From: Devosia chinhatensis
GTDB taxonomy: Bacteria; Pseudomonadota; Alphaproteobacteria; Rhizobiales; Devosiaceae
Reading direction: 5' to 3'
DNA length: 64,000 nt
Assembly: GCF_000969445.1 (NCBI RefSeq)
Contig: NZ_JZEY01000061.1
Location: 1 to 64,000, forward strand
Numbering within the stretch: position 1 is the stretch's first letter; each line of letters starts with the position of its first letter. Both the position numbers and the translations under genes were made by a program. The notes beneath the pieces were generated by a model. The model saw nothing but the letters and a program-made list of their open reading frames with translations, was not told where the DNA came from and made no database searches. Below, piece by piece: positions 1 to 64,000 of this stretch.

Positions 1-21
1 GCCCAATCCCACACTCCCCGC

Positions 22-312
22 ATGACCCCCGCGCTTATCTCCAATGGCGGCCCGCCGCTTGATGATGATGACAGCCACACCCCGCCCTGGGGCAAAAACG
101 GTATTGGCCGCTACTTCGAATGGGCGCAGGCGAAGAAGAAGGCGTTCGACGCGCCGTTCGATATCGCCAAGCTCCGCGCTCAGCGCGCCGCGCTAATCGG
201 GCTGACCTACGACGAATATGTCCTCGAAATCCTCGAACGCGGGCGCTATCTCAATGCTGGTGACGCGCAACGGATCGCCGAGATCGTGGCGAGGCGCGGA
301 GTCCGGTATTGA
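22..312 (+). CDS. Conserved small hypothetical protein (96 aa)
   Basis: I do not recognise the function. The protein is hydrophilic with no signal peptide or membrane segment. It has a Pro/Asp-rich N-terminus (about residues 1-25), then a mixed helical part with KKKAFDAPFDIAKLRAQRAA and a C-terminal LTYDEYVLEILERGRYL segment that looks like a short helical domain. The first 21 bases of the window show no clear ribosome binding site, so the start could lie elsewhere or outside the window. Base composition matches the neighbours. It is probably a genuine cytosolic small protein, because the reading frame is clean and the residue composition is protein-like. Confidence 0.6.
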   Translation: MTPALISNGGPPLDDDDSHTPPWGKNGIGRYFEWAQAKKKAFDAPFDIAKLRAQRAALIGLTYDEYVLEILERGRYLNAGDAQRIAEIVARRGVRY

Positions 313-420
313 TAGCCACCCCACACCGGGACGATAAGCCAAGCCCTTGGGACGCTGGGGCGCTCTGCCCCGCTGGCGCGCGCTGCGGCCTGTGCTAGAA
401 CCGCTTCGGGAGACACAATC

Positions 421-567
421 ATGACCCAATCGACCAAATCCGAACAGAACCCGCCCAAGATCGAGGCCGAGGACAAGAGCCAGGACGCGCTGCGCGATGC
501 CGAGCTCGACAATGTCGCCGGCGGCTTTGGCGGCCAGGGGCAGCGGAGCCGGACCAAGGGCGCCTGA
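421..567 (+). CDS. 48-aa peptide with double-glycine leader-like motif
   Basis: Short gene starting ATG at 421 behind GGGAGA (about 8 nt spacing) and ending TGA at 565-567. Residues 1-22 are charged and polar (MTQSTKSEQNPPKIEAEDKS). They are followed by LRDAELDNVAGG, which has the shape of the double-glycine leader of class II bacteriocins and related secreted peptides (L-x-D-x-E-L-x-x-V-x-GG). Only 13 residues follow the GG (FGGQGQRSRTKGA), which would be a very small core. No C39 peptidase transporter or modifying enzyme lies in the window. A stable hairpin begins 29 nt after the stop. A non-secreted small protein with a chance GG is the alternative. Confidence 0.55.
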   Translation: MTQSTKSEQNPPKIEAEDKSQDALRDAELDNVAGGFGGQGQRSRTKGA

Positions 568-1039
568 GGCGCCCGCGATCCGGCCTGACATGCAGCCTGC
601 CTCGCCCGGCTCCGGTAGGCCGGGCGGGGCAGGATGCCCTGCCGTGTCCCGGCCCTTGCGCGCAAATCTATCCCCGCTTCGCAACCCGGCTCTATTCTTC
701 CCCCATCCCCGCCAGTTACGCAGCCCGGACGCAGGGTTGGGTGGGGAGGATCGGATGGGGAGGGCGCTCCCCTGCGTGGGTAGAAAATCGGCAGCCGCGC
801 TTGCAATATCAGCGTGCCTGATCCCGGACCCCCTAAGCAAGCCGATGCCGTGACAGGCGGCCTTTGGCCCGTCTCTACCAGTTCGGAGGGGCCAATGGCC
901 GCCTGTTACCGTGTCTGCCCGGCAAAGGCAGAGTGAAAAGCGGAAGCCGCAGGGCTGGCCGCGCTTTTGGCTCGTCCGCTGTCCCCTTTATCCCCGGCCG
1001 GCCGATCGGCGCGACAATGGGGCAAAGGAGATTTGCCCC
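568..1039. other. 472-bp stretch without a convincing gene
   Basis: Apart from the hairpin pair near its left end I see nothing definite. Open frames crossing it on both strands have Pro/Arg/Ala-rich, low-complexity translations typical of high-GC non-coding DNA. The right end holds the ribosome binding site AAAGGAG at 1024-1030 for the next gene. Confidence 0.5.
596..643 (+). promoter_or_regulatory. Two mutually exclusive hairpins downstream of the GG peptide
   Basis: Bases 596-610 pair with 619-633 over 15 bp with one G-U pair and an 8-nt loop. Bases 628-633 can instead pair with 638-643 (GGCAGG/CCTGCC, loop ATGC). No run of T follows either stem, so this is not a standard intrinsic terminator. 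It could stabilise the 3' end of the small mRNA. Confidence 0.35.
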
Positions 1040-1417
1040 ATGCCAGAGAAATCAGGACCGTCCGAAAGCCCCGCCCCGTCCGACCTGCCCCGGCTCGGCC
1101 CCCGCTCCATCAATGCCTATAATCGCCTCGCCCGCGAGCTGGCGGCCTTCAATTACGTGCTGCGCCACACCAAGGCGTCCGGCCCGGTCACGGCCTCGAC
1201 CCTGTTCACGCTCAATGGCCTGATCCTCAGCGCCCGGCGCCTGTTCAGGCGCCATCCCGACATGCCGGTCTTCTTTCCCGTCGATATCGGCCAGCCCATG
1301 ACGCTGACCGATCTCAACATCCTTGTCGCCCGGCTCAATGCGGCGAGCCTGCATTTCGAGGAGCGCTATGCCCATCTCCAGGGCAAGCTCGGCCGCGCGG
1401 TGCGCCGGATCGGCTGA
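1040..1417 (+). CDS. Hypothetical helical protein (125 aa)
   Basis: Function unknown. ATG at 1040 is chosen because AAAGGAG stands 9 nt upstream; the frame is open further upstream but without a binding site. After about 20 Pro/Ser-rich residues the protein is mostly predicted amphipathic helix, including INAYNRLARELAAFNYVL, LNGLILSARRLFRRH and LNILVARLNAASLHFEERY. It has no signal peptide or membrane segment and no cysteines. It stands alone on the strand between a long gap and a secreted SH3-like gene, so context gives no clue. Confidence 0.65.
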   Translation: MPEKSGPSESPAPSDLPRLGPRSINAYNRLARELAAFNYVLRHTKASGPVTASTLFTLNGLILSARRLFRRHPDMPVFFPVDIGQPMTLTDLNILVARLNAASLHFEERYAHLQGKLGRAVRRIG

Positions 1418-1483
1418 GCCGGGCGGTCTTGATGTCGCCACGGCACTGGCCCATCTAGGGAGCTCATCCTTCCGGAGGCTCCC

Positions 1484-1852
1484 ATGCGCGCCCTCACCGC
1501 CCTTGCCCTTGCGGCGCTTGCCAGCGCCGCTCTCCTGACCCCCGCCCAGGCCATGACAATCACCGCCCGCGTCTCGGGCGGCAACATCGCCGTTCATACC
1601 GGCCCCGATGATCGCTTCCCGATTGTCGGGCGCATCGCCGACGGCACTGAAATCCCGATCGATCAGTGCACCCAGACCGATAGCGACAGCCGCCGCGGTT
1701 CCTGGATCGGCGATGCCGGCCACACGCTCTGGCCTTCGGGCGCGAAAACCTTCTGCCGCATTCCCGATTACGGCTGGGTCGCCCGCAACCAGATCGTCGG
1801 AAGGGGCCTCGTCAACGTGACCCCGCCCGATTTCGCCGGTCCGGGCTGGTAG
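1484..1852 (+). CDS. Secreted SH3-like domain protein (122 aa)
   Basis: Residues 1-23 form a typical Sec signal peptide (MRALTALALAALASAALL then a cut after AQA). The mature part reads like a bacterial SH3 (SH3b/SH3_3) fold: NIAVHTGPDDRFPIVGRIADGTEIPI matches the usual 'vRtGPg..y.vig.l..G..v', and YGWVARNQIVGRG matches the closing 'GWv...yl'. An insertion with a Cys pair (ISQC-type Cys and TFC) lies between them. Such domains usually bind cell wall or mediate periplasmic contacts. The ribosome binding site region CCGGAGGC lies just upstream. A second SH3-like secreted protein is encoded at 6288-6782. Confidence 0.75.
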   Translation: MRALTALALAALASAALLTPAQAMTITARVSGGNIAVHTGPDDRFPIVGRIADGTEIPIDQCTQTDSDSRRGSWIGDAGHTLWPSGAKTFCRIPDYGWVARNQIVGRGLVNVTPPDFAGPGW

Positions 1853-1877
1853 CTTCGCTGGCGGTTTGCGCAGCAAA

Positions 1878-1902
1878 TGAAAGGCTCCGGTGGAGCCTTT
1901 CA
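1878..1902. terminator. Terminator between convergent genes
   Basis: Perfect 11-bp stem TGAAAGGCTCC/GGAGCCTTTCA with loop GGT. It lies between the SH3-like gene and the end of hemH. The T-rich flank is short (TTTC), but the symmetry allows use from both sides. Confidence 0.65.
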
Positions 1903-1937
1903 GGCCGAGAAGGCCACAAGAGCTATGCTCGAATGGC

Positions 1938-2960
1938 TCAGAGCCAGCCCGCCAGCTCGCGCCGCACCATGCTCTCGACGAAATCCATCCCCCCCTGGGA
2001 GGCATTGAGGCAAGGGATATAGGCGAATTTCTCGCCCCCGGCCTCGAGGAAGCTCTCGCGCACGCCGATATCGATCTCTTCCAGCGTTTCGATACAGTCC
2101 GAATGGAAGGCCGGCGCCAGGATCGCGACCTTCTTGATCCCCTTGCCGGGCAGCTCTTCCAGCGTCTTGTCGGTATAGGGCTGCAGCCATTCCGTCGGCC
2201 CGAACCGGCTCTGGAACGTCACCATCAGCTTCTCTTTCGGCCAGCCCAGATAGTCCCGCACCAGCCGCGTCGTCTTGTAACACTGGCAGTGATACGGATC
2301 GCCCTTCTGCAGGTAGTCCACCGGCATGCCGTGATAGGACGTGACCACAAGGTCCGGCTCGAAATCCAGCGCCGCCACCCCGTCGCGGATCGAATCGCCC
2401 AGCGCCTTGATGTAATCGGGGCTGTCCGAATAGGCCGGCGCCGTCCGCACCGCCGGCTGCCAGCGCATCTGCTTGAGTGCATCGAAGGCCTTGTCATTGG
2501 CCGTGGCGGTCGTCGTCGCCGAATATTGCGGATAGAGCGGCACGAGCAGGATGCGCTGGCAGCCCGCCGCCTGCATTTTCTCCAGCACCGACTGGGTCGA
2601 GGGATTGCCGTAGCGCATGGCGTAGTCGACCACGATACCCTCGCCCTCAAGGCGCTGTGCTAGATTCTCGGTCTGCTCGCGGGTGATGACGCGCAGCGGG
2701 CTTTCATTGGTCCTTTTGTCCCAGATCTGGGCATAGGCGTGCCCGCTCTTTTGCGGCCGGAACGAAAGGATGACGAGGTTGAGGATCGGCCACCACAGGA
2801 GCTTGTTGGTCTCGATCACCCGCGGATCGGACAAAAATTCCTTGAGATAGCGGCGCACGCTCCAGTAATCGGTCGCGTCCGGTGTTCCCAGGTTGAGCAG
2901 CAGTACCCCGATTTTCTGCTGGGGCACGGGCGGATGGTTGGGAGGCAGGTGTTGGGACAT
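1938..2960 (-). CDS. hemH: Ferrochelatase
   Basis: Inserts Fe(II) into protoporphyrin IX, the last step of protoheme synthesis. At 340 aa it has the usual family length. Visible motifs are the N-terminal KIGVLLLNLGTPD, the SPLRVITREQ segment, VPLYPQYSATTT, the metal and porphyrin site SYHGMP with the catalytic His, GDPYHCQCYKTTRLV, FQSRFGPTEWLQPYTD, and the acidic helix HSDCIETLEEI. Start: ATG at 2960 (MSQHLPPNHPP) gives the family length; the frame is open upstream but the extra residues do not fit. hemF is also in the window (36134-37006), but the two are not linked in one operon. Confidence 0.97.
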   Translation of the reverse strand: MSQHLPPNHPPVPQQKIGVLLLNLGTPDATDYWSVRRYLKEFLSDPRVIETNKLLWWPILNLVILSFRPQKSGHAYAQIWDKRTNESPLRVITREQTENLAQRLEGEGIVVDYAMRYGNPSTQSVLEKMQAAGCQRILLVPLYPQYSATTTATANDKAFDALKQMRWQPAVRTAPAYSDSPDYIKALGDSIRDGVAALDFEPDLVVTSYHGMPVDYLQKGDPYHCQCYKTTRLVRDYLGWPKEKLMVTFQSRFGPTEWLQPYTDKTLEELPGKGIKKVAILAPAFHSDCIETLEEIDIGVRESFLEAGGEKFAYIPCLNASQGGMDFVESMVRRELAGWL

Positions 2961-3042
2961 GGGCGCCAGTTTGGAAATGTTCCAGGTTGCGCGCACCTTA
3001 TCCACTTCCCGTTTGATCGCAAGGCGGCGATGGGTCGCGCTG

Positions 3043-4674
3043 TCAGAGGCTCGCGACGAGGAGCAACAGGCCAAAAGCCAGCACCGACAGCGCACCGAGC
3101 AATTCGGCCCACCAGGTCACCCGCCCGGCCAGGGCACTCTCTCGCCCGCCGATGCGGCTGACCAGCCCCTTTGCCGTCACCGCCAGCGTGGCCAGCGCCG
3201 CAACGGTCAGCGCCGTGCCGATGCTCATCAGCAGCACTGCGGCGATCCCTGCGGCCAGCAGCCCCTGCGACAGCGCAAAGACCAATACGACCAGAGCCCC
3301 CGAACAGGGCCGCAGCCCCACGGCCAGCACCACGCCCAGCTGCTCGCGCCAATCGCCCTTGATGTCCCTGGGGCCAATCGCATGGTGCATATGCTCATGA
3401 TCATGACCGTGATGGTCATGCTGATGATCATGCCCATGGTGGTCATGCCCATGGTGGTCATGGTCATGCTCATGGTGGTCATGCTCATGGGCATGCCCGT
3501 GCTGGTGTCCCCATCCGAAGATTTTGCGCAGCACCAGCCAGAGCCCGAGCAGCGCCACCAGCCCATAGGAGACGACGCCCACCCAGTGGGCCGCCTCCCC
3601 CAGGGCCGTGCTCGTGAGGTTCAGCACCCCCGCCAGCACAAGCACAAACCCAACCGCCACCACGCCCTGCAACAGCGCCGAAAGCGTGCTCAGCGCGATG
3701 CCCTGTCGCAATTGCCGCTCATTGGCCAGCACATAGGAGGAGATCACCACCTTGCCGTGCCCCGGCCCGGCGGCATGGAAAACCCCATAGGCAAAACTCA
3801 GTCCGCCCAGAACCCAGAAGGCCGTCCAGTCGGTCCTCAGCGCGTCGAGGGCGGCGGTCAGCGCCGCGTAGAAATCGCGCTGCTGCGTCTGCAACCAGCC
3901 GAAAAATCCGGTGCGCGGCAGGTTGAGGCCCACTTCGGGCGGCGGCCCGCCAAAGGGCGTCGCCGGTCGGCTCTGTGCCATCTGGTTGACGGCCTCCATC
4001 GCCGTGGCGGCCGGCGGGGCATCCCCGCAGGACAAGACGATCATGCCCTGCGTGCCGCGCATCGCCGCAGCCAGATCGGGCGGCAATTCAAGCACTTCGG
4101 GGCCCAGCGAATAGAGGCGCGCCTCCACATCGGGCGCCATGGGCGTGGGCGGCTCAAGGGTGACCCCACAATCGGGTCCGGCATTGATCAGCCGGGCATC
4201 CGAGACGTCGTCGAAGGCGATTGCCACATAATATTCGGCGTCATAGACGCCCAGCTCGAAGCGGTCGCCGGCTACCTGCGGCTCGACGGCTGCGATGGTG
4301 AAGTCCAGCGTCACCCGGTTGTCGTCATAGCGCATGCGCTGGTCGCCAACGGCGGTGAAGCGCATATCGTCGCCGGCTACGGTATAGAAGCCGAACTCGG
4401 CCAGACCGACCATGTTCTCGTCGGCCAGCTCCTGCATTTCCTCGGGCTCAACGATGCCGTTATTATTGGTGTCCAGCCCCTGCACCATCCAAACGGAAAA
4501 GGCGGTATCGAAGGTCCAGCTGTGATGCAGCGCCGAAACGCGCCCGGCATCGTCAAGGGTGATGTCGACTTCGGCATCGATGAAGATATGCGGATGCGCC
4601 TGCGCAGGCTGGATCAGCCCGAAGCCAGCCAGAGCCAATGCGGCCACACTCGTGCGCCAGCGACGAAAACCCAA
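3043..4674 (-). CDS. DUF1007-nickel/cobalt exporter (NicO/RcnA-type) fusion
   Basis: Likely exports Ni2+/Co2+ or a similar cation. A signal peptide (ending PAQA, about residue 26) precedes a periplasmic DUF1007 domain beginning HPHIFIDAEVDITL. Inside it is an EF-hand-like loop DTNNNGIVEPEE (about residues 68-79). From about residue 270 a NicO permease follows, with FHAAGPGHGKVVISSY, a cytoplasmic His-rich loop of about 44 residues holding about 24 His (about 388-431), and GLRPCSGALVVLVFAL. The start is TTG at 4674, because an in-frame stop stands just upstream and the signal peptide begins there. It lies 12 nt after a LysR gene and may share its transcript. The two domains are often separate neighbouring genes; here they are one. 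Confidence 0.88.
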   Translation of the reverse strand: MGFRRWRTSVAALALAGFGLIQPAQAHPHIFIDAEVDITLDDAGRVSALHHSWTFDTAFSVWMVQGLDTNNNGIVEPEEMQELADENMVGLAEFGFYTVAGDDMRFTAVGDQRMRYDDNRVTLDFTIAAVEPQVAGDRFELGVYDAEYYVAIAFDDVSDARLINAGPDCGVTLEPPTPMAPDVEARLYSLGPEVLELPPDLAAAMRGTQGMIVLSCGDAPPAATAMEAVNQMAQSRPATPFGGPPPEVGLNLPRTGFFGWLQTQQRDFYAALTAALDALRTDWTAFWVLGGLSFAYGVFHAAGPGHGKVVISSYVLANERQLRQGIALSTLSALLQGVVAVGFVLVLAGVLNLTSTALGEAAHWVGVVSYGLVALLGLWLVLRKIFGWGHQHGHAHEHDHHEHDHDHHGHDHHGHDHQHDHHGHDHEHMHHAIGPRDIKGDWREQLGVVLAVGLRPCSGALVVLVFALSQGLLAAGIAAVLLMSIGTALTVAALATLAVTAKGLVSRIGGRESALAGRVTWWAELLGALSVLAFGLLLLVASL

Positions 4675-4686
4675 TATTGGTGGCCC

Positions 4687-5586
4687 CTATGTGATCGGGT
4701 GGACGGCAAACCAGTCCACCAGATGGTCGATCAGCGCCCGCACCTTTCCAGCCAGATGCCGCCGATGCGGATAGACCGCCTGCAGCGTCTGCCCGGTGGG
4801 CAGGAATTCCTTCAGCACGGGCACGAGTTCGCCCCGCGCCACCACTGGGTCAGCCAGATAGGATGGCAACGTGACGAAACCGAGGCCCATCACCGCCGCT
4901 TGCCGTGCCGCGAGGGGCGAATTGACGCGGACCGGACCGTTCACCGGCACCGAAATAGTCTTGCCGTCCTCGGTGAAGCGCCAGTTGGATTGACCCTGCA
5001 GGTTGACGTCGATGATGCAGGGCAGATGGCGCAGATCCTCGGGATGGCTGGGCCGGCCCACCTTTTCCAGCAGATCGGGCGATGCCCCCGTCACCACATG
5101 CATATCCGCGATCTTGCGCGCGATCAGGGATGAATCGGCCATGGTGGAGATGCGCAGGGCGACGTCGATCCCCTCGTCGACGAGGTCAACATAGCGATCC
5201 TCGAGCCGCAGATCGAGCGACACTTTGGGATGCTTCTTGAGATAGTCGAAAATGGCCGGCGACAGCGTCGATTCGCCGAAATTGCGCGGCGCGGAAACCC
5301 GCAGCAACCCACGCGGCTCGGTGGTCTGGTCGCTAATCGTGGCATCGAGGTCGTCAAGCTGCTGCAACAGCCCGGAAGCCTCGCGATAATAGGCTTCTCC
5401 TGCCTCGGTGAGGCTCAGCTTGCGGGTAGTTCGGTTCATCAGGCGGACCCCGAGATAATCCTCGAGGTCGGTCACATATTTGCTGAGCAGTGCCTTGGAG
5501 CGCCCGTGCTGGCGTGCCGCCGCAGAAAAGCCGCCGGCATCGAATACCTGAACGAAGGCGCGGATGCGGGCTATGTCCTGCGTCAT
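4687..5586 (-). CDS. LysR-family transcriptional regulator
   Basis: 299 aa, the normal LysR length. The N-terminal winged HTH is clear: AFVQVFDAGGFSAAARQHGRSK, then LLSKYVTDLEDYLGVRLMNRTTRKLSLTEAG. The effector domain follows from about residue 90 (GLLRVSAPRNFGESTLSPAIFDYLKKHPKVSLDLRLEDRYVD pattern). It belongs to the subgroup often found next to oxidoreductase or transport genes. Here the NicO fusion follows after 12 nt on the same strand, and a MarR-like gene diverges from it, with an AT-richer spacer at 5587-5732 likely to hold both promoters. The inducer is not evident. Confidence 0.93.
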   Translation of the reverse strand: MTQDIARIRAFVQVFDAGGFSAAARQHGRSKALLSKYVTDLEDYLGVRLMNRTTRKLSLTEAGEAYYREASGLLQQLDDLDATISDQTTEPRGLLRVSAPRNFGESTLSPAIFDYLKKHPKVSLDLRLEDRYVDLVDEGIDVALRISTMADSSLIARKIADMHVVTGASPDLLEKVGRPSHPEDLRHLPCIIDVNLQGQSNWRFTEDGKTISVPVNGPVRVNSPLAARQAAVMGLGFVTLPSYLADPVVARGELVPVLKEFLPTGQTLQAVYPHRRHLAGKVRALIDHLVDWFAVHPIT

Positions 5587-5732
5587 GTCATCCCGTACCG
5601 TTGAAGCCGTTCGGGCAACGCATAACTCATCTGCGGAATGTGAACAATAAGTGCACTTGGTCCCTGTTGGATTAACGATAGGATAGGATGCCCAATCGAC
5701 GCAGCCAGGGAGTTCGGACTATTTTCATACCC

Positions 5733-6155
5733 ATGTCCAAACCCTCTTCCCGATCAGCGCTCTATCGGCTCATCGAAGCCGGCCAGCTCGCCCACAAGGC
5801 GGTGCTCGTCCCGCTGCGTGAGAAGGGGCTTGAGCCCGGCGACGATGCAGTGCTGTTCGAACTGGGCCGCGCCGGCACCACGGAAGCCGATCTGGCGGCC
5901 GAGCTGGGCCTGCCCGTCGACATGCTGGCCGACCGTCTTGCCCGGCTGGTCGAGCGGGATCTGGTCACCCGCCAGGCCGTCGGCCCCGAATTGGAGGCCG
6001 GCGTCGCGCTGACCGAACGCGGCGTGCGCATCCGCAACAGCCTGGCCGATCACTGGGCCATGCTCGAAGACGCGTTGATGGGCGAACTCAAGGCCAAGCA
6101 GCGCAAGCGCCTGGGCCAGGTGCTGAGCCGCTTCGTGGACCTTCTGCGCCTCTGA
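5733..6155 (+). CDS. MarR-like winged-helix regulator (140 aa)
   Basis: Short transcription-factor-like protein. The central part resembles a winged helix: DAVLFELGRAGTTEADLAAELGLPVDMLADRLARLVERDLVTRQAVGPE, followed by LTERGVRIRNSLADHWAMLEDALMGELKAKQRKRLGQVLSRFVDLLRL, the long C-terminal helices typical of MarR dimerisation. ATG at 5733 (MSKPSSRSALY) is taken. An in-frame ATG at 5688 with AGGA just upstream would add 15 residues of unlikely sequence. The gene diverges from the LysR gene. Its target is unknown; autoregulation of the shared spacer is plausible. Confidence 0.75.
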   Translation: MSKPSSRSALYRLIEAGQLAHKAVLVPLREKGLEPGDDAVLFELGRAGTTEADLAAELGLPVDMLADRLARLVERDLVTRQAVGPELEAGVALTERGVRIRNSLADHWAMLEDALMGELKAKQRKRLGQVLSRFVDLLRL

Positions 6156-6193
6156 CGCACTCGGAACCGGCTGCGGCGCTGCCCCGTTTCTCC

Positions 6194-6219
6194 TTAACGT
6201 ATCGTTCAGATTAGGTTCA
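6194..6219 (+). promoter_or_regulatory. Direct GTTCA repeat with 11-bp period
   Basis: GTTCA occurs at 6204-6208 and again at 6215-6219, one DNA helical turn apart. It overlaps TTAA-N7-TTCA (6194-6208), a partial match to the CtrA box. Tandem half sites with an 11-bp period are the usual arrangement for OmpR/PhoB-type regulators. The site is about 70 nt upstream of the secreted SH3 protein gene. Confidence 0.3.
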
Positions 6220-6287
6220 TGCGGGATGCGGCTTACTGCTGTCCAAGGCAAGAACGCCAGAACGTATTTGGAAAGGAGCCCCTTCCA

Positions 6288-6782
6288 ATGGCCCTCAAAA
6301 ACAAACTGCTCGCGACCGGCCTCGCCACGCTTGGTATTCTGGTCACCACCATGGCCGCATCGGCCGCTCCAGCGATCGCAACCGGCAACGTCAATGTGCG
6401 CACCGGCCCCGGCACCGGCTATGGCGTCATCGACACCCTGCGCCGCGGCGAACAGGTCGACGTGCAATATTGCCGTGGCTCCTGGTGTTATGTCGAAAAG
6501 CGCGGCCCCGATGGCTGGGTATCGGCCAATTACCTGAACTATGGCGGCCGTCCTGGCTGGGATCGCCCGACCCCGCCGCCTCCGGTCTGGACGCCTCCGC
6601 GTCCGCAGCCCCCGCACTGGACGCCCCCTCGGCCGCAGCCTCCGCATTGGGGCAACCCGCGCCCGCCGCGTCCGCCGCACTGGAACAATCCGCGGCCCCC
6701 GGCCTATCCGGTTCAGCCGGGCAATTCGGGCTCAAGCGTCTGCTTCAACGGTCCGAACGGTTATTTCTGCGTCAATAGCTGA
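6288..6782 (+). CDS. Secreted SH3-domain protein with Pro/Trp-rich tail (164 aa)
   Basis: Signal peptide of about 27 residues (ending ASA before APAIATG). An SH3_3 domain follows at about residues 30-85: GNVNVRTGPGTGYGVIDTLRRGEQVDVQYCRGSWCYVEKRGPDGWVSANYL. Then comes a low-complexity segment of repeated PPRPQPPHW-like units (about 90-145), and a tail with a possible Cys pair (SSVCFNGPNGYFCVNS). ATG at 6288 is chosen because AAAGGAG lies about 10 nt upstream; longer frames lack a signal peptide. It probably acts in the periplasm or at the envelope. The Pro-rich spacer may reach across or bind peptidoglycan. Confidence 0.85.
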   Translation: MALKNKLLATGLATLGILVTTMAASAAPAIATGNVNVRTGPGTGYGVIDTLRRGEQVDVQYCRGSWCYVEKRGPDGWVSANYLNYGGRPGWDRPTPPPPVWTPPRPQPPHWTPPRPQPPHWGNPRPPRPPHWNNPRPPAYPVQPGNSGSSVCFNGPNGYFCVNS

Positions 6783-6790
6783 TCCGACAC

Positions 6791-6819
6791 AGGCGTCGCC
6801 CAAAAGGGCGGCGCCTTTC
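6791..6819. terminator. Terminator between convergent genes
   Basis: Stem 6791-6801 with 6806-6816 (AGGCGTCGCCC/GGGCGGCGCCT, one G-U pair), loop AAAA, then TTTCT. It ends the SH3 gene and abuts the stop of the DMT permease on the other strand. Confidence 0.8.
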
Positions 6820-7758
6820 TCATTCGCGGCCGATGATCGCTTCGGGCACGGGACCGCGCTTGCGTTCCCGCCACATTACCACCAGTCCGGCAGCGACGAT
6901 GATCCCCGCGCCCACGAGCGAGATCGGGTCGATCCAGTGGCCAAACACCACGATGGACAGGATGATCGCCCAGGGCAGCGAGAAATAGTTGAAGGGCTGC
7001 AGCACGCTGGCCGGCGCCATGGTCAGCGCATAGACCATCAATCCATGTCCTCCGCAGGTCGTCGCCATGATGACGCAGACCAGCGCGAAATCGCTCCATG
7101 CCATGGGCTGCCAGAAGAACACGCCCACGCAGGACGATAGAACCAGCCCGACCAAGGCAACATAGGTGAGGCTCGTGGCCGCGCTGTCCACGCCGCTCAC
7201 CTTGCGGGTGATGACGATGTAAAGCGCATAGAGCGTCGCCGAGGCGAGCGCATGAACGACACCCCATTCCAGAGGGATGCCGCCCGGCCGCATGATCACC
7301 AGCGCGCCGACAAATCCGGCGCCGACTGCGGCGAAGCGGAAGATGCCGACCTTTTCGCCGAGAAAGGGGATGGCAAACAGCGTGACCAGCAGCGGATAGA
7401 CGATGACGATGGCCTGCAATTCGCCCAGCGGCACGCTTTGCAGCGCCAGCGCGAAGAACCAGATATCGGCGATCAGCAATACCCCGCGCAGCACCTGCCA
7501 GCCCGGCGCTCGGGACGTCAGGGCGCGGCGCAGGGGCGCCTGCCGTGACACCATGATAAGGGCGAAGAGCGCAAACCCCCAATAGCGCATCATCGTAATC
7601 AGGAAGGGCGAATAATCCTGCACCAGCATCTTGGAAACGGCATCCTGGATGCCGAAAACACCGATGGTGATGATAGTCAGGACAATGGCGCGGCCGATCT
7701 GATCGGAGCGCAGGGAGGCATCGAGGGCGGCCATGCGGAAAATGCTCGGGACAAACAA
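6820..7758 (-). CDS. DMT-superfamily (EamA) permease
   Basis: Inner membrane transporter of the drug/metabolite superfamily. It has two EamA repeats and about 10 hydrophobic helices in 312 aa, beginning ILTIITIGVFGIQDAVSKMLV. Visible family features are the RYWGFALFALIMV helix, LGELQAIVIVYPLLVTLFAIPFLGEKV at the end of the first repeat, and VLQPFNYFSLPWAIILSIVVFGHWIDP at the end of the second. The substrate cannot be read from sequence. An in-frame ATG eight codons downstream (MAALDASL) is an alternative start. It is divergent from the SDR/uvrC genes across about 200 bp. Confidence 0.88.
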   Translation of the reverse strand: MFVPSIFRMAALDASLRSDQIGRAIVLTIITIGVFGIQDAVSKMLVQDYSPFLITMMRYWGFALFALIMVSRQAPLRRALTSRAPGWQVLRGVLLIADIWFFALALQSVPLGELQAIVIVYPLLVTLFAIPFLGEKVGIFRFAAVGAGFVGALVIMRPGGIPLEWGVVHALASATLYALYIVITRKVSGVDSAATSLTYVALVGLVLSSCVGVFFWQPMAWSDFALVCVIMATTCGGHGLMVYALTMAPASVLQPFNYFSLPWAIILSIVVFGHWIDPISLVGAGIIVAAGLVVMWRERKRGPVPEAIIGRE

Positions 7759-7959
7759 ACGCCTTCGGCATCTGGCTGCCAGGCATCAAGAATCCTATAT
7801 CAAGCCTCGGCGCTTCGCCATCGCCCAGATCCGCCGGCGCGGAGTGTTCGCCTGCCGATCTCTCCCCCTGCTGCCAGCCTGTGTCACATATGCGGCATAA
7901 CTCCGCCCCTGGGACGGGCAATATTGAGCCTGTCTCGTTTCCCGCCTAAGGTCGCCACC

Positions 7960-8748
7960 ATGCAACAGACCCCGCCGACACCCGCGAATCAGAGCCCGCA
8001 GGTCGCCCTCGTGACCGGCGCCGGCGACCGCATCGGCGCCGCCATCGCCTTTGCTTTGGCCATGGCGGGCTTTGCCGTCGTGGTTCACTATCGCACCGAT
8101 GCCGAAGGGGCGAAGGCCGTGCAGGCCCGCATCCGCGCCGAGGGCGGCCGGGCCGAAATCCTCAAGGCCGATCTGGCCCAGCGCAGCCAGCGCGCCGGCC
8201 TCATCGCACAGGCCGCTGCCTTTTTCGGTCCGCTGACACTGCTGGTCAACAATGCATCGATCTTCGAGCCGGACGCGGCCCGCGACGTCGACGAGGCGCT
8301 CTGGGATGCCCATTTCGCCGTTCACGCCGAGGCCCCGGTTTTCCTTGCCCGCGATTTTGCGGCGCAACTGCCTGAGGGGGTCGAGGGCAATATCGTCAAC
8401 ATGATCGATGAGCGGGTGCTTCACCCGACGCCGGCCTTCTTCAGCTATGCCCTGTCCAAATCCGTGTTGTGGACCGCCACGCGTACCCTGGCGCAATCGC
8501 TGGCGCCCGCCATTCGGGTCAATGCCATTGGTCCTGGCCCGGTCTTGCCCAATTCCCGCCAGACCCAGGCCGAATTCGATGCGTCCGTGGAGGCCCTGCC
8601 CCTGGGCCGCCATGCCGGTCCTGAGGCCATAGCCCGCGGCATTCTCGCCATCCTGTCCATGCCATCCTTCACCGGGCAGATGCTGGCCCTCGATGGCGGC
8701 GAGCACCTTGAATATCTGCCCAAAAGCGCTCCTACGCCCCGCCTATGA
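7960..8748 (+). CDS. SDR oxidoreductase, pteridine reductase/FolM-like
   Basis: NAD(P)-dependent short-chain dehydrogenase of 262 aa. The cofactor motif is [12 protein letters not shown], followed by [12 protein letters not shown] at the NADPH 2'-phosphate site and NNASIFEPD. The catalytic part is [21 protein letters not shown]: the usual Ser 13 residues before Tyr is Asp, giving D-x12-Y-x3-K. This is the arrangement of pteridine reductase PTR1 (Asp181/Tyr194/Lys198). Reduction of dihydropterins or dihydrofolate is therefore the best guess. Start ATG 7960 has AAGG 8 nt upstream; a TTG 12 codons earlier is less likely. The stop overlaps the uvrC start by ATGA, so the two are translationally coupled. 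Confidence 0.85.
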
Positions 8749-10625
8749 CCGAACAGACCACCCCGCCCCAATCCGGCCCGGATGTCATCCGGGCTTTCGT
8801 CCGTACCCTGCCCGCAGCCCCGGGCGTCTATCGCATGCTCGATGCGCAGGGCGAGGTCATGTATGTGGGCAAGGCGCGCAATCTCAAGGCGCGCGTCACC
8901 AATTACACGCGTCCCGAAGGGCTCGAGCTGCGCCTGCAGCGCATGATTGCCTCGACCGTCAGCATGGAATTCGTGCGCACGGAAACCGAGTCCGAAGCGC
9001 TGCTGCTCGAAGCCAACATGATCAAGCGCCTGAAGCCGCGCTACAATGTGTTGCTGCGCGACGACAAGAGCTTCCCCTATATCCTGATCGCCACGGATCA
9101 CGAGGCGCCCGAGCTGACCAAGCATCGCGGCAGCCGTCGCCGGCCGGGCCATTATTTCGGCCCCTTTGCCTCGGCCACCGCCGTCGGTCGCACCATTGCC
9201 AGCCTGCAAAAGGCGTTCCTTCTGCGCAATTGCTCGGACAGTTTCTACGCGGCGCGCACAAGGCCGTGCCTGCAATACCAGATCAAGCGCTGTGCCGGCC
9301 CGTGTACGCGCGAAATCAGTCTCGACGCCTATGGCGAGCTGGTCGAGGACGCCCGCCAGTTCCTCTCCGGCAAGTCCCGCAGCGTGCAGCAGCACCTCCA
9401 GGCCGATATGAACAAGGCCGCCGAGGACCTCGATTTCGAGCGCGCTGCTCTCCTGCGCGACCGCCTCTCGGCTCTCGCGCTCATCCAGTCGCAGGGCGAT
9501 GCCACCGCCCGATCGGTGGAAGAGGCCGACGTCTTCGCCATCCACCATGAAGGTGGCCAGTTCTGCGTGCAGGTCTTCTTTTTCCGCGCGTTCCAGAACT
9601 GGGGCAATTACCCCTATCGCCCCCGCGCCGATGCCAGCCTCACCGACGCCGAAGTGCTCGAAGCCTTCATCGCCCAATTCTACGAAAACCGTACTCCGGC
9701 TCGCCTGGTGCTGATCTCCCATGAACTCAGCGAGCCCGAAGTCATGGAAGAGGCGCTTTCCAGCCGCGCCGGTCGCCGGGTCTATATCGAACAGCCCAAG
9801 CGGGGCGAAAAGCGCGATCTCGTCAATCATGCACTCAACAATGCCCGCGAGGCGCTCGGTCGCCAGCTAGCCGAAGGCGCGTCCAACCGCACCCTGCTTG
9901 AAGGCGTCGCCGAAACCTTCGCGCTCGAAACCGTGCCCCGCCGGATCGAGGTCTACGACAACTCGCACATCTCCGGCACCAATATGGTCGGCGCCATGGT
10001 CGTTGCGGGCGAGGAGGGCTTTTCCAAAAAGCACTACCGCACCTTCAACATCAAATCCGACATCTCGGCCGGCGACGATTTCGGCATGATGCGCGAAGTG
10101 CTGACGCGCCGCTTCGCCCGCCTCGCCGCCGAAAGCGAAACCGATGCCGAGGACGACAATACCGGCATGCCCGATTGGCCCGACGTGGTCTTCATCGATG
10201 GTGGCGCCGGCCAGATGAGCGCGGTGCGCGGCGTCATTGCCGAGCTCAACCTGCCGCGCGAAGTCACGTTCATCGGCATCGCCAAGGGCGAGGAGCGCGA
10301 TGCCGGTCGCGAGAAATTCTTCATGGAAGGCAAGGACGCCTTCATGCTGCCCCATCGCGATCCGGTGCTCTACTATGTTCAGCGCCTGCGCGACGAAGCC
10401 CACCGTTTTGCCATTGGCACCCATCGCGCCAAGCGCAAGAAGGACGTGGTCAAGAACCCGCTCGACGAAATCGAGGGCATCGGCCCCACCCGCAAGCGCG
10501 CCCTTCTCAACCATTTCGGCTCGGCCAAGGCGGTTTCCCGCGCCTCCCTGGCCGATCTTGAATCCGTGCCCTCGATCTCACGTGCCATGGCACAACTGGT
10601 TTACGATCACTTCAACCGGACATAG
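8745..10625 (+). CDS. uvrC: UvrABC excinuclease subunit C
   Basis: Makes both incisions in nucleotide excision repair. At 626 aa it has full length. The GIY-YIG nuclease domain is at the N-terminus ([26 protein letters not shown], with Glu in [12 protein letters not shown]). The Cys cluster segment [25 protein letters not shown] follows, then the UVR domain ([23 protein letters not shown]) for UvrB contact. The RNase H-like domain holds [11 protein letters not shown] and [10 protein letters not shown], and C-terminal helix-hairpin-helix motifs end the protein ([18 protein letters not shown]). The start overlaps the SDR stop. Confidence 0.98.
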
Positions 10626-10787
10626 CCGGTCGGACGCATCCAACACCGCCCATCGCCCGGCCCGGAACGCGTCTGTCCCATCCTCGCCGTCGGCGGCGCC
10701 GCCAGCCGGGGAATTTTGCGATCCTGCGCCAGCGGCGCAACTTCCGCGCGCGCCATCCGTTTCAATGACCAGCAAACGGAGTGTCCC

Positions 10788-11291
10788 ATGAGCGACGAAA
10801 AAGAACACACCCTTTCCCCCAGCGAAGCCGCTGACCGGATCTGGGAACTGGCCAAGAAGATCGATATCTGCATGTTCACCACCTGGGACGGCCAGCAGCA
10901 GCGCAGCCGTCCGATGTCGGCCCGGGTGCGTCGCGACGAACATGCCATCTATTTTCTCACCGATCTTGAAGGCCACAAGCTGACCGAGATCGAGAAATAT
11001 CCCCATGTCTCGCTCGCCTGGGCCGACAATGGCGGCCATAAATATGCAGTGATTGCCGGTGAGGCTGAGGTACTCAACGATCGCGCCAAGATCGCCGAAC
11101 TCTGGGAATCCTTCGACAAGGCTTGGTGGGATGACGAGACCGATCCGCGCATTCGCCTGCTCAAGGTCACGCCGGACGATGGCGAAGTCTGGGACAGCCC
11201 CAACATGATCGTCACCACCGCCAAGATGCTTGTGGCGGCGGCAACCGGCGCAAAGCCGGATGTGGGCGACAATGCCAAGGTCGACCTCTGA
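10788..11291 (+). CDS. Pyridoxamine 5'-phosphate oxidase-fold protein, general stress protein 26 type
   Basis: 167 aa. It has the split-barrel flavin/F420-binding fold of the GSP26-like group: IDICMFTTWDGQQQRSRPMSARVRRDEHAIYFLTDLEGHKLTEIEKYPHVSLAWAD, then YAVIAGEAEVLNDRAKIAELWESFDKAWWDDETDPRIRLLKVTPDDGEVWD. This matches the family pattern in which FMN binds the barrel and a WF/W..G region closes it. No true PdxH residues are evident, so it is more likely an FMN-binding reductase or stress protein than a B6 enzyme. Start ATG 10788 has CGGAG upstream. It has its own terminator at 11299-11323. Confidence 0.85.
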   Translation: MSDEKEHTLSPSEAADRIWELAKKIDICMFTTWDGQQQRSRPMSARVRRDEHAIYFLTDLEGHKLTEIEKYPHVSLAWADNGGHKYAVIAGEAEVLNDRAKIAELWESFDKAWWDDETDPRIRLLKVTPDDGEVWDSPNMIVTTAKMLVAAATGAKPDVGDNAKVDL

Positions 11292-11298
11292 CCTTTTC

Positions 11299-11323
11299 AC
11301 CCCCGGCTCACGCCGGGGGTTTT
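11299..11323 (+). terminator. Intrinsic terminator
   Basis: CCCCCGGC/GCCGGGGG stem (11300-11307 with 11312-11319), loop TCAC, then TTTT. It closes the transcript of the stress-type protein and separates it from the aroG leader. Confidence 0.85.
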
Positions 11324-11387
11324 GCCGTGCACCCCCTACCAAAGTGGGGACTCGACAAGTCCAGAGCGCCACGCTAGCTTCTCGCTC

Positions 11388-11462
11388 ATGATCAACGCCG
11401 CCACCTTTTACTGGTACTTTAGCTATCCGCTCCCGGCGGAGGCTAATGCGCGCGTGTCCTGA
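11388..11462 (+). CDS. Aromatic-rich leader peptide of aroG (24 aa)
   Basis: Short gene ATG 11388 to TGA 11462 containing TFYWYFSY: two Phe, three Tyr and one Trp within eight codons, a density unexpected by chance. It ends 30 nt before a strong intrinsic terminator (11492-11521), which is followed by the DAHP synthase gene. This is the layout of ribosome-mediated attenuation. Stalling on Phe/Tyr/Trp codons would free the mRNA from terminator pairing and let transcription enter aroG. The ribosome binding site is weak (no clear GGAG; GCTTCTCGCTC precedes ATG). The inference rests on codon content, position and the terminator. Confidence 0.75.
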   Translation: MINAATFYWYFSYPLPAEANARVS

Positions 11463-11491
11463 TCCCCTAAGACCAGACCAGATCGCAAGCC

Positions 11492-11521
11492 AGCCGCCCG
11501 ACTTCCGAGGCGGCTTTTTTC
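11492..11521 (+). terminator. Attenuator terminator in the aroG leader
   Basis: AGCCGCC (11492-11498) pairs with GGCGGCT (11509-11515) around loop CGACTTCCGA, followed by TTTTTTC. A GGCGG block at about 11435-11439, inside the leader gene, can pair with the CCGCC of the terminator's left arm. That would be a possible antiterminator when ribosomes stall on the aromatic codons. Confidence 0.8.
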
Positions 11522-11557
11522 TTGGCCCCTCGCAGCACCACCCGAGGGACTACAGAA

Positions 11558-12631
11558 ATGCTCAAATCCACTGACGACCTGCGCATCACCGAGATCAAAC
11601 CGCTGACCACGCCCATCGAGGTCATGCGGCAGCATCCGCGGACCGATACGGCCACCCGCACCGTGATTTCGGCCCGCCACGCCGTCCACAACATCCTTGC
11701 CGGTCAGGATGATCGCCTGGTGGTTGTCGTCGGTCCTTGCTCGATCCACGATCCGCTTGCCGCCATGGACTATGCCCGCCGTCTCGCGGCCCTGCGGACG
11801 GAGCTGAGCGGCAATCTCGAAATCATCATGCGCGTCTATTTCGAAAAGCCGCGAACCACCGTGGGCTGGAAGGGTCTCATCAACGACCCCGATCTCGATG
11901 GCAGCTTCAATATCACCCAGGGCCTGCACACTGCCCGCGCCCTGCTGCTTGATGTCAACAATCTTGGCCTACCCGCCGCCTGCGAATTCCTCGACATGAC
12001 AACGCCCCAATACATAGCCGACCTCGTGGCCTGGGCGGCTATCGGCGCACGCACCACCGAAAGCCAAATCCATCGCGAACTGGCCTCGGGCCTCTCCTGT
12101 CCTGTCGGCTTCAAGAACGGCACCGACGGCAATGTGAAGATCGCGCTCGATGCGGTGCTCTCGGCGGCGCATCCCCATCATTTCCTCGCCGTGACCAAAG
12201 ACGGTCGCTCCGCCATTGCCGCCACCACCGGCAACGAAGACGGCCACATCATCCTGCGCGGCGGCAAGACCACCAATTACGATGCCGCCAGCGTCGACGC
12301 CGCCGCCCAGGCTGCCGTCAACGCTGGCCTTAACGCCGCGATCATGATCGATGCAAGCCACGCCAATTCCTCCAAGAAGCCGGAAAACCAGCCGCTGGTA
12401 CTGGCCGATATCGGTGGCCAGGTGGCTGCCGGCGACAAGCGCATCATCGGCGTCATGGTCGAATCCAACCTCGAGGCCGGCCGGCAGGATCTGGTGCCCG
12501 GCACACCGCTCAAATATGGCCAGTCCATCACCGATGGCTGCATTGACTGGGACAGCACCGTCACTACGCTTACCGCGCTCGCCGAAGCCGTTGAGAAGCG
12601 CCGTGCCGTGACCCGGCAGGCGGTGGCCTGA
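11558..12631 (+). CDS. aroG: 3-deoxy-7-phosphoheptulonate (DAHP) synthase, class I
   Basis: Joins phosphoenolpyruvate and erythrose 4-phosphate as the entry step of the shikimate pathway. At 357 aa it matches the AroF/G/H type. Motifs: VVVVGPCSIHDPLAAMDYARRL, IIMRVYFEKPRTTVGWKGLINDPDLDGSF, the LPAACEFLDMTTPQYIADLVAWAAIGARTTESQIHRELASGLSCPVGFKNGTDGN core, IMIDASHANSSKKPENQ, and DGCIDW near the end. Start ATG 11558 has GAGGGA upstream. It is transcribed after an aromatic leader peptide and terminator, so attenuation by Phe/Tyr/Trp supply is likely. The gene lies inside an otherwise conserved uvrC-pgsA-moaDE block. aroF or aroH would be equally valid symbols. Confidence 0.96.
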   Translation: MLKSTDDLRITEIKPLTTPIEVMRQHPRTDTATRTVISARHAVHNILAGQDDRLVVVVGPCSIHDPLAAMDYARRLAALRTELSGNLEIIMRVYFEKPRTTVGWKGLINDPDLDGSFNITQGLHTARALLLDVNNLGLPAACEFLDMTTPQYIADLVAWAAIGARTTESQIHRELASGLSCPVGFKNGTDGNVKIALDAVLSAAHPHHFLAVTKDGRSAIAATTGNEDGHIILRGGKTTNYDAASVDAAAQAAVNAGLNAAIMIDASHANSSKKPENQPLVLADIGGQVAAGDKRIIGVMVESNLEAGRQDLVPGTPLKYGQSITDGCIDWDSTVTTLTALAEAVEKRRAVTRQAVA

Positions 12632-12639
12632 CGGTAAAA

Positions 12640-12724
12640 ATGGATCACCCGGTCAAGCCGGGCGGTGACGATGAAATGTGAAATTGTTTCTTCCGTCACT
12701 GCCCGGCTTGACCGGGCAATCCAT
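12640..12724. repeat. Long palindromic intergenic element
   Basis: Arms 12640-12670 and 12694-12724 are a nearly perfect 31-bp inverted repeat (core CCGGTCAAGCCGGGC) around a 23-nt AT-rich loop. It stands between aroG and pgsA. The look is that of a dispersed palindromic repeat of Hyphomicrobiales; as RNA it would form a long hairpin that could protect or end the aroG message. Confidence 0.75.
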
Positions 12725-12765
12725 CTCCCCTTGACCCCCCGCCGCCATTCCTGTTCTCTCCCGCA

Positions 12766-13332
12766 ATGGCCAGAAACCCTCTCTTCCTCGTCCCCAACAT
12801 CATCACCATTGCCCGCATCCTCGCCATCCTGCCGATCGTCTGGCTGGTCATGGATGGGGACATTACCCTGCGCATTATCGCACTCGTGCTTTACGTCCTG
12901 GCTGCTGCCAGCGACTGGGTCGATGGCTTCCTCGCCCGGGCCTGGAACCAGTATTCCGATCTGGGCCGCATGCTCGACCCCATCGCCGACAAACTTCTCG
13001 TCGGCATCCTTATCGTCGCCCTGGCTTGGGACGGCAGCCTCTCGGGCTGGGACATGATCCCGGTCGTCGCCATCCTTTTTCGCGAATTCTTTGTGTCCGG
13101 CCTGCGCGAGTTTCTGGGCAACAAGACCGTGGTGCTGCCCGTCAGCAAGCTCGCCAAGTGGAAGACCACGGTCCAGCTCGTTGCCCTGGGCATCATCCTG
13201 CTCGAGCGGATCGTGCCGGGCCTTGGCCTTGTTTCCGACCTGCTGCTTTGGGCGGCCGGCGCCATAACGCTCTGGACCGGCTGGCTTTACCTGCGCGCGT
13301 CCTGGCCGCATCTGTCCGGCGTCGGCAAATGA
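12766..13332 (+). CDS. pgsA: CDP-diacylglycerol--glycerol-3-phosphate 3-phosphatidyltransferase
   Basis: Inner membrane enzyme of phosphatidylglycerol synthesis: CDP-diacylglycerol plus glycerol 3-phosphate gives phosphatidylglycerophosphate. At 188 aa it has family length. The CDP-alcohol phosphotransferase signature is complete: SDWVDGFLARAWNQYSDLGRMLDPIADKL, i.e. D-x2-D-G-x2-A-R-x8-G-x3-D-x3-D. Several hydrophobic helices surround it, and the N-terminal PNIITIARILAILPIVWLV is typical. It overlaps moaD by ATGA. Its distance from uvrC (2.1 kb, with aroG between) is unusual. Confidence 0.96.
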   Translation: MARNPLFLVPNIITIARILAILPIVWLVMDGDITLRIIALVLYVLAAASDWVDGFLARAWNQYSDLGRMLDPIADKLLVGILIVALAWDGSLSGWDMIPVVAILFREFFVSGLREFLGNKTVVLPVSKLAKWKTTVQLVALGIILLERIVPGLGLVSDLLLWAAGAITLWTGWLYLRASWPHLSGVGK

Positions 13333-13580
13333 AAATTCTTTATTTCGCTTGGCTGCGTGAGCGGCTCAATCGCGCCAGCGACGAGGTCTCTCCACCCGAC
13401 GGTGTGGTCACGCTGGACGATCTGGTCACATGGCTGCGTGGTCGCGACGAAGCACTCGACTTGGCCATGACCAATCCGGCCATCTTCAAGCTCTCGATCG
13501 ATGCCCGCATCGCTCCCGGCCACACCCCCATTGCCGGCGCCCGCGAAATCGCCATCCTTCCGCCCATGACCGGCGGCTGA
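13329..13580 (+). CDS. moaD: Molybdopterin synthase small subunit
   Basis: Ubiquitin-like sulfur carrier that donates thiocarboxylate sulfur to precursor Z in molybdopterin synthesis. 83 aa, beginning MKILYFAWLRERL and ending PPMTGG with the obligatory C-terminal Gly-Gly. It starts inside the pgsA stop (ATGA) and is followed after 24 nt by moaE, so the pair is co-translated. No other molybdenum cofactor gene is in the window. Confidence 0.96.
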   Translation: MKILYFAWLRERLNRASDEVSPPDGVVTLDDLVTWLRGRDEALDLAMTNPAIFKLSIDARIAPGHTPIAGAREIAILPPMTGG

Positions 13581-13604
13581 CCTGACGGGAAGAGACAGCA
13601 CATC

Positions 13605-14051
13605 ATGATCCTTGTCTCCCAGGCGCCATTCGATCCCGGCGCCCAAGCCAATCGCTTCCACACCAGCCACAGCGAGGCCGGCGCCATGGTGAGCTTTACC
13701 GGCCTCGTCCGCTCCGACCCCCGCGATCCGATCACCGCTCTTATCCTCGAATGCTACGAGAATCTCGCTCGCAACGAACTTGCCGCAATTCGCGATGCCG
13801 CCATCGCGCGCTTCACGCTCATTGACGCGGCCATCATCCACCGCCATGGGCGCCTGGTGCCCGGTGAACCGATCATGATGGTGGCGACACTCTCCGCCCA
13901 CCGCCAGGCGGCCTTTGATGGTGCCCAGTTCCTGATGGACTACCTCAAGACGGACGCTCCCTTTTGGAAGCAGGAGGAAACCGCACAGGGTTTACGCTGG
14001 GTCGACGCCAAACCAGCCGACGACGCTGCCCGGGACCGCTGGACCCGATAA
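13605..14051 (+). CDS. moaE: Molybdopterin synthase catalytic subunit
   Basis: Large subunit that, with MoaD, converts cyclic pyranopterin monophosphate to molybdopterin. At 148 aa it has usual length. Family segments: GAMVSFTGLVRSDP, LILECYENLARNELAAI, IHRHGRLVPGEPIMMVATLSAHRQAAFDGAQFLMDYLKTDAPFWKQEE, with the conserved Lys of FWKQE near the active site. The ribosome binding site GGGAAGAG precedes ATG 13605. The gene ends at a strong bidirectional terminator. Confidence 0.96.
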   Translation: MILVSQAPFDPGAQANRFHTSHSEAGAMVSFTGLVRSDPRDPITALILECYENLARNELAAIRDAAIARFTLIDAAIIHRHGRLVPGEPIMMVATLSAHRQAAFDGAQFLMDYLKTDAPFWKQEETAQGLRWVDAKPADDAARDRWTR

Positions 14052-14055
14052 GACA

Positions 14056-14085
14056 AAAAGGCCGGGCATCTGCCCGGCCTTTTTC
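14056..14085. terminator. Bidirectional terminator
   Basis: AAAAA, then GGCCGGGCAT/CTGCCCGGCC hairpin, then TTTTT. It serves both moaE (plus) and ilvE (minus), whose 3' ends face each other. Confidence 0.92.
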
Positions 14086-14103
14086 AGTCAAAACCAGCAG
14101 ATT

Positions 14104-14994
14104 TTATTCCGCCGCCGCCCGCTTCGGCGTCACCGCCGCCGTATAGGCATCGATCAGCGTCCGGCAGCCATCGCCCGGCGTGAACTTGTAATCCCCGATC
14201 AGCGACACCGGCGTCACTTCCGCCGCCGTGCCGGTCAGGAAGCACTCGTCGAACTGATCCAGTTCCTCGGGCATGATATGCCGTTCGGTGACGGTGAAAC
14301 CCTTCTCCTTGGCCAGCGCAATCAGCGTCTGGCGGGTAATGCCATTGAGGAAGCAATCTGGCGTCGGCGTCGTAATGTCCTTGCCCTTGATGAAGAACAC
14401 GTTGGCGCCGGTGGCTTCCGCCACATAGCCGCGATAGTCCAGCATCAGCGCATCGGCATAGCCATTGGCCATGGCGTGGTCCTTGGAAAGCGTACAGATC
14501 ATGTAAAGACCTGCCGCCTTGGCCGAAGACGGAATGGTTTCGGGGCTGGGCCGCTTCCATTTGCTCCATTCCAGGCGAATGCCCTTGAGCTTTTCCTCAA
14601 CCGAGAAATAGCTCGGCCACACCCAGGCGGCGATGGCCACATGCACCGTGTTGTTCCGCGCCGGAACGCTCAGCTCTTCCGAACCGCGCCAGGCGACCGG
14701 ACGTACATAGGCATCCACGAGGCCATTCTTGTCGAGCACCAGGCGCTTGGCCGCCTCGATCTCGTCGACGCTGTAGGGGAACGGCATGTCGAGCGTCGCT
14801 GCGGAGCGGATCAGCCGCTCCGTGTGCTCGCGCGACTTGAAGATCTCGCCGCCATAGGCGCGTTCGCCTTCGAATACGGAACTGGCATAGTGAAGCCCGT
14901 GCGTCAGCACGTGGATCTTCGCATCCTTCCAGGGTTTGAGTTCGCCATCAAACCAGATCCAGCCATCGCGCTGGTCCATCGGCAGGCCTGCCAT
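14104..14994 (-). CDS. ilvE: Branched-chain amino acid aminotransferase
   Basis: PLP enzyme that transaminates the 2-oxo acids of Leu, Ile and Val. 296 aa, class IV fold. Motifs: WFDGELKPWKDAKIHVLTHGLHYASSVFEGERAY, VDAYVRPVAWRGSEELSVPA, the PLP Lys in TLSKDHAMANGYADALMLDYRGYVAEATGANVFFIKG, and the DQFDECFLTGTAAEVTPV loop. GAGAGGAAAG stands directly before ATG 14994. It is divergent from a MarR gene, with 129 bp between them, which may hold the control region for both. Confidence 0.96.
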   Translation of the reverse strand: MAGLPMDQRDGWIWFDGELKPWKDAKIHVLTHGLHYASSVFEGERAYGGEIFKSREHTERLIRSAATLDMPFPYSVDEIEAAKRLVLDKNGLVDAYVRPVAWRGSEELSVPARNNTVHVAIAAWVWPSYFSVEEKLKGIRLEWSKWKRPSPETIPSSAKAAGLYMICTLSKDHAMANGYADALMLDYRGYVAEATGANVFFIKGKDITTPTPDCFLNGITRQTLIALAKEKGFTVTERHIMPEELDQFDECFLTGTAAEVTPVSLIGDYKFTPGDGCRTLIDAYTAAVTPKRAAAE

Positions 14995-15123
14995 CTTTCC
15001 TCTCCAGAATATCGGTGTCCGCGCCTTCGCGCTTTGTTGCGCCGATCATGCATCAGGGTCAAACCCTTGGCAAACCGTAACGTCTTTGGGATAAGACAAA
15101 ACGACAGCGGCGATGGAGCAACT

Positions 15124-15642
15124 ATGTCAGCGGATCGAAAAAATGTCAACAAGGCTGACATAAATTCTACGCTGGCCGACCATGCTGACCTGCCCCTCGA
15201 CATCATGGGCCTGTTCTTCTTCGCCTATCGTGATTTCACCGGCGACGCCGATGCCCTGCTCGAGCGCCAGGGCTTCGGTCGCGCGCATCATCGCGTGCTC
15301 TATTTCGTCAATCTGCGCCCGGGCATGCCGGTGGCCGATTTGCTCGACATCCTCAAGATCACCAAGCAGAGCCTGGCCCGTGTCCTGCGGCAATTGATCG
15401 ACCACAATTATGTCGAGCAGCGCACCGGAGCGTCCGACCGGCGCCAGCGCCTGCTCTATGCCACCGACAAGGGCCGGCATTTCTTCGCCGAGCTCTCTGC
15501 CAATCAGGCCACGCGTATCGACGCCTCGATGGCCGCGCTTTCGGCCGAGGGCGCTGCCGAAGTGCGCCGGTTCCTCGTGGGCATGGTGACGCCACAGGAC
15601 CGCCCGACGCTCGAGCGCCTGCGCCTCACCGACAAGCTCTGA
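15124..15642 (+). CDS. MarR-family transcriptional regulator
   Basis: 172 aa. The winged helix is clear: FGRAHHRVLYFVNLRPGMPVADLLDILKITKQSLARVLRQLIDHNYVEQRTGASDRRQRLLYATDKG. The N-terminal LDIMGLFFFAYRDFTGDADALL and the recognition helix resemble the alphaproteobacterial PetP-type MarR proteins. The ATG at 15124 is used; codons 7-13 contain a perfect 6-bp inverted repeat (15143-15161) that could be an operator. It diverges from ilvE, which it may control; the ligand is unknown. Confidence 0.92.
   Translation: MSADRKNVNKADINSTLADHADLPLDIMGLFFFAYRDFTGDADALLERQGFGRAHHRVLYFVNLRPGMPVADLLDILKITKQSLARVLRQLIDHNYVEQRTGASDRRQRLLYATDKGRHFFAELSANQATRIDASMAALSAEGAAEVRRFLVGMVTPQDRPTLERLRLTDKL
15143..15161. 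promoter_or_regulatory. Inverted repeat at the MarR gene start
   Basis: ATGTCA-N7-TGACAT, flanked by A/T-rich bases on both sides. It has the size and symmetry of a MarR operator but lies within the first codons of the gene, which would suit autorepression by blocking elongation or initiation. Confidence 0.35.
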
Positions 15643-15652
15643 TCCAGAAAGC

Positions 15653-16474
15653 CTAGTTGCGACCCAGCTCTTCGCTGCGCTGGCGCGCGGCAACGACGGC
15701 CCGCTCCAGAAGTGGTGTCAGCCCGTCGCTCGCCATCAGCACGTCGAGCGCTGCCGCGGTCGTGCCATTAGGCGAGGTCACGTTCTGCCGCAACACGCTG
15801 GCCGGCGCCGGATCGGCCTCCATCAGCGCCGCAGCGCCGATCACCGTCTGGCGGGCCAATTGCATGGCGACATGCTCGGGCAGGCCTTGGGCAATGCCGG
15901 CCGCTGCCAGGGCTTCCACCATGTTGAACACATAGGCCGGGCCCGAACCGGAGACGGCCGTCACCGCATCGAGATCGCCCTCGGCGTCGAACCACACCAC
16001 CTGCCCGGCCGCCGCCAGCAGCGCATCGGCCGCATCGCGATCCTGCCGCGCCACATCGGGCCCCGCCACCGCGCCGCTGATGCCCTTGCCGATCTGCGCG
16101 GGCGTATTGGGCATCGAGCGCACGACCCGGCCCGTGCCCAGGCCCTCCGACAGGCTTGCAATCGAAACGCCCGCGGCAATGGAGAGCACAAGCGTGTGGT
16201 TGCCGATCACCGGCGCCAGGGTCTTCATCACCTCGGCAATGATCTGCGGCTTGACCGCCAGCACCAGCACATTGGGCTGCAGGCCAAGCGCTTCGCTGTT
16301 GATCACGAGCCCGAAATCCTCGGCCAGTTCCCGGGCGGCATCGCCGGGCACAGGATCGACGAGCACGAGATTGCCCGGTGGCAGGCCCGCATCGAGCCAT
16401 CCGCGCGCCAGGGCAATGCCCATCTTGCCGGCACCCACCAGCATGACCGGGCCGATTTCGTGCAGGCGGCTCAT
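15653..16474 (-). CDS. proC: Pyrroline-5-carboxylate reductase
   Basis: NAD(P)H-dependent last step of proline synthesis. 273 aa. Rossmann start VMLVGAGKMGIALARGWLDAG, then VLAVKPQIIAEVMKTLAP, SIAAGVSIASLSEGL, VVRSMPNTPAQIGKGISG, and the C-terminal dimer domain with DAVTAVSGSGPAYVFNMVEALAAAGIAQGLP and NVTSPNGTTAAALDVL. ATG at 16474 shares its A with the TGA of the upstream YbjN gene and has GAGG nearby; the GTG one codon earlier is less likely. The two genes form an operon. Confidence 0.97.
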   Translation of the reverse strand: MSRLHEIGPVMLVGAGKMGIALARGWLDAGLPPGNLVLVDPVPGDAARELAEDFGLVINSEALGLQPNVLVLAVKPQIIAEVMKTLAPVIGNHTLVLSIAAGVSIASLSEGLGTGRVVRSMPNTPAQIGKGISGAVAGPDVARQDRDAADALLAAAGQVVWFDAEGDLDAVTAVSGSGPAYVFNMVEALAAAGIAQGLPEHVAMQLARQTVIGAAALMEADPAPASVLRQNVTSPNGTTAAALDVLMASDGLTPLLERAVVAARQRSEELGRN

Positions 16475-16974
16475 CACGCCTCACCCACGGTTTCGAACAT
16501 CACATGGCTCAGTGCATCGGCGGCCGACTTGCCGGCCCAGACCACGAACTGGAAGGCCTGGTAGTAAAGATCACAGGAATCCGATGCCGAGCGCAGCAGC
16601 GCCTCGCATTGCTGTGGAGACACGTCCGCGCCCCCGGTCAACAGGTGCGAATTGCGAAACAGCACCACGCCTTCCTTGTGCCAGGCGTCGAAGTGGCCGA
16701 TCCACAATTGCTCATTGATCAGGCTGATCAATTGTTTGATTTCGGCACGTCGCCCCTCGGGCACCTTGAGATCGAAGGCACAGGCAATGTGCAGGCTCTC
16801 GAGATCTTCCATCCAGTTGAACGAGACGTGGTAATCGCTCCATCCGCCACGCACGGAAATGGAAATCTCATCGGCGTCCTGCCGCTCGAAAGTCCAGTCA
16901 TTGATCGAAGCGATATGCTCGACGAGGTCCACAGGGTGGGACGACCGATCGGGCTCGAATTCAATCAGGGACAT
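16474..16974 (-). CDS. YbjN domain-containing protein
   Basis: 166 aa, the alphaproteobacterial YbjN-type sensory/chaperone-like fold: MSLIEFEPDRSSHPVDLVEHIASINDWTFERQDADEISISVRGGWSDYHVSFNW, then LHIACAFDLKVPEGRRAEIKQLISLINEQLWIGHFDAWHKEGVVLFRNSHLL. The family resembles type III secretion chaperones in fold, but its role is not settled. It overlaps proC by 1 nt (TGA/ATG). ATG at 16974 is chosen since it begins the conserved region; the frame is open upstream with unlike sequence. A TTAA-N7-TTAA site lies 200 bp upstream. Confidence 0.85.
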   Translation of the reverse strand: MSLIEFEPDRSSHPVDLVEHIASINDWTFERQDADEISISVRGGWSDYHVSFNWMEDLESLHIACAFDLKVPEGRRAEIKQLISLINEQLWIGHFDAWHKEGVVLFRNSHLLTGGADVSPQQCEALLRSASDSCDLYYQAFQFVVWAGKSAADALSHVMFETVGEA

Positions 16975-17174
16975 AAAAAGGGTCCGTCCTGCTAGGCGTT
17001 GATGGTAGCGCGGCCTATGCCGGCACACTTCGGATACGCGGGAAGGAACAACAGACCGCAACTGCGGCTTCGAATCGTCCTCCTGAACCAAACCTACACT
17101 GCGCCACTGATTCAGGGCACAAAGGCCGCCGGGAGAACGGCATTCTCTTGTGGATGATGATTGGGCTGCCCGGG

Positions 17175-17189
17175 TTAACGAAACGTTAA
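17175..17189. promoter_or_regulatory. CtrA-like box
   Basis: TTAA-CGAAACG-TTAA, a full match in both half sites and in the 7-bp spacing to the alphaproteobacterial CtrA consensus. It lies 200 bp upstream of ybjN-proC. Function is inferred only. Confidence 0.35.
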
Positions 17190-17259
17190 GGCGCCCACCG
17201 GCTCTGGCATTTCTGCCATCAAGCATCTGTTAATAAACGCGATGTCCCCGTCACCGCAG

Positions 17260-17284
17260 GTCATTCCCGCCAAAGCGGGAATCC
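17260..17284. repeat. Short palindromic repeat
   Basis: ATTCCCGC (17263-17270) and GCGGGAAT (17275-17282) around CAAA. It has the pattern of the widespread TCATTCCCGC..GCGGGAAT intergenic palindrome of alphaproteobacteria. Confidence 0.6.
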
Positions 17285-17362
17285 TGTTCGTGCAACGTCC
17301 TGCCTTCGAGGCAAAGGACGACGCCTTGGTTTTGATGGGGTATGGCCCTTATGGGGCCTCCA

Positions 17363-17614
17363 CTATTCAGCGACTTTCGCGCCGCGCAGTGCCGCGATTT
17401 CCTTGCGCAGGGCATCGATTTCCTCGCCCTGAACCTGCACCATTTCACGCAGGGCGTCGAAATCCTCGCGCTTGACCAAGTCCATGTCGTTGACGATGCG
17501 CTGGGCCTGAGACTTGACCACGGTCTCCACTTCGCGCCGCACGCCGTCGGCAACGCCGGCAGCTTCGTTCATCACTCGGCCCAGGCCGTCGAAAATCCGG
17601 TTGTTCTGGTTCAT
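17363..17614 (-). CDS. UbiK-like accessory factor (BMFP family)
   Basis: 83 aa, all helical. RIFDGLGRVMNEAAGVADGVRREVETVVKSQAQRIVNDMDLVKREDFDALREMVQVQGEEIDALRKEIAAL has the BMFP/UbiK pattern: an N-terminal amphipathic helix, then 'vsReEFdal..m...' and a C-terminal coiled coil. In proteobacteria UbiK assists ubiquinone synthesis under air by contacting UbiJ and membranes; that role is transferred from the family. Start at 17614 (MNQNN) or three codons upstream at 17623 (MRAMNQNN); neither has a strong binding site. Confidence 0.8.
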   Translation of the reverse strand: MNQNNRIFDGLGRVMNEAAGVADGVRREVETVVKSQAQRIVNDMDLVKREDFDALREMVQVQGEEIDALRKEIAALRGAKVAE

Positions 17615-17702
17615 GGCGCGCATCCGTTCCGCGTTGAAGATCATTGCTCGATATGTAGGGCACGTCGGCCCCGCTGACCAGTGCGGCCCAATGTCGACCC
17701 CT

Positions 17703-19295
17703 CTATAACGCTTCGGCGACCAACTTGGCCGCATCCGAGCAGGCAACCAGCCCTTGCGCAAAGGGATAGCGTTTCATCATCACCGGTATCGAAAGACAGA
17801 AGATATCGGGGTTCATCCGCTCGCCCAAGGGGATACGAAACTGGTCGTCGTCGCTTTCCCGAAGACTGCGCCTTAGGAAATCCTTGCTCTCGAGCGCCCG
17901 GTCCAGCTCGGTGAAACCCAGTTCGCGGATCGAGGTCATTTCCTGCCCACGCGCATCGATAAAAGTACCGAACACCTGTTCGGGACCAGCCCCTGTCAGC
18001 GTGAAATTACCTGCTCCATAGCGGATCACCCCCGTTTCGCCCAGGGCAGCCAGTTCAAGGCACCCGGCTCGATGCAGGGCCAACAGCCGCTGCACGGACA
18101 GGTGCGGCACGCAGCCATAGGCATCGGCAAAGACCGGCACCAGATAGCGCCGGAACCGCGCCAGATCCTTGCGGTCGAAGAAGGGGACGATCTGGCTGAA
18201 CACTTCATGGGCGCGCATCAGCGTATAGCGCCACATCACGATGCGGCGCTCGGCATAGTTCTTCTGCGATTCGGCGAGGTTCTCGGCCATCGCCTCAAAG
18301 CCCTGCCGCGCCTTGCGCATGCCGAAATAGCCTTTGGCAAAACTTTCCGGCGTAAAGCGGCTGATGCCGAGGTCGGCGAGGAATTTCGGATCGTCGGCGG
18401 CCAATTGCTGCTTGAACAGTTTCATGGCGCGCGACAGGAAGCCCGTCTTGCCCTGCTTTTGCAGCGCCTCGAGCCGGGCTTCTGTGAAGACCATTAGCGG
18501 TTCTTCGGGGATGGGATAATAGAAGTCGGCATCAGGCGTCACGCCTTTGCGTGATGCCATGACCAGCCGCAGCTTCTGCTTGCCCTTGAGCGAATAGCGC
18601 AATGCATCGCCCTCGCCCGTGAACTGCCCATAGCGCGACGCCAGCGCCACCACGGCGTCGATGCCGCTGAGCGATGATCCCAGGATCAGCGCCGCCCCGT
18701 CAGGCCCCACCTTGAGGTCCTGTACCGGATAGGGCGAGCGATAGAGCCCGCCATCTCGCTCCGCCTTGTTCTGGTCGGTGAGGTGACCGGTCGCCATGAT
18801 CACCGTGTCGAACCGACGGCGCACATTGCCCTTCGTCTTGGTCACGAACACGGTAAAGCCGGAGGCATCGGGCCGCACGTCGGTCACCCGGCTTTCGGTC
18901 TCCACCGTCACCTGCTGGCCTGACTGCGCTCCGGCAGCGATCAGTCTCTCCAGCTGTTCGCTATAATAGGCGCCAATCAGCACCCGCGGATAAAAGTCAC
19001 GATCGCTTACGGTCTCGCGGTCGATACCGAACCGGCGCAGCAACCCGCTATCGGCAACTCGCACCCAGTCCGCCAGGGAAATCAGCACCGGCGGAATCTC
19101 GATGGAGGTGATATTGGCCATCATATCGGGCGTATTGAATTCCTCGGCATAGGGAATGCCGCAACCCGCAACCTTGCCGGCCTCGAAAAGCGTGATGGTC
19201 ATTCGCCCCGCTTTTTGCAGCAGGTTCTTGAGCGTGTAGACGGCGGTGGGCCCGCCACCGACAATGGCAATCCGCGTTGGTGTCGTCGTTCGCAT
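17703..19295 (-). CDS. FAD/NAD(P)-binding protein (530 aa)
   Basis: N-terminal dinucleotide fold IAIVGGGPTAVYTLKNLLQKAGRMTITLFEAGKVAGCGIPY, the hallmark of the FAD-NAD(P)-binding (PF13454-type) family. NTPDMMANITSIEIPP, VIMATGHLTDQN, and a second nucleotide site ALILGSSLSGIDAVVALA follow. The long C-terminal part has no catalytic motif that I recognise. Relatives include FAD-dependent hydroxylases and uncharacterised flavoproteins; the substrate is not evident. It diverges from the nucleoside deaminase gene over 135 bp. It has no signal peptide, so cytosolic. Confidence 0.8.
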   Translation of the reverse strand: MRTTTPTRIAIVGGGPTAVYTLKNLLQKAGRMTITLFEAGKVAGCGIPYAEEFNTPDMMANITSIEIPPVLISLADWVRVADSGLLRRFGIDRETVSDRDFYPRVLIGAYYSEQLERLIAAGAQSGQQVTVETESRVTDVRPDASGFTVFVTKTKGNVRRRFDTVIMATGHLTDQNKAERDGGLYRSPYPVQDLKVGPDGAALILGSSLSGIDAVVALASRYGQFTGEGDALRYSLKGKQKLRLVMASRKGVTPDADFYYPIPEEPLMVFTEARLEALQKQGKTGFLSRAMKLFKQQLAADDPKFLADLGISRFTPESFAKGYFGMRKARQGFEAMAENLAESQKNYAERRIVMWRYTLMRAHEVFSQIVPFFDRKDLARFRRYLVPVFADAYGCVPHLSVQRLLALHRAGCLELAALGETGVIRYGAGNFTLTGAGPEQVFGTFIDARGQEMTSIRELGFTELDRALESKDFLRRSLRESDDDQFRIPLGERMNPDIFCLSIPVMMKRYPFAQGLVACSDAAKLVAEAL

Positions 19296-19430
19296 GTCTT
19301 GAATTTACTCTAAACTGGGCCCGGCGTCTTGCTGAACGCATCAGCGTCCATTTCGCTGCCCATTGCAGCGCTGGATAAATTGCGGTGTGGGCCGCATGAA
19401 CTTTCCCGCGTTCAACACGTTTCGCCCGCC

Positions 19431-19901
19431 ATGGAAACCAACCAGCCTACCGAAGCTGAACTCACCGCCATGCGGGACGCTGTCGAGCGCGCCTTGCAGG
19501 CCCGCCGGCAATCGGGCAAGGCCGGTATCGCCGCCGCTATTCTGCGCGATGGCGTGGTGATCGGCCGGGGTGAAAACGAGGTCCGGCTTCAGTCCGATCC
19601 GACCAAGCATGCCGAAATGGTTGCCCTTACCGAGGCCGGTCACTTTGTCGGCAGCACCGATCTCTCCGGCTGCGTGATTATCTCCACGCTCCAGCCATGC
19701 GAGATGTGTCTCTCGGCCATGCGCTTTGCCGGCATCAGACGCGTGATCTTCGCTGCCACGCAAGCCCATGTTGCTGGCAAGTACTTCGTCTTTCCGGGCC
19801 TTTCCATCGATGACTTTATTGCCGCCGGTGAGCCTTTCACCGCCATTGGCGGCACGATGGAAGACGACGTCCTGCCATTGTACCGCGACGGTGACGAATA
19901 G
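19431..19901 (+). CDS. Cytidine/deoxycytidylate-type nucleoside deaminase
   Basis: Zinc hydrolase of 156 aa. Both zinc motifs are present: HAEMVALTEAGH (His ligand and catalytic Glu) and STLQPCEMCLSAMRFAGIRRV (the two Cys ligands, P-C-x2-C). This pattern fits the CMP/dCMP deaminase superfamily branch including guanine deaminase-type and tRNA adenosine deaminase-like proteins. Length and the absence of TadA's RNA-binding residues favour a free nucleobase or nucleoside substrate; which one is open. ATG at 19431 begins the family-like region (METNQPTEAEL). Confidence 0.88.
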   Translation: METNQPTEAELTAMRDAVERALQARRQSGKAGIAAAILRDGVVIGRGENEVRLQSDPTKHAEMVALTEAGHFVGSTDLSGCVIISTLQPCEMCLSAMRFAGIRRVIFAATQAHVAGKYFVFPGLSIDDFIAAGEPFTAIGGTMEDDVLPLYRDGDE

Positions 19902-20058
19902 GTTTTCCTTGTCGCCGATGCTGCTATCTTTATGCGCGGAGCGATTTGCTAATGCGCTTTGTTGTCTCGCCCTCTTGCCGTGGGGCCGGGCGGGAGGGTA
20001 CGGCAGGCCTGTTGCTGCCCGATGACATGTTGAGCGGGTCGAACCACCGGAGCGCCCA

Positions 20059-20883
20059 TTGCCCTTCCCCAATATCGATCCCATCGCCATCGCCATCGGC
20101 CCCATCGCCATCCGCTGGTACGCGCTGGCCTATCTCTTCGGCGTCCTGCTGGGCGCGGGCTACGGCTTTCTGCTTTTGCGCAATCAGCGTCTCTGGCATC
20201 GCGGTGCCCCGCCTTTCCCCGCCAAGGACATCTGGGATTTTGCCTTCTGGGCCATGCTCTCCATCGTCCTCGGTGGGCGCGTCGGCTACGTGCTCTTTTA
20301 TAACCTGCCTTATTACCTTCAGAACCCGATCGAGATCATCAACACGCTCGATGGAGGCATGTCCTATCATGGCGGCATGGTCGGCCTCATGCTGGCGGCC
20401 ATCTTCTTTACGCGCTCCAAGGGCGGCAATTGGCTTTCGAGCCTCGACCTGCTCGGCGCCGTCGCCACCATCGGCATTTTTCTCGGTCGCCTCGCCAATT
20501 TCATCAATTCCGAGCTCTATGGCGCGCCCACGACCCTGCCATGGGGCGTCGTCTTTCCCACCGATCCCCTCCAGGTCGCGCGCCATCCCAGCCAGCTCTA
20601 TGAAGCCGTCCTCGAAGGGCTCCTGCTCTTCCTCGTCATCCGCGTCGCCACCCATGTCTTCTTCGCCCTGCGCAAGCCGGGCCTGGTGGCTGGCATCTTC
20701 GCCATAGGCTACGCCCTCTCGCGTATCGCGGTCGAATTCGTCCGCCTGCCCGATGAACAGCTGGGCTACCTTTATTTCGGCTGGGTCACCATGGGCCAGA
20801 TCCTGAGCCTGCCGATCCTTTTGGGCGGCGTTCTGCTCGTCGCCTACGCCGTAAGCCGCCGCGACAATCCTTTGCGACCGTGA
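20059..20883 (+). CDS. lgt: Phosphatidylglycerol--prolipoprotein diacylglyceryl transferase
   Basis: First step of lipoprotein maturation in the inner membrane: moves diacylglycerol from phosphatidylglycerol to the lipobox Cys. 274 aa with about seven membrane helices. Signature residues: IRWYALAYLFGVLLG, the GGMSYHGGMVGLMLA motif with the essential His, GRLANFINSELYGAPT, RHPSQLYEAVLEG, and FVRLPDEQLGYLYFGWVTMGQ. The start is TTG 20059 with GGAG at 20049-20052 six nt upstream; no in-frame ATG or GTG fits. A MidA-like gene follows after 45 nt. Confidence 0.97.
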   Translation: MPFPNIDPIAIAIGPIAIRWYALAYLFGVLLGAGYGFLLLRNQRLWHRGAPPFPAKDIWDFAFWAMLSIVLGGRVGYVLFYNLPYYLQNPIEIINTLDGGMSYHGGMVGLMLAAIFFTRSKGGNWLSSLDLLGAVATIGIFLGRLANFINSELYGAPTTLPWGVVFPTDPLQVARHPSQLYEAVLEGLLLFLVIRVATHVFFALRKPGLVAGIFAIGYALSRIAVEFVRLPDEQLGYLYFGWVTMGQILSLPILLGGVLLVAYAVSRRDNPLRP

Positions 20884-20886
20884 GCG

Positions 20887-20902
20887 CTAACAGTCTGTTA
20901 AC
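20887..20902. promoter_or_regulatory. CtrA-like box before the methyltransferase gene
   Basis: CTAA-CAGTCTG-TTAAC: the right half site and 7-bp spacing are perfect, the left differs by one base from TTAA. It ends 26 nt before the GTG start, where it would overlap a promoter. Confidence 0.35.
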
Positions 20903-20928
20903 CTATTCCCCCAAGTGAGACGCCAGAC

Positions 20929-22008
20929 GTGACCCAGACGCTGACACTCGAACAGCAGATCGACATCCAGATCCGCTCCGGCGGCCCGATGTCGGTGGCC
21001 AACTATATGGGCCTCTGCCTCACCCATCCCACCAAGGGTTATTATCGCGCCCGCGACCCGATAGGCAGCAAGGGCGATTTCATCACCGCGCCGGAAATTT
21101 CCCAGATGTTCGGGGAGCTTATCGGCTTCTGGCTGGTCAACCTCTGGCAGCAGATGGGCGAACCGAAAGCCTATACGCTGCTCGAACTGGGTCCCGGCCG
21201 CGGTACGCTGATGGCCGATATCCTGCGCGTTGCCTGCCGCGCCCCCGGTTTTCGCGATGGTCTTGACCTCCGGCTCTTCGAAACCAGCCCGGCCCTTATG
21301 GCGGAGCAGCAGCAAAAGCTGGCACCCTACGAGCCCAAATATTTGCAGGACTTCAACAATTTCGCCGACGGCCCGGTACTGGTCGTCGCCAACGAGTTCT
21401 TCGATGCCCTGCCCATCCGTCAATTCGTCCGCCAGCACGATGGCTGGCACGAACGCCAGGTCGGCCTTCTCGATACCAAGCGCATCTTCGGTCTCTCCCC
21501 CACGCCCATTCCGCCCGAGGCCATGCCCGAAGCCATTGCCGGTGCAGAAATCGGTACCGTCTTCGAGGTGTGCTTCGGCGCCGCCGAAGTCACCAACCAG
21601 CTGGCAAAAGTCATTTCCGCTCAAGGCGGTAGCCTGTTGGCCATCGATTACGGCTATGCCGAGACCCAGGTTGGCGAAACCCTGCAGGGCGTGCGCAACC
21701 ATGCCTATGCCGACGTGCTCGAGGCCCCAGGGGAGACAGATATTTCCGCCCATGTCGACTTCGGCGCCATGGCCAATGTCGCCCGCAAGGCCGGGCTCGC
21801 CGTTCAGCCGGTCGTCGAACAGGGCCAGTTCCTCAGCCGCCTCGGCATCGGGGAGCGGTCCGCAGCCTTGAGCAAAGCCAATCCTGGCGCTGCCGAGACC
21901 ATCGAGACCGCCCGCCACCGACTCGTCTCCCCCGATCAGATGGGCAAGTTGTTCAAGGTCTTCTGCGCCCACAGCCCCGGCTTGATGCCGCCTGGATTTA
22001 CTCAATGA
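20929..22008 (+). CDS. MidA/NDUFAF7-like SAM-dependent methyltransferase
   Basis: 359 aa. Family segments: MSVANYMGLCLTHPTKGYYRARDPIGSKGDFITAPEISQMFGELIGFWLVNLWQQMG, the SAM site TLLELGPGRGTLMADILR, FETSPALMAEQQQKL, VLVVANEFFDALPIRQFV and LLAIDYGYAE. Mitochondrial NDUFAF7 dimethylates an Arg of a complex I subunit; bacterial targets are not established. The start is GTG 20929. The stop overlaps the next gene's ATG by 4 nt (ATGA), so it is coupled to pgeF. Confidence 0.92.
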   Translation: MTQTLTLEQQIDIQIRSGGPMSVANYMGLCLTHPTKGYYRARDPIGSKGDFITAPEISQMFGELIGFWLVNLWQQMGEPKAYTLLELGPGRGTLMADILRVACRAPGFRDGLDLRLFETSPALMAEQQQKLAPYEPKYLQDFNNFADGPVLVVANEFFDALPIRQFVRQHDGWHERQVGLLDTKRIFGLSPTPIPPEAMPEAIAGAEIGTVFEVCFGAAEVTNQLAKVISAQGGSLLAIDYGYAETQVGETLQGVRNHAYADVLEAPGETDISAHVDFGAMANVARKAGLAVQPVVEQGQFLSRLGIGERSAALSKANPGAAETIETARHRLVSPDQMGKLFKVFCAHSPGLMPPGFTQ

Positions 22009-22763
22009 TTGCAATGGAAAGAGCTGCAGTCCTCGCTCAGATATCGGCTGTGCGGCACGGTTTCTTCGGCCGGGCCGGAGGGGTGTCCACCGGCGAATTT
22101 GCCAGCCTAAACGTCTCTGCCGCAATCGGCGACGACCCCGATCTGGTGGCGCAAAATCGCGCTTTGGTGGAAAGGGCAGTCGGAGCCGGAGCGCTCGCCA
22201 TATTGAAGCAAGTGCATTCCAGCCGCGTCGCCATCCTCGACCAGGTTCCGGAAGCCTCGACCATCGCTGCCGACGCCGCGGTGACCGCAACACGCGGCAT
22301 CGGCCTCGCTATCCTCACGGCGGACTGCACGCCCATTCTTCTGGCTGACCCGATTGCCGGCGTCCTTGGAGCCGCTCATGCCGGCTGGCGCGGCGCTGTC
22401 GACGGCATCATCGGCAACACGGTCGAAGCCATGCTGTCCCTCGGCGCCAAGCGAGAAGACATCCGGGTCGCCTATGGCCCCACGATCTCCGGTCCGAATT
22501 ACGAAGTGGGCGAGCAGTTCCGCGCCGATTTCCTGGCCCTTCACCCTGGTGGCGCGCACCATTTTGACACGCCTGACAACCGCCCCCCGCATTTCGACCT
22601 GCCGGGCTTTGTCGAAGAACAATTGCATGCGGCCGGCATTGACCGGGTCGAGCAGGTCGGCGCCTGCACCTATGCCCATCCTGATCGGTATTTCTCGCAT
22701 CGCTATGCCACCCATAATGGCACGCGAACGGGTCGGCAGATCGCCGTCATCGGAATGACATGA
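22005..22763 (+). CDS. pgeF: YfiH-family purine nucleoside phosphorylase/multicopper-type oxidoreductase
   Basis: 252 aa. YfiH/LACC1 fold with HGFFGRAGGVSTGEFASLNVS at the start, LKQVHSSRVAILDQ, ILTADCTPILLADPIAGVLGAAHAGWRGAVDGIIGNTVEAML with the metal ligands Cys and His, and CTYAHPDRYFSHRYATHNGTRTGRQIAVIGM at the end. Members show purine nucleoside phosphorylase and adenosine deaminase activity, and E. coli PgeF edits wrongly built peptidoglycan precursors. Which activity matters here is unknown. Coupled to the methyltransferase gene. Confidence 0.93.
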   Translation: MIAMERAAVLAQISAVRHGFFGRAGGVSTGEFASLNVSAAIGDDPDLVAQNRALVERAVGAGALAILKQVHSSRVAILDQVPEASTIAADAAVTATRGIGLAILTADCTPILLADPIAGVLGAAHAGWRGAVDGIIGNTVEAMLSLGAKREDIRVAYGPTISGPNYEVGEQFRADFLALHPGGAHHFDTPDNRPPHFDLPGFVEEQLHAAGIDRVEQVGACTYAHPDRYFSHRYATHNGTRTGRQIAVIGMT

Positions 22764-22880
22764 GGTTTAATTTACCGCTTCGCCCAAAGTGGCGTTGCGA
22801 GTCCAGACCCGCTCCGTTAAAGGTGCCCGCGAAACTGGTAGGTCCTCCCCCCTAGGACCAGTTGAGACAGGATCGCGATC

Positions 22881-23813
22881 ATGAAGCTGGTGACCGGCAA
22901 CTCCAACCGTCCGCTGGCGCAGGCTGTCGCCAGCTATCTCGAACTTCCGCTGACCGATTGTACCGTCAAGCGCTTCGCAGACAACGAAGTCTATGTTGAA
23001 GTGCAGGAAAACGTGCGCGGCGAGGATGTCTTCATCCTTCAGTCAACCAGCTACCCCGCCAATGACAACCTGATGGAGCTGCTGATCATTGCCGATGCTT
23101 TGCGCCGCTCCTCGGCCCGCCGCATCACGGCCGTCCTGCCCTATTTCGGCTATGCAAGGCAGGATCGTAAGTCCGCCCCGCGTACGCCCATCTCCGCCAA
23201 GCTGGTCTCCAATCTCATCACCGAGGCCGGGGCCAACCGCGTCCTGACGCTGGATCTGCATGCCGCTCAGATCCAGGGCTTTTTCGATATTCCCACCGAC
23301 AACCTGACCGCCGCCCCGGTCATGGTGCGCGACATCAAGGACAATTACGACGTCAAGAACGTCATGATCGTCTCGCCCGATGTCGGCGGCGTGGTGCGCG
23401 CCCGCAACGTCGCCAGCCGCATCGGCGCCAGCCTGGCCATTGTCGACAAGCGCCGCCCCCGCGCCGGCGTTTCGGAAGTGATGAACATCATCGGCGATGT
23501 CGAGGGCCAGACCTGCATCCTCATCGACGATATCGTCGATTCTGGCGGCACGCTGGTCAATGCCGCCGAAGCCTTGCTCAAGGCCGGCGCCAAGGAAGTC
23601 TCGGCCTATATTACCCATGGCGTGCTTTCGGGCACCGCCTCCGAACGGATCGCGGCCAGCAAGCTCAAGGAGCTCGTGGTGACCGATTCCATTCTCGACA
23701 CCGAAGCCACCCGCCGGGCTGCCAACATCCGGCGCATGTCCATCGCCGCCCTGATCGGCGAGGCCGTCGCCCGCACGGCCAGCGAGCAGAGCGTTTCAAG
23801 CCTTTTCGACTGA
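22881..23813 (+). CDS. prs: Ribose-phosphate pyrophosphokinase
   Basis: Makes phosphoribosyl pyrophosphate from ribose 5-phosphate and ATP, for nucleotides, His and Trp. 310 aa. [99 protein letters not shown], and the PRPP loop [17 protein letters not shown] are diagnostic. Between pgeF and prs lies a small hairpin GGTCCT/AGGACC near 22850. It stands alone with its own promoter region (117 bp). Confidence 0.97.
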
Positions 23814-23977
23814 TCTGGCAGATGGGGTGCCGAAAGGGTGGCAAGGCCACGCTTCCCCTTGCTCCCCGGCCCCCTTTCCTCTATATCCCGCGCCCATGAA
23901 GCGCTCGTCACCCCTGGAGGACGGGCGCGTATGTTGCTGTTGGAGTGACATACACCAAACCAGAATGGATGATTTCC

Positions 23978-24601
23978 ATGGCTGCCAACAAGGTGCTCAA
24001 GGCACAGGCGCGTGAGGGAGTGGGCAAGGGGGCCGCTCGTGAGCTGCGTCGTCAGGGACGTGTTCCCGCTGTTATCTATGGTGACAAGAAGCCCCCCGTC
24101 ACCGTTTCCGTCGAATACAAGGACGCTCTGAAGTTCATCTATGCGGGTGGCTTCAAGTCCCATACGCTCGATCTGGACGTCGACGGCACCATTCACCAGG
24201 TGATCCCGCGTGACTACCAGCTCGACGTCGTCATGGACCAGCCCGTCCACATCGACTTCCTGCGCGTCTCGGGCAATGCCAAGCTCAACGTTGAAGTGCA
24301 TGTCAACTTCATCAACGAAGAAAAGAGCCCCGGCCTCAAGCGCGGCGGTACCCTGAACATCGTCCGCCATACCGTGGAAGTCTCGGTTCCGGCCAATGCC
24401 ATTCCCGAAGAGATCACCGTCGATCTGTCCGGCTATGAAATCGGCGACTCGATCCACATCTCGGCCGTGACCCTGCCCAAGGGCGTGACCGCCACGATCA
24501 CCGATCGCGATTTCACCATCGCGACCCTGGTTGCTCCGTCGGCGCTGAAGTCGGCTGGCGAAGACGCTGAAGACGCAGAAGGCGAAGCCTCCGCCGAGTA
24601 A
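23978..24601 (+). CDS. rplY: 50S ribosomal protein L25/general stress protein Ctc
   Basis: Binds 5S rRNA in the large subunit. 207 aa, the long Ctc form: N-terminal L25 barrel AREGVGKGAARELRRQGRVPAVIYG with YKDALKFIYAGGFKSHTLDLDVDG, then the TL5-like C-terminal domain (RISGNAKLNVEVHVNFINEEKSPGLKRGG region and VSVPANAIPEEITVDLSGYEIGDSIHIS). It ends in an acidic tail EDAEDAEGEASAE. ATG 23978 is the family start (MAANKVLKAQ); a GTG 11 codons upstream is not favoured. A UUCG hairpin separates it from pth. Confidence 0.96.
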   Translation: MAANKVLKAQAREGVGKGAARELRRQGRVPAVIYGDKKPPVTVSVEYKDALKFIYAGGFKSHTLDLDVDGTIHQVIPRDYQLDVVMDQPVHIDFLRVSGNAKLNVEVHVNFINEEKSPGLKRGGTLNIVRHTVEVSVPANAIPEEITVDLSGYEIGDSIHISAVTLPKGVTATITDRDFTIATLVAPSALKSAGEDAEDAEGEASAE

Positions 24602-24626
24602 TCGCGTGGCTTTTCTGCTATGCTTT

Positions 24627-24657
24627 GGGGCGGCCTTCGGGTCGCCCCTCTTGTTTT
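24627..24657 (+). terminator. UUCG-tetraloop hairpin between rplY and pth
   Basis: GGGGCGGCC (24627-24635) pairs with GGTCGCCCC (24640-24648) closed by a C(UUCG)G tetraloop, then TCTTGTTTT. An intrinsic terminator directly before pth would lower pth relative to rplY if read-through is partial. Confidence 0.8.
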
Positions 24658-24667
24658 GGAGTAGCCC

Positions 24668-25378
24668 ATGAAACTGCTTGTCGGCCTTGGAAATCCCGGC
24701 GCTCAATATGCCGGCAACCGCCACAATATCGGCTTCATGGCCATCGACGCCATCGCGGCCGCGCATCATATACCGACCTGGAAGTCCAAGCATGCCGGCC
24801 AGCAGGCCGAGGGCAGCATTGGTCCCGATCGCGTGCTCTTGCTCAAGCCGCAGACCTTCATGAACAAATCCGGCGACAGCGTTCAGCAGGTCGCCCGCTT
24901 CTACAAGATACCGGCCGCCGATGTGATCGTCTTCTACGATGAGCTGGACTTGGCGCCCGGCAAGGTGCGCGTCAAGGTCGGTGGCGGCAATGGCGGTCAT
25001 AACGGCCTGAGGTCGATCGATCCCCAGATCGGCCTCGATTACAAGCGCGTCCGCCTCGGCATCGGCCATCCGGGCAAGGAGAATGTCACCCACCATGTGC
25101 TGGGTGACTTTGCCAAGGCCGACAAGGCCTGGCTCGACCCCCTGCTGGACGAGGTCGCCCGCCAGGTCCCGCTCCTGCTCAAGGGCGACGACAGCGGCTT
25201 CATGAACAAGCTCGCCTTGGCTCTCAAGGGTGACGAGGCTCCCCCTGCAAAATCCGAAAAGCCCGTCTCTGCCGGCCAGAGCCATATCCGCCAGGCCCGC
25301 ACCGCCCGGCCGCAGGTGGATGTACCCAAATCCGGCCCCATGGCCGATATGCTGAACAAGCTTTTCGGCAAGACCTGA
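24668..25378 (+). CDS. pth: Peptidyl-tRNA hydrolase
   Basis: Frees tRNA from peptidyl-tRNA released during translation. 236 aa, slightly long because of a C-terminal extension (from about residue 190, EAPPAKSEKPVSAGQSH) usual in rhizobia. Motifs: LLVGLGNPGAQYAGNRHNIGFMAID with the catalytic His, LLKPQTFMNKSGDSVQ, VFYDELDLAPGKVRVKVGGGNGGHNGLRSI, RVRLGIGHPG. GGAG stands before ATG 24668. It is part of the conserved rplY-pth pair. Confidence 0.97.
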   Translation: MKLLVGLGNPGAQYAGNRHNIGFMAIDAIAAAHHIPTWKSKHAGQQAEGSIGPDRVLLLKPQTFMNKSGDSVQQVARFYKIPAADVIVFYDELDLAPGKVRVKVGGGNGGHNGLRSIDPQIGLDYKRVRLGIGHPGKENVTHHVLGDFAKADKAWLDPLLDEVARQVPLLLKGDDSGFMNKLALALKGDEAPPAKSEKPVSAGQSHIRQARTARPQVDVPKSGPMADMLNKLFGKT

Positions 25379-25429
25379 AAGCAAGACTGGCCAGCACCGG
25401 CCCATTGCGTCTCAGGCTACGCCTTGGCG

Positions 25430-25966
25430 CTAGTCGCAGCGAACGAACATGTCGAAGCCGGTGCGGTTGGTGATCAACAAGACGTCCTCTGCCGCGCGGA
25501 TGATTGTGACGGGTCCGTTATTGCGCTGCAGGAAGTCAACCTGCCCCTGGCTTCTCGCGTCCCCCGGGCCGTGCCCGATGGCGGCAAAGAAGCCGTCCAG
25601 ATCGATCGACTGACTGTTGCTACCGGCCCGGTCGCGCCGAAACTGCCAATGCATGGCCCGCGGCTGATCAACGATACCGAGGTCGAAACCTCCATCGCCC
25701 ACAGTGGTAATCGCCATGATTGGACCGCGATCCTCGGGGCAGAAGCGAACCATCTTCTCCGCGAGCGCATCGCCGTCAGGCGCGCCAGGATCGATCAGTG
25801 TCGTCATATTCGCCCAGATCCAGCGCCCGTCCAGGCCCTCGACCTTGCCGAACGTCCTCAATGTATCGACAGCGTCCTCCACCGCGCTCTGCGCCAGGAC
25901 GTTCGGCGCTGCGCTCATCGCGAGAATGGCGATGAGCGCAAGGCCGGCACGCCTCACCGTGCTCAT
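25430..25966 (-). CDS. Secreted hypothetical protein, paralogue of the next gene
   Basis: 178 aa with a signal peptide of about 25 residues (LALIAILAMSAAPNVLAQ). The mature part has DLRFGKVEGLDGRW-type start and a Cys in MVRFCPEDRG and at the end (FVRCD). It shares the layout of its upstream neighbour: short helix, 'GxW' near the front, one mid Cys, closing 'FxRC'. Function unknown; periplasmic. ATG 25966 overlaps the TGA of the neighbour by 1 nt; an in-frame GTG one codon earlier is possible. Confidence 0.7.
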   Translation of the reverse strand: MSTVRRAGLALIAILAMSAAPNVLAQSAVEDAVDTLRTFGKVEGLDGRWIWANMTTLIDPGAPDGDALAEKMVRFCPEDRGPIMAITTVGDGGFDLGIVDQPRAMHWQFRRDRAGSNSQSIDLDGFFAAIGHGPGDARSQGQVDFLQRNNGPVTIIRAAEDVLLITNRTGFDMFVRCD

Positions 25967-26508
25967 CACTCCGGGCAGCGGCCAAAGAGTTCAGCGCGGC
26001 CCGGCGTCACCATAGCCAGCAGGTCGGGCGATACGCGAAACAGGTCGACGCGACTGCTGTTCTGCTCGAGCGCCCGGGCGCGCATCGCAACGCCATTCTC
26101 GCCTTCCATCGTGTCGAATTTGAAGACACGGAACAAGGCTTCCGGATCGACATTGCGATGAAACTGCGAGCCGGCAATCCAGTCGAAGCGATAGACCAGT
26201 TCGCCACCACTATTGGCCGCCACCATTTCAAAGCTCGTACCATCCAGTGCAGTCATCAGCGCGCCCCGCACAGGATCATTGCCGCAGATGCGCTCGATGA
26301 GGCTGTTGATCAGGCCAGGGTCGGGATCGGTGCCCTGAGCGTTGGAAAGCACGCTCAGAGGCAGCCACTCGCCCTCAATATCCTCGACGACGCTGTCTGC
26401 CGACACCTGTCCGAAAATCCGGTTGGCCTCGGCGAAATCGTCCTCGATCTGGGCGGCGGCCGGGCTGGCGGCCATCAGGGCCAACATGACGGCAAGTGTG
26501 ATGCGCAT
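25966..26508 (-). CDS. Secreted hypothetical protein
   Basis: 180 aa with a strong signal peptide (MRITLAVMLALMAASPAAAQ, about 20 residues) and GAGGAGAG just before ATG 26508. The mature part includes IEGEWLPLSVLSN, an ERICGNDPVRGALM segment with one Cys, YRFDWIAGSQFHRNVDPEALFRVFKFD, and ends VTPGRAELFGRCPE. The pair of Cys may form a disulfide. It overlaps its paralogue by 1 nt, which suggests a duplication followed by coupled expression. I do not recognise the family. Confidence 0.75.
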   Translation of the reverse strand: MRITLAVMLALMAASPAAAQIEDDFAEANRIFGQVSADSVVEDIEGEWLPLSVLSNAQGTDPDPGLINSLIERICGNDPVRGALMTALDGTSFEMVAANSGGELVYRFDWIAGSQFHRNVDPEALFRVFKFDTMEGENGVAMRARALEQNSSRVDLFRVSPDLLAMVTPGRAELFGRCPE

Positions 26509-26652
26509 TGCTCTCTCCTCGAGTGTGTTGTGAGGTGAGACGTGTGCGGACACAAAAACCTTGGCGGGTAAGGTCTGCCCTTGGTCACTTTTCGAAAAAT
26601 TTCGACGGGCAGCGATTTTGGAACGGAGCTATCTCTCTAGCGCGGCCGACGC

Positions 26653-26692
26653 AGAAAGCCGGCGCTGCAGGAGATGCAGGCGCCGGCTTTCT
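26653..26692 (-). terminator. Hairpin after ychF
   Basis: A 17-bp stem with one bulged base (AGAAAGCCGGCG.. with ..CGCCGGCTTTCT) and 5-nt loop, 30 nt past the ychF stop. The trailing bases on the minus strand (TTTCTGCG) make only a weak U run. Confidence 0.65.
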
Positions 26693-26721
26693 CAAGCGTA
26701 GGAACGTCCGCCCGTACGCGG

Positions 26722-27819
26722 CTAGACGTTGAATTTGAACAGCATCACGTCGCCGTCCTTGACGACGTAGTCCTTGCCCTCGTCACGGGCCTTGCCCGCT
26801 TCCTTGGCGCCCTGTTCACCGTTCAGCCCGACAAAGTCGTCATAGCCGATGGTCTGGGCGCGGATGAAACCACGCTCGAAATCGGTGTGGATGACGCCGG
26901 CGGCCTGGGGCGCCCGGTCACCCTTGTGAATGGTCCAGGCGCGCGTTTCCTTGGGGCCCACGGTGAAATAGGTCTGCAGGTTCAAAAGATCATAGGCGGC
27001 ACGGATCAGCCGGTTGAGGCCGGGCTGCTCGAGATCGAGCGAGCTGAGATATTCGGCCTGCTCCTCGTCGGAAAGCTGAGCCAGCTGGCTTTCGATCTCC
27101 GCCGAAATGACGACCACACCGGCGTCATTGGCCTTGGCATAGTCCTCGACCTGGCGGCTGAGCGCATTGCCGGTGGCAGCCGAACCCTCGTCCACATTGC
27201 AGACATAGAGCGCCGGCTTGCTGGTCAGCAATTGCAGCTCACGGAACGCCTTTTCTTCTTCCGGATCGCGCTTGACGAAGCGGGCGGACTTGCCCTCGCG
27301 CAACACGGCCAGCGCGCGGTCAATCAGCTCGAGGGTGACCTTGGCTTCCTTGTCGTTGCCCTTGGCCTTCTTTTCGACGCCGGCGCGGCGCTTCTCGAGA
27401 CTTTCGAGATCGGCAAGCATAAGTTCGGTTTCAACCACATCCGCATCGGCCAGCGGATCGACCTTGTTGGACACGTGGATGACGTTGGAATCCTCGAAGC
27501 AGCGCAGCACATAGGCGATCGCGTCGGTCTCGCGGATATTGGCAAGGAACTGATTGCCCAGCCCCTCGCCCTGCGAGGCGCCCTTCACCAGACCCGCAAT
27601 GTCCACGAAGCTCATGCGCGCCGGCAGGATAGTGGCCGACTTGCCGATCGCAGCCAGCTTTTCGAGCCGCGGATCGGGCACGGAAACCTCGCCCACATTG
27701 GGCTCGATCGTGCAGAAGGGGAAATTGGCCGCCTGCGCAGCCGCGGTGCGGGTCAGTGCGTTGAAAAGCGTCGACTTGCCGACATTCGGCAGGCCGACAA
27801 TGCCCATCTTGAAGCCCAT
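26722..27819 (-). CDS. ychF: Redox-regulated ATPase YchF (OLA1-type)
   Basis: Obg-family P-loop protein that prefers ATP over GTP and binds ribosomes. 365 aa, close to the 363 of E. coli. [20 protein letters not shown] (G1), [40 protein letters not shown] (G3 region), YVCNVDE in place of the NKxD guanine motif, which explains the ATP preference, and the C-terminal TGS domain ([43 protein letters not shown]). ATG 27819 has GGAGA upstream. It lies on the opposite strand to rplY-pth and maoC genes that usually flank it. Confidence 0.97.
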
Positions 27820-27975
27820 CTGTGTCTCCGGGAAACTGTTGGGCTCCAATTGGGTCGGATCGCTGCCGATGTCAATGTTTGAGCGGGCAAGAGCCGTTCG
27901 TACACTGCGGCGGCCCCTCGCCTTGCCCTATCCGGCCACTCATGCGAAAACCCGCTTGACGCATAGGGCAAGCAA

Positions 27976-28455
27976 ATGACCAATCCAGTCACACATGATC
28001 GGCGCCATTTCGAAGATCTCTCGACCGGCGAAATCATCACTCTGGGAACAACGACCGTCAGCCGCGACATGATTGTCGGCTTTGCGCGCGAATTCGATCC
28101 CTTCCCGTTCCATCTCGATGAAAAAGCGGCCAGGGAAAGCCTGCTCGGTGGGCTGGCATCCAGCGGCTGGCAGACCGGCGCGCTCAGTCTGCGCATGCTG
28201 GTCGACGCCTTCCTCTCTACCATCGCTTCCTGCGGCGGCCTGGGCTTTCGCGATCTCAAGTGGCGCAATCCTGTCATGGTCGGGGATACGATCGGGGGCA
28301 CCGCCACGATCGCCGAACTGCGTCGCTCTGCCACCCATCCGCAATGGGGCATTGTCACGCTCGACTTCGATATCCGCAACCAGAAGGACAAGCCGGTCAT
28401 GACCATGCGCTTGGCCAACCTGGTCGAGTGCCGCAATCCGGAGGCCCGGCCATGA
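27976..28455 (+). CDS. MaoC-family dehydratase
   Basis: 159 aa hot-dog fold. [58 protein letters not shown] carries the hydratase 2 motif, with Asp in FDPFPFH and His further on. MaoC proteins hydrate enoyl-CoA or related substrates, but many are of unknown substrate. It overlaps a second MaoC gene by ATGA; the pair may form a heterodimer. Confidence 0.9.
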
Positions 28456-29009
28456 CCCGCTGGTTCGAGGATATCACCATCGACGAAGCCTTTCCCCTGG
28501 GCAGCCACACCTTTTCCGCCGAGGAAATCATCGACTTCGCCACTCTCTACGATCCGCAATATTTTCACATCAATCCAGAGCTGGCGCGCCACAGTCATTT
28601 CGGCGGCCTGATCGCCTCGGGCTGGCACACGGTCAGCGTCGGGCACCGCAAGATGGTAGACGCGCTCTTTGCCGAAGAAGAGCGTCTGCAGGCCTTGGGA
28701 CAGGAGCCCGGCGTGTCGGGTCCCTCGCCCGGGGTCAATGCCATGGATTTCAAGGTTCCGGTCCGTCCGGGCGACACCGTCACCTACGAGTTGACCGTGA
28801 CGGACAAGCGCCCATCCAATTCCATTCCCGGCTGGGGCCTGCTCTTCAACCGTATCACGGCGATCAACCAGCGCGGCGAACTCGTTTATTCCGCCGATCT
28901 CGTGGGCTTTTCAAAACGCCGCGATTATCGCATGCCCCTTCGGCTCAAGGTCATGATGGCACTCAGCAGAACCCCCGTTCTCGGAAAGCTGATCAGACGG
29001 GGCTCTTGA
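28452..29009 (+). CDS. MaoC-family dehydratase
   Basis: 185 aa. WFEDITIDEAFPLGSHTFSAEEIIDFATLYDPQYFHINPELARHSHFGGLIASGWHTVSVGHRKMVD has the full MaoC motif (YDPQYFHIN..A..S.FGGLIASGWHT). The N-terminal half aligns with its upstream neighbour, indicating a duplicated pair. The C-terminal tail RRDYRMPLRLKVMMALSRTPVLGKLIRRGS is extra and basic. The substrate is unknown. Coupled by ATGA to the previous gene. Confidence 0.9.
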   Translation: MTRWFEDITIDEAFPLGSHTFSAEEIIDFATLYDPQYFHINPELARHSHFGGLIASGWHTVSVGHRKMVDALFAEEERLQALGQEPGVSGPSPGVNAMDFKVPVRPGDTVTYELTVTDKRPSNSIPGWGLLFNRITAINQRGELVYSADLVGFSKRRDYRMPLRLKVMMALSRTPVLGKLIRRGS

Positions 29010-29040
29010 AACCGGCTGGGCTGCTCGGCACTGTGCATGC

Positions 29041-29385
29041 ATGCGCCGATTCGCCCTTGTCCTCGCCCTCACCGCCTGTTCCGCGTTCCCTGCCCTTGCC
29101 CAGGTCTACCAGGGCAATTGGAGCTGCAGGGATGCCACGACGCAGCGGGTGGGCATCTTCACGCTCTATGGCCAGGTCTATGGCTGGGCATCCCGCGTGG
29201 CAGGCGACCCCAATTCGGGCAGCGGCACGCTGACCCCGTACCAGGACGGCGTGGGCATCAACGACGGCAACCTGCGCTCCAATGGCGGCATCCAGGCGGT
29301 TCGCGTGGTCAACGATCCCACCTATGGAGTCGCGCTGCAGATGGAAACCGCCGAAACCATCGTCATGCTCTGCACCCCGCGCTAG
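29041..29385 (+). CDS. Secreted hypothetical protein (114 aa)
   Basis: Signal peptide of about 20 residues (MRRFALVLALTACSAFPALAQ; the Cys at 13 is not in a lipobox). The mature part is rich in beta-prone residues: VYQGNWSCRDATTQRVGIFTLYGQVYGW, then SGTLTPYQDGVGINDGNLRSNGGIQ, ending with Cys in IVMLCTPR. One disulfide between the two mature Cys is likely. No known domain is recognised. It follows the MaoC pair by 31 nt and may share its transcript. Confidence 0.7.
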   Translation: MRRFALVLALTACSAFPALAQVYQGNWSCRDATTQRVGIFTLYGQVYGWASRVAGDPNSGSGTLTPYQDGVGINDGNLRSNGGIQAVRVVNDPTYGVALQMETAETIVMLCTPR

Positions 29386-29544
29386 GGCCTTTTTGCGCCG
29401 CGTGAGCATCACTTGCACGCGGGGGCTTGAAACTTTGCGCCGACTGGAGCATTTTCATCGCGCAGCGCCGGGCCCCTCTGGTCATGGTTTCCCGCTATGG
29501 CGATGTCGGAGCTGCTCCACCAAGTTCATGGAGAAGGTCCGGCG

Positions 29545-30564
29545 ATGGAATCGCTTCTTGCCGCCCTATCGGGCGATTTTCTCGGTACACCCGTTTATTT
29601 CTGGATCGCGTTCATCACGATCGTGATCGCTTTGCTTGTTTTCGACCTTGGCATCCTCCACCGGGATGAGCACGAGATCGAAGCCAAGGAAAGCCTGCTG
29701 CTCTACGGCTTCTACGTCTGTATTGCCATGGCGTTCGGCGCCTGGGTCTGGTTCCAGCGCGGAGCGCAGGCAGGCCTCGAATTCTACACCGGCTATCTGA
29801 TCGAGCAGTCACTGGCGATGGACAACATGTTCGTCATTGCCACAATATTTGGCTTCCTCGGCATCCCTAGGCTCTACCAGCACCGCGTGCTGTTCTGGGG
29901 CATTCTGGGCGTTATCGCCTTCCGTGCCATCCTCATCGGCATCGGCGCGGCCCTCGTCTACCAGTTCAGCTGGATCCTGTTGTTCTTCGGTGCCTTCCTG
30001 ATCTTCACCGGTATCAGGATGTTCAGCCACAAGGATGAAGAGCCGAACCTGGAAGAGAACAAAATCTTCCAGTTCCTCAACAAGCGCTTCCGCATCACGC
30101 GCGAATTGCATGGCCGCCGCTTCACGATCAAGGCGCCCGATCCCAAGACCGGCAAGATCGTCACCTGGCTGACCCCGCTTGCCGTCGCGCTGATCATGGT
30201 GGAAATCGTCGACCTGATCTTTGCGGTCGACTCAGTGCCCGCCGTCTTCGCCGTGACGCAGGATACGTTCATCGTCTACACATCAAACATCTTCGCCATT
30301 CTCGGCCTGCGCGCGCTCTACTTCGCGCTTGCCGCTGCGATGAACCGCTTCCGCTACCTCCAGGTATCGCTGGCGATCATCCTGGTGATGATCGGTATCA
30401 AGATCTGTCTGGTGCCCTTTGGCTATCACGTGCCCACCGCAATCTCGCTGGGCCTGACCATCTCGATCCTGGCTGCCGGCGTGTTCTATTCGCTGTGGAA
30501 GACCCGCAACGAGCCCAATATCAGCGCCGAGGACGATCCCAAGACGGGCCAGCTCGAGCCCTGA
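29545..30564 (+). CDS. TerC family membrane protein
   Basis: 339 aa with about nine membrane helices. Family motifs: VFDLGILHRDEHEIEAKESLLLYGFYV, ETG-type helix GYLIEQSLAMDNMFVIATIFGFLGIPRLYQHRVLFWGILGVIAFRAILIGIGAALV, and DLIFAVDSVPAVFAVTQDTFIVYTSNIFAILGLRALYF with the acidic residues proposed to bind metal. TerC/Alx proteins act in manganese efflux or metallation of exported proteins. ATG 29545 has GGAG-AAGG 8 nt upstream; an ATG 16 codons earlier has none. I could not find a yybP-ykoY riboswitch before it. Confidence 0.93.
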   Translation: MESLLAALSGDFLGTPVYFWIAFITIVIALLVFDLGILHRDEHEIEAKESLLLYGFYVCIAMAFGAWVWFQRGAQAGLEFYTGYLIEQSLAMDNMFVIATIFGFLGIPRLYQHRVLFWGILGVIAFRAILIGIGAALVYQFSWILLFFGAFLIFTGIRMFSHKDEEPNLEENKIFQFLNKRFRITRELHGRRFTIKAPDPKTGKIVTWLTPLAVALIMVEIVDLIFAVDSVPAVFAVTQDTFIVYTSNIFAILGLRALYFALAAAMNRFRYLQVSLAIILVMIGIKICLVPFGYHVPTAISLGLTISILAAGVFYSLWKTRNEPNISAEDDPKTGQLEP

Positions 30565-30595
30565 TCGACAGGTGACTGCACAATTCGATTGAGGA

Positions 30596-30624
30596 AGGGC
30601 CGGCGGTTGACGCCGGCCCTTTTT
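30596..30624 (+). terminator. Terminator after terC
   Basis: AGGGCCGGCG (30596-30605) and CGCCGGCCCT (30611-30620) with loop GTTGA, then TTTTG. Clear intrinsic terminator 32 nt past the terC stop. Confidence 0.9.
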
Positions 30625-30805
30625 GCTTGCCCGCACCCGGCTGCCAGCGCGTGCAACAATTCGCGATCTGCAGCCGATTTCGGCGGCCTCTTCCAAAGTG
30701 CCGAGCAGCCGCGTGTCATGCGCCCAAAACCGCGCGTGAACTGGCTTGGCGCAGGGAGCAAAGTGAGTCCGGCATCCACAGGGTCGGGCCTGCACCTTTC
30801 TTGCC

Positions 30806-30820
30806 TTAATTTCCCGTTAA
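30806..30820. promoter_or_regulatory. CtrA-like box before the VOC gene
   Basis: TTAA-TTTCCCG-TTAA with the exact 7-bp spacing, 33 nt before the ATG of the VOC-type gene, a position that would overlap the promoter. Confidence 0.4.
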
Positions 30821-30853
30821 TGGATGGACCGTAACGACAAAGGAGATCGGACA

Positions 30854-31255
30854 ATGGGTGCCATCCACGAAATTGTCTTCGATTGCGATCAGCCGGCTGT
30901 TCTGGCCGAATTTTGGGCCGACCTGCTCGATGGCTATGCCGTCCGCCAGCCGGACATGACCAGCGCCGCGCTCTCCCTGGCCTTGGGCCTTGATCCAGCC
31001 GAACCCACGACCATCATGGTCGACGGGCCCGGCCCCTCGCTATGCTTCCAGAATGTCGAGGGCCAACGCCCCGAGAACAACCGGGTGCATTTCGATATCG
31101 GCGTCACCAATCGGGCCGCAGAGGTCGATCGGCTCTCGCTATCGGGTGCCAGCGTCGAGCGTGTCCTGCCGACCTACACCATCATGCGCGACCCGGAAGG
31201 CAACCAGTTCGTTCTGGTCGACAGCAAGGCTGAAGCCGAGCGCGTGGCCGCCTAG
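30854..31255 (+). CDS. VOC-family (glyoxalase-like) protein
   Basis: 133 aa, a glyoxalase_6-type fold in which two beta-alpha-beta-beta-beta units form one site. It starts GAIHEIVFDCDQPAVLAEFWADLLDGYAV, then CFQNVEGQRPENNRVHFDIGV (His ligand) and IMRDPEGNQFVLVDS (Glu-like position). Typical function is unknown: such proteins are linked to small-molecule resistance or isomerisation. AAGGAG stands 8 nt before ATG 30854. It lies downstream of a TTAA-N7-TTAA box. Confidence 0.85.
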   Translation: MGAIHEIVFDCDQPAVLAEFWADLLDGYAVRQPDMTSAALSLALGLDPAEPTTIMVDGPGPSLCFQNVEGQRPENNRVHFDIGVTNRAAEVDRLSLSGASVERVLPTYTIMRDPEGNQFVLVDSKAEAERVAA

Positions 31256-31263
31256 ACACCGTC

Positions 31264-31297
31264 GGCGGGTGCTGACACGTCCTGTCAGCGCCCCGCT
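31264..31297. other. Hairpin between the VOC and GFA genes
   Basis: GCTGACA/TGTCAGC with a G/C-rich extension on both sides and loop CGTCC. No T run follows, so a terminator is unlikely; it may be a palindrome for a protein or an RNA stabiliser. Confidence 0.4.
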
Positions 31298-31330
31298 CCA
31301 GTCTCGGTCGATCAGAGACGGAGCCAATTC

Positions 31331-31732
31331 ATGACCCTCATCGCCTCCTGCCATTGCGGCAAGACCAGCATCGCCCTTCCCGGCCACCCGACCAAGGCCG
31401 CGCGGTGCAATTGCACCTTCTGCCAGCGCACGGGCGCCGTGTGGGCCTATTATTCCGTGGGTGATCTGAAAATCCTGAGCGCCGAGGATGAAGGTAGCTA
31501 TTCCACCAATCCCGCCTACGGCTTGCATCATTTCTGCAGGCATTGCGGCATGCAGACCTGGGGCGAGAGTGTGGACTGGTCGGCCGCCTATAATAATGAC
31601 GGCACACCCAAGGGCGACGACACGGCGCTGGTCCCTGAACTGACAAAGCTGCAGGTCAATCTCAACCTCGTGGACGATCTCGATTGGTCCAAACTCGAGA
31701 TCGAACACCTGGATGGACGCAACAATTGGTGA
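31331..31732 (+). CDS. GFA family zinc-binding protein
   Basis: 133 aa of the glutathione-dependent formaldehyde-activating (CENP-V/GFA) family. Cys ligands are in SCHCGKTSIAL, ARCNCTFCQRTGAVWAYY, and HHFCRHCGMQTWG. The founding member Gfa of Paracoccus binds glutathione; most relatives, including this one, have unproven function. It stands 75 nt after the VOC gene on the same strand. Confidence 0.9.
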   Translation: MTLIASCHCGKTSIALPGHPTKAARCNCTFCQRTGAVWAYYSVGDLKILSAEDEGSYSTNPAYGLHHFCRHCGMQTWGESVDWSAAYNNDGTPKGDDTALVPELTKLQVNLNLVDDLDWSKLEIEHLDGRNNW

Positions 31733-31761
31733 TTCCGAGTACCTGGGGGCGACTTGAAACG

Positions 31762-32295
31762 CTAGTGCCCGTCGAACGCCATCAGCGATGAAACGCGCAC
31801 GCCTTCGGCCTCGAGCTTGGCGGCGCCACCGATCTCGGGCAGGTCGATGACAAAGGCCGCGTCATCACATACTGCGCCCGTCCGGCGCAGGAGCCCAATG
31901 GCCGCAATGGCAGTGCCGCCCGTGGCGATCAGATCGTCCACCAGCAGCACTTTGTGACCCGGCCCCACCACGTCGGCATGGATTTCGATCGTATCGACGC
32001 CGTATTCGAGCGCGTAATTCTGCCCGATCGTTTCTCCGGGCAGCTTGCCCTTCTTGCGGATCGGCACGAAACCCGTCCCCAGCGCAATGGCCACGCCCGC
32101 CCCGAAGATGAAACCCCGGGCCTCGATCCCGGCGACATGGGTGATCCCCTGCCCCCGATAGCGCGCGGCGATCTGCTCGATGCTGTCCTTGAAGCCCTCG
32201 GGATGCTCGATCAGCGTCGTGATGTCCCGAAACAGAATGCCCTTTTTGGGATAGTCGGGAATCGTGCGGACGAGCGACTTCAGGTCGAGCGACAT
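31762..32295 (-). CDS. apt: Adenine phosphoribosyltransferase
   Basis: Salvages adenine to AMP with PRPP. 177 aa, normal length. SLVRTIPDYPKKGILFRDITTLIEHPEGF, VAGIEARGFIFGAGVAIALGTGFVPIRKKGKLPGETIGQNYALEYG, and the PRPP loop KVLLVDDLIATGGTAIAAI are characteristic. It is the salvage competitor of the adenine deaminase coded at 54951. A 64-aa gene lies just upstream on the same strand. Confidence 0.97.
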   Translation of the reverse strand: MSLDLKSLVRTIPDYPKKGILFRDITTLIEHPEGFKDSIEQIAARYRGQGITHVAGIEARGFIFGAGVAIALGTGFVPIRKKGKLPGETIGQNYALEYGVDTIEIHADVVGPGHKVLLVDDLIATGGTAIAAIGLLRRTGAVCDDAAFVIDLPEIGGAAKLEAEGVRVSSLMAFDGH

Positions 32296-32319
32296 GGAAG
32301 GCCTTGCAAGGAGAGAGGG

Positions 32320-32514
32320 TTAGGACTTGTTGCGGCCCAGCAGGTGTCGGGCGATGACGCCGGCATTGTAGGCGGCATTGCGCGTCGTGTTGATGGCCGT
32401 TTCGCGCGTCTTGGGGTTGCTGACCACGGCATGCACGCCCGCGCGCACAGCCGGGTGACGGCTGACGGCAAGTGCAGTGCTGACCACGGTAACGGCCAGG
32501 CGAATGGCGGACAT
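32320..32514 (-). CDS. Small hypothetical protein (64 aa)
   Basis: ATG 32514 directly follows GGAGGAATT, a strong binding site. The protein begins SAIRLAVTVVSTALAVSRHPAVRAGVHAVV and continues with NTTRNAAYNAGVIARHLLGRNKS. The N-terminal stretch is moderately hydrophobic and could be a membrane-anchoring helix; the rest is basic and polar. No family is recognised. It precedes apt by 24 nt, so both may share a transcript. Confidence 0.65.
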   Translation of the reverse strand: MSAIRLAVTVVSTALAVSRHPAVRAGVHAVVSNPKTRETAINTTRNAAYNAGVIARHLLGRNKS

Positions 32515-32608
32515 CGCAATTCCTCCAACACCGAATTCAACGGGAATATCGTGGCATTTGCCTGGCTTGGCAAGGCCTTCACGCAAAGGCGCACACGGCT
32601 TTCCGCCA

Positions 32609-32640
32609 CAAAACAAAAGAGGCCCCAGGGGGCCCCTTTC
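32609..32640 (-). terminator. Terminator of petABC
   Basis: On the minus strand AAAGGGGCCCC and GGGGCCTCTTT pair around a tiny loop, followed by TTTTGTTTTG. It lies about 100 nt past the petC stop. Confidence 0.8.
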
Positions 32641-32739
32641 AAAATGTGTCATCCCGTGCATGCCCTTCGAGCTTGGCTCGGCGGCCTGACCCTTGCTGCA
32701 ATCATCGCACCGGGGAGATTTTCCGCGGTGCGGGCGAGA

Positions 32740-33609
32740 TCAGTGTTCGATGCCGGACCAGAGCTTGCGCTTGGTGGCCCAGAGCAGGCCGGCGAAACCG
32801 ACAAGGAACAACAGGACCACGAAACCGGTCTGCTTGCGGCTCACCAGATGCGGCTCGGCCACCCACATCATGAATGCCGACACGTCCGTCGAATATTGCT
32901 CGAGCGTCTCGGGAACGGCCACACCGTCTTCACCGGGCGTATAGGTGATCTGGCCATCGGCCAGCGGCGGCGCCATGCCGATGGCATGTCCAGGGAAGTA
33001 GTCGTTGTAATACTTGCCCTCGGGCAACTGGAAGGGCTCGCCGTCGGAGCTGTGCGGTGCGTCTGCGGGCACTTCTTCGTGGTACCCGGTTAGCAGGGCA
33101 TGGATATAGTCCACGCCGCCTTCCTGGTAGGCAGTGAAGTAGTTGAACGCCCAGGTCGGGAACGGATCCTTGACGCCGCGAGCCTTGGCCAGCACCGAGA
33201 AGTCCGGCGGCAGCGAGCCGCCATTGGCGTCGCGCGCTTCCTGATCGTTGGCAAACGGGGACGGCCAGCGATCGGCAGCCACGGCCGGACGCATGCCGCC
33301 ATCGGCGGTCGGATCGGCAACCTGGTACTCGGCGGCCAGCGCCTTTACCTGCTCCTCGGAAAAGCTCGGACCACCCGGCTCGCTGAGATTGCGGAACGCC
33401 AGGAGATGGGCGCCGTGACAGCTGGCGCACACTTCCCGGAACACCTGGAAACCGCGCTGCAACTGGTTCTGGTCATAGGTACCGAAGATACCTGCGAAGC
33501 TCCAGTTGACGCGTTCCGGGTGCTTTCCGGCTTCTGCGGCCTGCACCTGCACTGTCGAGAGGCCGACAATGGCAGCGAGCGCGGCGATGATGATCTTGTT
33601 CTTGAACAT
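32740..33609 (-). CDS. petC: Ubiquinol-cytochrome c reductase cytochrome c1
   Basis: Heme c subunit of the bc1 complex, passing electrons from the Rieske centre to cytochrome c. 289 aa. Signal peptide MFKNKIIIAALAAIVGLS..QAA, heme site CASCHGAHLL (C-x2-C-H), Met ligand region AIGMAPPLADG, and a C-terminal anchor helix TGFVVLLFLVGFAGLLWATKRK. Last gene of the petABC operon, 14 nt after petB. Some species fuse cytochrome b and c1 in one gene (fbcH); here they are separate. Confidence 0.97.
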   Translation of the reverse strand: MFKNKIIIAALAAIVGLSTVQVQAAEAGKHPERVNWSFAGIFGTYDQNQLQRGFQVFREVCASCHGAHLLAFRNLSEPGGPSFSEEQVKALAAEYQVADPTADGGMRPAVAADRWPSPFANDQEARDANGGSLPPDFSVLAKARGVKDPFPTWAFNYFTAYQEGGVDYIHALLTGYHEEVPADAPHSSDGEPFQLPEGKYYNDYFPGHAIGMAPPLADGQITYTPGEDGVAVPETLEQYSTDVSAFMMWVAEPHLVSRKQTGFVVLLFLVGFAGLLWATKRKLWSGIEH

Positions 33610-33623
33610 GTCTATCGCCCTAC

Positions 33624-34874
33624 TCACGCGTGTGCCTTGCCGAGAACGCTCTCGGAAATGCTGGTCGGCAGCGGCTTTGGTTTTTCGATGCGCGAGAGCA
33701 CCGGCAGCACCACCAGGAAGTAGATGAAGTAGTAGGCTGTGCAGACCTTGGCGAGCGTGGTGTAGGGCTCGGCGGCTTCCTGCGCACCCAGATAGGCCAG
33801 GGCGATGAAGTTCAGCACGAAGAGGCCATAGAACCACTTGAAGATCGGGCGGAACGAGCCCGAGCGCACCTTGGACGTGTCCAGCCACGGCAGGATCAGC
33901 AGCATCAGGATGGCGCCGCCCATGGCGATCACGCCGCCCAGCTTGGAGTCGATGAACAGGATATTGAAGTCGATGGCGCGCAGGATCGTATAGAACGGCA
34001 GGAGGTACCATTCGGGCACGATGTGTGCCGGCGTCACCTGGCTATTGGCCATGATGTAATTGTCGGGGTGACCCAGGATGTCCGGCGCGAAGAACACGAA
34101 CCAGGCGAACGGGATCATGAACACGACCATCGCGAACAGGTCCTTCATCGTATAGTACGGATGGAAGGGAACGGTGTCGCGGCTGTCCTTCACTTCGACG
34201 CCCACCGGATTGTTGTTGCCCGGAACGTGCAGCGCCCAGATATGGAGCGCCACCACGGCAGCGATGATGAACGGCAGCAGGTAATGCAGCGAGAAGAAGC
34301 GGTTCAGCGTCGGATTGCCCACGGAGAACCCGCCCAGCACCAGCTGCTTGATCTGCTCGCCGACCAGCGGGATGGCCGAGAAGATATTGGAGATAACCGT
34401 GGCGCCCCAGAAGGACATCTGGCCCCAGGGAAGGATGTAGCCCATGAAGGCGGTAGCCATGGTCAGAAGGAAGATGATGACGCCCAGGATCCAGAGGATT
34501 TCGCGCGGTGCCTTGTACGAGCCGTAGAACAGGCCGCGGAAGATGTGGATGTATAGAGCAGCGAAGAACATCGAGGCGCCCACGGCGTGAGTGGCCTGGA
34601 TGATGCGACCACCATTGACGTCGCGACGAATGTGCTCGACCGAGTCGAAAGCCATGGCCACGTTGGGCGTGTAGTGCATGGCCAGGATAATGCCGGTGAC
34701 GATCTGGACGCCCAGACACATGACCAGGATGGCGCCGAACGTCCACCAGTAATTGAGGTTCTTCGGCGTGGGGAAGTCCATCAGGTGTTCTTTGGCAAAC
34801 CGAACGACCGGCAGGCGGTCGTCGAGCCACTTCTCGACGGCATTTCCCGGAATATAGGTAGAGTGATCAGACAT
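33624..34874 (-). CDS. petB: Ubiquinol-cytochrome c reductase cytochrome b
   Basis: Membrane core of the bc1 complex, carrying both hemes b and the Qo/Qi sites. 416 aa, eight helices. Heme His lie in [15 protein letters not shown] and in [30 protein letters not shown] region and [24 protein letters not shown]. The Qo PEWY motif is present ([18 protein letters not shown]). ATG 34874 ([12 protein letters not shown]) is chosen; a GTG five codons earlier overlaps the petA stop. It sits between petA and petC. Confidence 0.98.
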
Positions 34875-34888
34875 CGGAAAAGCCCCCA

Positions 34889-35416
34889 CTAGCCGATCTG
34901 GACCAGCGTATCGCTGACGAATTCATAAGGCGGCACCACCAGGTTGAGGGGCGCCGGCCCGCGACGGATACGGCCGGCCGTATCGTAGTGCGACCCGTGG
35001 CATGGGCAGAACCAGCCATCGAAATCGCCCGATTCACCCACCGGCACGCAACCGAGATGAGTGCAGTTGGCGATCATGATCAGCCATTGTTCGTGGCCCG
35101 GCTTGGTGCGCTGCTCGTCGGTCTCGGGATCCTTGAGATCGCTGAGCGGAACCGCCTGGGCTTCCTCGATCTCGGCCGCCGTGCGGTGACGCACGAAGAC
35201 CGGCAGGCCGCGCCAGGTAATGGTCACCGACTGCCCCTCGGGAATGGCGCCGACATCGAATTCGATGCTTGCCAGCGCCAGGGTCGAGGCGTCGGGATTG
35301 AGCTGGTTGATCAACGGCCAGACCACGGCTGCGGCGCCGACGACGCCGACGGCGCCCGTGGCGACATAGAGAAAGTCCCGCCGGTTCGTGGATGAATGTT
35401 CAGCTTGCGTGGCCAA
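34889..35416 (-). CDS. petA: Ubiquinol-cytochrome c reductase Rieske iron-sulfur subunit
   Basis: [2Fe-2S] protein of the bc1 complex. A Tat signal ([20 protein letters not shown]) also forms the membrane anchor. Cluster ligands are in CTHLGCVP and [10 protein letters not shown] use TTG 35416 (reading [14 protein letters not shown]) giving 175 aa as in relatives, since this is where family similarity begins and GGGGAT precedes it. In-frame ATG 35476 would add 20 residues and is an alternative. First gene of petABC. Confidence 0.93.
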
Positions 35417-35630
35417 GGTCCGTATCCCCGTACGATGCACAATTGACGGGGCCGGCCCCGGCGATCGCGATCCCATAGGCAGAATCGTGCCGCCGGCCGC
35501 CCTCAAGCGGCCCGTCAGGTAGCGTCCTTTTTGCACTGTCATAAGAACTTGTCCAGTGCGCGAACCGTGACAGGGGCAAACTGCGACACTATACCCGTGC
35601 CACGCCCGGAAACCGGGCGCTTGTTCAGCT

Positions 35631-36116
35631 GTGGAGCGACCGGTCTTGGCCATCGACCTTGCCCTTTATCAACCGGATATTGCCGCCAATACCGGCACCC
35701 TGCTGCGCCTTGGCGCCTGCCTGGGGGTCGCAGTGCATGTCATCCACCCGGCCGGCTTTGCCATCACCCAGCGCAATCTGGCGCGCTCGGGCATGGATTA
35801 CCTGGATCAGGCGCAGCTGGTCGAGCATGCCAGTTTTGCCGCTTTCCAAACCTGGCGCCGCGCGGCGCGACGCCGGCTGGTCCTGCTCACCACCAAGTCG
35901 AGCCAATCCGCCTTTGCGGTGGATTATGGGGCCGATGATATTCTCATGCTGGGCCGGGAAAGCGCCGGCGTACCCGATGCGGTAGCGGCCGAGGCCGACC
36001 TGCGCGTGCGCATCCCGATGCGCGAAACCATGCGCTCGCTCAATGTCGCCATCGCCGGCAGCATGGTTCTGGCCGAAGCCATGCGGCAGACTGGCCGCTT
36101 TACAGATCTGTCCTGA
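35631..36116 (+). CDS. trmL: tRNA (cytidine/uridine-2'-O-)-methyltransferase
   Basis: SPOUT-class enzyme methylating the 2'-O of the wobble base 34 in tRNA-Leu isoacceptors. 161 aa. [34 protein letters not shown] at the start, then the knotted SAM site [49 protein letters not shown]. The start is GTG at 35631, divergent from petA over 214 bp. hemF follows after 17 nt on the same strand. Confidence 0.95.
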
Positions 36117-36133
36117 AAGTCCATTTCCCCGCC

Positions 36134-37006
36134 ATGACCCTTCCTGCCGATATCGACGCCAAGAAACTTGCGGCCAGCGCCTGGTTCCGCACCCTGCGCG
36201 ACCGCATCCACGCCGAATTCGAAGCCATCGAGCGCGAGCTGACCGGCCCCAATGCCGATATGGCGCCCGGCCTTTTCGAGCGCAGCCCCTGGGATCGCGC
36301 CGCTGGGGGCGGCGGCGAAATGGGCATGCTCCATGGCCGCGTCTTCGAAAAAGCGGGGGTACACATCTCCACCGTGCACGGGCACTTCACCGAGGAATTT
36401 GCCCGCCAGATGCCAGGGACGGAAGCCGGCACCGCCTTTTGGAGTTCGGGCATCTCGCTTATCGTCCATCCCTGGAACCCGCACGTGCCGGCGGTGCACA
36501 TGAACACGCGCATGATCGTCACCGGGCGGCAATGGTGGGGCGGCGGCGCCGACCTGACCCCAGTCCTCGACAATCGCCGCACCCAGACCGATCCCGACAC
36601 GATCGACTTTCACGCCGCCATGCAGGCCGCCTGCGAAAACCGCCCCGGCGTCGACTACGAACGCTTCAAGGCCTGGTGCGACGAATACTTCTTCCTGCCC
36701 CATCGCAACGAGCCGCGTGGCGTTGGCGGCATCTTCTACGATCACTTCAATTCCGGGGACTGGGACGCCGATTTCGCCTTCACGCGCGCCGTGGGCGAGG
36801 CATTCCTGGGCATTTATCCCCAGCTCGTGCGGCGCCAGTTCGAAAAGCCATGGACCGAGGCGGAGCGCGACGAACAGCTGGTGCGGCGCGGCCGCTATGT
36901 GGAATTCAACCTGCTCTACGATCGCGGCACCACGTTTGGCCTCAAGACCGGCGGCAATGTCAATTCGATCCTGTCTTCAATGCCGCCGGCGGTGAAGTGG
37001 CCGTGA
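36134..37006 (+). CDS. hemF: Oxygen-dependent coproporphyrinogen III oxidase
   Basis: Converts coproporphyrinogen III to protoporphyrinogen IX using O2. 290 aa. Family segments: [133 protein letters not shown], ending AVKWP. The 3' end overlaps the opposite-strand DUF2062 gene by 47 nt. It supports an aerobic organism. Confidence 0.98.
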
Positions 37007-37547
37007 TCTCCTGCCGCCTCCGAAGCCGCGCCAGGCGTGCCCTACGGAACCGCAGCACCAGCAAGCGCACGAAGCCATAAACCAGTACATAGGTGCCGAT
37101 GGCCAGCGGCAGGGAGCCGAAAAGCGTCGTGACAAAGGTTGGCGCCAGCGCCTCAAATTCCTGCGAGATCAGGCCATGGGGCAGCTTCTGCGCGATCTCG
37201 TGCACCAGCGCGGCCTCCTGCGGGCTCACCCCGCCTCCGCCGCTCAGCCAGTCGCCCAACCCATAGCCGGCAGCCACGAACAGCGGAAAGGTGAGCGGGT
37301 TGCCCCACAGCGCCCCGATCGCCGCGGCCACGATATTGCCGCGCGTCACGAAGGCCAGAGCCAGCCCCAGAACGAAATGCAGCCCGAACAGCGGTAGCAT
37401 GGCCACGGCGGCGCCCGAGGCCAGGCCCGCAGCGATAGCATGCGCACTGCCCGAAAGCCGCATCAGCCGCTTTTGCAGATAGGCCAGGTAACGTTTCCAG
37501 CCCATGCGCGGCCAGACCCGGTCGCGCCACGATTTCGTGTTTTTCAT
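36960..37547 (-). CDS. DUF2062 domain membrane protein
   Basis: 195 aa. [74 protein letters not shown] is the DUF2062 signature (GN.l.a..Gt...NP.t). It has two to three membrane helices, then an amphipathic part and a last hydrophobic helix ([20 protein letters not shown]). Role unknown; some relatives are fused to glycosyltransferases. ATG 37547 is used since upstream residues are not family-like. It is convergent with hemF, overlapping by 47 nt. Confidence 0.88.
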
Positions 37548-37609
37548 TGCCGGTCCGCCCGAATTGGTGACGACTTGCCACTCCGCCACCGCCCCACCGA
37601 GGTGATCCG

Positions 37610-38776
37610 ATGCCTTTGACCGATGTCGACATTACCGGCTTTCGCTCCATTCGCGCCATCCGGTTTCCGCTGCGCCAGGTCACGGTTTTGGTCGGCGGCA
37701 ATGGCGTGGGCAAGACCAATCTCTACCGCAGCCTGGAGCTGATCCAGGCCTCGGCGCGCGGCACCCTGGCCGACGAGATTGCCCGCGAGGGCGGCCTTGC
37801 CTCGATCTTCTGGGCGGGCGGACGCAATCTCACCGCAGATGGCAGCTTCGATCCGCAATTTCGCACCGATGGCTATCGCAAGGGAGAAGCGCATCGCCTC
37901 GCGCTCGAGGTTGGCCTTGACGCCAGCGATACCGGAATTGCCCAGCGCTATCGCATCGAAATCGGCTTTGCCGCGAAGGCCAGCGCCGCCTTTCCTAACG
38001 AGGCCCAGATCCGTCGCGAGGCAATCACCCTGGCCGAGCGCCGGCCCATCATCCTCATGGAACGCCGCGAAGCCCAGGTCTGGGCGCGTAACGAGGAGGG
38101 TCAGCGCGAGAACGCCGCCATTGATCTGCTCGCCAGCGAGACCGCCCTCTCGAGACCTGGCCCCTATGCCGAGGTCGCTGCCTTGCGCGACACGATCCTG
38201 GCCTGGCGCTTCTATCATGGCTTCCGCACTGACGCCGATTCCGCCCTGCGCCGCCCCTCCCGCGCCGTCACCGCACCCACGCTCAGCGCCTCGGGCGACA
38301 ATCTGGGCGCTGTCTTGGCCACCCTGCGCTTCATCCGCGAGGATACGATAGACCTCGACGCCATCATTGCCGACGCCTTTGGCGGGGCCCGGCTCGACGT
38401 CACCCTGGGCGAGGCCGTCAATTTCGGCCTGTGCTATCCCGAAATGCCCAAACGCACCTTCCTCGCGCACGAGCTTTCCGACGGGACGCTGCAATTCCTG
38501 GCTCTGGCAGGCGCCCTCCTCGCCTATCGGCTGCCGCCCTTCATCGCGCTCAACGAACCCGAGACCAGCCTCCACCCCTCGCTTCTGCCGCTCCTTGCCC
38601 GCATGATTGTCAATGCGGCCGGTCGCAGCCAGATATGGGTGGTCACCCACTCGGCCGCCCTGGCCACGGCCATTGCCGAACTTTCCGGCATCACCCCGCG
38701 CCGCGTCATCCGGTCCGATGACGGCACCTGGCTTGAAGGCCTCTCGCAGATTGGGCTCTTCCCCGAGGATCACTGA
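37610..38776 (+). CDS. RecF/OLD-like AAA ATPase
   Basis: 388 aa, ABC-type ATPase of the AAA_15/AAA_21 group. Walker A LVGGNGVGKTNLYR near residue 30, a middle helical insert, the signature LSDGTLQFLALAGALLAY, Walker B with catalytic Glu PFIALNEPETSLHPSLLP, and a His in the switch segment IWVVTHSAALATAI. Such proteins are found in DNA repair, in defence pairs and as housekeeping proteins of unknown role. No TOPRIM or nuclease partner is adjacent, so no defence role can be claimed. It is divergent from the DUF2062 gene. Confidence 0.88.
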   Translation: MPLTDVDITGFRSIRAIRFPLRQVTVLVGGNGVGKTNLYRSLELIQASARGTLADEIAREGGLASIFWAGGRNLTADGSFDPQFRTDGYRKGEAHRLALEVGLDASDTGIAQRYRIEIGFAAKASAAFPNEAQIRREAITLAERRPIILMERREAQVWARNEEGQRENAAIDLLASETALSRPGPYAEVAALRDTILAWRFYHGFRTDADSALRRPSRAVTAPTLSASGDNLGAVLATLRFIREDTIDLDAIIADAFGGARLDVTLGEAVNFGLCYPEMPKRTFLAHELSDGTLQFLALAGALLAYRLPPFIALNEPETSLHPSLLPLLARMIVNAAGRSQIWVVTHSAALATAIAELSGITPRRVIRSDDGTWLEGLSQIGLFPEDH

Positions 38777-38834
38777 TCGGAACTCAATGGGCAGCCCGGC
38801 GTTTTTCCAGACGCACCACAAAGGAGATTCAGCA

Positions 38835-39032
38835 ATGAAACGCTTTGATTCGGGCACTCTCATTCCCGGTTCCACCTGGCATGCCCAGGCCGAGAGCGAG
38901 GCAGAAGTGGTCCGCCGTGCCGTCGAAAACATGAAGAACATCAATGGCGAAACTGAAATACGCCCCGACATGATCGAGCGTATCAAGGAACGCATCGTCG
39001 ATGTCGACGACCAGGGCCAGGCCCGTCACTGA
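38835..39032 (+). CDS. DUF1059-like small protein (65 aa)
   Basis: AAGGAG stands directly upstream of ATG 38835. The C-terminal half HAQAESEAEVVRRAVENMKNINGETEIRPDMIERIKERIVDV resembles the DUF1059 pattern (a helix with 'E.E.vlr...eH...H', then '..t.el...i...i'), though the Cys of that family are absent. Function unknown. The stop overlaps the end of the cca gene by 7 nt on the other strand. Confidence 0.75.
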   Translation: MKRFDSGTLIPGSTWHAQAESEAEVVRRAVENMKNINGETEIRPDMIERIKERIVDVDDQGQARH

Positions 39033-40207
39033 CGCGACGCGGCTTCAGTTGCCAGCAAGGTTTCCGGGTCGAGGGTGAAATCGCTCTCGACCCATCTCTT
39101 TTCGAGCCGCGCGAGAGCCCGCCCGATATCCGGCCCTGCGACCATGCCGAGGGCGATCAGATCCTGCCCGCTCACCGGCAAAGGTTGCACCGGCAGCCGC
39201 GCCAGCTCCCGCGCCGCTTCCATCAGCCGGTCTCTGGGCCAATTGTCCTCAGATGCTGCGACTGCAAGCCCCTCCACCGCTTCTTCGCCATAGCGATAAG
39301 CAGCCCAGTTGAGCTTGTCCGCGCCGGCAAGCGCAGCGGCCTTTGCGATCCGTGCGACCCGATCCACCAGGGCCCTGCTCAGCCGCCATTGTGCCTGCAA
39401 ATCCTGGGGGGAAACACTGATCAGCGCCATTCGCGCTGCTACGTCCTGCCCGCCGATGCCTTCATAGCGATGCAGCGCCTCCAGCCGCTCCCCCGAGACG
39501 GGAAGGAGGCCGATAGCCTGCATGGTCGCCAGGGTCAGCGCGATGCGCGGCAGGCTCAGCATCCGAAGCATCTCGTGGCCCACCCGCTCCCGCGAAATAT
39601 GGTCCAGCCTCCCTGCGGCATCGCGGCAGGCCGCGAGGCCCTCGGGGTCGAAACGCTGCTCGCCATGGCTCGCCGAGATGCGAAAAAACCGGTAGACGCG
39701 AAGACCGTCTTCAGCGATGCGCCGGGTGGCATCCCCGATGAACCGGACCCGCCCGTTGACGAGATCCCCTGCGCCCCCAAGCGGATCGAACAGGCGGCCA
39801 TCGGCAAAGCAGTAAAGCGCGTTGAGTGTAAAATCCCGCCGTCGCGCATCCTCAGTCCAGTCGGTACCGAAGGCCACTTCGGCATGACGACCATCGGTGG
39901 CCACGTCACGCCGCAGCGTCGTCACCTCGACCTGGGTCTCACCCAGGCGCAGCGTCACCGTTCCGTGGTCGATGCCCGTGGGATAAGCGGATATCCCTGC
40001 CGCCTTTGCCTTCTGCATCACCGTCACCGGCAGCAATTCGGTCGCCATGTCGATATCGCTGTCGTTGCGAAGCCTTCCGATCAGGCTGTCCCGAACGATG
40101 CCACCCACGGCCCTTGTGCGCCCCTCGGCGCCGTCCAGCGCCGCAAAGATCGCCTGCACGTCAGGCCTGGCCAGCCATTCCGCCTTTTCCAGCCGTTCCG
40201 GTATCAT
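39026..40207 (-). CDS. cca: CCA tRNA nucleotidyltransferase
   Basis: Class II template-free polymerase that adds or repairs the 3' CCA of tRNA. 393 aa. AVGGIVRDSLIGRLRNDSDIDMATELLP holds the GG..RD...DxD metal site, then VTTLRRDV, RRDFTLNALYCFADGRLFDPLGG, and EDGLRVYRFFRISASHG with the nucleotide-pairing motif. It overlaps the NUDIX gene upstream by 4 nt, so both are one unit. The two-gene order NUDIX-cca occurs widely in Rhizobiales. Confidence 0.94.
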   Translation of the reverse strand: MIPERLEKAEWLARPDVQAIFAALDGAEGRTRAVGGIVRDSLIGRLRNDSDIDMATELLPVTVMQKAKAAGISAYPTGIDHGTVTLRLGETQVEVTTLRRDVATDGRHAEVAFGTDWTEDARRRDFTLNALYCFADGRLFDPLGGAGDLVNGRVRFIGDATRRIAEDGLRVYRFFRISASHGEQRFDPEGLAACRDAAGRLDHISRERVGHEMLRMLSLPRIALTLATMQAIGLLPVSGERLEALHRYEGIGGQDVAARMALISVSPQDLQAQWRLSRALVDRVARIAKAAALAGADKLNWAAYRYGEEAVEGLAVAASEDNWPRDRLMEAARELARLPVQPLPVSGQDLIALGMVAGPDIGRALARLEKRWVESDFTLDPETLLATEAASRQ

Positions 40208-40830
40208 GGCCGAACCTCGCCCAGCACCAGATCGCGAAACTGGCGGGTCAGATTGGCCGTAATGCCCCAGATGAGATGGCCGTCATGGTCGATCTGCCAG
40301 GTCGAATGCTCCTTGCCCGCCCGGCTGATGCGGAACCGGCCATAAGTCCCGGCATCGAGAATTCGCGCCAGGGGCACCTCGAAGACCGAATGCACCTCCC
40401 CCGGATTGGGCACGAACGGTCCACTGGGCGACACCTCGGCGACCACGGGGGTGATGAGGTAATTGGTGCCGGTATAATAGGTCGGCATATAGCCCAGCAC
40501 ATTGGCATCGGCCTGCGCCAGGCCCACTTCCTCTTGTGCCTCGCGCAGGGCAGCGGCGGCGACGTTGACATCGTCTTGGTCCACCTTGCCGCCGGGAAAC
40601 GCCACTTGGCCGGAATGTGCCCGGAGGTCAGGTGATCGCTCGGTGTAGAGCACGGTATGGCCTTCAGGCCGGCGCACCAGCGCGATCAGCACTGCTGCTG
40701 GCACAGGTGGTCGCGTCGCCGGAATGACCGGCGTCCAGTCGGGCACGAGGTCCCGCGCCGGTCGCAGCGATGGCGGCTCCCGCAGCAGCTTTTCAGTGAG
40801 TAGATCGATAATATGCGTGTCCAGGGCCAA
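40204..40830 (-). CDS. CoA pyrophosphatase-type NUDIX hydrolase
   Basis: 208 aa. The NUDIX box is GGKVDQDDVNVAAAALREAQEEVGL: the first Glu of G-x5-E-x7-REUxEExGU is Asp, the catalytic REAQEE part is intact. Preceding AAVLIALVRRPEGHTVLYTERSPDLRAHSGQVAFPGGK fits the CoA-diphosphatase (NudL/UPF0035) branch. It likely hydrolyses CoA or acyl-CoA to phosphopantetheine and 3',5'-ADP. TTG 40830 is the only start before a stop 2 codons upstream. It is coupled to cca. Confidence 0.87.
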   Translation of the reverse strand: MALDTHIIDLLTEKLLREPPSLRPARDLVPDWTPVIPATRPPVPAAVLIALVRRPEGHTVLYTERSPDLRAHSGQVAFPGGKVDQDDVNVAAAALREAQEEVGLAQADANVLGYMPTYYTGTNYLITPVVAEVSPSGPFVPNPGEVHSVFEVPLARILDAGTYGRFRISRAGKEHSTWQIDHDGHLIWGITANLTRQFRDLVLGEVRP

Positions 40831-40909
40831 AAATCACCGGCAAACCATCAGTCTCGGCTGAACATTAGATCAAGCCGCCCCGGACACGCAGCTTTTTTTG
40901 GCCGCGCTG

Positions 40910-41458
40910 CTATTGGCCGGCATCGAAGGCGGCAATAGCACCTTTGAGTGACTTGGCCAGGCTCTTGTCTTCGGCCAGCAGCAGGACGCGGCTGGTATCG
41001 ACCGGGCCGGGAAACTCGATATTACCCGGTGTGGTGATTTCCCAGCCCAGGGGGCAGTAATAATCCTGATCGCCCACCAGCAGCACGAAATGGCCTTCGC
41101 CGCGCGACAGCGCCAGCTTGCTCACTTCCCGCGCCAGAAGCTTTCCAGCGCCGCGCTTGCGGAAATTGGGATGGGTCGCCAGCGGCCCAAGCAGATAGCC
41201 CTTCATGCCGCCGACACTGATCGGGGTCATCCACACCGAACCGCAAGGCGTGCCGTCGACTTCCGCGATGAGGCTCAGGCCCGGATCGATCGGAAAGCGC
41301 TCGCGCACTCGAAAAGCGGTACGTGCAAACCGGCCGGGACCGAAGGCAATGGCCTGAAGGTCTTCGACGAAGCTGTCATCGGCGGGCGTGGCAAGCCGGA
41401 CATTGGGCTGGCCGTCATGCTGGGGGGAAGCGGCCTCGGCCGCAACGAGCGTGGTCAT
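40910..41458 (-). CDS. GNAT-family N-acetyltransferase (YhbS-like)
   Basis: 182 aa. The acetyl-CoA site is HPNFRKRGAGKLLAREVSKLA (R-x-x-G-x-G type), with LSLIAEVDGTPCGSVWMTPISVGGMKGYLLGPLATHP before it and GHFVLLVGDQDYYCPLGWEI after it, as in YhbS-like proteins. The substrate is unknown. ATG 41458 is chosen because the conserved part begins soon after; an ATG at 41518 adds 20 residues without a clear binding site. Confidence 0.88.
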   Translation of the reverse strand: MTTLVAAEAASPQHDGQPNVRLATPADDSFVEDLQAIAFGPGRFARTAFRVRERFPIDPGLSLIAEVDGTPCGSVWMTPISVGGMKGYLLGPLATHPNFRKRGAGKLLAREVSKLALSRGEGHFVLLVGDQDYYCPLGWEITTPGNIEFPGPVDTSRVLLLAEDKSLAKSLKGAIAAFDAGQ

Positions 41459-41819
41459 CAGGGCAAATCCGGAAAAGGTGTGCAGAACAACTCGCGAGCA
41501 GCCCTCGGGCTCCCGCATGAAACGACCGCTTAGGGTCGTCGGCTCGTCTGCAAAACCTTCACCATCCTGGACGCCTCCACGTCTGAATGCGCATTAGCAC
41601 CCGTGCTCCGGTCCGTAAATGGGAATATTGGGCTCATGCCGTGAAATTCCTTTCTTCGAAGCCGCGCTGTGTCCGGGTTGCATAACGCACTGTTCCCCCA
41701 GACCGGCCTTTTCGATACTCGGATGACGACCTAGTTAGAACGGGACACCGCAACCTGATGGCGCCGGGATCAATTTGACTCTGGCAACCTGACAGCAAAA
41801 TGACCGAAAGGGGTCCGAT
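41459..41819. other. 361-bp stretch before the GST gene
   Basis: It probably contains promoters for the GNAT and GST genes, which are divergent here. I see no further gene; the remaining open frames have residue compositions unlike protein. AAAGGGG near 41806-41812 precedes ATG 41820. Confidence 0.45.
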
Positions 41820-42779
41820 ATGGGACAATTGATCGACGGCAAATGGTCCACCCAATGGTACGACACCGCCAAGACCGGCGGGAAGTTCGTCCGGTCACAG
41901 TCTGGTTTCCGCAATTGGGTCACCGCCGATGGCGCCCCCGGCCCCTCGGGCGAGGGCGGCTTTGCTGCTGAGGCCGACCGCTACCACCTCTATGTCTCGC
42001 TCGCCTGTCCATGGGCCCACCGCACCCTGATCTTCCGCAAGCTCAAGGAGCTTGAGAACCTGATCTCGGTCTCGGTCGTCTCCCCCAAGATGCCCGATGA
42101 AACCGGCTGGTCCTTCGACAAGGCCGAAGGCTCGACGGGCGACGCGCTCTTCGGCAAGGAAACGCTGTGGCAGGTCTATACCCAGGCCGATCCGCACTAT
42201 ACCGGCCGCGTGACCGTTCCGGTGCTCTGGGACAAGAAGACCAACACCATCGTTTCCAACGAGAGTTCGGAAATCATCCGCATGTTCAATTCGGCCTTTA
42301 ACGGGCTGACCGGCAATAGTGACGACTATTATCCCGAGGCCCTTCGGCCGGACATCGATACCATCAATGCCCGCGTCTACGACGACATCAACAATGGCGT
42401 CTACAAAGCCGGTTTCGCCACCACCCAGGAGGCTTATGACGAGGCCGTCAGCAAGCTGTTCGAAGCGCTCGATTGGGTAGAAAATCTCCTGGGCGACCGC
42501 GCCTACCTGACCGGCGACGATATCACCGAGGCAGACTGGCGGCTCTTCACGACGCTCGTGCGTTTCGATGCGGTCTATGTCGGCCACTTCAAGTGCAATC
42601 GCAGGCGCATCGCCGACTACGCCAATATCAGCCATTATCTCAAGGCGCTCTACGAAGTCCCGGGCGTCAAGGAAACGGTCGACCTCGACCATATCCGCAC
42701 CCATTATTACTGGAGCCACACCACCATCAATCCGCACCGGATCATTCCGGTCGGCCCGGAACTGCCATTCCTGGCATAG
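41820..42779 (+). CDS. Glutathionyl-hydroquinone reductase (GST Xi class)
   Basis: Glutathione-dependent reduction of glutathionyl-hydroquinones. 319 aa. The N-terminal thioredoxin-like domain has YHLYVSLACPWAHRTLIFRKLKELENLISVSVVSP, where CPWAH carries the catalytic Cys. WQVYTQADPHYTGRVTVPVLWDKKTNTIVSNESSEIIRMF forms the GSH site. The helical domain includes NNGVYKAGFATTQEAYDEA and ADWRLFTTLVRFDAVYVGHFKCN. ECM4/YqjG family. AAAGGGG precedes ATG. Confidence 0.95.
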   Translation: MGQLIDGKWSTQWYDTAKTGGKFVRSQSGFRNWVTADGAPGPSGEGGFAAEADRYHLYVSLACPWAHRTLIFRKLKELENLISVSVVSPKMPDETGWSFDKAEGSTGDALFGKETLWQVYTQADPHYTGRVTVPVLWDKKTNTIVSNESSEIIRMFNSAFNGLTGNSDDYYPEALRPDIDTINARVYDDINNGVYKAGFATTQEAYDEAVSKLFEALDWVENLLGDRAYLTGDDITEADWRLFTTLVRFDAVYVGHFKCNRRRIADYANISHYLKALYEVPGVKETVDLDHIRTHYYWSHTTINPHRIIPVGPELPFLA

Positions 42780-42799
42780 TGCCCCCCGCCCACACCCAC

Positions 42800-42831
42800 G
42801 ATGTCATCCCGACGAAGGTTGGGGTGACATC
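42800..42831. repeat. Palindromic repeat between convergent genes
   Basis: GATGTCATCCC/GGGGTGACATC (11 bp, one G-U pair) around GACGAAGGTT. It sits between the GST gene and the NUDIX gene ends, where it could also end transcription. Confidence 0.6.
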
Positions 42832-42853
42832 GAAACGTGAGGCGCTTGACCCC

Positions 42854-43327
42854 TCAATAACCCCAGATCTTGCGCTTTTCGACTTTGTCGAAATATTCGT
42901 CGATCCTTTGGCTCGTTGCCGGCGTTACCCCGTTCGGCAGGGAGTGGCGGTCGAACCAGCCCACTTCCGCGATCTCGAAATTGCCCGAGTGATCGAACGC
43001 CTTCTCGAAATGGGTACAGACGAAGAAGGCGACATGATCGCGGTTCGTGACGGTGCTGGAATTGTGATAGAGACCAAAAAGCTGCATGGGGCCGATCGGC
43101 TTGTACCCCGTCTCCTCGAGCGTTTCGCGCGCGCCGGCCTCTTCGAAGGTTTCGCCAGGGCCAACGCCGCCGCCGGGAAATTGCCAGCCGGGAATATGGC
43201 GGTGGCGGATCAGGAGGACCTTGTCGCCCTCGACCACCATCACCCGCGCCCCCACCGTCATGCGCAGCCACACGCCCTTGAGGGTCAGGAACACCTTGGC
43301 CCGGACGCGCTGGAAACGATTCATCAT
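42854..43327 (-). CDS. NUDIX hydrolase
   Basis: 157 aa. Full NUDIX box GGGVGPGETFEEAGARETLEETGY (G-x5-E-x7-RE-x2-EE-x-G) after VGARVMVVEGDKVLLIRHRHIPGWQFPGG. The C-terminal NFEIAEVGWFDRHSLP is also usual. Substrate class not readable: nucleotide-sugar, (d)NTP or Ap4A-like molecules are possible. ATG 43327 and a second ATG directly after are both possible. Confidence 0.9.
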   Translation of the reverse strand: MMNRFQRVRAKVFLTLKGVWLRMTVGARVMVVEGDKVLLIRHRHIPGWQFPGGGVGPGETFEEAGARETLEETGYKPIGPMQLFGLYHNSSTVTNRDHVAFFVCTHFEKAFDHSGNFEIAEVGWFDRHSLPNGVTPATSQRIDEYFDKVEKRKIWGY

Positions 43328-43366
43328 CGGCTTTGCTCCCTTTTGCCTGCCATGGCTAAAGCATCG

Positions 43367-43394
43367 GCGGGAAAAGTGCGACGCGGTTTTCCCG
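43367..43394. repeat. GC-box palindrome between genes
   Basis: CGGGAAAA (43368-43375) and TTTTCCCG (43387-43394) around GTGCGACGCGG. It resembles the short AAAAGTG..GCGGTTTT intergenic repeat of rhizobia, and lies between the divergent NUDIX and phosphoesterase genes. Confidence 0.55.
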
Positions 43395-43494
43395 GTTTTC
43401 CGGTGCGCTCTAGCAAAGCTTTGTGCGCGACAAAATCGTGTGTGAGCACGATTGACCGTTTTCTTGCCCTTTTCCTTCTGGCAAAACCGGCCCG

Positions 43495-44385
43495 ATGATT
43501 ACCCTGGCCCATATTTCCGACATTCACCTGTCGCCCCTTCCCAAAGTGGGCATGCGTGACCTGGTCGGCAAACGCCTCACCGGCTTTCTCAATTGGAAGC
43601 TCAAGCGCCATGGCGAACTCAACAGCGAAACGCTGGTGCGGCTCGTCGAGCACATGCAGGAGCAGGAGGCCGATTTCACGGCCGTCACCGGCGACCTGAC
43701 AAATCTGGCCCTGCCCGGCGAGATCGAACGCGCCGGCCGCTGGCTCCAGGGCGTGGGCGGCGCCGATAAGGTTGCCGTCTGCCCCGGCAATCACGACGCC
43801 TATGTGCCAGGCGCGCTCGAGGGTGCCCAGTCGATCTGGGGCGATTACCTCAAGGGCGAAACGCTCGAAGGTCAGGCTTTTCCCTTCGTGCGCCGCGTCG
43901 GCGACGTGGCCATCGTCTCCTGTTCCAGCGCCGTTCCGACCCCGCCCTTCATGGCTGTCGGCCGCTTCGAGGACAAGCAGGCCGCTCGCCTCCGCCGTAT
44001 CCTCAAGCTTTTGGGCGACGCCGGCTATTTCCGCGTCGTCCTGATCCATCATCCGCCCAACGCGGAATTGCAGCACCCCTCCTTCGGGCTCAAGGGCCAC
44101 CGCCTTTTCCGTCAGGTCATTGCCGAGGAAGGCGCCGAGCTCGTCCTGCATGGACACACGCACCGCTCCTCGATCCACCACATCCCCGGCAAGGATCACG
44201 AAGTGCCCGTCATCGGTGTCGCCGCAGCCAGTGCCGCACAGGGCGGCACGCTGGACGATCCGGCCCGCTATAATCTCTTCCGCATCGAAAAGGCGGGAGA
44301 GGGCTGGCAGTGCACCATGCGCGAATTTGGCTTCCAGCGCCTGGGCCAGGACATCGTCATGCGCATGCAGATGCGCATCTACTGA
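43495..44385 (+). CDS. Calcineurin-like metallophosphoesterase
   Basis: 296 aa. The dinuclear metal motifs are complete: LAHISDIHLSPL (DxH), VTGDLTNLA (GDx2), CPGNHDAY (GNH[DE]), VVLIHHPP (H), and LVLHGHTHRS (GHxH). The family covers cyclic nucleotide, UDP-diacylglucosamine and other phosphoesters; the sequence resembles the 3',5'-cAMP phosphodiesterase-like branch but the substrate is open. It converges on the GGDEF-EAL gene with only 3 nt between stops. Confidence 0.92.
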   Translation: MITLAHISDIHLSPLPKVGMRDLVGKRLTGFLNWKLKRHGELNSETLVRLVEHMQEQEADFTAVTGDLTNLALPGEIERAGRWLQGVGGADKVAVCPGNHDAYVPGALEGAQSIWGDYLKGETLEGQAFPFVRRVGDVAIVSCSSAVPTPPFMAVGRFEDKQAARLRRILKLLGDAGYFRVVLIHHPPNAELQHPSFGLKGHRLFRQVIAEEGAELVLHGHTHRSSIHHIPGKDHEVPVIGVAAASAAQGGTLDDPARYNLFRIEKAGEGWQCTMREFGFQRLGQDIVMRMQMRIY

Positions 44386-44388
44386 CCC

Positions 44389-46755
44389 TTACGCGCTGCG
44401 TCGTTCTGCCAGCGATATGACCGAGCCGGATGTGTGTGCGGCGGCGGCGATGTCCTCGACCGGCCGACCGTAATAATAGCCCTGGGCATGGGTGCAGCCA
44501 TCGGCGCGGATCATCTCGCCCTGCGCTGCGGTCTCCACGCCCTCGGCCAGCACCGGCACATTGATGTTGCGCCCCAGATCCGCCACCGAGCGCACGATGG
44601 CCCGGGCATGTCGATCCGTCTCCATCGTGGCGATGAACGAGCGGTCGATCTTGATCTTGTCGAACTGGAACGTGCGCAGATTGCTGAGCGAGGAATAGCC
44701 GGTGCCGAAATCGTCGATGACGATGCGCACGCCGCCGGCCTTGAGCTGGTTGAGGATGGCGCGCGATTGCGCCTCGTCCTGCAGCAGCACCGTTTCGGTA
44801 ACCTCGATTTCGAGCCGCTCCGGCTCCAGCCCGGTTTCGCGCAGGATGTCGAAGACCTTGTCGGCGAAATTTGCCCGCGCAAACTGGATCGCCGACACGT
44901 TGACCGCGACGCTGCACCCATCCGGCCAGCTCACCGCCGTCCTGCAAGCCTGGCGCAGCACCCATTCGCCGATGGAAAGGATTGCGTTGCTCTCTTCGGC
45001 AATGGGGATGAAGGTCGAGGGTGGCACCTCTCCCAGTTCGGGATGACGCCAGCGCAACAGCGCCTCATAACCCACGACAGCTCCGCTTTCGGTTTTCACC
45101 AGAGGCTGGAAATTGAGACGCAGCTGCTTGCGTCGAATGGCCAGCCGCAGCTCGGCCTCGATCCGGCGGCGCTGTTGCAGGTCCTGGTCCATCTCGGCCG
45201 AGTAATGCGCTACCGTGCCGCGCCCTTCCGATTTGGCGCGGTAAAGCGCGATATCCGCGCAATGTCGCAGCGTCTCGGGCGTCTGCGCGTCGTCAGGAAA
45301 CAGCGCAATGCCGATGCTGACGCCCACTGCCAGCGAGTTGGCCTGCGTATTGAACTCGCGCCGGAATGCCTTCTGGATCGCCCGCGCCAGCTGATCGGCC
45401 GCCTTGGGCTGGCTCTGGGCCGATTGTACGATGACGAATTCGTCCCCGCCGATCCGCGCGACGCTGTCATGGTCATTGGCGCAGTCGCGCAGGATGCGGG
45501 CGACGCGGCGCAGCACGTCATCGCCGGCGCTGTGGCCATGCATGTCGTTGACGGCCTTGAACCGGTCGAGATCGAGCGCCAGCACCGCAACACTGGCCCG
45601 CGCCTCGCCCGCTACGGTGATGGCCTGGCAAAGACGCTGTTCGAGCAGAGTGCGATTGGCGAGGTTGGTCAGCGCATCATGACTGGCCAGGTGTTCGATG
45701 CGCTGCTTGGCCTGATGGCTGGCCGTGAGATCGCGCACCGCGATCACCTGGCACGGCCGCCCGCGATACTCCACCGTGCGCACCGCAAATTCCACGATCC
45801 GCTCGGCGGGCCCCGCCATTAGCCGGGCTTCCGCGGTCCGCTCGCGCGGGGCGAGGACCGGCGCTGCATCGAGCGGTTGCAACAGGCTGTCGAGATCGCG
45901 CCCTTCCGCGCGCGTCGCGCCGGCATCGAGCGCCAGCACCTCCGCAAAGCGCGAATTGGCGTCGATCACCCGATTGTCGCGCACGATGGCGAGGCCCTCG
46001 ATCGAGGCTTCCTGCAATCCGCGCAGGTCGGTCAGGTGCCGATCGATGAACACCGCCGCAACGCTTCCGCTCGCCAGCAGGGTCGAAACCGCGCACAATG
46101 CGCCCACAAGGACAAGGCGGCTGGTTTCATCCACGGCATGAGCAACGCTGGCATCGACCATGAACGTCGCTGCTGCCATGTCGGCAAAATGCATGAGGGT
46201 AATCCCGGCCACGACCAGAAGGCCCGGCAGGCACCGAGCCGGCCCTCGCGCGAATGGCGCCGGCACGATCCGGAAGGCGGAAACGAAAAGCACCGTACTG
46301 ATCGCCACGGCCACCAGCAGCAGGCTGTAATCATAGCTGTGCCGGATCAGTCCCTTCATCGACCACATGCCCATGAAGTGCATCGCCGCCACCGTCGCGG
46401 CCAGCAGCAAACCGGCCAGGAGGGCTTTGCCGCGTTCGGGTCGCGCCAGCAGGGTCAGCACCTCGAACATTCCGGCGACCGCGATCAGCGCCGACATCAG
46501 GGTCATGGTCCAGTCGAAATCGAGGGGCCCGGCGCTGCGATAGGCCAGCATGGCGAGGAAATGGGTGGACCAGATGCCCATGCCGCCAACCACTGCACCG
46601 GTCACCAGCCACAGAGGCTGCCGTTGCACGGCGCATTCGGCAACCCGTCGCTGCAACAGAAAAACAACTTGCATGGAAGCGATGGATATTACGATCGCCA
46701 GTCCAGCTGTTACCGGATCATGCATGATCGCAAGACAATCGACCAGTTTCAGCAC
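44389..46755 (-). CDS. MHYT-PAS-GGDEF-EAL membrane protein
   Basis: 788 aa bifunctional c-di-GMP protein. Three MHYT-type repeats with seven helices at residues 1-230 (THFLAML, MHFMGM, MHFADM), proposed to sense copper, O2 or NO. A PAS-like segment follows (IEGLAIVRDNRVIDANSRFAEVLAL), then GGDEF with RIGGDEFVIV intact at about 445, so cyclase activity is possible. The EAL domain is intact: YEALLRW, VNVSAIQF, EVTETV, DDFGTGYSSL, KIDRSFI, AEGVE, so phosphodiesterase activity is possible too. It ends 3 nt from the phosphoesterase gene. Upstream lies murL in divergent direction. Confidence 0.96.
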   Translation of the reverse strand: MLKLVDCLAIMHDPVTAGLAIVISIASMQVVFLLQRRVAECAVQRQPLWLVTGAVVGGMGIWSTHFLAMLAYRSAGPLDFDWTMTLMSALIAVAGMFEVLTLLARPERGKALLAGLLLAATVAAMHFMGMWSMKGLIRHSYDYSLLLVAVAISTVLFVSAFRIVPAPFARGPARCLPGLLVVAGITLMHFADMAAATFMVDASVAHAVDETSRLVLVGALCAVSTLLASGSVAAVFIDRHLTDLRGLQEASIEGLAIVRDNRVIDANSRFAEVLALDAGATRAEGRDLDSLLQPLDAAPVLAPRERTAEARLMAGPAERIVEFAVRTVEYRGRPCQVIAVRDLTASHQAKQRIEHLASHDALTNLANRTLLEQRLCQAITVAGEARASVAVLALDLDRFKAVNDMHGHSAGDDVLRRVARILRDCANDHDSVARIGGDEFVIVQSAQSQPKAADQLARAIQKAFRREFNTQANSLAVGVSIGIALFPDDAQTPETLRHCADIALYRAKSEGRGTVAHYSAEMDQDLQQRRRIEAELRLAIRRKQLRLNFQPLVKTESGAVVGYEALLRWRHPELGEVPPSTFIPIAEESNAILSIGEWVLRQACRTAVSWPDGCSVAVNVSAIQFARANFADKVFDILRETGLEPERLEIEVTETVLLQDEAQSRAILNQLKAGGVRIVIDDFGTGYSSLSNLRTFQFDKIKIDRSFIATMETDRHARAIVRSVADLGRNINVPVLAEGVETAAQGEMIRADGCTHAQGYYYGRPVEDIAAAAHTSGSVISLAERRSA

Positions 46756-46926
46756 GATTTAACTCCACTAGACGCAAATATCAGTAGGACTGAAACATTA
46801 ATGCCGAGTGTTTTACTACTGAGTGGAATCGCTTAGTGGCTCGCCCCGCCAACAGGGTCCACCGGCAGGCCCCTCCCGCGCGGGCCGCAAATCACCTATA
46901 TGAGGGGCAAAGCCAGCGAGTAGCCC

Positions 46927-48258
46927 GTGACTGAAACCTTTCGCATCGACCGCCCCAGCTTCGACCCCGCCACCGGCGAAGCCCGTTTCACCTATGGCTT
47001 GGGCGATCTGCGCTTCACCGAGCGCCTCGGCCTGCCCGACGGTGCCGATGCGGGTGCTGCGCTCTCTCCCGCTTTTGAAAAGCTTCTCGGCCTCACCGCC
47101 CTTGTGCTTGGTGTCTCCTATTTCAAGCTCCGCGCGCCATTCGTCATCGAGGCGCCTGGCATTGCGCTCACCGCTGCCGAGCGGGCCTTCGTCATCGATG
47201 TCTATGAAAATGGCCTCGGCGAATTCTACGCGCGCAATCAGCTGTCGCGCTTTGGCAAGCTGACGCTGCACGCGCCCGATGACGCCCAGGATCGCAAGCC
47301 CGCGCCTGTCCTGGCCGATCGCACGCTTCTGCCCATCGGCGGCGGCAAGGATAGTCTCGTCAGCGTCGACCTGCTGACCCATACCGGGGTGGATTTCACC
47401 CCCTTCGCCGTCAATCCAAAGGGCCCGATCCTCTCATCGGTCGAGGCCATCGGCACCCCGCCGCTTTACGTGACGCGCAGTCTGGACGCGGACATGATCC
47501 GCCTGGGCAAGGAGCCTGGCTATTACAATGGCCATGTCCCTTCTACGGCCATCAACTCCATGATCGCCTCGCTCTGCGCCGTGCTTTACGGCTTCAGCCA
47601 GATCGTGTTGTCCAACGAGCGCTCGGCCAGCGAAGGCAATGTCGTCTTCGATGGCCGAGAGACCAATCATCAATATTCCAAGTCGCTCGGCTTCGAATTG
47701 CTCATCGCCGATACTTTGTCCAATGCCACCGGCGGCGCGCTAAAATACTTCTCGTTGCTGCGTCCCTATTCGGAGGCGCGCATCGCATCGTTGTTTACGC
47801 AAGCCAGCAAGTTCGATGCTGTCTTTTCGAGCTGCAACCGCAATTTCCGCCTCACCGGTAATGACGGGGCCCTTTGGTGCGGCGAATGCCCGAAATGCCA
47901 CTTCGTTTTCCTGATCTTCGCGCCTTTCATGAAAAAGGAACGCCTCCTCGCGATTTTCGGCCAGAACCTGCTCGACAAGCCCGCAAACGAACATTCCTTC
48001 CGCGAGCTGGCCGGCCTCACCGGGCAGAAGCCCTGGGAGTGCGTCGGCGAAATTCTCGAGGCCGCCGCCTGTTTCTATACGCTCACCCGCCATGCCGATT
48101 GGCATGAGGATGCGGTTGTGCGGGCGGTCAAGGCCGATCTGCTGAGCCAATACGGCGAGGAGAAACTGCAAATGGCCATGGCCGAGTGCCTGACCGACAG
48201 CCGTGACCATCATATTCCCCCCGCCCTTGCCGCAAAGGTCGCTGCCTATGCGGTTTGA
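46927..48258 (+). CDS. murL: UDP-MurNAc-L-Ala-L-Glu epimerase MurL
   Basis: Turns the L-Glu of UDP-MurNAc-L-Ala-L-Glu into D-Glu, using ATP. This lets cells make peptidoglycan without free D-Glu. 443 aa. A PP-loop-like ATP site LLPIGGGKDSLVSVDLL (GGGKDS at about residues 138-143), then FAVNPKGPI, IVLSNERSASEGNVVFDGRETNHQYSKS, and a Cys cluster ALWCGECPKCHFVF. GTG 46927 is the start. The last 11 nt overlap murD2, whose product makes its substrate; the pairing is the main support for the name. Confidence 0.92.
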   Translation: MTETFRIDRPSFDPATGEARFTYGLGDLRFTERLGLPDGADAGAALSPAFEKLLGLTALVLGVSYFKLRAPFVIEAPGIALTAAERAFVIDVYENGLGEFYARNQLSRFGKLTLHAPDDAQDRKPAPVLADRTLLPIGGGKDSLVSVDLLTHTGVDFTPFAVNPKGPILSSVEAIGTPPLYVTRSLDADMIRLGKEPGYYNGHVPSTAINSMIASLCAVLYGFSQIVLSNERSASEGNVVFDGRETNHQYSKSLGFELLIADTLSNATGGALKYFSLLRPYSEARIASLFTQASKFDAVFSSCNRNFRLTGNDGALWCGECPKCHFVFLIFAPFMKKERLLAIFGQNLLDKPANEHSFRELAGLTGQKPWECVGEILEAAACFYTLTRHADWHEDAVVRAVKADLLSQYGEEKLQMAMAECLTDSRDHHIPPALAAKVAAYAV

Positions 48259-49540
48259 AGAACCCGTCCTGCTCTATGGCGCCGGCAAGGAAGCGCTCTC
48301 GACCCGGGCTTTCCTCAAGGCACGACAGCCGGACCTGAAGGTTTTCGTCACCGTGGATAGCGGTGTCGCCGACATTGCCGAAACCGAACAGATCTCCGCC
48401 GACGACCTGCCCGATGCCCTTGCGGCCCGCCGCTTCGGCTACATCGTCAAAAGCCCTGGCGTCTCGCGTTATAAGCCCATCTTTGCCCAGGCTGCCGCGG
48501 CCGGCATTACCGTCACGTCCAATCTCAATCTCTGGGGCGCTGCGTTTCGCCACGGGCGGACCGTCATCGCCATCACCGGCACCAAGGGCAAGTCCACGAC
48601 GGCCACGCTCACCCATTTGATGCTGACGCGGTCGGGCATCGATGCCGGACTTGCCGGCAATGTCGGCCTCGCTCCGCTCGATATCGCCGACCGACATGCT
48701 TTGATCGTCTTCGAACTGTCGAGTTACCAGACGGCGGACATGAATTTTCTGCCCGATATTGCTGCCATTACCAATCTCTATCCCGAGCATGTCGACTGGC
48801 ATGGCTCGGTCGAGCGCTATTACGCCGACAAGCTGCATCTGGTGGATCGCGACGGCCAGTTTGCCGTGGCCTTGGGGGAAAAGGCGCGCAGCAATGCGCT
48901 CGTCGCCAAAGCGGTGCGGGACCATCGGCGCCTGTTGCGGGACCTGACGCGCGACGAAGCGCGGGCCATCGATCAGGCCGCGGCGCACTCGCGGCTGCGC
49001 GGCGCGCATAATGTCGACAATGCAAAACTGGCTGCCCAGATCACCTTGGCAGCGGGCGGAACGCTCGACGGTATCCTCGAGGGCATTGCCGCCTTCCGCC
49101 CTCTGTCCCACAGGCTCGAAGAACACACCTTTGGCGGGATGGTCGTCGTCAACGACTCCATTTCCACCACGCCCGAAGCCACCAAGGCCGCTCTGGCCGC
49201 TTATCCTGGTCGTGCCATTGCCCTGATTGCTGGTGGCCATGAGCGCCAGCAAGATTATGCTGAGCTGGCCGAACTCCTGAGCGGACATGGCGTTACCACG
49301 CTCGCCACGCTTCCGGTGACAGGCGAAAGATTGGCTGCCGCAGCGCGCCGGGCAGCGCCGGAGATCGAGATCATCGAATGCTCCGATCTCGAAGGCGCCA
49401 TGCGTGCCCTCGCGCACCGCCACCACCGCTTCAACACGGTCATTCTCTCCCCCGGCGCGCCGTCCTACAACCAGTTCAAGAATTTCGAGGAACGCGGCGC
49501 ACGCTTCGTCGCTCTTGGTCGCGACCTTTTCGGCACCTAG
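48248..49540 (+). CDS. murD2: UDP-MurNAc-L-alanine--L-glutamate ligase (MurD2)
   Basis: MurD-type ligase that adds L-Glu instead of D-Glu. 430 aa. Mur ligase motifs: VIAITGTKGKSTTATLTHLML (P loop), FELSSYQ, ITNLYPEHVDWHGSVERYYADKLHL, LRGAHNVDNAKLAAQI, VVVNDSISTTPEATKAAL, and the C-terminal LSPGAPSYNQFKNFEERGARF. Coupled to murL by 11-nt overlap, the known order of this variant pathway. The 3' end shares CTAG with the stop of the next gene on the minus strand. Confidence 0.93.
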   Translation: MRFEEPVLLYGAGKEALSTRAFLKARQPDLKVFVTVDSGVADIAETEQISADDLPDALAARRFGYIVKSPGVSRYKPIFAQAAAAGITVTSNLNLWGAAFRHGRTVIAITGTKGKSTTATLTHLMLTRSGIDAGLAGNVGLAPLDIADRHALIVFELSSYQTADMNFLPDIAAITNLYPEHVDWHGSVERYYADKLHLVDRDGQFAVALGEKARSNALVAKAVRDHRRLLRDLTRDEARAIDQAAAHSRLRGAHNVDNAKLAAQITLAAGGTLDGILEGIAAFRPLSHRLEEHTFGGMVVVNDSISTTPEATKAALAAYPGRAIALIAGGHERQQDYAELAELLSGHGVTTLATLPVTGERLAAAARRAAPEIEIIECSDLEGAMRALAHRHHRFNTVILSPGAPSYNQFKNFEERGARFVALGRDLFGT

Positions 49541-51258
49541 AAGGGACCGTTGAGCGCCCCCGGCGGCACGCCTGCCGACAATAACGCCACTCGGATATCG
49601 CGCAGCAGGCCTTCATCAACGATCCGGCCACGCAAACGCGTCAATACGCCTTCTGTTCGGAAACTGGGCAGATCGAGCACGCGCGGCAGGTAGCGGTTGA
49701 CGATATCGACATTGTCCAGCCGCTGCCCGGCCATTACCGCCAGGATCGGTCCCAGTTCCCGGTCGGCATCCGTATAGGTGCCGGCCCGCCGCGCGGCCAC
49801 GGCGAAGGATTGGTCCCGCAGCGCCTGCAAGGTTGGCACGGCATAATACCAGGACGGCGGATCCGGACTGTCGGCCATCACGGGCGCCATCAGGGTTATG
49901 GCGGCGTCCAGTCGGCCGAGGAAGGCCAGATGTCGCGCCCGCGCTGCTATGGCATCGCTGTTGGCCGGGTTGATCTGCGAGGCCGTGCTATAGGCGGCTT
50001 CGGCGAGGTCATGCCGTCCGGTCAATTCCAGCAGGCGCGCCCGCTGCTCCCAGACAAAGCCGCTGACGGGGGCCAGGGCAGCAGCATGCTCCATTCTTTG
50101 CGTGGCCTGTGCGAGGGCTGCATCCTGCTCGTCGCGTATCGCCGTGCTCTCGGCCATTTCGGCACCCAACATGGCCAGGGCCGCCTGCGCCTCCCCGCTT
50201 TGCTCCATGCCGATGCCGGATACCGAAAAGCAGCGCTGCGTCCTGGATGCCCGCTCGTCCGTGCTGCGTTCGCGATAGAGATCGAACAATATCCGGCAGA
50301 GGTAGAGGTTTTCCCGGCCCGTCAGATCCGAATTGTTCGCCACCAGCGTTCGGGCGTTTCGGTGCAACGGCCCCCGCGCGCCGCCCAGCATCATGCTCAA
50401 CCTGTCCGAGACATGGCTCACGAGATCGGTGCGCGCGATCTCGCTGCCGGACAGACCGATCGTCCTGTTCCAAACGACACCACCGCTCCAGACCTCGGTG
50501 AGGATCGCGCTGAACTGCAGCCCGCCCGCTTCCCGGCGGACAATGCCGCTCAGCACATAATCGGCCATGTCGGCCTGCGCAGCTCCGCCATAATCCACTG
50601 CAATAGTGCCGAACTGACCCAGGTCGCCCACCATTTCGACGGCCAGGCTCGCCACCATGCCCAGGTCGCCGAAATCGCCGGTCAGGCTTTGAAACTCGGT
50701 GATCAGCAAACGCGGCCTCTCGACCAGCGCATTGGGCTGGGAGCCGATCCTCTGCTCGCCCTGCCCCGTCCACCAGATCGAAGAGGATAATGCAACCAGC
50801 GTTGCCAACACTGTCAGCGCCGCAAGTAAAATCCAGGATCGACCCAGTCCCGCCCGTTTCGGCGGCATCACTGGAGCCGCCACAGGCGCTGGCGCGGTGG
50901 CGGCGGCGCCGGCGCCATCGGCCCGCAGGAAGTCCGGAACGTATCGCCCGGTCGGGAGCGTGATGCGGACCTCTTCGCCCGCGCCCGCCTCCCGATAATA
51001 CTGGCTCAGCAGTGCGCGCAGCCGACGCGCCTGCACGCGCACGATGGGATCGGTCTGCGGATCGAAATCTGTCGAACGCCCGAAGACGTCGACGGCAATG
51101 GAATAGGCCTTGATCGCCTGCGCGTCGCCATTGAGTCTGCGCTCGACGATATAGCTCAGGAACCGCGCCAATTGCCCCGAGCGCGCCATGTCCGGCCATG
51201 CCAGCAGCCGCTGCAAGGCAGCACGGATTTCGCCCTCGCTGGGTGCGCCATCGGACAC
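49537..51258 (-). CDS. Membrane winged-helix protein with TPR-like C-terminus
   Basis: 573 aa. Residues 5-115 hold a helical region then a winged-helix-like part (FLSYIVERRLNGDAQAIKAYSIAVDVFGRSTDFDPQTDPIVRVQARRLRALLSQYY), a pattern seen in proteins annotated as adenylate cyclase-like or CadC-like regulators. A membrane helix at about 145-165 (ILLAALTVLATLVALSSS) follows. The C-terminal half has TPR-like units (SGFVWEQRARLLELTGRHDLAEAAYSTASQINPANSDAIAARARHLAFLGRLDAAI). No catalytic residues seen. GTG 51258. Its partner is unknown; it faces murD2. Confidence 0.78.
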   Translation of the reverse strand: MSDGAPSEGEIRAALQRLLAWPDMARSGQLARFLSYIVERRLNGDAQAIKAYSIAVDVFGRSTDFDPQTDPIVRVQARRLRALLSQYYREAGAGEEVRITLPTGRYVPDFLRADGAGAAATAPAPVAAPVMPPKRAGLGRSWILLAALTVLATLVALSSSIWWTGQGEQRIGSQPNALVERPRLLITEFQSLTGDFGDLGMVASLAVEMVGDLGQFGTIAVDYGGAAQADMADYVLSGIVRREAGGLQFSAILTEVWSGGVVWNRTIGLSGSEIARTDLVSHVSDRLSMMLGGARGPLHRNARTLVANNSDLTGRENLYLCRILFDLYRERSTDERASRTQRCFSVSGIGMEQSGEAQAALAMLGAEMAESTAIRDEQDAALAQATQRMEHAAALAPVSGFVWEQRARLLELTGRHDLAEAAYSTASQINPANSDAIAARARHLAFLGRLDAAITLMAPVMADSPDPPSWYYAVPTLQALRDQSFAVAARRAGTYTDADRELGPILAVMAGQRLDNVDIVNRYLPRVLDLPSFRTEGVLTRLRGRIVDEGLLRDIRVALLSAGVPPGALNGPF

Positions 51259-51538
51259 GCGGAATTCCCCTCCTGACCGCGCCCCATACTGACTCTTTAC
51301 ATGTTAAACGCAACCCGGATTACAGACGATTTACCCCGTTTTGCCTGTGCAGGACCAGTCATCTGCACCATATGCAGCCCTGTCGATGTCATGCGCTCGA
51401 CATATTCCCCGGCGGAAGGCCCCGCCCGGACCCGTTCTATAAAATAGTTCGACCCTTGATCCTGACGCGCGGCGCGATCGGGACTGGTCTGTTCCCGAGT
51501 TTTGTTTTGCCCGCACCCTGCGGGTCCCGAGGTGAATT

Positions 51539-51985
51539 GTGTTGGCGGACATGTCCGAACCTGGCTTTATTGCGCTCGTCGATGACGACGATCATTCCGC
51601 CTATCTGCTCACAAGGATGATGGCGGCTCATGGTGCGCCGGCCATCAGCCATTTCGGCACCGCCGCGCTTGGCGAAGGCCAGATCGCGGCCATGCTACAG
51701 GATCCCTTGGCCAATTGGCCGGGGCTCGTCATCATCGATCTCAAGAGCCACAGCAGCGCCAATCTCGAGTTTCTGGAGCGCAACCAGGCGCTGTTTCGGC
51801 AGAAGGGCATTCCAATCGCGGTCATGAGCCCGCCGCTTTCCGCAGCCGGATGCGAGGCGCTTACCGCTGCTGGCGCTGCCGGCATCTTCTTCCGCCATGC
51901 GGAACTCGACGCCTATCGGCGCGAGGCAGCGGCCATCGTCACCTTCTGGGCGCGCCACCAGCGCCTCGACGCGATCGGCATGTGA
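51539..51985 (+). CDS. Receiver-like single-domain protein
   Basis: 148 aa. The response regulator fold is recognisable: FIALVDDDDHSAYLLTRMM with the acidic pocket, VIIDLKSHSSANLEFL with the acceptor Asp, IAVMSPP with the Ser position. The expected Lys in the last strand is Arg in FFRHAELDAYR, so the receiver is partly degenerate. No output domain is attached. GTG 51539 with GAGGTG 4 nt before; TTG 51542 and ATG 51551 are alternatives. It diverges from the winged-helix/TPR gene, across 280 bp. Confidence 0.7.
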   Translation: MLADMSEPGFIALVDDDDHSAYLLTRMMAAHGAPAISHFGTAALGEGQIAAMLQDPLANWPGLVIIDLKSHSSANLEFLERNQALFRQKGIPIAVMSPPLSAAGCEALTAAGAAGIFFRHAELDAYRREAAAIVTFWARHQRLDAIGM

Positions 51986-52203
51986 CACCTGCGTCCACAG
52001 GTTGCATGCCTGCGGCGGAGAGAGGGGCTGCTGACCGGCGGGAGCCGGCCGGCATTCCCAAGCCGCTCTCTCCGCCATCCTGCACTGGATCGGTGGCCTG
52101 CACCGCCATTGGTTCAAGCGGATGCGATCATCCTCCCTGTCGCATCCGTGACAGGGGAGAAGCCGACCGATCTGCCGCGTCCGTCCTCCACGCGGCGGAA
52201 ATG

Positions 52204-52728
52204 CTAAGGCTTCTCCCCGCGGCTCATCTCGTCCGCCACCACTTCGGCACTCTTGTGCCCCAGGACATGGTGCGAAAATGCCCGCAGCGCTGCCAGCACC
52301 AGCACGGCAAACAGCGCGACCATGGCGGCGACGATATAAAAGCCCAGCGCCGTCGCCACGCCCACCGCGCCTGCCAGCCACATGCCCGCGCCCGTGGTCA
52401 GTCCCTGCACGTTCCGCCCGCTGCGGAAGATCGCCCCCGCGCCGAGGAAGGCGATGCCGGCGGTCACTGCCTCCACCGCACGGATCGGGTCGGCCTGCGG
52501 CCCCTGCGATCCCACCTCGATCGTGTGGAAAATCTCGAAGGTCAGAATGGTGAAAAGCGCCGCGGCCACCGCCACCAGGATGTGGGTGCGCAAGCCCGCC
52601 TCGGCGGTGTTGATTTCACGCTCGAAGCCGATCAGCGCGCCAAAAATGGCCGCCATCAGCAGGCGCAGCGCGATAATGTGCTGGGGAAGATAGGTTTCGA
52701 CCAGGCCGAATGAATTGCCGACATCCAT
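52204..52728 (-). CDS. MgtC/SapB-family membrane protein
   Basis: 174 aa with about five membrane helices. LRLLMAAIFGALIGFEREINTAEAGLRTHILVAVAAALFTILTF is the MgtC signature. RAVEAVTAGIAFLGAGAIFRSGRNVQGLTTGAGMWLAGAVGVATALGFYIVAA follows, typical for the family. MgtC inhibits or adapts Mg2+/ATP physiology in Salmonella; the role here is inferred only. The 218-bp stretch to its left holds no gene. Confidence 0.92.
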   Translation of the reverse strand: MDVGNSFGLVETYLPQHIIALRLLMAAIFGALIGFEREINTAEAGLRTHILVAVAAALFTILTFEIFHTIEVGSQGPQADPIRAVEAVTAGIAFLGAGAIFRSGRNVQGLTTGAGMWLAGAVGVATALGFYIVAAMVALFAVLVLAALRAFSHHVLGHKSAEVVADEMSRGEKP

Positions 52729-52785
52729 GGGGACACCCGATTATGTGACGCTGCCGTCACAACTTCGTTGCGCCCCGGGAGTTCC

Positions 52786-53559
52786 CTACACGCTCTTGAG
52801 CCAGCCGCCATCGACGAAATAGGTGCTGCCGGTCGAATAGCTCGCCTTGTCCGAGCAGAGGAAGACGATGAACGCCGCCACTTCCTCTGGCGCGGCGAAA
52901 CGCTTCATCCCGCCCGCCTCGTCGGCCACCGCCTGCAGATGCGCCTCATATCCCTCTTCGCCGGCGATCTGCTTGGCGGTCTTGATCCAGTCCGGCGTCA
53001 GCACCAGCCCCGGATTGACCGTATTGACGCGGATATTGTCCCCCACCACCTCATTGGCGAGCGTCTTGGAAAACATCATCAGCGCGGCCTTGGTCGTGTT
53101 GTAGATCGGCTCGTACCACAGAGGCTGCACCGCGCAGATCGAGGCATTGTGCACCACCGCACCACCGCCGCGCCGCTTCATGCCCGGCACCAGTCCGCGC
53201 GCCAGCCGCACGGCGGCCATCACATGCAGGTCCCAATAATATTGCCACTTGGCGTCCTCGGCCTCAAGGATCGTTTCGTTCGATCCGGTGCCGGCATTGT
53301 TGATGAGAATATCGATATCGCCGGCCGCCGCGATCGCCGCATCGCAACCTTTGGCAGTCGCCACATCGGCCGAAATGCCCCGCGCCGTCACGCCGAACGT
53401 GGCGCCGATCCGCGCGGCCTCCGCATCCGCACGCGCTCCGTCACGCCCCACGAGCAGGAGGTCGCAGCCCTCCCTGGCCAGACCTTCTGCGATGGCGAGA
53501 CCGATCCCCACGGTGCCGCCGGTGATGACGGCCTTCTTTCCCTTGAGCCCGAGGTCCAT
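52786..53559 (-). CDS. SDR-family oxidoreductase
   Basis: 257 aa. AVITGGTVGIGLAIAEGL, ILINNAGTGSNE, and catalytic S-x12-Y-x3-K in HNASICAVQPLWYEPIYNTTKAALM, so active. NTVNPGLVLTPDW and the end TGSTYFVDGGWL are family-typical. Substrate unknown, possibly a sugar or polyol derivative since a medium-chain polyol dehydrogenase gene lies just upstream (10 nt). ATG 53559 has GGAGCGG upstream. Confidence 0.9.
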   Translation of the reverse strand: MDLGLKGKKAVITGGTVGIGLAIAEGLAREGCDLLLVGRDGARADAEAARIGATFGVTARGISADVATAKGCDAAIAAAGDIDILINNAGTGSNETILEAEDAKWQYYWDLHVMAAVRLARGLVPGMKRRGGGAVVHNASICAVQPLWYEPIYNTTKAALMMFSKTLANEVVGDNIRVNTVNPGLVLTPDWIKTAKQIAGEEGYEAHLQAVADEAGGMKRFAAPEEVAAFIVFLCSDKASYSTGSTYFVDGGWLKSV

Positions 53560-53569
53560 TGTCCGCTCC

Positions 53570-54616
53570 CTATTGTGCGACGCGGATTTGCAGCTTGACG
53601 TCGCTCGGGCGCGCCTCGACGGCACGATCGAAGGCCGTCTTGGCGTCCTCGAAAGCAAAGGTTTCTGAAATCAGCGGCTTGAGGTTGACTTTGCCTGAGG
53701 CAATGAGCGCAATGGCTCGGTCATATTGATGGGCATAGCGAAAGACATTTTCGATCCGCACTTCCTTGACCGAAGCACCGGCAATGTCGATGGCCACCGG
53801 TTCCACCGGCAGCCCGACGACGACAATCGCTCCACCGGGACGCGGCAGGTTCATGATGGTTTCCCATGCCTTGGGCGCGCCCGAGCATTCGAACACCACG
53901 TCGGCGCCCCAGCCATCGGTCAGGCGCGCAACCGCGTCGGCCACCTTTTCCGTGCGGATATTGACCGGAATGATGCCCTCGTATTGGGCGGCAATATCGA
54001 GCTTTGGCTGCGCCAGATCGGCCACGATCACGCGTGCACATCCCCCGGCGAGCGCCGCGAGGGCAACCATGGTGCCGATGGGTCCGGCGCCCAGCACGAC
54101 CGCGATGTCGCCCGGCTGGATCCGGGCCTTGCTCGCAGCCTGCATACCGACGGCGAACGGCTCCACCATCGCGCCTTCGGCAAAACTGACATTGTCTGGA
54201 AGTTTGAAAGTATAGTTGGCCGGATGCACGACTTCAGCCGTCAACACGCCATGGATCGGCGGGGTGGCCCAGAACGTCACCGCAGGGTCGACATTGTACA
54301 TGCCGAGGCGACTGGCGCGCGAATTGGCGTCGGGAATGCCCGGCTCCATGCAGACGCGGTCGCCGACCTTGAGATGCGTGACACCCTCTCCAAGGGCGAC
54401 GATAGTCCCGGCCGCCTCGTGGCCGAGCACCATGGGCGCGTTGACCACGAAGGGGCCGATCCGCCCATGCGTGTAATAGTGAACGTCCGAGCCGCACACG
54501 CCGACAGTGTGGATTGCGATGCGGACCTGACCCGGTCCAACCTCCAGCGGAAGATCGATATCGCGCAGCGCCAGCTCATGCTGCCGCTCCAGAACCAGGG
54601 CCCGAACCATCGCCAT
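53570..54616 (-). CDS. Sorbitol/xylitol dehydrogenase-type medium-chain dehydrogenase
   Basis: 348 aa zinc alcohol dehydrogenase family. Catalytic zinc site [13 protein letters not shown] and [24 protein letters not shown], cofactor site [30 protein letters not shown] with Asp favouring NAD+, and [23 protein letters not shown]. The structural zinc lobe, normally four Cys after EPGIP, has none ([18 protein letters not shown]), as in sorbitol-type dehydrogenases. The exact polyol is unknown. GGAGG precedes ATG 54616. It forms an operon with the SDR downstream. Confidence 0.9.
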
Positions 54617-54684
54617 GACATCCTCCATTTCGGCTTGCCCGAGCATTAGCGCATCGGCTGGGCATTCGCCAGAGGAGGCGGCGA

Positions 54685-54840
54685 TCAGGTGCTCGGCTGC
54701 ATCATGGAAAAGACGAGGAAGATGAGGGCAAACGCAATGACGACCACCGACATGGAGATAATCAGAACCCGCAGGTTCATCTTGCGCGGATTGGCCTGGC
54801 GCACTTCCGTCGTATTCTTGTTGGGGTCGTAGGTTTCCAT
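54685..54840 (-). CDS. Small membrane protein (51 aa)
   Basis: ATG 54840 with GGGAGA upstream, stop TGA at 54685. Residues 1-21 are hydrophilic ([20 protein letters not shown]). A single hydrophobic helix follows, [26 protein letters not shown], then PST. It would be a one-span inner membrane protein. No family is recognised. It lies between the polyol dehydrogenase and adenine deaminase genes; divergent from the latter. Confidence 0.75.
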
Positions 54841-54950
54841 AAAAATCTCCCGGTTCACTTCACAACAGCCAACGTTCGGAACCGGGCGCGGTTCCCTGCC
54901 CCGCGCTCACGGGGCTTGACGCCTGCCCCCGGGCCGTTGAAGGCTCCGGC

Positions 54951-56684
54951 ATGACCCGCACGCTCTCAACGTCCGCTCCCGGCTCCGAAGCCCTCTCCGC
55001 CATGATCATGGCGGGCCGAGGCTTGGCGCCGGCCGATCTCGTCATTCGCAATGTCGGCCTGCTCGACGTCATCACGGGTGCCGTCACACAGACGGACATT
55101 GCCATTGTCGGTGACCGCATCGTGGGGACCCATGCGCGCTACGAAGGACGTGAGGAGATCGATGGCACCGGGCGCTTTGCCGTGCCTGGCTTTATCGACA
55201 CACACCTGCATATCGAATCCTCGCTCGTCACCCCGCTCGAATTCGATCGCTGCGTGCTGCCACACGGCGTCACCACCGTCCTTTGCGACCCCCATGAGAT
55301 CGCCAATGTCCTGGGCGCCGAGGGCATCCGCTATTTCCTCGACAGCGCCGAGCGCGCCATCATGGATATCCGGGTCAATCTCTCCTCCTGCGTGCCCGCT
55401 ACCCCCTTCGAAACCGCAGGCGCCCGGCTCGAAATCGAGGACCTGCTGCCCTTCCGCGATCACCCTAAGGTCGTCGGTCTCGCCGAAATGATGAACTTCC
55501 CCGGCGTGCTCAATGCCGATCCGGGCATTCTTGCCAAGCTCGTTGCCTTTCAGGATGGCCACATCGATGGCCACGCCCCGCTGCTGCGCGGCCAGGACCT
55601 CAACGGCTACCTTGCCGCCGGCATCCGCACCGATCATGAGGCGACCTCTGCGGCCGAGGCACGCGAAAAGCTCGCCAAGGGCATGGCCATTCTCATTCGC
55701 GAAGGCTCTGTTTCCAAGGACCTCGAGGCCCTGGCAGAGATTCTCGACGAGAACACCTCCAGCTTCGTCGCCCTCTGCACCGATGACCGCAATCCGCTCG
55801 ACATTGCCGAGGAAGGCCATCTCGACAGCTCGATCCGGCGCCTCATCGCCATGGGTCGCCCGCTCCATCACGTCTATCGCGCGGCCAGCCATTCGGCCGC
55901 CCGCATATTCGGCCTGCGCGACCGGGGCCTCTTGGCGCCCGGCTGGCGCGCCGACCTAGCGCTTGTCGATAGTCTCCAGGACTGCACGGTGTCGAACGTC
56001 ATCGCGGCCGGGCGCCTTGTGACTTCTTCCCTCTTCGAGGCCCGCGAGGCTGTCGCTCCGGTGGGTCTTTCCTCCATGAAGGCCAGCCCCGTCACCGCCG
56101 AAGCCTTTGTCACCGAGGCGAGGCCTGGCCAGAACAGCGTTCCCGTCATCGGGGTCAAGCCGGGCCTCATCCTCACCTTCCGCGAGGAGGCGACCCTCGC
56201 CTCGGGCGCCAGCGGGCTTCAGCCCGATCTCGACGCCGATGTCATCAAGGTGGCCGTCATCGAGCGGCACGGCAAGAACGGCAATATCGGCCGATCCTTC
56301 GTCAAGGGCTTCGGCCTCAAGCGCGGCGCGATTGCCTCATCGGTCGGTCATGACAGCCACAACATCACGGTGGTGGGCGCCGACGATGCCGACATGGCCT
56401 TGGCGGTAAACCGCCTCATCCAGTTGGGCGGTGGCTTTGCCGTGGCCGAGGACGGGCGGATTACCGCTGAACTGGCCTTGCCCCTTGCGGGCCTCATGAG
56501 CCTTGAGCCCTTCGAGCAGGTTTCGGCAGACCTGCATCACTTGCGCGACGCCGCCAGGGCGCTCGGTTGCGTCCTGCCCGAGCCGTTCCTTCAGGTCGCG
56601 TTCCTGGCGCTGCCGGTCATTCCCCATCTGAAAATGACCGACCGCGGCCTGTTCGACGTCGATCTTTTCGACTTCGTCAGCTGA
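54951..56684 (+). CDS. ade: Adenine deaminase
   Basis: Converts adenine to hypoxanthine. 577 aa, the classical bacterial Ade length. Amidohydrolase metal site [22 protein letters not shown], then [72 protein letters not shown], and the C-terminal [33 protein letters not shown] part. It faces the purine catabolic genes on the other strand and starts the purine block of this window. Confidence 0.96.
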
Positions 56685-56700
56685 GCACCGTCCGAAACCC

Positions 56701-58869
56701 TCAGGCGCGCGCCTTGTCGCGCGCCTTGACCTTGCGCCGGGCGGCATGCAGCAGCGGCTCGGTATAGCCGCTGGGCTGGTCGGCTCCGTGCAGGGCCAGG
56801 TCCAGGGCCGCCGTGAACGCCACCGACTGGAAGTTCTCGCTCATTGGCCGATAGATCGGATCGCCTGCATTCTGCTCGTCCACCACCTTGGCCATGCGCT
56901 CGAACACCGAGGTTACCTCGTCGCGACTGACAAGGCCGTGGCGCAGCCAGTTGGCAACCGCCTGCGATGAAATCCGGCATGTGGCGCGGTCTTCCATCAG
57001 TCCGACATTGTTGATGTCCGGAACCTTCGAACACCCCACGCCCTGCTGCACCCAGCGCACCACATAGCCCAATATACCCTGGGCATTGTTCTCGAGTTCG
57101 CGGGTGATCTCCTCGCGGCTGAGCGAATATGGCGCCTGCGCCGGCATGGAGAACAGGTCGGTGAGGCTCGGCAGAGGCTGGTTATGGCGGCGCGTCTGGG
57201 CTTCGAACACGTCGACCTGATGATAATGCAGCGCATGCAGCGTCGCGGCTGTCGGCGAGGGCACCCAGGCCGTATTGGCGCCGGCATTGGGATGGCCGAT
57301 CTTGGCCTCCATCATCGCCGCCATATCATCGGGCCGGGCCCACATGCCCTTGCCGATCTGCGCCTTGCCCGAGAACCCGGCCTTGAGCCCGATCAGCACA
57401 TTGCGATCCTCGTAGGAGGCAATCCACTTTTCGCTCTTGATCTCGTCCTTGCGCAGCACGGCGCCCGCTTCCATCGAGGTGTGAATCTCGTCCCCGGTCC
57501 GGTCGAGGAAGCCGGTATTGATGAAGAACACCCGGGCGCGGGCCTCGTAGATGGCCGCCTTGAGATTGGCCGAAGTCCGGCGCTCCTCGTCCATGATGCC
57601 GAGCTTGATCTGGTTGGGCTTGAGGCCCAGCATGGCTTCGACGGACGCGAAGATGGCGCAGGCAAAGGCCACTTCCTCGGGGCCATGCATCTTGGGCTTG
57701 ACGACATAGATGGCGCCATGGCGCGCATTGCGGCCCTGGTCGTGCAGGGCGCATAGCGCGGTGATGGCCGCATCCATTAGGCCCTCGCCCACCGGCTTGC
57801 CGTCGAGCAGCACGGCGTCGGTATTCATCAGGTGCCCCACATTGCGCACCAGCAGCAACGAGCGACCCTTGAGCACCAGCGGCTTGCCCTGGATGTCCTT
57901 GTAGGTGCGGTCCGCCTTGAGCGTGCGCGTCACCTGCTTGCCGCCTTTTTCGAATGTGTCCGCCAGCGATCCCGTCATCAGGCCCAGCCAGTTGCGATAG
58001 ACGCCGACCTTGTCCTCGGCATCGACGGCGGCCACCGAATCCTCGCAATCCTGGATCGTGGTCAGCGCCGCTTCCACGATCACATCGCTCAACCCGGCCG
58101 CATGGGCCGCGCCGATTTCTGTCTGCGGGGCGATGACCAGCACGACATGCAGGCCATTGTGCTTGAGCACGATCTCGCCTTCGGTCTCCGTGCCGCCATA
58201 GCCCACGAAGGCATCGGGGTCGCGCAGGCCCGTCCGCCCGATGGCGGTATCCACCACCAGCACCCGCGTGTCGCCGTCCTTGACGATATGGTACCCGCTC
58301 GCATCCTTGTGGCTGCCCCCGGCCAGCGGAAACGTGGCATCGAGGAACTCGGCCACCCGTGCCACCACGGCCGCGCCGCGTGACGCATTGTAGCCCTTGC
58401 CCGGCGCCAGCTCGCCCTCGCGCCCGATCACGTCCGTGCCATAAAGCGCGTCATAAAGCGAACCCCAGCGCGCATTGGCGGCATTGAGCGCATACCGCGC
58501 ATTGGACACCGGCACCACCAGCTGCGGCCCGCAGGTCGTGGCGATTTCGGGATCGAGCCCCTCGGTTTCGATAGTGAAATCACCCGGCTCTTCGACAAGA
58601 TAGCCGATCTCGCGCAGGAAGCTCTCATAGCCGGCGGGATTGTTGGACACCGGCCCGTTCTGGCGATGCCAGTCATCGATCTGGCCCTGCAGCGCATCGC
58701 GCCGCGCCAGCAGCCGCGCATTGGTCGGCACATGCTCGGCCAGCAGTGCCGCAAACCCAGACCAGAACTGCTCCGGCGAAACCGACGTCCCGGGCAATGC
58801 TTCCGTCTCGACGAAATCCGCCAGCAGCGGATGCACGGAAAGGCCGGATTTCGTCAGGTATTCAGTCAT
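56701..58869 (-). CDS. glcB: Malate synthase G
   Basis: Condenses glyoxylate and acetyl-CoA to malate. 722 aa, the single-chain G isoform. Family segments: LNAANARWGSLYDALYGTDVI, FVGYGGTETEGEIVLKHNGLHV, AIYVVKPKMHGPEEVAFACAIFASVEAMLGL, LGIMDEERRTSANLKAAIYEA, GFLDRTGDEIHTSMEAG, and GVGCSKVPDINNVGLMEDRATCRISSQAVANWL. Not next to an isocitrate lyase. Here it lies between purine genes, where it can take up glyoxylate from ureidoglycolate. It converges with ade across 16 nt. Confidence 0.97.
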   Translation of the reverse strand: MTEYLTKSGLSVHPLLADFVETEALPGTSVSPEQFWSGFAALLAEHVPTNARLLARRDALQGQIDDWHRQNGPVSNNPAGYESFLREIGYLVEEPGDFTIETEGLDPEIATTCGPQLVVPVSNARYALNAANARWGSLYDALYGTDVIGREGELAPGKGYNASRGAAVVARVAEFLDATFPLAGGSHKDASGYHIVKDGDTRVLVVDTAIGRTGLRDPDAFVGYGGTETEGEIVLKHNGLHVVLVIAPQTEIGAAHAAGLSDVIVEAALTTIQDCEDSVAAVDAEDKVGVYRNWLGLMTGSLADTFEKGGKQVTRTLKADRTYKDIQGKPLVLKGRSLLLVRNVGHLMNTDAVLLDGKPVGEGLMDAAITALCALHDQGRNARHGAIYVVKPKMHGPEEVAFACAIFASVEAMLGLKPNQIKLGIMDEERRTSANLKAAIYEARARVFFINTGFLDRTGDEIHTSMEAGAVLRKDEIKSEKWIASYEDRNVLIGLKAGFSGKAQIGKGMWARPDDMAAMMEAKIGHPNAGANTAWVPSPTAATLHALHYHQVDVFEAQTRRHNQPLPSLTDLFSMPAQAPYSLSREEITRELENNAQGILGYVVRWVQQGVGCSKVPDINNVGLMEDRATCRISSQAVANWLRHGLVSRDEVTSVFERMAKVVDEQNAGDPIYRPMSENFQSVAFTAALDLALHGADQPSGYTEPLLHAARRKVKARDKARA

Positions 58870-58922
58870 GGGGGAGCCTCGCAAAACAGCTTTGCGACAG
58901 CATTAGGACATCGGGCGACCCC

Positions 58923-60224
58923 TCACAACCCGCCTAAAGTAGACTTCGCCCTTGCACCAGCAACATAGACTTCCGCCACGGCCCGGTCGTCGCCCAAAGT
59001 CTGGAGTACAAACAATTCTTCCACCAAAGTTTCGACATTGCCCATGCGCATCCGCATCAGCGGTGTGGCCCGTGCATCGAGCACCACGAGGTCTGCCGCC
59101 CGCCCCGGCGCGATCGAGCCGATCGTGTCGTCCAGCCCCAGAGCCTCGGCATTGCCGCGCGTCGCCATGTCGAACGAGGCCAGCGGATTGAGCCTTTGCC
59201 CGCGCAATTGCAGCACCTTGTAACCCTCGTCGAGCGTGCGCAGCATCGAGACGCTCGTGCCCCCGCCGATATCGGTCGCAACCCCAACCCGCACCCCCGC
59301 CTTCATCAGCCGTTCGCGGTCGAACAGCCCCGAGCCCAGGAACAGGTTGGACGTCGGGCAAAACACCGCCACCGCTCCCGTTTCCGCCAGGACGGCCGTT
59401 TCGCGATGGTTGAGATGGATGCAATGGCCCAGCAGCGTCTTGCGTCCCAATAGCCCATAATCTTCGTAAATCCCGGTATAGTCCGGACTATCGGGATAAA
59501 GCGCCATCGAATAGGAAATCTCGGCGTCGTTCTCGCTGAGATGGGTCTGCACGTAAGCATCGGGATGCTCGGCGACCAGCGCCCGCGCCGCCTCCATCTG
59601 CTCCGGCGTCGAGGTGATGGCAAAGCGCGGCGAGATCGCATAGAGCCCCCGCCCGCGCCCATGCCAGCGCGCAATCAGCGCCTTGGTGTCGTCATAACCC
59701 GATTGGGCGGTGTCGCAGAGCCCCTCGGGCGCATTGCGGTCCATCATCACCTTGCCGCCCACCATCAGCATGTTCCGCCTCTGTGCCTCGGCAAAAAAGG
59801 CGTCGACCGAACGCGGATGGCTCGAGCAATAGGCCACCGCGCTCGTCGTGCCATGGCGGATCAGGGCGTCATAGAAATCGACCGCCACCGCATCGGCGTG
59901 ACCCTGCTGGGCGAATTTCTGCTCCTCGATGAAGGTATAGGTGTTGAGCCATTCGAGCAGCGACCCGGCATAGGCAGCCATCATGTTGCTCTGCACGTAA
60001 TGCAGGTGCAGGTCGATGAAGCCGGGCAGGATCAGGTTGGGCCGGTGGTCGATCACCATGGCCCCCGCCAGGTCGGCCTCGGCGAAGTCCCCCACCCAGA
60101 CCACGATCCCATCCGCGATGCCGACGGCGCCGTCCTCGAGATAGAGATAGCTCTCGTGATCGTCGATCGCCTGCGGCGCGCGCGTGAAGCTCAGCACCCG
60201 GCCCCGCAGGATTGTCCGGCTCAT
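58923..60224 (-). CDS. guaD: Guanine deaminase
   Basis: Hydrolyses guanine to xanthine. 433 aa. FIDLHLHYVQSNMMAAYAGSLLEWLNTYTFIEEQKF is the guanine deaminase-specific entry with the HxH zinc ligands, RHGTTSAVAYCSSHPRSVDAFF, PRFAITSTPEQME, VQTHLSEN (His), LGHCIHLNHRE (His), FCPTSNLFLGSGLF, GVATDIGGGTSVSMLRTL with the Asp ligand. ATG 60224 overlaps the puuD stop by ATGA, so both are co-translated. Confidence 0.96.
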   Translation of the reverse strand: MSRTILRGRVLSFTRAPQAIDDHESYLYLEDGAVGIADGIVVWVGDFAEADLAGAMVIDHRPNLILPGFIDLHLHYVQSNMMAAYAGSLLEWLNTYTFIEEQKFAQQGHADAVAVDFYDALIRHGTTSAVAYCSSHPRSVDAFFAEAQRRNMLMVGGKVMMDRNAPEGLCDTAQSGYDDTKALIARWHGRGRGLYAISPRFAITSTPEQMEAARALVAEHPDAYVQTHLSENDAEISYSMALYPDSPDYTGIYEDYGLLGRKTLLGHCIHLNHRETAVLAETGAVAVFCPTSNLFLGSGLFDRERLMKAGVRVGVATDIGGGTSVSMLRTLDEGYKVLQLRGQRLNPLASFDMATRGNAEALGLDDTIGSIAPGRAADLVVLDARATPLMRMRMGNVETLVEELFVLQTLGDDRAVAEVYVAGARAKSTLGGL

Positions 60225-61447
60225 GAGCCGGTGCCCTCGCGATACCATTCCACCAGCAGCGCCCGCTCCGCCGCGGTCATTTCGGTGACATTGCCCGGTG
60301 GCATGGCATGGCTCCATCCGGCCTGGATGGCGATCTGGTGGGCTTGATTGGCGATGGCGACATCATTGTCGAGAATGACATTCTTGGGCGCCTCGTAGAC
60401 GCCTTCATAGACCGGTTCGGCCGTGTGGCACATGGCGCAGCGCGTCTGCACCGCAAGGCTGGCGGCGGCGAAATGCTCCGTCGCCATGAACCGCTCGCCG
60501 GTGGCCGACGCCAGGCTGGGCGTGTCGACGCCCGGCAGCTTGGGCGAGGTGGACAGCCAGGCGATGATCAGCATCAGCACCGTGGCAGCGAGCCAGGTCC
60601 AGTGCGGATTGCCCTTCCGGGCATGCCGGGTATTGAAATAGTGCCGGATGACCACGCCGACAAGAAAGATCAGCGAGGCAATGATCCAGTTCCACTGCGT
60701 CGCGAACGCCAGCGGATAATGGCTGGACAGCATGAAGAAGATCACCGGCAGCGTGAGGTAATTGTTGTGCAGGCTGCGCTGCTTGGCAATCTTGCCATAT
60801 TTGGCGTCCGGCACCCGCCCGGCCTTGAGGTCGGCCACCACGATCTTCTGGTTGGGGATGATGATCATCGCCACGTTCGCCGTCATGATGGTCGCGGTGA
60901 ACGCCCCCATGTGCAGCAGGGCGGCCCGCCCGGTGAAGAGCTGGGTATAGCCCCAGCTCATGGCGACGAGAATGGCGAACAGCACCAGCATCAGCCCGGT
61001 CGTCGATTGCCCGATCGGGGATTTGCAGAGCGTGTCGTAAAGCAGCCAGCCCAGCACGATCGAGCCGGCGGAGATCAGGATCGCCACCCAGCTGGGCACG
61101 TCGAACACATTGCGGTCGACCAGGAACAGGTCCGCGCCCACGTAATAGAGCAGCACCAGCAGCATAGCGCCGCTCAGCCAGGTCGCGTAGCTCTCCCACT
61201 TGAACCAGGTGAGGTGCTCGGGGAGAAATTCGGGCGCCACCAGGTATTTCTGGATGTGGTAGAAGCCGCCCCCATGCACCTGCCATTCCTCGCCATGCGC
61301 CAGGGGCGGCAGGCTCGGCGTCTTGCGCAGGCCCAAATCCAGCGCAATGAAATAAAAGGACGACCCGATCCAGGCAATGGCGGTCACGACGTGCAACCAG
61401 CGCACGGCAAACATCGCCCATTCGTAAAAGATAGCGTATTCGGGCAT
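60221..61447 (-). CDS. puuD: Membrane-bound urate oxidase PuuD with cytochrome c domain
   Basis: Oxidises urate to 5-hydroxyisourate at the inner membrane, feeding electrons to the respiratory chain instead of making H2O2. 408 aa. Membrane part of about eight helices starts PEYAIFYEWAMFAVRWLHVVTAIAWIGSSFYFIALDLGL. Two further marks are GFYHIQKYLVAPEFLPEHLTWFKWE and IRHYFNTRH. A periplasmic cytochrome c domain follows with CAMCH (C-x2-C-H) and a possible Met ligand (MPPGN). GAGGACGAA precedes ATG 61447. Coupled to guaD. Confidence 0.95.
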   Translation of the reverse strand: MPEYAIFYEWAMFAVRWLHVVTAIAWIGSSFYFIALDLGLRKTPSLPPLAHGEEWQVHGGGFYHIQKYLVAPEFLPEHLTWFKWESYATWLSGAMLLVLLYYVGADLFLVDRNVFDVPSWVAILISAGSIVLGWLLYDTLCKSPIGQSTTGLMLVLFAILVAMSWGYTQLFTGRAALLHMGAFTATIMTANVAMIIIPNQKIVVADLKAGRVPDAKYGKIAKQRSLHNNYLTLPVIFFMLSSHYPLAFATQWNWIIASLIFLVGVVIRHYFNTRHARKGNPHWTWLAATVLMLIIAWLSTSPKLPGVDTPSLASATGERFMATEHFAAASLAVQTRCAMCHTAEPVYEGVYEAPKNVILDNDVAIANQAHQIAIQAGWSHAMPPGNVTEMTAAERALLVEWYREGTGS

Positions 61448-61465
61448 TTCGTCCTCGTTTGGAAG

Positions 61466-61586
61466 ACCCCTCACCCAAACCCTCTCCCGTGGAGCGAGAG
61501 GACTGACGCAGCGGTCGGAGCAGGATGGTGCCTCGAACGCGATGCGGCTCCCTCGCCCCTCTGGGGAAAGGGCTGGGGTGAGGGGT
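61466..61586. repeat. Dispersed palindromic element
   Basis: Arms at 61466-61488 (ACCCCTCACCCAAACC...) and 61563-61586 form an imperfect inverted repeat around about 75 bp. The arms resemble the CCCCTCACCC..GGGTGAGGGG elements scattered between genes in many alphaproteobacteria. It separates the BMP gene from puuD. Confidence 0.7.
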
Positions 61587-61629
61587 TGAATGGAAGGGCG
61601 GCCAGAGACCGCCCGTCCGAAAGCCTGTC

Positions 61630-62715
61630 TTATGCCGGCGGGTTCACGCCTTCGACATACCAGTCCATGCCCAGAAGCTCTTCATCGGTCATGGTGACGC
61701 CGGCGGCAACGCGCTCGACACCGGTATGATCGTTGATCGGGCCGGTGAAGATATTGAACGAGCCATCGATCTGGCCCTGCTTGACCGCTTCAGCGGCGGC
61801 AGCGACCTCTTCGGTGACCTTGGGGCCATAGGGCCCGATCTCGACTTCGCCTTCGGCCAGGCCCGGCCAGCTGTCCTTGCTCTCCCAGGTGCCGTCGATC
61901 ACGGCCTGGGCGGTCTTGACATAGTGGGGGCCCCAATTGTCGATGATCGAGGTCAGCTGGGCCTGCGGTGCAAAGGCGCTCATGTCGGCGCCCTGGCCGA
62001 AACCGCCCACGATGCCGCGTTCCTCGGCAACCTGCAGGGCAGCCGGGCCGTCGGTGTGCTGGGCAATCACGTCGATGCCCTGGTCGATCATGGCGCGGGC
62101 CGCGTCGGCCTCCCTGGCCGGGTCGTTCCAGCTCGAGATGAACACCGGAGTGATGGTGAAGTCAGGGTTCACCTTGCGGGCGGCCAGCACGAAGGCATTG
62201 ATGCCCATGACCACTTCGGGGATCGGGAACGAACCGATATAGCCTGCCTTGCCGGTCTGGCTGAGATGGCCGGCAATGGTGCCGCAAACGGCACGGCCTT
62301 CATGGAAGCGGGCATTATAGGTGCCCACATTGGCCGCGCGCATATAGCCGGTGGCGTGCTCGAAGGTAATGTCGGGGAACTGCTCGGCAACCTTGATCAC
62401 CGAGTCACCGAAGCCGAAGCTGGTGGCGAAGATCAGCTTGCAGCCCTGCTGGGCCAGCTCGCGCAGCACGCGCTCGCAGTCTGGGCCTTCCGGCACGTTC
62501 TCGACATAGACGGTTTCGACCGCATCGCCCAGCTGCTCTTCAAGATAGAGACGAGCCTGGTTATGCGCATAGTTCCAGCCATTGTCGTTGATCGTGCCGA
62601 CGAGCACGAAGCCGACCTTGAGCGGTTCGGTCTGGGCGAAGGCGCGCGAGCCAAGCAGCGGCAATGCCGCGGCGACGGCGCCGGCCTTGAGCAGGTTACG
62701 ACGATTGAGCGTCAT
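61630..62715 (-). CDS. BMP-family ABC transporter substrate-binding protein
   Basis: 361 aa periplasmic binding protein for purine nucleosides or bases. Tat-type signal NRRNLLKAGAVAAALPLLGSRAFA, then the BMP fold LKVGFVLVGTINDNGWNYAHNQARLYLEE, CKLIFATSFGFGDSVIKVAEQFPDITFEHATGY, and FFQGADM-like GGFGQGADMSAFAPQAQLTSIIDNWGPHYVKTAQAVIDG. AGGAGA precedes ATG 62715; an ATG 14 codons upstream is possible but less likely. The neighbouring permeases and purine enzymes suggest a purine-related substrate. Confidence 0.93.
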   Translation of the reverse strand: MTLNRRNLLKAGAVAAALPLLGSRAFAQTEPLKVGFVLVGTINDNGWNYAHNQARLYLEEQLGDAVETVYVENVPEGPDCERVLRELAQQGCKLIFATSFGFGDSVIKVAEQFPDITFEHATGYMRAANVGTYNARFHEGRAVCGTIAGHLSQTGKAGYIGSFPIPEVVMGINAFVLAARKVNPDFTITPVFISSWNDPAREADAARAMIDQGIDVIAQHTDGPAALQVAEERGIVGGFGQGADMSAFAPQAQLTSIIDNWGPHYVKTAQAVIDGTWESKDSWPGLAEGEVEIGPYGPKVTEEVAAAAEAVKQGQIDGSFNIFTGPINDHTGVERVAAGVTMTDEELLGMDWYVEGVNPPA

Positions 62716-62768
62716 GGGTTTCTCCTGAGTGACGGGCTTGTTGATCAGGTCAGTCATTGTCCGCTGGC

Positions 62769-63698
62769 CTAATTGGAGGGCAAGAACGGCCTGCCGAGAC
62801 AGGCCGGAGCATTGGAGGACGCATCGCGGCGGATCGAGATCAGCACCAGGACCACGATGGTGGCGAGATAGGGCATGGCGGCCCAGAGTTCGGCCGGGAT
62901 GGCCGCCAGCGGACCGCCGCCGGCCTTGGAATAGAGTTCCATGGTCATGACGAGGCCGAAGAGATAGGCGCCCGCAAGCAGCCGGAAGGGTTTCCAGCTG
63001 GCAAAGACCACCAGCGCCACCGCGATCCAGCCGCGGCCCGCGGTCATCCGCTCGGCCCATTGCGGGGTCAGCAGCAAGGGGAAGCATGCGCCGGCGATCC
63101 CCGCCATGGCACCGCCGAATGCCACCGCGGCAAAGCGCACCCCGATTACCGAATAGCCGATGGAATGGGCGGAATGATCGTTCTCACCGACCGCACGCAG
63201 GATCAGCCCCGCCCGCGTCTTCTTGAGGAAGAACCACACCACGACCACCATGATCAGCGAGAAATAGACCAGCGCCGAATAGCCGAACAGCACGCGCCAG
63301 ATCGGATGGGTCGCCATTTCGCCGGGGAACAGCGGTCCCAGGAGGGTCACCGGCCGGGCCGAATAACCCTGCCCCGCCAGCGCTGAAAAGCCGGTGCCGA
63401 AAATGGTCAGCGCCAGGCCTGTGGCGGTCTGGTTCGCCGAAAGGCTGAGCGTGAGGAAGCCGAAGATCATCGAGGCCGCAATACCGGCCCCGGCTGCGCA
63501 GAGGATGGCAAGGTAATGATTGCCGGTCGTGAAGGTCACGACAAAGGCAGTGATCGCTCCGATCAGCATCATGCCTTCGACGCCCAGGTTGAGCACGCCC
63601 GACTTTTCCACCACCAGTTCGCCCAGCGCGGCAATGAGGATCGGCGTCGAGGCGCCGACCACGGTGACGATGATCGCGATCAGCAATTCTGTGGTCAT
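62769..63698 (-). CDS. ABC transporter permease, nucleoside/BMP type
   Basis: 309 aa with about eight helices of the BPD_transp_2 family. ASTPILIAALGELVVEKSGVLNLGVEGMMLIGAITAF is typical for NupC/YufQ-like permeases. RAVGENDHSAHSIGYSV (coupling helix), AGIAGACFPLL, and GRGWIAVALVVFASWKPFRLLAGAYLFG follow. It works with the second permease (overlap of 4 nt) and the BMP protein downstream. The ATPase gene is not in the window and is presumably upstream. Confidence 0.93.
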   Translation of the reverse strand: MTTELLIAIIVTVVGASTPILIAALGELVVEKSGVLNLGVEGMMLIGAITAFVVTFTTGNHYLAILCAAGAGIAASMIFGFLTLSLSANQTATGLALTIFGTGFSALAGQGYSARPVTLLGPLFPGEMATHPIWRVLFGYSALVYFSLIMVVVVWFFLKKTRAGLILRAVGENDHSAHSIGYSVIGVRFAAVAFGGAMAGIAGACFPLLLTPQWAERMTAGRGWIAVALVVFASWKPFRLLAGAYLFGLVMTMELYSKAGGGPLAAIPAELWAAMPYLATIVVLVLISIRRDASSNAPACLGRPFLPSN

Positions 63699-64000
63699 GC
63701 CCGCGCCTCCTCCTGGGACGCGACCCGCCTGAGACGGTATCGCACCAGGATATCGCCGGCGAGCAGGAAGAACAGCATCATCGACTGGAAGATGCCGCTC
63801 GCCGCCGATGGCAGGCCGATCGTGGTCTGCGCAATCTCGCCGCCCACAAAGGTGATCGCCATGATGATGCCCGCAAAGATCACGCCGAGCGGATTGAGCC
63901 GGCCGAGGAACGCCACGATGATGGCGGTGAAGCCGTAATTGGTTGGAAAACCGGGCACCATGCGCTGGAAGGGTCCCGCCACTTCAAGCATGCCGGCAAA
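63695..64000 (-). CDS. ABC transporter permease, partial
   Basis: The C-terminal 101 residues of the partner permease; the start lies past the window end. VPGFPTNYGFTAIIVAFLGRLNPLGVIFAGIIMAITFVGGEIAQTTIGLPSAASGIFQSMMLFFLLAGDILVRYRL is typical of the end of BPD_transp_2 nucleoside permeases. ATGA overlap with the following permease shows co-translation. Confidence 0.9.
   Translation of the reverse strand, partial: FAGMLEVAGPFQRMVPGFPTNYGFTAIIVAFLGRLNPLGVIFAGIIMAITFVGGEIAQTTIGLPSAASGIFQSMMLFFLLAGDILVRYRLRRVASQEEARA

Follow-up and report, generated by a model that had tools for sequence, protein, structure and literature searches.

With the synthesis of 3-deoxy-7-phosphoheptulonate (DAHP), DAHP synthase directs carbon into the pathway shared by Phe, Tyr and Trp. 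In Escherichia coli, the classic example, the enzyme is controlled through allosteric isozymes and repressors. Attenuators that serve several end products of a shared pathway are known from pathways other than the aromatic one, namely thrL (Thr, Ile) and ilvL (Ile, Leu, Val). Attenuation as a class of mechanism is already known, as is a leader before a DAHP synthase gene in Corynebacterium (PMC4046766, PMC11802643). In C. glutamicum, the aroR leader before aroF (Neshat et al. 2014) controls that gene by leader-peptide attenuation through Phe-Tyr-Phe codons; by its description, with which the comparison was made, this actinobacterial leader responds to Phe and not to Tyr, and no Trp codon is mentioned for it (PMC11802643, PMC4046766). 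The pheA, pheST and trp leaders of E. coli likewise read the charging of an aromatic tRNA through a leader peptide, each for a single amino acid, and E. coli aroF and aroH are described as being regulated by TyrR and TrpR (PMC11802643). The trp attenuator of alphaproteobacteria (trpL/rnTrpL; RcsR1, RF02552) combines a short leader ORF at the 5' end of the transcript with sensor codons and with an antiterminator that competes with a terminator, and is described as preceding trpE and sensing Trp alone through consecutive Trp codons (PMC10117765, PMC7298713). Putative attenuators near aromatic pathway genes of Proteobacteria have also been predicted in the Merino database, before aroA-I-alpha > tyrA in Vibrio and before hisHb > tyrA in Agrobacterium, as cited in PMC1173090.

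The window, a 64,000-nt stretch of Devosia chinhatensis DNA, was analysed for a comparable element before aroG, all features of which lie on the forward strand. The gene placed after the terminator by the first-pass annotation was found at 11558–12631 and was identified as a type I-alpha DAHP synthase by TIGR00034 (E 2.9e-157; 522.8 bits, cut-off 173.2), with a score of 538.2 bits against NF006723 that falls below the cut-off of 568 for that model. It is the sole type I match in its genome, a class II DAHP synthase being present on a different contig, and the closest named relative among the matches listed is that of Devosia sp. Root685 (88% identical). A Shine-Dalgarno-like GAGGGA precedes the gene at 11544–11549, and such a motif occurs at the aroG start in 49 of 58 representatives. 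Upstream of the leader lies a PPOX-type gene of weak identity (profile match below the cut-offs), followed by a terminator-like hairpin with TTTT at 11300–11323, identified by direct reading of the sequence. Downstream of aroG, an inverted repeat with arms of about 30 nt (12640–12669 and 12696–12725) spans 12640–12725 and resembles a dispersed repeat or a terminator. Short ATG frames on both strands of the DNA retrieved for the class II gene (L001) included no convincing leader, nor did those near the trpE-like genes of L316–L319, all of which score below the cut-off of the TrpE model.

The leader ORF, MINAATFYWYFSYPLPAEANARVS and a stop codon, occupies 11388–11462 with an ATG start and 24 codons. 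The two Phe, three Tyr and one Trp within eight codons reported for it earlier are exact (Phe7, Tyr8, Trp9, Tyr10, Phe11 and Tyr13) and, with Ser12, form the putative sensor at 11406–11426. Among ORFs of 10–50 codons on both strands of the window, scanned from ATG, GTG or TTG with the longest start kept (for the leader frame, the TTG at 11322), no other has at least five Phe, Trp or Tyr codons in any eight; seven reach at least four, and 20 mononucleotide shuffles of the window yielded none with at least six. TTT accounts for 73 of the 85 Phe codons when the 35 distinct leaders from the first set of loci are pooled, as against 12 of 57 for five genes taken from the window, a preference that may come in part from pairing constraints. 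The 24-residue peptide matched no NCBIfam family at E up to 1.

A promoter is predicted immediately before the frame, with a -35 element TCGACA at 11352–11357 and, 17 nt past it, a -10 element TAGCTT at 11375–11380 that ends 7 nt before the leader ATG. Positions of about -32 to -30 are conserved across 113 representatives. The geometry of this promoter puts the predicted transcription start at 11388, the A of the ATG. The distance from the end of the -10 element to the ATG is 6–9 nt in 74 of 80 alphaproteobacterial representatives, and a Shine-Dalgarno-like motif at the leader ATG was seen in 2 of these 80 and in 4 of all 113, where shuffling led us to expect 6.7. For the 32 representatives from outside the Alphaproteobacteria, the best promoter site was 6–9 nt away in 7 and mostly farther upstream otherwise, with a Shine-Dalgarno-like motif in one. 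The leader thus appears, from its sequence and that of its relatives, to be leaderless, its AUG standing at about the transcription start; this is new for the aroG element, and the trpL of Sinorhizobium is already described as leaderless (PMC10117765).

Folding identified an intrinsic terminator at 11492–11520 (segments 3:4) ending in six T at 11515–11520, with a fold energy of -15.7 kcal/mol for 11486–11522. Its stem comprises seven unbroken pairs, 11492–11498 with 11509–11515, and two inner pairs, so that the description of a perfect terminator 30 nt after the leader stop holds for the outer seven pairs only, and the gap from 11462 to 11492 is 29 nt. Upstream of it, within the leader, segment 1 (11419–11431) pairs with segment 2 (11435–11446) in a 1:2, or anti-antiterminator, hairpin of -14.6 kcal/mol, taken from the pair list and from the consensus fold of 35 leaders. 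Two parts of segment 2, GGCGG (11435–11439) and GGCT (11441–11444), double as the left strand of the antiterminator, whose right strand is segment 3 (AGCC-AG-CCGCC, 11488–11498) and overlaps the left arm of the terminator. The pairing of a leader GGCGG with that arm, as first proposed, was borne out by the complementarity of 11435–11439 to the CCGCC at 11494–11498. A simple scanner run over 10900–11800 flagged neither a terminator nor a promoter; we explain the first miss by its loop limit of 8, which excludes the 10 nt enclosed by the outer seven pairs, and the second by the distance of the promoter from consensus.

To follow these structures in relatives, 248 upstream stretches were collected, of which 19 were dropped, and 207 remained once exact duplicates had been removed; near-identical sequences stay in most counts, representatives being used where so named. 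Those dropped include L217, where a different frame was selected although an aromatic leader is present, as well as L226, L261, L144 (weak frame) and L142 and L251 (short upstream DNA), and the 207 contain one false inclusion (L247). A GGCGG-type segment 2 and a CCGCC-type segment 3 co-occur in 178 of the 207 unique loci; the other 29 are without one of the two motifs as defined, and many of them read CUGGCAGC and retain partial pairing. Across 76 aligned leaders, the antiterminator helix of seven pairs showed 88.1% pairing, a value reached by none of 500 shuffles. Three of its pairs changed on both sides, which 11 of 500 shuffles matched, and its covariation score of 0.048 was reached by 8 of 500 shuffles and exceeded by slides of -3 and +1 columns (0.057 and 0.059). 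We attribute this thin covariation to the antiterminator core hardly varying. For a second, distal helix, the own partner beat permuted partners, with 7 of 5000 permutations as good (44 representatives), while a longest-run measure was not significant (682 of 5000). As judged from these alignments, the antiterminator has good support from conservation and energy and modest support from covariation.

The spacing of the same elements points to coding constraint. In 151 of the 166 unique leaders that carry both motifs, the ATG and segment 2 are separated by a distance of one frame class (44, 47, 50, 53 and 56 being the usual values). The interval between segments 2 and 3 favours none of the three classes (59/56/51), a contrast which indicates that indels in the leader are held in frame. 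The leader frames had been chosen as open, a bias which is small as few loci were dropped.

The geometry of ribosome stalling was computed by positioning a ribosome at every codon in turn and folding the RNA on its 3' side, as far as the end of segment 3, with the first free base assumed to lie 13 nt past the start of the A-site codon. The antiterminator forms with a probability of 0.90–1.00 when the ribosome stands at codons 6–12, which include Phe7, Tyr8, Trp9, Tyr10 and Phe11. At codons 2–4 the probability is 0.03–0.05 and the 1:2 hairpin folds instead; codons 1 and 5 give 0.27 and 0.65. A stall at Tyr13 gives 0.32, with segment 2 partly freed, and at later codons the antiterminator is lost. 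When segment 4 was added, the terminator was present in the minimum-energy fold at all stall positions, so that antitermination requires the antiterminator to form first, during transcription. That the terminator wins in these full-length folds slightly lowered our confidence in attenuation, and it was also counted against this reading that aroG is missing from most of the sampled order, with 59 of 397 genomes over the cut-off.

Even with these reservations, aroG is in our judgement very probably controlled by a ribosome-mediated transcription attenuator. The features of trp- and phe-type attenuators were found here as a short ORF enriched in aromatic codons and under coding constraint, an intrinsic terminator, and a mutually exclusive antiterminator predicted to be placed for stalling, and they are best explained by a trp-type attenuator, with the aroG leader working like the trp and phe leaders. 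Transcription would start at or next to the leader AUG, and translation would begin there on a leaderless message. As long as charged tRNA-Phe, -Tyr and -Trp are in ample supply, the translating ribosome would pass codons 7–13, after which segments 1 and 2 would pair or the ribosome would cover segment 2, in either case freeing segment 3 for the 3:4 terminator and ending transcription before aroG. Were any one of the three tRNAs uncharged, the ribosome would stall over segment 1, and, if folding keeps pace with RNA polymerase, segment 2 would pair with segment 3 ahead of the synthesis of segment 4, and the polymerase would enter aroG. The leader would in this way act as an OR sensor of three end products at the shared entry to the pathway. 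Such attenuation and allosteric control do not exclude each other.

The placement of the aromatic codons suggests that one leader covers Phe, Tyr and Trp together, as had been proposed from the window alone. When the productive stall positions, taken from the fold of the window's own leader, were transferred to the remaining loci (203 in all), Phe, Tyr and Trp made up 72% of the 1391 codons in these positions, as against 6% of the 3691 codons elsewhere, and all three amino acids occupy them in 147 of 165 alphaproteobacterial leaders and in 21 of 38 others. It is nonetheless possible, if clearly less probable, that a working attenuator responds chiefly to a single amino acid, probably Phe or Tyr, and that the remaining aromatic codons are slack or serve the hairpin sequence. 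Phe and Tyr are present in nearly all leaders, while Trp is absent from 9 of 167 alphaproteobacterial leaders and from 15 of 40 others; Tyr13 lies inside a hairpin arm at the edge of the productive positions; and the Phe-specific response described for the C. glutamicum leader (PMC11802643) offers a precedent. On the other hand, Trp is present in 158 of the 167 alphaproteobacterial leaders and lies within the productive positions in 155 of 165, and the codons flanking it interchange between Phe and Tyr (26 Phe and 16 Tyr at -1, 39 Tyr and 6 Phe at +1, in 46 leaders), which suits a sensor of any aromatic residue. A Rhizobium tropici-type group of loci (L175, L187, L221) has the core RFYSYR where its near relatives L040 and L181 have RFYWYR, a natural variation in what the sensor contains.

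If the three-way sensor is real, the charging of three tRNAs would be read in one run of codons, a simple joining of three signals, and it is this sensor, the breadth of its distribution and the leaderless start that make the element of interest. It recurs before aroG in many soil- and plant-associated bacteria, and regulatory elements and peptides that annotation has missed are probably present at many aroG genes, given its spread over rhizobial, Xanthomonas-type and Burkholderia-type genomes and the fact that the window copy has no Rfam or NCBIfam match. No report of a leader before proteobacterial aroG was found in the open-access literature searched; Vitreschak et al. 2004, reportedly a survey of attenuators in proteobacteria, may list the element.

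Comparison of the regions upstream of aroG across relatives, the check proposed with the original reading, showed that both the leader frame and the alternative pairing are conserved. Probing 61 genomes, the window's own included, with the aroG protein gave 38 positives, and an aromatic-rich leader precedes aroG at all 38 loci of this first set. Across the family, TIGR00034 was matched in 105 of 136 genomes and all 68 further loci have the leader, in a set that omits the upstream DNA of broken aroG genes in two genomes (G094, G106). In the samples of order and class, aroG scored over the cut-off in 59 of 397 and 14 of 385 genomes, respectively, and 53 of the 55 further loci from order and class have the leader; the two misses are L142, where the contig end is too near, and L144, which keeps the terminator and one aromatic pair. 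Among named loci, the leader was recognised in 65 of 80 by a visual reading that includes L217, L226 and L261. They comprise Devosia, Bradyrhizobium, Mesorhizobium, Methylosinus, Rhizobium tropici, Caulobacter and Leisingera within the class and, beyond the Alphaproteobacteria, Dyella, Rhodanobacter, Xanthomonas, Bordetella, Burkholderia, Caballeronia, Massilia and others. L226 and L261 have aromatic frames, with the T run missing from the expected place; in L226, from a Candidatus Burkholderia symbiont, the frame shifts after the aromatic run and stays open to 48 codons, with the terminator retained, as if the element were decaying. The leader was not found at the named loci of Chitinimonas, Methylotenera, a Thauera MAG and two Vibrionaceae (L267, L268), the last of which differ in this respect from the attenuator predicted for Vibrio (PMC1173090).

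A hairpin followed by a T run lies within 250 nt at 62 of 62 leader-bearing named loci. At the 15 named loci without an aromatic leader, one of which (L251) has just 49 nt of upstream DNA, a hairpin below -10 kcal/mol was found within 250 nt at a single locus, L263, where it overlaps an open frame. This difference indicates that leader and terminator were gained or lost together. Loci with the terminator and without the aromatic codons, which would speak against the attenuation reading, were looked for and proved rare, being represented by L144, with its one aromatic pair, among the alphaproteobacterial loci and by L263, with its terminator-like hairpin, among the named ones. In a midpoint-rooted tree of 84 proteins, 11 rows are truly without a leader; the tree label of L217 is wrong, as this locus has an aromatic leader. 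Eight of the 11 belong to a supported group with nine members on the betaproteobacterial side, and the alphaproteobacterial and Xanthomonas-type side, with its 46 rows, includes none of them (L142 and L144 are excluded from the tree).

A covariance model of the element found the window copy with an E value of 8.4e-27, the sole convincing copy in its genome; a second match there (L299, E 4.8e-4) was rejected, lying in a phage-type-looking gene cluster with no aromatic frame seen. Among 297 genomes of the order, the best 39 matches were all in aroG-bearing genomes and the next three precede tyrS. Matches at E up to 0.01 occur in at least 133 of the 297, and most of those listed past the first 42 span just the terminator half; the weak matches L309–L313 and L315, without an aromatic frame, were set aside.

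A wider reading of this distribution, which we consider unlikely as a whole, is that an ancient leaderless three-way attenuator, working as an OR gate for Phe, Tyr and Trp, travelled with type I-alpha DAHP synthase through the Alpha-, Beta- and Gammaproteobacteria, and that its terminated RNA or its conserved peptide also acts in trans, as does the Sinorhizobium trp attenuator. More doubtful still is a primary role of the leader RNA as a small RNA acting in trans, comparable to rnTrpL/RcsR1 of Sinorhizobium, with attenuation secondary. The window has a match to RcsR1 (RF02552), and RcsR1 is described as sharing its transcription position with the trp attenuator RNA rnTrpL, which is active in trans (PMC7143759); however, at 20.6 bits and E 0.077 the match falls short of the Rfam gathering score of 60, so that the element was not assigned to this family, and it stays with aroG, as the best 39 model matches show. 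The leader as a trp-type attenuator of aroG is also to be preferred over a riboswitch or T-box, which was ruled out since none of the five Rfam matches listed in 11200–11700 reaches its gathering score. An ordinary terminator preceded by chance by a meaningless aromatic-rich frame has a negligible probability, for while the simple scanner missed both terminator and promoter and the preceding gene seems to own a terminator at 11300–11323, the frame is preserved, is unmatched among the ORFs of the window and of its shuffles, and is refuted as a chance occurrence by conservation across alpha-, beta- and gammaproteobacterial relatives.

Several loci outside the main set were observed alongside the aroG leaders. 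The three matches before tyrS (L306:232-350, L307:226-344 and L308:209-326, in genomes G248, G364 and G396 of family f41) each have a leader with a run of Tyr and Phe codons, MIKTAATFVYFYYVTSIPAAA and two relatives, followed by a terminator, with a TTGAC-type sequence shortly upstream of the ATG. The tyrosyl-tRNA synthetase gene was identified by TIGR00234 for L306 and L308 and by eye for L307, and no aroG match was obtained in these three genomes; from its sequence, the element resembles an attenuator by which tyrosine would control a tRNA synthetase gene. In another genome (G418, L314), the aroG covariance model touches a trp-type leader, MNIGNWWWARFARP, which shares the terminator type and stands before a long ORF that looks by eye like trpE. 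Finally, a 60%-complete genome (G131) has two aroG genes (L059 and L098), both preceded by an aromatic leader and differing in the type of that leader, which may reflect a mixed assembly or a second copy.
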